Below, piece by piece: positions 1 to 7,228 of a DNA stretch of 7,228 bases. The notes below the pieces were generated by a model. It did not search any database. It was not told the DNA's origin and saw nothing but the letters and a program-made list of their open reading frames with translations. The stretch spans positions 1 to 7,228 of the forward strand of contig CAMLLI010000201.1 of NCBI GenBank assembly GCA_946480685.1, read 5' to 3'. The position numbers were made by a program, and so were the translations under genes. The stretch's first letter is position 1. Each line of letters begins with the position of its first letter. This stretch comes from an uncultured Flammeovirgaceae bacterium (GTDB lineage: Bacteria > Bacteroidota > Bacteroidia > Cytophagales > Cyclobacteriaceae).

Positions 1-305
1 ACAACGGACTGGCTAGATGGAATGCGTATGATATCGTTTTCAGAGCCGCACGTTTTGAAAATGGCAAGCTTACCGAAAACGCAATGTTAACCATGTACTT
101 CAATGGTATAAAAGTGCATACAGATAAAACGATTCAGCAGGTGTGGGGTGGGCCTAACTCCGGTATAGATGGAGGCAACGATGGTGGTAAAGGTATAACC
201 GATACACCGGGTGGCTTGAAACTGCAGGCCGAAGGTCACGATGTACTCTTCCGTAACATCTGGATCGAGCCGCTCGATCTCAAAACAGCGCATACTGATT
301 TCTAG
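1..305 (+). CDS. DUF1080 / 3-keto-disaccharide hydrolase-like protein, C-terminal end (5' partial)
   Basis: The reading frame enters at base 3 and runs for 100 codons to a TAG stop. The visible part reads NGLARWNAYDIVFRAARF, then a strand with FNGIKVH, a Gly-rich loop (GGPNSGIDGG), then PGGLKLQAEGHDVLFRNIWIEPL. This pattern (WNxYDI, NGxxVH, LKLQxHG, VxFRNIWI) is the typical C-terminal half of the DUF1080 concanavalin-like beta-sandwich, whose members are thought to act on sugars, some as 3-keto-disaccharide hydrolases. Proteins of this family are usually secreted and used in carbohydrate breakdown. The signal peptide and N-terminal half lie outside the window, so localisation and any fused domain cannot be judged. 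The family call is made from recognised motifs; the exact substrate is unknown. The following 141-base gap suggests that the next gene is expressed separately, but no terminator hairpin is evident. Confidence 0.82.
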   Translation, partial: NGLARWNAYDIVFRAARFENGKLTENAMLTMYFNGIKVHTDKTIQQVWGGPNSGIDGGNDGGKGITDTPGGLKLQAEGHDVLFRNIWIEPLDLKTAHTDF

Positions 306-446
306 AAGTCGCGTCCTGTGTTGTGACGAAACGCAAGCAGCAGCATTCTATAGCCGGAACATGAACGGGATATTTTAAGTGTTGCACCAGATACAAAATA
401 TCTGAGACATGCGTTTAAGAGATATAGTACACAACCTTGATCGCGT

Positions 447-1358
447 ATGAAACCTTCCATACTGATTCTCTTTTTGATCGCGGCATTTACCGGACGATCA
501 GCCGCGTATCCCATTGACCCGAGGCCGTTGCGCAAGCTCATTATCGAGAGCGAATACATTGTGATCGGTCATGTAAAGGAAGTATATGATCGGAAGGGCA
601 GGAAAAACTCTTTCGCGTCTGCTGTAGCGCGCATCGAAGTGCGCGAGGTGTTAAAGGGCTCGATTAAAAGTATACTCATTGAAGTACCGTACGAACCGAA
701 CATGATTTGTCCGGCACCACCCCGGTATAAAGCGGGCAGCGAAGTTGTAGTTTTTCTTGACAAAGGAGAGAAGGGTATGTTTGAGACACACGCGTTGTCA
801 TACGGTGCGCGTGAAGTAACATTACCCGATATAGCCGTGTATCGCGATCGCATTCGTGAGATGCAACAGATACTTGCCATCACAGATGCTGATCAGCAAT
901 TTTTCGAAACGACCGAATGGCTGGTGAAGTGTGCCGAACACGAAGCCACGCGTTGGGACGGAGTATATGAGCTTTCACCCGAAAGTGATTTCATGTCGTA
1001 CTACGCGCGGTCGGAGCAGCTTCCGTTCAAGTATATGCTAGCCCAGGAACAAAAGCAACGACTCAGAAATGCACTGCTGGCAACAACCGTGAAAGGGTAT
1101 AGCGACTTTGGTTTGGTTGACCTGGTATACCTGGGCAACGAAGAAGTGGTGAGCCGCTACCTGCTGGATGGATTGAATAAGTTACCCCAGGAACACCTTT
1201 GGTATGCCGGTGAGTATATGAAGCGGTTAAACTACACGCGCGGTTCGCAGCAATTGGACACGCTCATTGCTTCCTTTGAAGAGAAACAATTTGAACAGGG
1301 TAAGGCTGACGAACTGAAGACGATCGTGCAGGAATTTATAGCACTGGTCGATCGGTGA
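447..1358 (+). CDS. Secreted protein of unknown function with an N-terminal beta-rich domain
   Basis: This 303-residue protein begins with a Sec signal peptide (MKPSILILFLIAAFTGRSAA, probable cleavage after Ala-20). The ATG is the only sensible start, because an in-frame TGA lies at 438-440. Residues about 30-125 look beta-rich: SEYIVIGHVKEVY, then ARIEVREVLKG, CPAPPRYKAGSEVVVFL and HALSYG. This layout (a 'xxVxGxV' strand, 'V.evlKG', 'CPxPPxYxxGxxxxvFL') recalls secreted Bacteroidota proteins with an OB-like/NTR-like fold, but I cannot assign a named family. Residues about 130-303 are mainly helical and charged, with no catalytic motif I recognise. Two cysteines (88 and 162) could form a disulphide in the periplasm. 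There is no lipobox, so it should be soluble in the periplasm or secreted. No Shine-Dalgarno is seen. The gene stands alone between gaps of 141 and 170 bases. That it is a gene is well supported; the function is unknown. Confidence 0.85.
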   Translation: MKPSILILFLIAAFTGRSAAYPIDPRPLRKLIIESEYIVIGHVKEVYDRKGRKNSFASAVARIEVREVLKGSIKSILIEVPYEPNMICPAPPRYKAGSEVVVFLDKGEKGMFETHALSYGAREVTLPDIAVYRDRIREMQQILAITDADQQFFETTEWLVKCAEHEATRWDGVYELSPESDFMSYYARSEQLPFKYMLAQEQKQRLRNALLATTVKGYSDFGLVDLVYLGNEEVVSRYLLDGLNKLPQEHLWYAGEYMKRLNYTRGSQQLDTLIASFEEKQFEQGKADELKTIVQEFIALVDR

Positions 1359-1394
1359 TATTTCACACAACACACGCTGCGATAAATATGATGC

Positions 1395-1439
1395 ATGTGT
1401 CCACATATATAGGGCTGGTATAAAATTTGAGTATATACC
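1395..1439. promoter_or_regulatory. Two small inverted repeats in the 170-base gap before the OmpA-like gene
   Basis: The gap between the secreted protein and the OmpA-like gene contains ATGTG-TC-CACAT at 1395-1406, a 5-bp inverted repeat with a 2-base centre. It also contains GGTATA (1417-1422) paired with TATACC (1434-1439) around an 11-base loop. The second one overlaps AAAATTTG (1422-1429), which is one base off the Bacteroidota -7 consensus TAnnTTTG. No upstream TTTG-like -33 box is at the right distance. These could be an operator or the leader of the downstream gene. They could equally be chance in a TATA-rich genome. There is no T-tract, so a factor-independent terminator is not supported. 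Confidence 0.25.
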
Positions 1440-1528
1440 CCTTCATCAAAAAATAATAAGCATTTCACTATATCGTATACATTGCTGGCGGGTTTTTACT
1501 AATTTAGCATCAACCTGTGTGTATGCTT

Positions 1529-2734
1529 ATGAAAAAGACCCTTATCCGTTCGGCTATTATTTTTGTTTTTATCCTGATCTCATCTTTTGCTTTTGCTCAA
1601 CAGAACCATTATGTAGTTGTTGGTGTGTTCGCTGTAGAAAGTAATGCGCAAAAGTTTACAGGCTATGTACGAAGCCAGCGATTCAATGCCGGCTATGGAC
1701 TGTACAAAAAACAAAAACTGTATTATGTATATGTGATGAAGACCGCTGATCGCAATGCCGCCCAGGTGGAAATGCGAGGTCTTCATAAAGAAACAGAGTT
1801 CAAAGATTCGTGGGTGTTCTCCGGTATATTGGAAGGTGGCGAAGATCTGCCGCTTGAGACTGAACCTCCAGTTGTTGAAGAGACAACTCCGGTTGTTGAA
1901 GAACCCCCTGTAACACCCCCGCTACCAACACCCGATACAACAGCCACTGCGAATACTCCAACCGTGGCAACAGCAGAGCCAACCGATAGTGTAGGCGAAG
2001 AAGTACCGGCCGCACCACCGACTGTTATAAAAGGTAAATTATTCAAGTTTACGATTCAGACAGATGATGGTAAACCTGTGAAAGGTGAAATTCACAATGT
2101 TGATTTCAGAAGAGGGCGTGATCTCGGTATCTACAAAACCAATCAGTATATAGATATAACGCGTCCGTCCACGCGTAACAATCCGTTGTCGCTGGTGTGT
2201 GGTATTTTCGGATACAAGGAAATTGTAAAGATGCTTGATTACGATAACCCGGCATTTATGGAAAGCAAAGCGTTTCAGGATGGAAATGGTGCATGGGTAA
2301 TTCCGTATCAGCTGGAACGCATGAAGAAAGGAGATGTATCGGTGATGTATCACGTGTCATTCTATAAAGATGCCGTGGTGATGTTGCCGCCATCAAAATC
2401 GGAAATGGATGAGCTGGTAAATATGATGACCGACAACCCGGAGTATAAGATCACCATACACGGTCATTGCAACGGCAGCAACTCGCGCAAGATCATTGCA
2501 CTTGGTCCTTCTAAAAATTACTTCTCAACGCAGGGATCTTCAGAAATTACCGGCAACGCGAAAGAGCTCTCGAAGTTGCGCGCACAAGCCGTTCAGAATT
2601 ACCTCATCGATCATGGTATCGATAAATCCCGTACGCAGATATATGCCTGGGGTTCACAGAATATGCTCGCACCGGAAACCGGTCCGAGTGCCAAGCTGAA
2701 CGATCGCATCGAGATCGAGATCACGGCAGACTAA
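1529..2734 (+). CDS. Secreted SPOR-like / OmpA-like envelope protein
   Basis: I chose the ATG at 1529 (401 residues) because it gives a compact signal peptide (MKKTLIRSAIIFVFILISSF, then AFA with cleavage before QQ). In-frame GTG at 1517 and ATG at 1523 would only add MCML-type residues. After the signal peptide come: a SPOR-like alpha/beta region (about 27-100, starting HYVVVGVFAVESNAQKF); a Pro/Thr/Glu-rich linker (about 107-166) with a repeated PVVEE; a beta-rich segment resembling carboxypeptidase regulatory or PEGA-type domains (about 170-235); and a C-terminal OmpA-like domain (about 272-398). The OmpA domain has IHGHCNG (310-316), LSKLRAQAVQNYL (348-359), GIDKSR and NDRIEIEI (391-398). 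OmpA-like domains bind diaminopimelate in peptidoglycan, and SPOR domains also bind peptidoglycan glycans, so a periplasmic cell-wall anchoring role is likely. The usual TDxxG aspartate is Asn here (HCNG), with about 20 extra residues before the LSxxRA helix. The domain calls are from motifs; the SPOR assignment is the weaker one. Confidence 0.88.
   Translation: MKKTLIRSAIIFVFILISSFAFAQQNHYVVVGVFAVESNAQKFTGYVRSQRFNAGYGLYKKQKLYYVYVMKTADRNAAQVEMRGLHKETEFKDSWVFSGILEGGEDLPLETEPPVVEETTPVVEEPPVTPPLPTPDTTATANTPTVATAEPTDSVGEEVPAAPPTVIKGKLFKFTIQTDDGKPVKGEIHNVDFRRGRDLGIYKTNQYIDITRPSTRNNPLSLVCGIFGYKEIVKMLDYDNPAFMESKAFQDGNGAWVIPYQLERMKKGDVSVMYHVSFYKDAVVMLPPSKSEMDELVNMMTDNPEYKITIHGHCNGSNSRKIIALGPSKNYFSTQGSSEITGNAKELSKLRAQAVQNYLIDHGIDKSRTQIYAWGSQNMLAPETGPSAKLNDRIEIEITAD
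1868..1909 (+). repeat. Diverged 21-bp tandem duplication in the Pro-rich linker
   Basis: CCAGTTGTTGAAGA (1868-1881) is repeated as CCGGTTGTTGAAGA (1889-1902), a period of 21 bases with one mismatch over 14. The rest of the unit has diverged. It encodes the repeated P-V-V-E-E motif in the flexible linker between the SPOR-like and later domains, and probably reflects slippage-driven linker growth. Confidence 0.5.
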
Positions 2735-2763
2735 ATATATACCTTACTATATAGAAGAACAGT

Positions 2764-3579
2764 TTGACAACGGTAAGTATTCTGGGATGTGGATGGCTGG
2801 GAAAACCGTTCGCTGCAACACTGGTAAAGGAAGGATATAGAGTTAACGGATCAACCACGCAGGAAGCAAAAGTTTCTGAGCTTGCTGCGCTGGGTATCAA
2901 GCCGTTTGTAGTAACATTCAATCCGCAGGCGTCCGGCAATAACATCGCTGACTTTTTTCAGTGTGATATACTGGTGATCAGTATACCGCCCCGCATACGT
3001 ACTACGCAGCCGGAAGTATATCTTTCGCAACTGGAGCAGGCGGTTCAACATGCTGCGCAGGCTCGTGTGCAGCATATACTATATATCAGCTCCACCGCGG
3101 TGTACCCGGATGTAAATCGTATTGTGACGGAAGACGATGCCGACCCGGAATCGTACATCGTAAAAGCTGAAGCAATCATCCGGTCGTTTGGCAGTACTAC
3201 AATTATTCGGTTTGGTGGTCTCGTAGGACCAGCCCGTCACCCGGGAAGATTTTTGGCTGGCAAGAAAGATCTGTCCGGTAAAAATACGCCCGTCAATATT
3301 ATTCATCAGCACGATTGTATCGGTATAATGAAGCGCATCATTGAGCAAAAGGTGTGGGGAGAAGTCTTTAATGCCTGTGCCGATGAACATCCTGCGCGCG
3401 AAGCGTTCTACACGCAGGCAAGTGCGGCCCTGAACCTCGAGCCACCCCGCTTTGTTGCTGATGACAGTACTCCCTATAAAATTGTGAGCAGTGAAAAAGT
3501 AAAGCAGCGGCTTGGGTATACTTTTGTATATGCCGACCCGATCGCGATGATCGGTAAAGAGCCAATAGAAGAACGTTAA
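2764..3579 (+). CDS. NAD(P)-binding atypical SDR / epimerase-like protein (TTG start)
   Basis: This 271-residue protein is a Rossmann-fold enzyme of the extended/atypical short-chain dehydrogenase group, related to NAD-dependent epimerase/dehydratase and YeeZ-like proteins. The dinucleotide-binding GxGxxG is at once after the start (VSILGCGWLGKPF, glycines 8, 10 and 13). It is followed by DILVISIPPR (68-77), the ISSTAVYP strand (108-115), RFGGLVGPARHPGRFL (149-164) and VNIIHQHDCIGIM (177-189). The canonical catalytic YxxxK is not intact: the equivalent stretch reads ESYIVKAE (129-136), with Tyr and Lys three apart. This fits atypical SDRs rather than true epimerases. The TTG at 2764 is forced: a TAG lies in frame at 2752-2754, and any later start would remove the first beta strand. 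An AGAAGAA stretch sits just upstream and may aid initiation. It follows the OmpA-like gene by 29 bases, so co-transcription is likely. It is probably cytoplasmic; the substrate is unknown. Confidence 0.87.
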   Translation: MTTVSILGCGWLGKPFAATLVKEGYRVNGSTTQEAKVSELAALGIKPFVVTFNPQASGNNIADFFQCDILVISIPPRIRTTQPEVYLSQLEQAVQHAAQARVQHILYISSTAVYPDVNRIVTEDDADPESYIVKAEAIIRSFGSTTIIRFGGLVGPARHPGRFLAGKKDLSGKNTPVNIIHQHDCIGIMKRIIEQKVWGEVFNACADEHPAREAFYTQASAALNLEPPRFVADDSTPYKIVSSEKVKQRLGYTFVYADPIAMIGKEPIEER

Positions 3580-3632
3580 CACAACGTTGAGACATAAGCT
3601 GTCGGTACAGCCGGTTTAGATATAGTCTGGAA

Positions 3633-3640
3633 AAAGTTTG
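3633..3640 (+). promoter_or_regulatory. Possible -7 promoter element for the peptidase E-like gene
   Basis: AAAGTTTG matches the Bacteroidota -7 consensus TAnnTTTG except for one base, and lies 30 bases before the ATG at 3671, a plausible 5' leader distance. No TTTG -33 box is correctly spaced, so support is weak. Readthrough from the epimerase-like gene is the alternative. Confidence 0.28.
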
Positions 3641-3670
3641 TATCACCCTGTCCATTTTACCATCACGTTT

Positions 3671-4456
3671 ATGAAAAGAAGAAAATTTATTGGCATAACA
3701 AGTACTACATTTGTAGGATTGAATTTACCTATAGCAGCAAGCGACATGAGTATAACAGCAGAAACAAACAAGCGCAAAATTCTGATCTTCGGTGGTGGTT
3801 ATAACGCTACATTCATCCGGTATATGGCAAGTCTTACAGGCAAGCCGATGCCACGTCTTTGCTTTCTGCCAACGGCATCTGCTGATAGTCCGTTTGGAAT
3901 TGCCAACTGGTTTGAGACCTGTGCTCCGCTGGATGTAAAACCATTTGTGCAGCGCTTGTTCATCAGCAGCTATAATCAGAAACTTTCATTTGAAGAAGTG
4001 TTGCTGAGCATGGACGGCATCGTGGTGGGCGGAGGCAACACGTTGAACATGATGGCCATCTGGAAGGCACAAGGTATCGATACCATACTTCGCCAGGCGT
4101 GGGACAAAGGTATAGTGCTGGCCGGCGGCAGTGCCGGATCGTTGTGCTGGTTTGAGCACGGCACCACCGATTCGCGCCCCAAAGATATTTCGAAAGTGGA
4201 ATGCCTCGGGTTTATCAAGGGAAGTCATTGTCCACATTATGATTCAGAACCTACGCGCAGACCATTGTATCATTCCTATATCCAGTCGAAACAATTCAAG
4301 CCGGGCTATGCCTGCGATGATCAGGCTGCGATATACTTTGAAGACAACGAAGTAAAGAAAGTAGTCGCCTTGCGGGAGGAGAGTAATGCTTACTATGTTT
4401 ACGAAGAGAACGGTGAAGCGAAGGAACGCAAACTGGTAAAAGAGATAATCAAATAA
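3671..4456 (+). CDS. Peptidase E / cyanophycinase-family (S51) protein with a Tat-like leader
   Basis: This 261-residue protein carries the peptidase S51 core, related to the class-I glutamine amidotransferase fold. It has KILIFGGGYNATF (36-48), RLCFLPTAS (62-70), GIVVGGGNTLNMM (116-128), the nucleophile elbow AGGSAGSLCWF (151-161) with predicted catalytic Ser-154, and GSHCPHYDSE (184-193) with the likely catalytic His-189. Family members cleave N-terminal Asp dipeptides (peptidase E) or the cyanophycin storage polymer; which applies here is not visible. The N-terminus KRRKFIGIT followed by a hydrophobic stretch to about residue 24 resembles a Tat signal peptide, which is unexpected for the usually cytoplasmic peptidase E. 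An in-frame ATG at 3746 (Met-26) would give a leaderless 236-residue protein of usual peptidase E size. I prefer 3671 because the leader is well formed and the frame reads cleanly. A TTG at 3638 would only add residues ahead of the twin arginines. Confidence 0.88.
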   Translation: MKRRKFIGITSTTFVGLNLPIAASDMSITAETNKRKILIFGGGYNATFIRYMASLTGKPMPRLCFLPTASADSPFGIANWFETCAPLDVKPFVQRLFISSYNQKLSFEEVLLSMDGIVVGGGNTLNMMAIWKAQGIDTILRQAWDKGIVLAGGSAGSLCWFEHGTTDSRPKDISKVECLGFIKGSHCPHYDSEPTRRPLYHSYIQSKQFKPGYACDDQAAIYFEDNEVKKVVALREESNAYYVYEENGEAKERKLVKEIIK

Positions 4457-4461
4457 ATCAG

Positions 4462-4473
4462 GGTATATATACC
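4462..4473. repeat. Perfect 12-bp palindrome GGTATATATACC
   Basis: A perfect 12-base palindrome occupies the 39-base gap between the peptidase gene stop and arfB. Its half-site GGTATA also appears in the inverted repeat at 1417-1439. It could be a regulator-binding site or a short hairpin between the two genes. Given how common TATA is in this DNA, chance is also possible. Confidence 0.3.
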
Positions 4474-4495
4474 GGATATAGTAATTGAATAGTGC

Positions 4496-4897
4496 ATGGA
4501 TATTGCTGCTTTAAAACAGGAATTAGTGTTCAGTACATCCCGCAGCAGTGGTCCGGGCGGGCAGAACGTGAACAAGGTAAATACCAAGGTAACGTTGAAG
4601 TTTGATGTTGCCGGTTCAGCTGTACTCACCGAAGAAGAGAAACAAATTATAACTGATAAACTTGGATCGCGTATTACAACGGAGGGGGTACTGGTGCTGG
4701 TGTCGCAAGACAAACGCTCGCAGTTGGACAATAAAGAAGCCGTGCGTGAAAAGTTCGCCAAGCTGATCGCGAAAGCTTTTGAAAAGAAGAAAGCCCGAAA
4801 AGCCACCAAGCCGTCCAAAGCCTCTGTAAAAGAACGCATCGATACCAAGAAGCGCCATGCGGAAAAAAAGAAATGGCGAAGAGGAACCGATGAGTAA
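4496..4897 (+). CDS. arfB: Alternative ribosome-rescue factor ArfB (peptidyl-tRNA hydrolase)
   Basis: ArfB rescues ribosomes stalled on mRNA lacking a stop codon by hydrolysing the peptidyl-tRNA ester bond in the P site. The 133-residue protein has the release-factor-like catalytic domain with the GGQ loop near the N-terminus (SSGPGGQNVNKVNTK, Gly-21, Gly-22, Gln-23) and the conserved DKRSQLDNKEAV region (72-83). A long basic C-terminal tail (about 97-129, RKATKPSKASVKERIDTKKR then EKKKWRR) matches the ArfB tail that inserts into the empty mRNA channel. The early GGQ, small size and lack of codon-recognition domains separate it from RF1/RF2. Length is close to the E. coli protein (about 140). 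The ATG at 4496 places the GGQ at the usual position. No Shine-Dalgarno is visible. It follows the peptidase gene by 39 bases and may be read from the same transcript. It acts in the cytoplasm. Confidence 0.95.
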   Translation: MDIAALKQELVFSTSRSSGPGGQNVNKVNTKVTLKFDVAGSAVLTEEEKQIITDKLGSRITTEGVLVLVSQDKRSQLDNKEAVREKFAKLIAKAFEKKKARKATKPSKASVKERIDTKKRHAEKKKWRRGTDE

Positions 4898-4976
4898 TCA
4901 CTAACCGCTACTTGATCATGATCCGGAAAATGCCGTGCCTCCTGTATTCGTTCACTAATCTGCAACGGGCATTCCT

Positions 4977-6878
4977 ATGGTAGATTTTATCCGAAAATAC
5001 CCGGCAACGCTTAGCCTCATCGTTGTAAACATGGCCGTGTTTCTATGGATGTACCTGCAAACGGGCACACTCGATGAACCCACGTGGCTGCTTCATTCCC
5101 TACAACACGGTGCCTTGTTCAATCCCTATACTTTAAAAGACGAATGGTATCGTATACTTACCTCCATGTTTATGCACGGACACTTGCTGCACCTGGCCGT
5201 AAACATGAGTGCATTGCTGTTTACCGGCAGCGAGCTGGAGGAAGTAGTAGGCACCGCTAAATTTCTATGGGTATATTTTATAACCGGTATAGCGGCAGCA
5301 TTCAGCAGTTTATACTGGAATTTGTTCACGGTTGGTGTGGGTGCATCCGGAGCGTTGTTCGGTTTATTTGGCTTCTCGATTGTAGTGCATATATACTATA
5401 GCCGGCAACAAAAACTACCCATCATGCCGGTGCTTGTCAGCTTCATCGTATTCCTCGTTGTCAATACTATTTTCTCGCAGGCATTGAATGGTGACCATGC
5501 AGCTCACTTTGGTGGTCTCCTTACGGGAATTGTGTTGGCTTTTTTTACAATCATCATTTCAAAGTCATTTCACAAGGTTGCCGTGGAATATATAGCGGCA
5601 GCGCTCTTGCTACTGGTGTTTTTTGCCATGCCGCGTTACCAGGTTCATTATTTCGATTTCTACCAGCAGGTACTTGCAGCAGAAGATTCCACCAACAGTA
5701 TATTTGATAAGAAGAATCTTTCTGACGAAGCTTTTGCCAACGCGTTTAAGGAAAACACAATGCTGTGGGATTCCGCACTTGCCAGTCTTAATGGTCAATC
5801 CTATATACCCGAAGCGTTACAAAGCGATACATTCAAGTTGAGACGATATCTGAACCTGCGCAGACTGGAAGGTATATTTCGCGTGTCGATGATCGAACGT
5901 GAATCCTATGTATACCTCGACAGCATTGAACTGATGCAGGATTCGCTGCAGCAGTATATTTCACTTGATTACCCGTTGTCGATGGCACATGTGCGAGTAA
6001 AGAAAGAAGAGCCGGAGCCTGATAAAGCGCCACCCATGGAGATGATCAAAGTATGGTACGACCACAATTGGGAAGAGATACCGGGGCCGCCTGCCAGTTA
6101 TTATCGCATCGGCGCACGCGATTCACTCGGTCGCTGGCAGGGTGCAGTGCGTGATTTCTATATAAGCGGTGCTATACAAATGAAAGGCACCTATAAAGAC
6201 GACAAGCGCGATGGCGTGTTTATATATTACTCCGATCATAAAACCTATACATCGGCAGGCCGCTATAGAAATAATCGCAGCATCGGTAAATGGGAAACGT
6301 ATCACAACAATGGTCGCCTGGCCAGCGAAGTATACTATACCGATCGTTATTTCCTGAAAAGCCTGTGGGACTCTGCCGGCCATCAATGGGTAAAGGATGG
6401 CGCAGGGCGTGAGATACAGCGATACGCCAACGGTGTGGTAGCCGCAGAAGGTGAATATAGAGACGGGTATAAAGAAGGCTACTGGTATGGTCGTCATGAA
6501 AATGGAGACATGTATTATGAAGAGAATTATCACCAGGGAAGACTCGTTCACGGAAGATCGCGAAGCCTGAAAGGGGAGAGTGTAGTATATGATGCGAGCA
6601 GCGAATACCCGTTACCCGAAGGCGGATATAAAAAACTGAATGCATATCTGCGCGAAGAAGCGGGCAAGATCAACAGCTCCGTGAAAGGAACTGTTCGATT
6701 GTCCTTTCGCGTTACCACCGATAAAGTACTTGCTGATATAGAAGTAGAAAGCAGTGTATCGCCCGAGCTTGACGAGAAAGCCAAAGAAATTTTACGTAAC
6801 GGACCGGCCTGGATTCCGGCAAGAGAACACGGCCAGAAGGCTGTAGAGGGATATAGCGCAGTGTCTATTGATTTTTAA
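4977..6878 (+). CDS. Rhomboid intramembrane serine protease fused to MORN-like repeats and a TonB C-terminal domain
   Basis: This 633-residue protein has three parts. Residues 1-195 are a rhomboid protease: the first membrane helix at about 11-28; EWYRILTSMFMHGHLLHLAVNM (56-77) with the WR motif, His-67, His-72 and Asn-76 (the oxyanion-hole position); the GASG loop with catalytic Ser-124; and DHAAHFGG (173-180) with catalytic His-177. A seventh helix follows at about 202-218. With a cytoplasmic N-terminus, seven helices place the rest in the periplasm. After a helical linker (about 225-345) come MORN-like/YwqK-type repeats (about 383-530, e.g. KGTYKDDKRDGVFIYY and AEGEYRDGYKEGYWYG). The C-terminus (about 541-633) is a TonB_C domain: EGGYKKLNAYL, KGTVRLSFRVTTDKVLADIEV, SPELDEKAKEIL, AWIPAREHG, ending SIDF. 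All catalytic residues are present, so it is predicted active. No exbB/exbD lie nearby. It starts 79 bases after arfB, with no Shine-Dalgarno. Its substrate is unknown. Confidence 0.92.
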   Translation: MVDFIRKYPATLSLIVVNMAVFLWMYLQTGTLDEPTWLLHSLQHGALFNPYTLKDEWYRILTSMFMHGHLLHLAVNMSALLFTGSELEEVVGTAKFLWVYFITGIAAAFSSLYWNLFTVGVGASGALFGLFGFSIVVHIYYSRQQKLPIMPVLVSFIVFLVVNTIFSQALNGDHAAHFGGLLTGIVLAFFTIIISKSFHKVAVEYIAAALLLLVFFAMPRYQVHYFDFYQQVLAAEDSTNSIFDKKNLSDEAFANAFKENTMLWDSALASLNGQSYIPEALQSDTFKLRRYLNLRRLEGIFRVSMIERESYVYLDSIELMQDSLQQYISLDYPLSMAHVRVKKEEPEPDKAPPMEMIKVWYDHNWEEIPGPPASYYRIGARDSLGRWQGAVRDFYISGAIQMKGTYKDDKRDGVFIYYSDHKTYTSAGRYRNNRSIGKWETYHNNGRLASEVYYTDRYFLKSLWDSAGHQWVKDGAGREIQRYANGVVAAEGEYRDGYKEGYWYGRHENGDMYYEENYHQGRLVHGRSRSLKGESVVYDASSEYPLPEGGYKKLNAYLREEAGKINSSVKGTVRLSFRVTTDKVLADIEVESSVSPELDEKAKEILRNGPAWIPAREHGQKAVEGYSAVSIDF

Positions 6879-6913
6879 TGGAATCGCCAGCCACTATATA
6901 CTGAATCTGTGGG

Positions 6914-6921
6914 TATATTTG
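6914..6921 (+). promoter_or_regulatory. Bacteroidota-type -7 promoter element TATATTTG
   Basis: TATATTTG is an exact match to TAnnTTTG, the -7 consensus of the Bacteroidota primary sigma factor. It is followed by CACCC and lies 25 bases before the ATG at 6947. No clear -33 TTTG is found 19-21 bases upstream. It sits in the 68-base gap after the rhomboid fusion and probably drives the last gene as its own unit. Confidence 0.5.
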
Positions 6922-6946
6922 CACCCGATTAATAGAATAGCATCCT

Positions 6947-7228
6947 ATGAGACTAGGACAATTAGCCCGGAAACTGGCAATAATACCTGCCGAAATCGTT
7001 GACTTCCTTGCCACGAACAATATCCGGATCGATGAAAGCACCAATACACGGCTCGAACACGAGCAGCTTATGCTGGTGATAAATCATTTTGCTCCTGCGC
7101 GTGCAGAAGAGTTTAATACGCCTGCTGCCGATGAGACGCAAGATATACCGGAGGAAACAAACTCACCACGAGTTGAGGTCGTAGTGCCGGAAACAATTAT
7201 ACCGGAGCCAGTTATAACCGTACAGGAT
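6947..7228 (+). CDS. Protein with N-terminal IF2_N-like helical domain and acidic Pro-rich region (3' partial)
   Basis: An open frame runs from the ATG to the window edge without a stop (94 codons). Residues 1-52 (MRLGQLARKLAIIPAEIVDF, then LATNNIRIDESTNTRLEHEQ and LMLVINHFAP) resemble the small helical N-terminal domain of translation initiation factor IF-2 (IF2_N): xLARKLxxxxxEIVDFL, a short basic/acidic turn, then a 'T-x-LxxEQ' helix. The rest (about 53-94) is rich in Pro, Glu, Val and Thr (IPEETNSP, VVVPETIIPEP) and looks disordered. True IF-2 is far longer and carries a GTPase domain, which cannot be seen here. I recall similar IF2_N-headed proteins of unknown role in Bacteroidota, and this is more likely than infB itself. 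The promoter-like TATATTTG 25 bases upstream supports this start. Function and full length are unknown. Confidence 0.75.
   Translation, partial: MRLGQLARKLAIIPAEIVDFLATNNIRIDESTNTRLEHEQLMLVINHFAPARAEEFNTPAADETQDIPEETNSPRVEVVVPETIIPEPVITVQD

Follow-up and report, generated by a model that had tools for sequence, protein, structure and literature searches.

A rhomboid protease carrying a MORN-like sheet and a TonB_C domain

The stretch of DNA analysed here (the window, 7,228 nucleotides) encodes a single protein of 633 amino acids on the forward strand at positions 4977..6878, stop codon included, with the following parts.

4977..6878, forward strand: gene for the rhomboid, helical bundle, MORN and TonB_C protein (633 aa, stop codon included)
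5001..5558, forward strand: rhomboid core TM1–TM6, residues 9–194 (Pfam Rhomboid match at 55–191; structure model and fold match)
5175..5204, forward strand: His-67, His-72 and Asn-76 in HGHLLHLAVN, each kept in 233/233 full-length rows
5346..5348, forward strand: catalytic Ser-124 in GASG, kept in 233/233
5505..5507, forward strand: catalytic His-177 in DHAAHFGG, kept in 233/233
5580..5636, forward strand: predicted TM7, about residues 202–220; the least conserved segment, with a nearly invariant Pro-219 at its end
5637..5957, forward strand: predicted periplasmic four-helix bundle, residues 221–327, common to other rhomboids of the order
6039..6590, forward strand: MORN/YwqK-like beta sheet, residues 355–538, the most conserved part family-wide
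6618..6875, forward strand: TonB_C domain, residues 548–633, lacking the YP segment, its last strand shortened

A Pfam scan of the window protein gives 102.1 bits for Rhomboid (PF01694) against a cut-off of 22.6, and the conserved residues of the core include what we take to be the Ser–His dyad and the oxyanion Asn and His of a rhomboid. With NCBIfam, the rhombosortase model TIGR03902 yields 45.1 bits, short of its equivalog cut-off of 84, and the GlpG equivalog models TIGR04239 and NF008155 also stay below theirs (40.6 of 250 and 38.4 of 335, respectively). By the sequence features tested, the fusion is a rhomboid, and is neither a rhombosortase nor a GlpG equivalog. In the domain search that an earlier, sequence-only reading of this DNA had proposed, Rhomboid and TonB_C were both recovered, whereas MORN_2 (PF07661) reaches 23.3 bits in the window, below its cut-off of 29.6; the relative L048 exceeds that cut-off with 31.1 bits, and MORN_2 matches are found in 65 of 66 members at E up to 0.01. 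TPRs have no Pfam match in the window protein.

The structure model predicts seven membrane helices, with eight residues preceding TM1, and comparison of the predicted folds returned GlpG, iRhom1, MORN proteins and TonB-CTD as matches; a TonB_C fold is present at the C-terminus by both model and fold match. The model and most loop charges place the bundle, the MORN sheet and the TonB_C domain on the periplasmic side. The seventh helix, MORN-like repeats and TonB_C domain read earlier from the letters are thus backed by the Pfam TonB_C match, the structure model and the fold matches, and the proposal that a TonB-like tip is presented in the periplasm agrees with the seven-helix model and most loop charges.

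The fusion is a conserved family

Two protein searches returned 445 and 1195 matches, and the best 120 of each, together with the window, made up 241 protein records (an identical copy included), a choice that favours full-length forms. Within this set, 233 of the 241 records are 590–720 residues long, and His-67, His-72, Asn-76, Ser-124, His-177, Trp-612 and Gly-619 are kept in every one of these full-length records (233/233). The catalytic residues are also intact in the window and in 29/29 complete genome loci, which bears out the original claim of one 633-codon frame with a complete rhomboid catalytic set. Mean identity to the window over 30 loci is 53% for MORN, 43% for the rhomboid, 40% for TonB_C, 36% for the linker and 28% for TM7; in the window's subgroup, the nearly invariant Pro at the end of TM7 is followed by Arg.

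At E up to 1e-40, a sample of 245 genomes from the GTDB family of the centre genome (G001) contains 31 with a match, namely 29 complete loci, one locus at a contig edge (L063) and one partial match (G455). At the same threshold, seven of 291 genomes sampled from its order match, and all 7 recur in the family sample. Across the phylum, 17 of 395 sampled genomes give a match with E no higher than 1e-35. In the centre genome the match covers the whole protein, in 13 genomes it is limited to the rhomboid half and in 3 to the MORN+TonB_C half, so that in this phylum survey, whose groups are taken to be Bacteroidota from record titles and protein names, the whole fusion is seen in the centre genome only. 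Each of these genome surveys, like that of the order of G002 below, scored only a few candidates per genome. Named members include Chryseolinea soli, Chryseolinea lacunae, an Ohtaekwangia MAG, and Cyclobacteriaceae or Cytophagales MAGs. Collectively, the fusion is a stable family, confined to one GTDB family as far as sampled.

Two further candidates were rejected. A fusion created by a sequencing error or assembly artefact, the frameshift that had been feared in the sequence-only reading, is ruled out by intact full-length copies in many independent assemblies, and the fusion is hence genuine. A plasmid-borne origin of the trait finds little backing, as a search of 72,556 plasmid records gave 15 matches and 0 over 80% of the query.

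Origin of the two halves

Another member genome, G002, appears in the GTDB family sample of G001 (Flammeovirgaceae MAG), and the title of its record L002, Chitinophaga sp., is probably an error. In the order sample of G002, 187 of 194 genomes have some match; the whole fusion is found in G002 only, and many other genomes hold the halves apart. The C-terminal half, about residues 352–626, is related as one block to MORN-like and TonB_C proteins without a rhomboid, with identity up to 35% over the block. All 17 of these relatives that we examined (238–488 residues) have a hydrophobic N-terminal stretch and no other predicted membrane segment; the stretch is followed by a small-x-small-Q signature in 15/17, by FFAQ in L093 and by a lipobox-like LAAC in L012. 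They are referred to as secreted on account of this signal-peptide-like start, called by a rough rule of our own and not by a signal-peptide program. Pfam scans of seven of them detected TonB_C in 7/7 and MORN_2 in 6/7, four of the latter above the cut-off.

The N-terminal half, about residues 7–326, is related to rhomboids with a helical tail beyond TM7 (tail rhomboids). In the four tail rhomboids scanned, the rhomboid domain begins at residue 199 to 371, and in L028 the helical tail is followed by TPRs (Pfam). In the tree of the C-terminal half, the 31 fusion rows are split from the 17 secreted rows by one branch (SH-aLRT 98). In the tree of the N-terminal half, 17 tail rhomboids form one group (100) that is nested among the fusions, and the fusions are not one clade. 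These trees are most simply read as one joining of two pre-existing proteins; the alternative, given that the tail rhomboids nest among the fusions, is that the tail rhomboids may later have lost the C-terminal half.

TonB_C domains elsewhere in these genomes

In two genomes, G426 and G002, TonB_C was located at 22 places in total; besides the two fusions these comprise, among others, single-helix TonB-like proteins, L098, L107 and secreted MORN+TonB_C proteins. Judged from these sequences, TonB_C in these bacteria is a mobile domain.

Several of these proteins have layouts of their own. L098 (1492–3000, reverse strand) is an M56 peptidase with a full TonB_C end by Pfam, and a look-alike M56 peptidase with a TonB_C end, read by eye, lies in the second genome (L106, 226–2010, forward strand). 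In L107 (1486–2916, reverse strand) a short N-terminal part and a single helix precede a carboxypeptidase-D-like domain and TonB_C, both by Pfam, and L110 (1489–2931, reverse strand) has the same layout by eye. The N-terminal part of both resembles an anti-sigma type domain by eye; in L107 it has no Pfam match.

The TonB_C tip of the fusion

A YP segment at the start of TonB_C is a hallmark of TonB, and in E. coli TonB it stands after residue 160. The fused TonB_C is short between Tyr-557 and Gly-571, and the letters YP are absent from this segment of the window protein; they are present in 1/31 genome-based fusion rows versus 22/22 other TonB_C rows, the latter drawn from profile and homology matches, a choice favouring YP. 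The one fusion row with YP, L054, was recognised by eye, the aligner having split the letters. A Pro lies near the YP column in 11/31 fusion rows, and YP is present in 8/233 of the full-length protein records. In the secreted MORN+TonB_C proteins YP is kept in 14/14 aligned, and the YP of a canonical TonB (L097) aligns with that of solved TonB chains. Of the 20 non-fusion TonB_C places in G426 and G002, 13 are in the alignment and 7 were left out; among those left out, inspection by eye found YP in L105, L106 and L112, FP in L116, and no YP in L111 and L115. Outside the fusion, the YP segment is, in the sequences inspected, common yet not universal.

At the other end of the domain, the chain stops at the last TonB_C strand or one residue beyond in 210/233 records. 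No conserved His of the TonB motor motif is present in TM1 or TM7 of the fusion, any His at all occurring in TM1 in 4/30 rows and in TM7 in 2/31 rows. TonB and TolA engage their partners through beta-strand addition and contact the motor with a helix bearing the SHLS motif (available text of PMC12204202). Beta augmentation of the TonB C-terminal domain takes place on its third strand (available text of PMC11658791 and PMC12204202); the TonB box of FhuA pairs with strand beta3, and that of BtuB comes near TonB residue 160 (PMC11658791, same portion).

Selection on the tip was gauged by dN/dS in three pairs among the window, L001 and L002, all with high dS and one with a saturated TM7. TonB_C, at 0.018–0.051, is the lowest segment in two of the three pairs (0.018 and 0.019); in the third pair it stands at 0.051, with MORN lower at 0.042. 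The other segments range over 0.042–0.053 (MORN), 0.033–0.136 (linker), 0.093–0.119 (rhomboid) and 0.113–0.186 (TM7). By these comparisons the TonB_C tip is under strong constraint; it is not decaying, and its low dN/dS argues that it is not a relic. The arm is under selection, probably for something other than the standard Ton contact. Given the shortened last strand and the mostly lost YP, even beta-strand docking itself may be gone.

Gene neighbourhood

The surroundings of the fusion were compared in 23 loci, window included, with crude gene calling by longest open frames, which at the window took an antisense frame in place of arfB. Apart from the fusion itself, no gene family recurs in more than 6/23 of these surroundings, and the idea of a partner is therefore without genomic support. 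An ECF sigma factor (Pfam, L080) occurs in 4/23 stretches, at varying places and at about chance by our own estimate. An M48-like peptidase, assigned by eye, lies directly upstream in 5/23 loci; all of these fusions belong to one tree subgroup, so that shared descent accounts for the neighbours. The promoter motif TANNTTTG has 8 matches in the window versus 5.1 expected, and no promoter is claimed. At 6914–6921 of the window, 25 bases before the next gene, stands TATATTTG, which we take to resemble the Bacteroidota -7 box and which is not above chance over the whole window.

Among the neighbours, the gene at 1517–2734 of the window encodes SPOR and OmpA domains in one protein (Pfam); its relatives lie around the fusion in 6/23 loci, window included, and directly upstream of it in L065. 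Two genes of the window, at 447–1358 and 6947–7228, have no Pfam or NCBIfam match, and a full-length relative of the latter (L002, 9971–10801) has no Pfam match either; in L001 and L002, relatives of both genes flank the fusion at the corresponding positions. In G304, the gene directly upstream of the fusion (L083, 8190–8942, forward strand) encodes a MORN-only protein of 250 aa with a signal-peptide-like start and 80 bits to MORN_2.

A possible docking or sensing role of the periplasmic arm

On sequence and model evidence we tentatively favour, at a rough probability of 0.45, an active seven-helix rhomboid of the YqgP kind, with a periplasmic arm that steers the protease by docking on, or sensing, a partner in the envelope, and with no force supplied by ExbB/ExbD. 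The rhomboid core would cut a membrane substrate, and the TonB_C tip would add a beta strand and so dock on or sense its partner, candidates being proteins of the outer membrane or bound to the cell wall, and strands left exposed on such proteins when they are misassembled. The MORN sheet would set the distance of the tip from the membrane: at the usual beta-strand spacing of about 0.48 nm, its approximately 16 strands would reach roughly 7 nm by our own estimate, and the tip probably falls short of the outer membrane and reaches the cell wall or the periplasmic parts of outer-membrane proteins. Docking would bring substrates to the rhomboid or release them for it, and the outcome might be membrane-protein quality control or the shedding of a regulator. 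Rather than the usual energy-transfer part, the tip seems to be one for docking or sensing, and the recruitment of substrates or partners is the likeliest use of the periplasmic arm. Against a docking arm we count that TonB_C is not detected in 5/66 members at E up to 0.01, that the fused TonB_C domains, at 33.7 and 24.1 bits, are among the weakest TonB_C matches in two genomes, and that a net positive stretch directly follows TM7, though predicted to lie outside.

By analogy, TonB_C might also have been converted from a force-transmitting tip into a sensor that gates the rhomboid, a rather unlikely elaboration in our estimate: it would read an exposed beta strand, either the TonB box of a transporter or part of an unfolded outer-membrane protein, whereupon an inner-membrane regulator would be cut. 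In Proteobacteria, the PDZ-equipped DegS/RseP work in a comparable way. If this were true, TonB_C in Bacteroidota would be a general envelope-sensing module, present also on M56 peptidases and secreted MORN proteins.

The arm could instead be a passive tether or spacer, with MORN and TonB_C holding a quality-control rhomboid at the cell wall or in one zone of the envelope, and neither recognising substrates nor regulating the enzyme. MORN is the most conserved part (mean identity 53% vs 43% for the rhomboid over 30 loci), as a tether would explain, the unconserved gene context fits a general housekeeping enzyme, and two Shigella rhomboids, one of them predicted to have seven helices, serve membrane quality control (PMC7232013, as far as its available text goes). 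However, a spacer needs neither so constrained a tip (TonB_C dN/dS 0.018–0.051) nor the invariant Trp-612 and Gly-619 (233/233), and we judge this account unlikely, though well above negligible. It is improbable that the rhomboid cuts itself in or next to TM7, shedding a MORN–TonB_C arm that would go on to behave as the secreted MORN+TonB_C proteins do. Outside the family, relatives of the arm are indeed free secreted proteins, and TM7, where conservation is lowest (mean identity 28%), closes with a nearly invariant Pro, followed by Arg in the window's subgroup; yet such poor conservation speaks against a defined cleavage site, neither sequence nor model bears any sign of a cut, and rhomboids rarely cut their own helices.

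A non-cleaving, iRhom-like scaffold, in which the arm does the work, is very improbable: iRhom pseudoproteases have lost their catalytic residues, whereas the catalytic Ser and His are kept in 233/233 full-length members. The sequence-only reading had the protease core replace the TonB anchor, which would make the fusion a TonB-type force transducer, driven by ExbB/ExbD and acting on TonB-dependent transporters. This proposal is barely credible. TM1 and TM7 have no conserved His (4/30 and 2/31), unlike the SHLS helix of TonB and TolA (PMC12204202, available text), the YP segment is mostly lost, and ordinary single-helix TonB-like proteins are present in two fusion-bearing genomes. Moreover, the MORN+TonB_C half as a whole shares homology with secreted proteins that lack an anchor, and thus has no obvious origin in a force transducer.

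Among the papers listed from the open-licence PMC literature, no title or abstract opening is about a rhomboid–TonB_C or rhomboid–MORN fusion, and TonB has 0 occurrences in the available portion of a 2025 rhomboid review (PMC12615303); the fusion is a rhomboid with a new outer domain, undescribed in the literature searched. The functions of bacterial rhomboids have been called largely elusive (PMC7231995, available portion). Here, a complete rhomboid is joined to a domain whose known role elsewhere is to bind outer-membrane transporters, and the arm offers a concrete handle for fishing out partner and substrate. If the TonB_C of the preferred docking arm works without a motor, many anchor-less TonB_C proteins of these bacteria may have been mistaken for energy transducers, and any tally of Ton systems that relies on TonB_C matches would be too high.

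Comparison with known systems

With TonB the fusion shares the TonB_C fold; it has seven predicted helices in place of one anchor, no conserved His of the motor motif and mostly no YP. By sequence and model it fails two tested hallmarks of a TonB transducer, the single SHLS anchor and the YP segment. It also differs from iRhom, a pseudoprotease, in that the family keeps the catalytic Ser and His. GlpG, whose equivalog models remain far below their cut-offs in the window protein, has to our knowledge no periplasmic arm. Two rhomboids of Shigella, GlpG and the seven-helix Rhom7, clear orphan proteins from the membrane (PMC7232013, available text).

The closest likenesses lie in the separate parts. 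The secreted MORN+TonB_C proteins are homologous over the whole C-terminal half, and differ in their signal-peptide-like N-terminus, the lack of a rhomboid and the retention of YP. The M56 (BlaR1-type) peptidase L098 is likewise a membrane peptidase with a TonB_C end, so that such a pairing is not unique to the fusion; its metallopeptidase core is unrelated, and its TonB_C is full and contains YP. The tail rhomboids are homologous over about residues 7–326, lack MORN and TonB_C, and have an extra N-terminal part before the rhomboid. L028 (25–2733, reverse strand) and L034 are rhomboids of about 900 aa with an N-terminal part, a seventh helix, a helical tail and many TPRs, which resembles the YqgP layout on a larger scale, assigned by Pfam in L028 and by eye in L034.

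One family member (P0125) is named rhomboid protease GluP by its sequence source. YqgP, or GluP, of Bacillus subtilis has seven helices. As in the fusion, a structured domain lies outside after the last helix, made of three TPRs in YqgP and predicted here as a four-helix bundle with MORN and TonB_C, a likeness of layout (PMC7231995, available portion). The fusion has no counterpart of the metal-sensing N-terminal domain of YqgP; that cytosolic domain mediates metal-induced cleavage, and the extracellular TPR domain at the C-terminus is thought to bind a ligand (same portion of PMC7231995).
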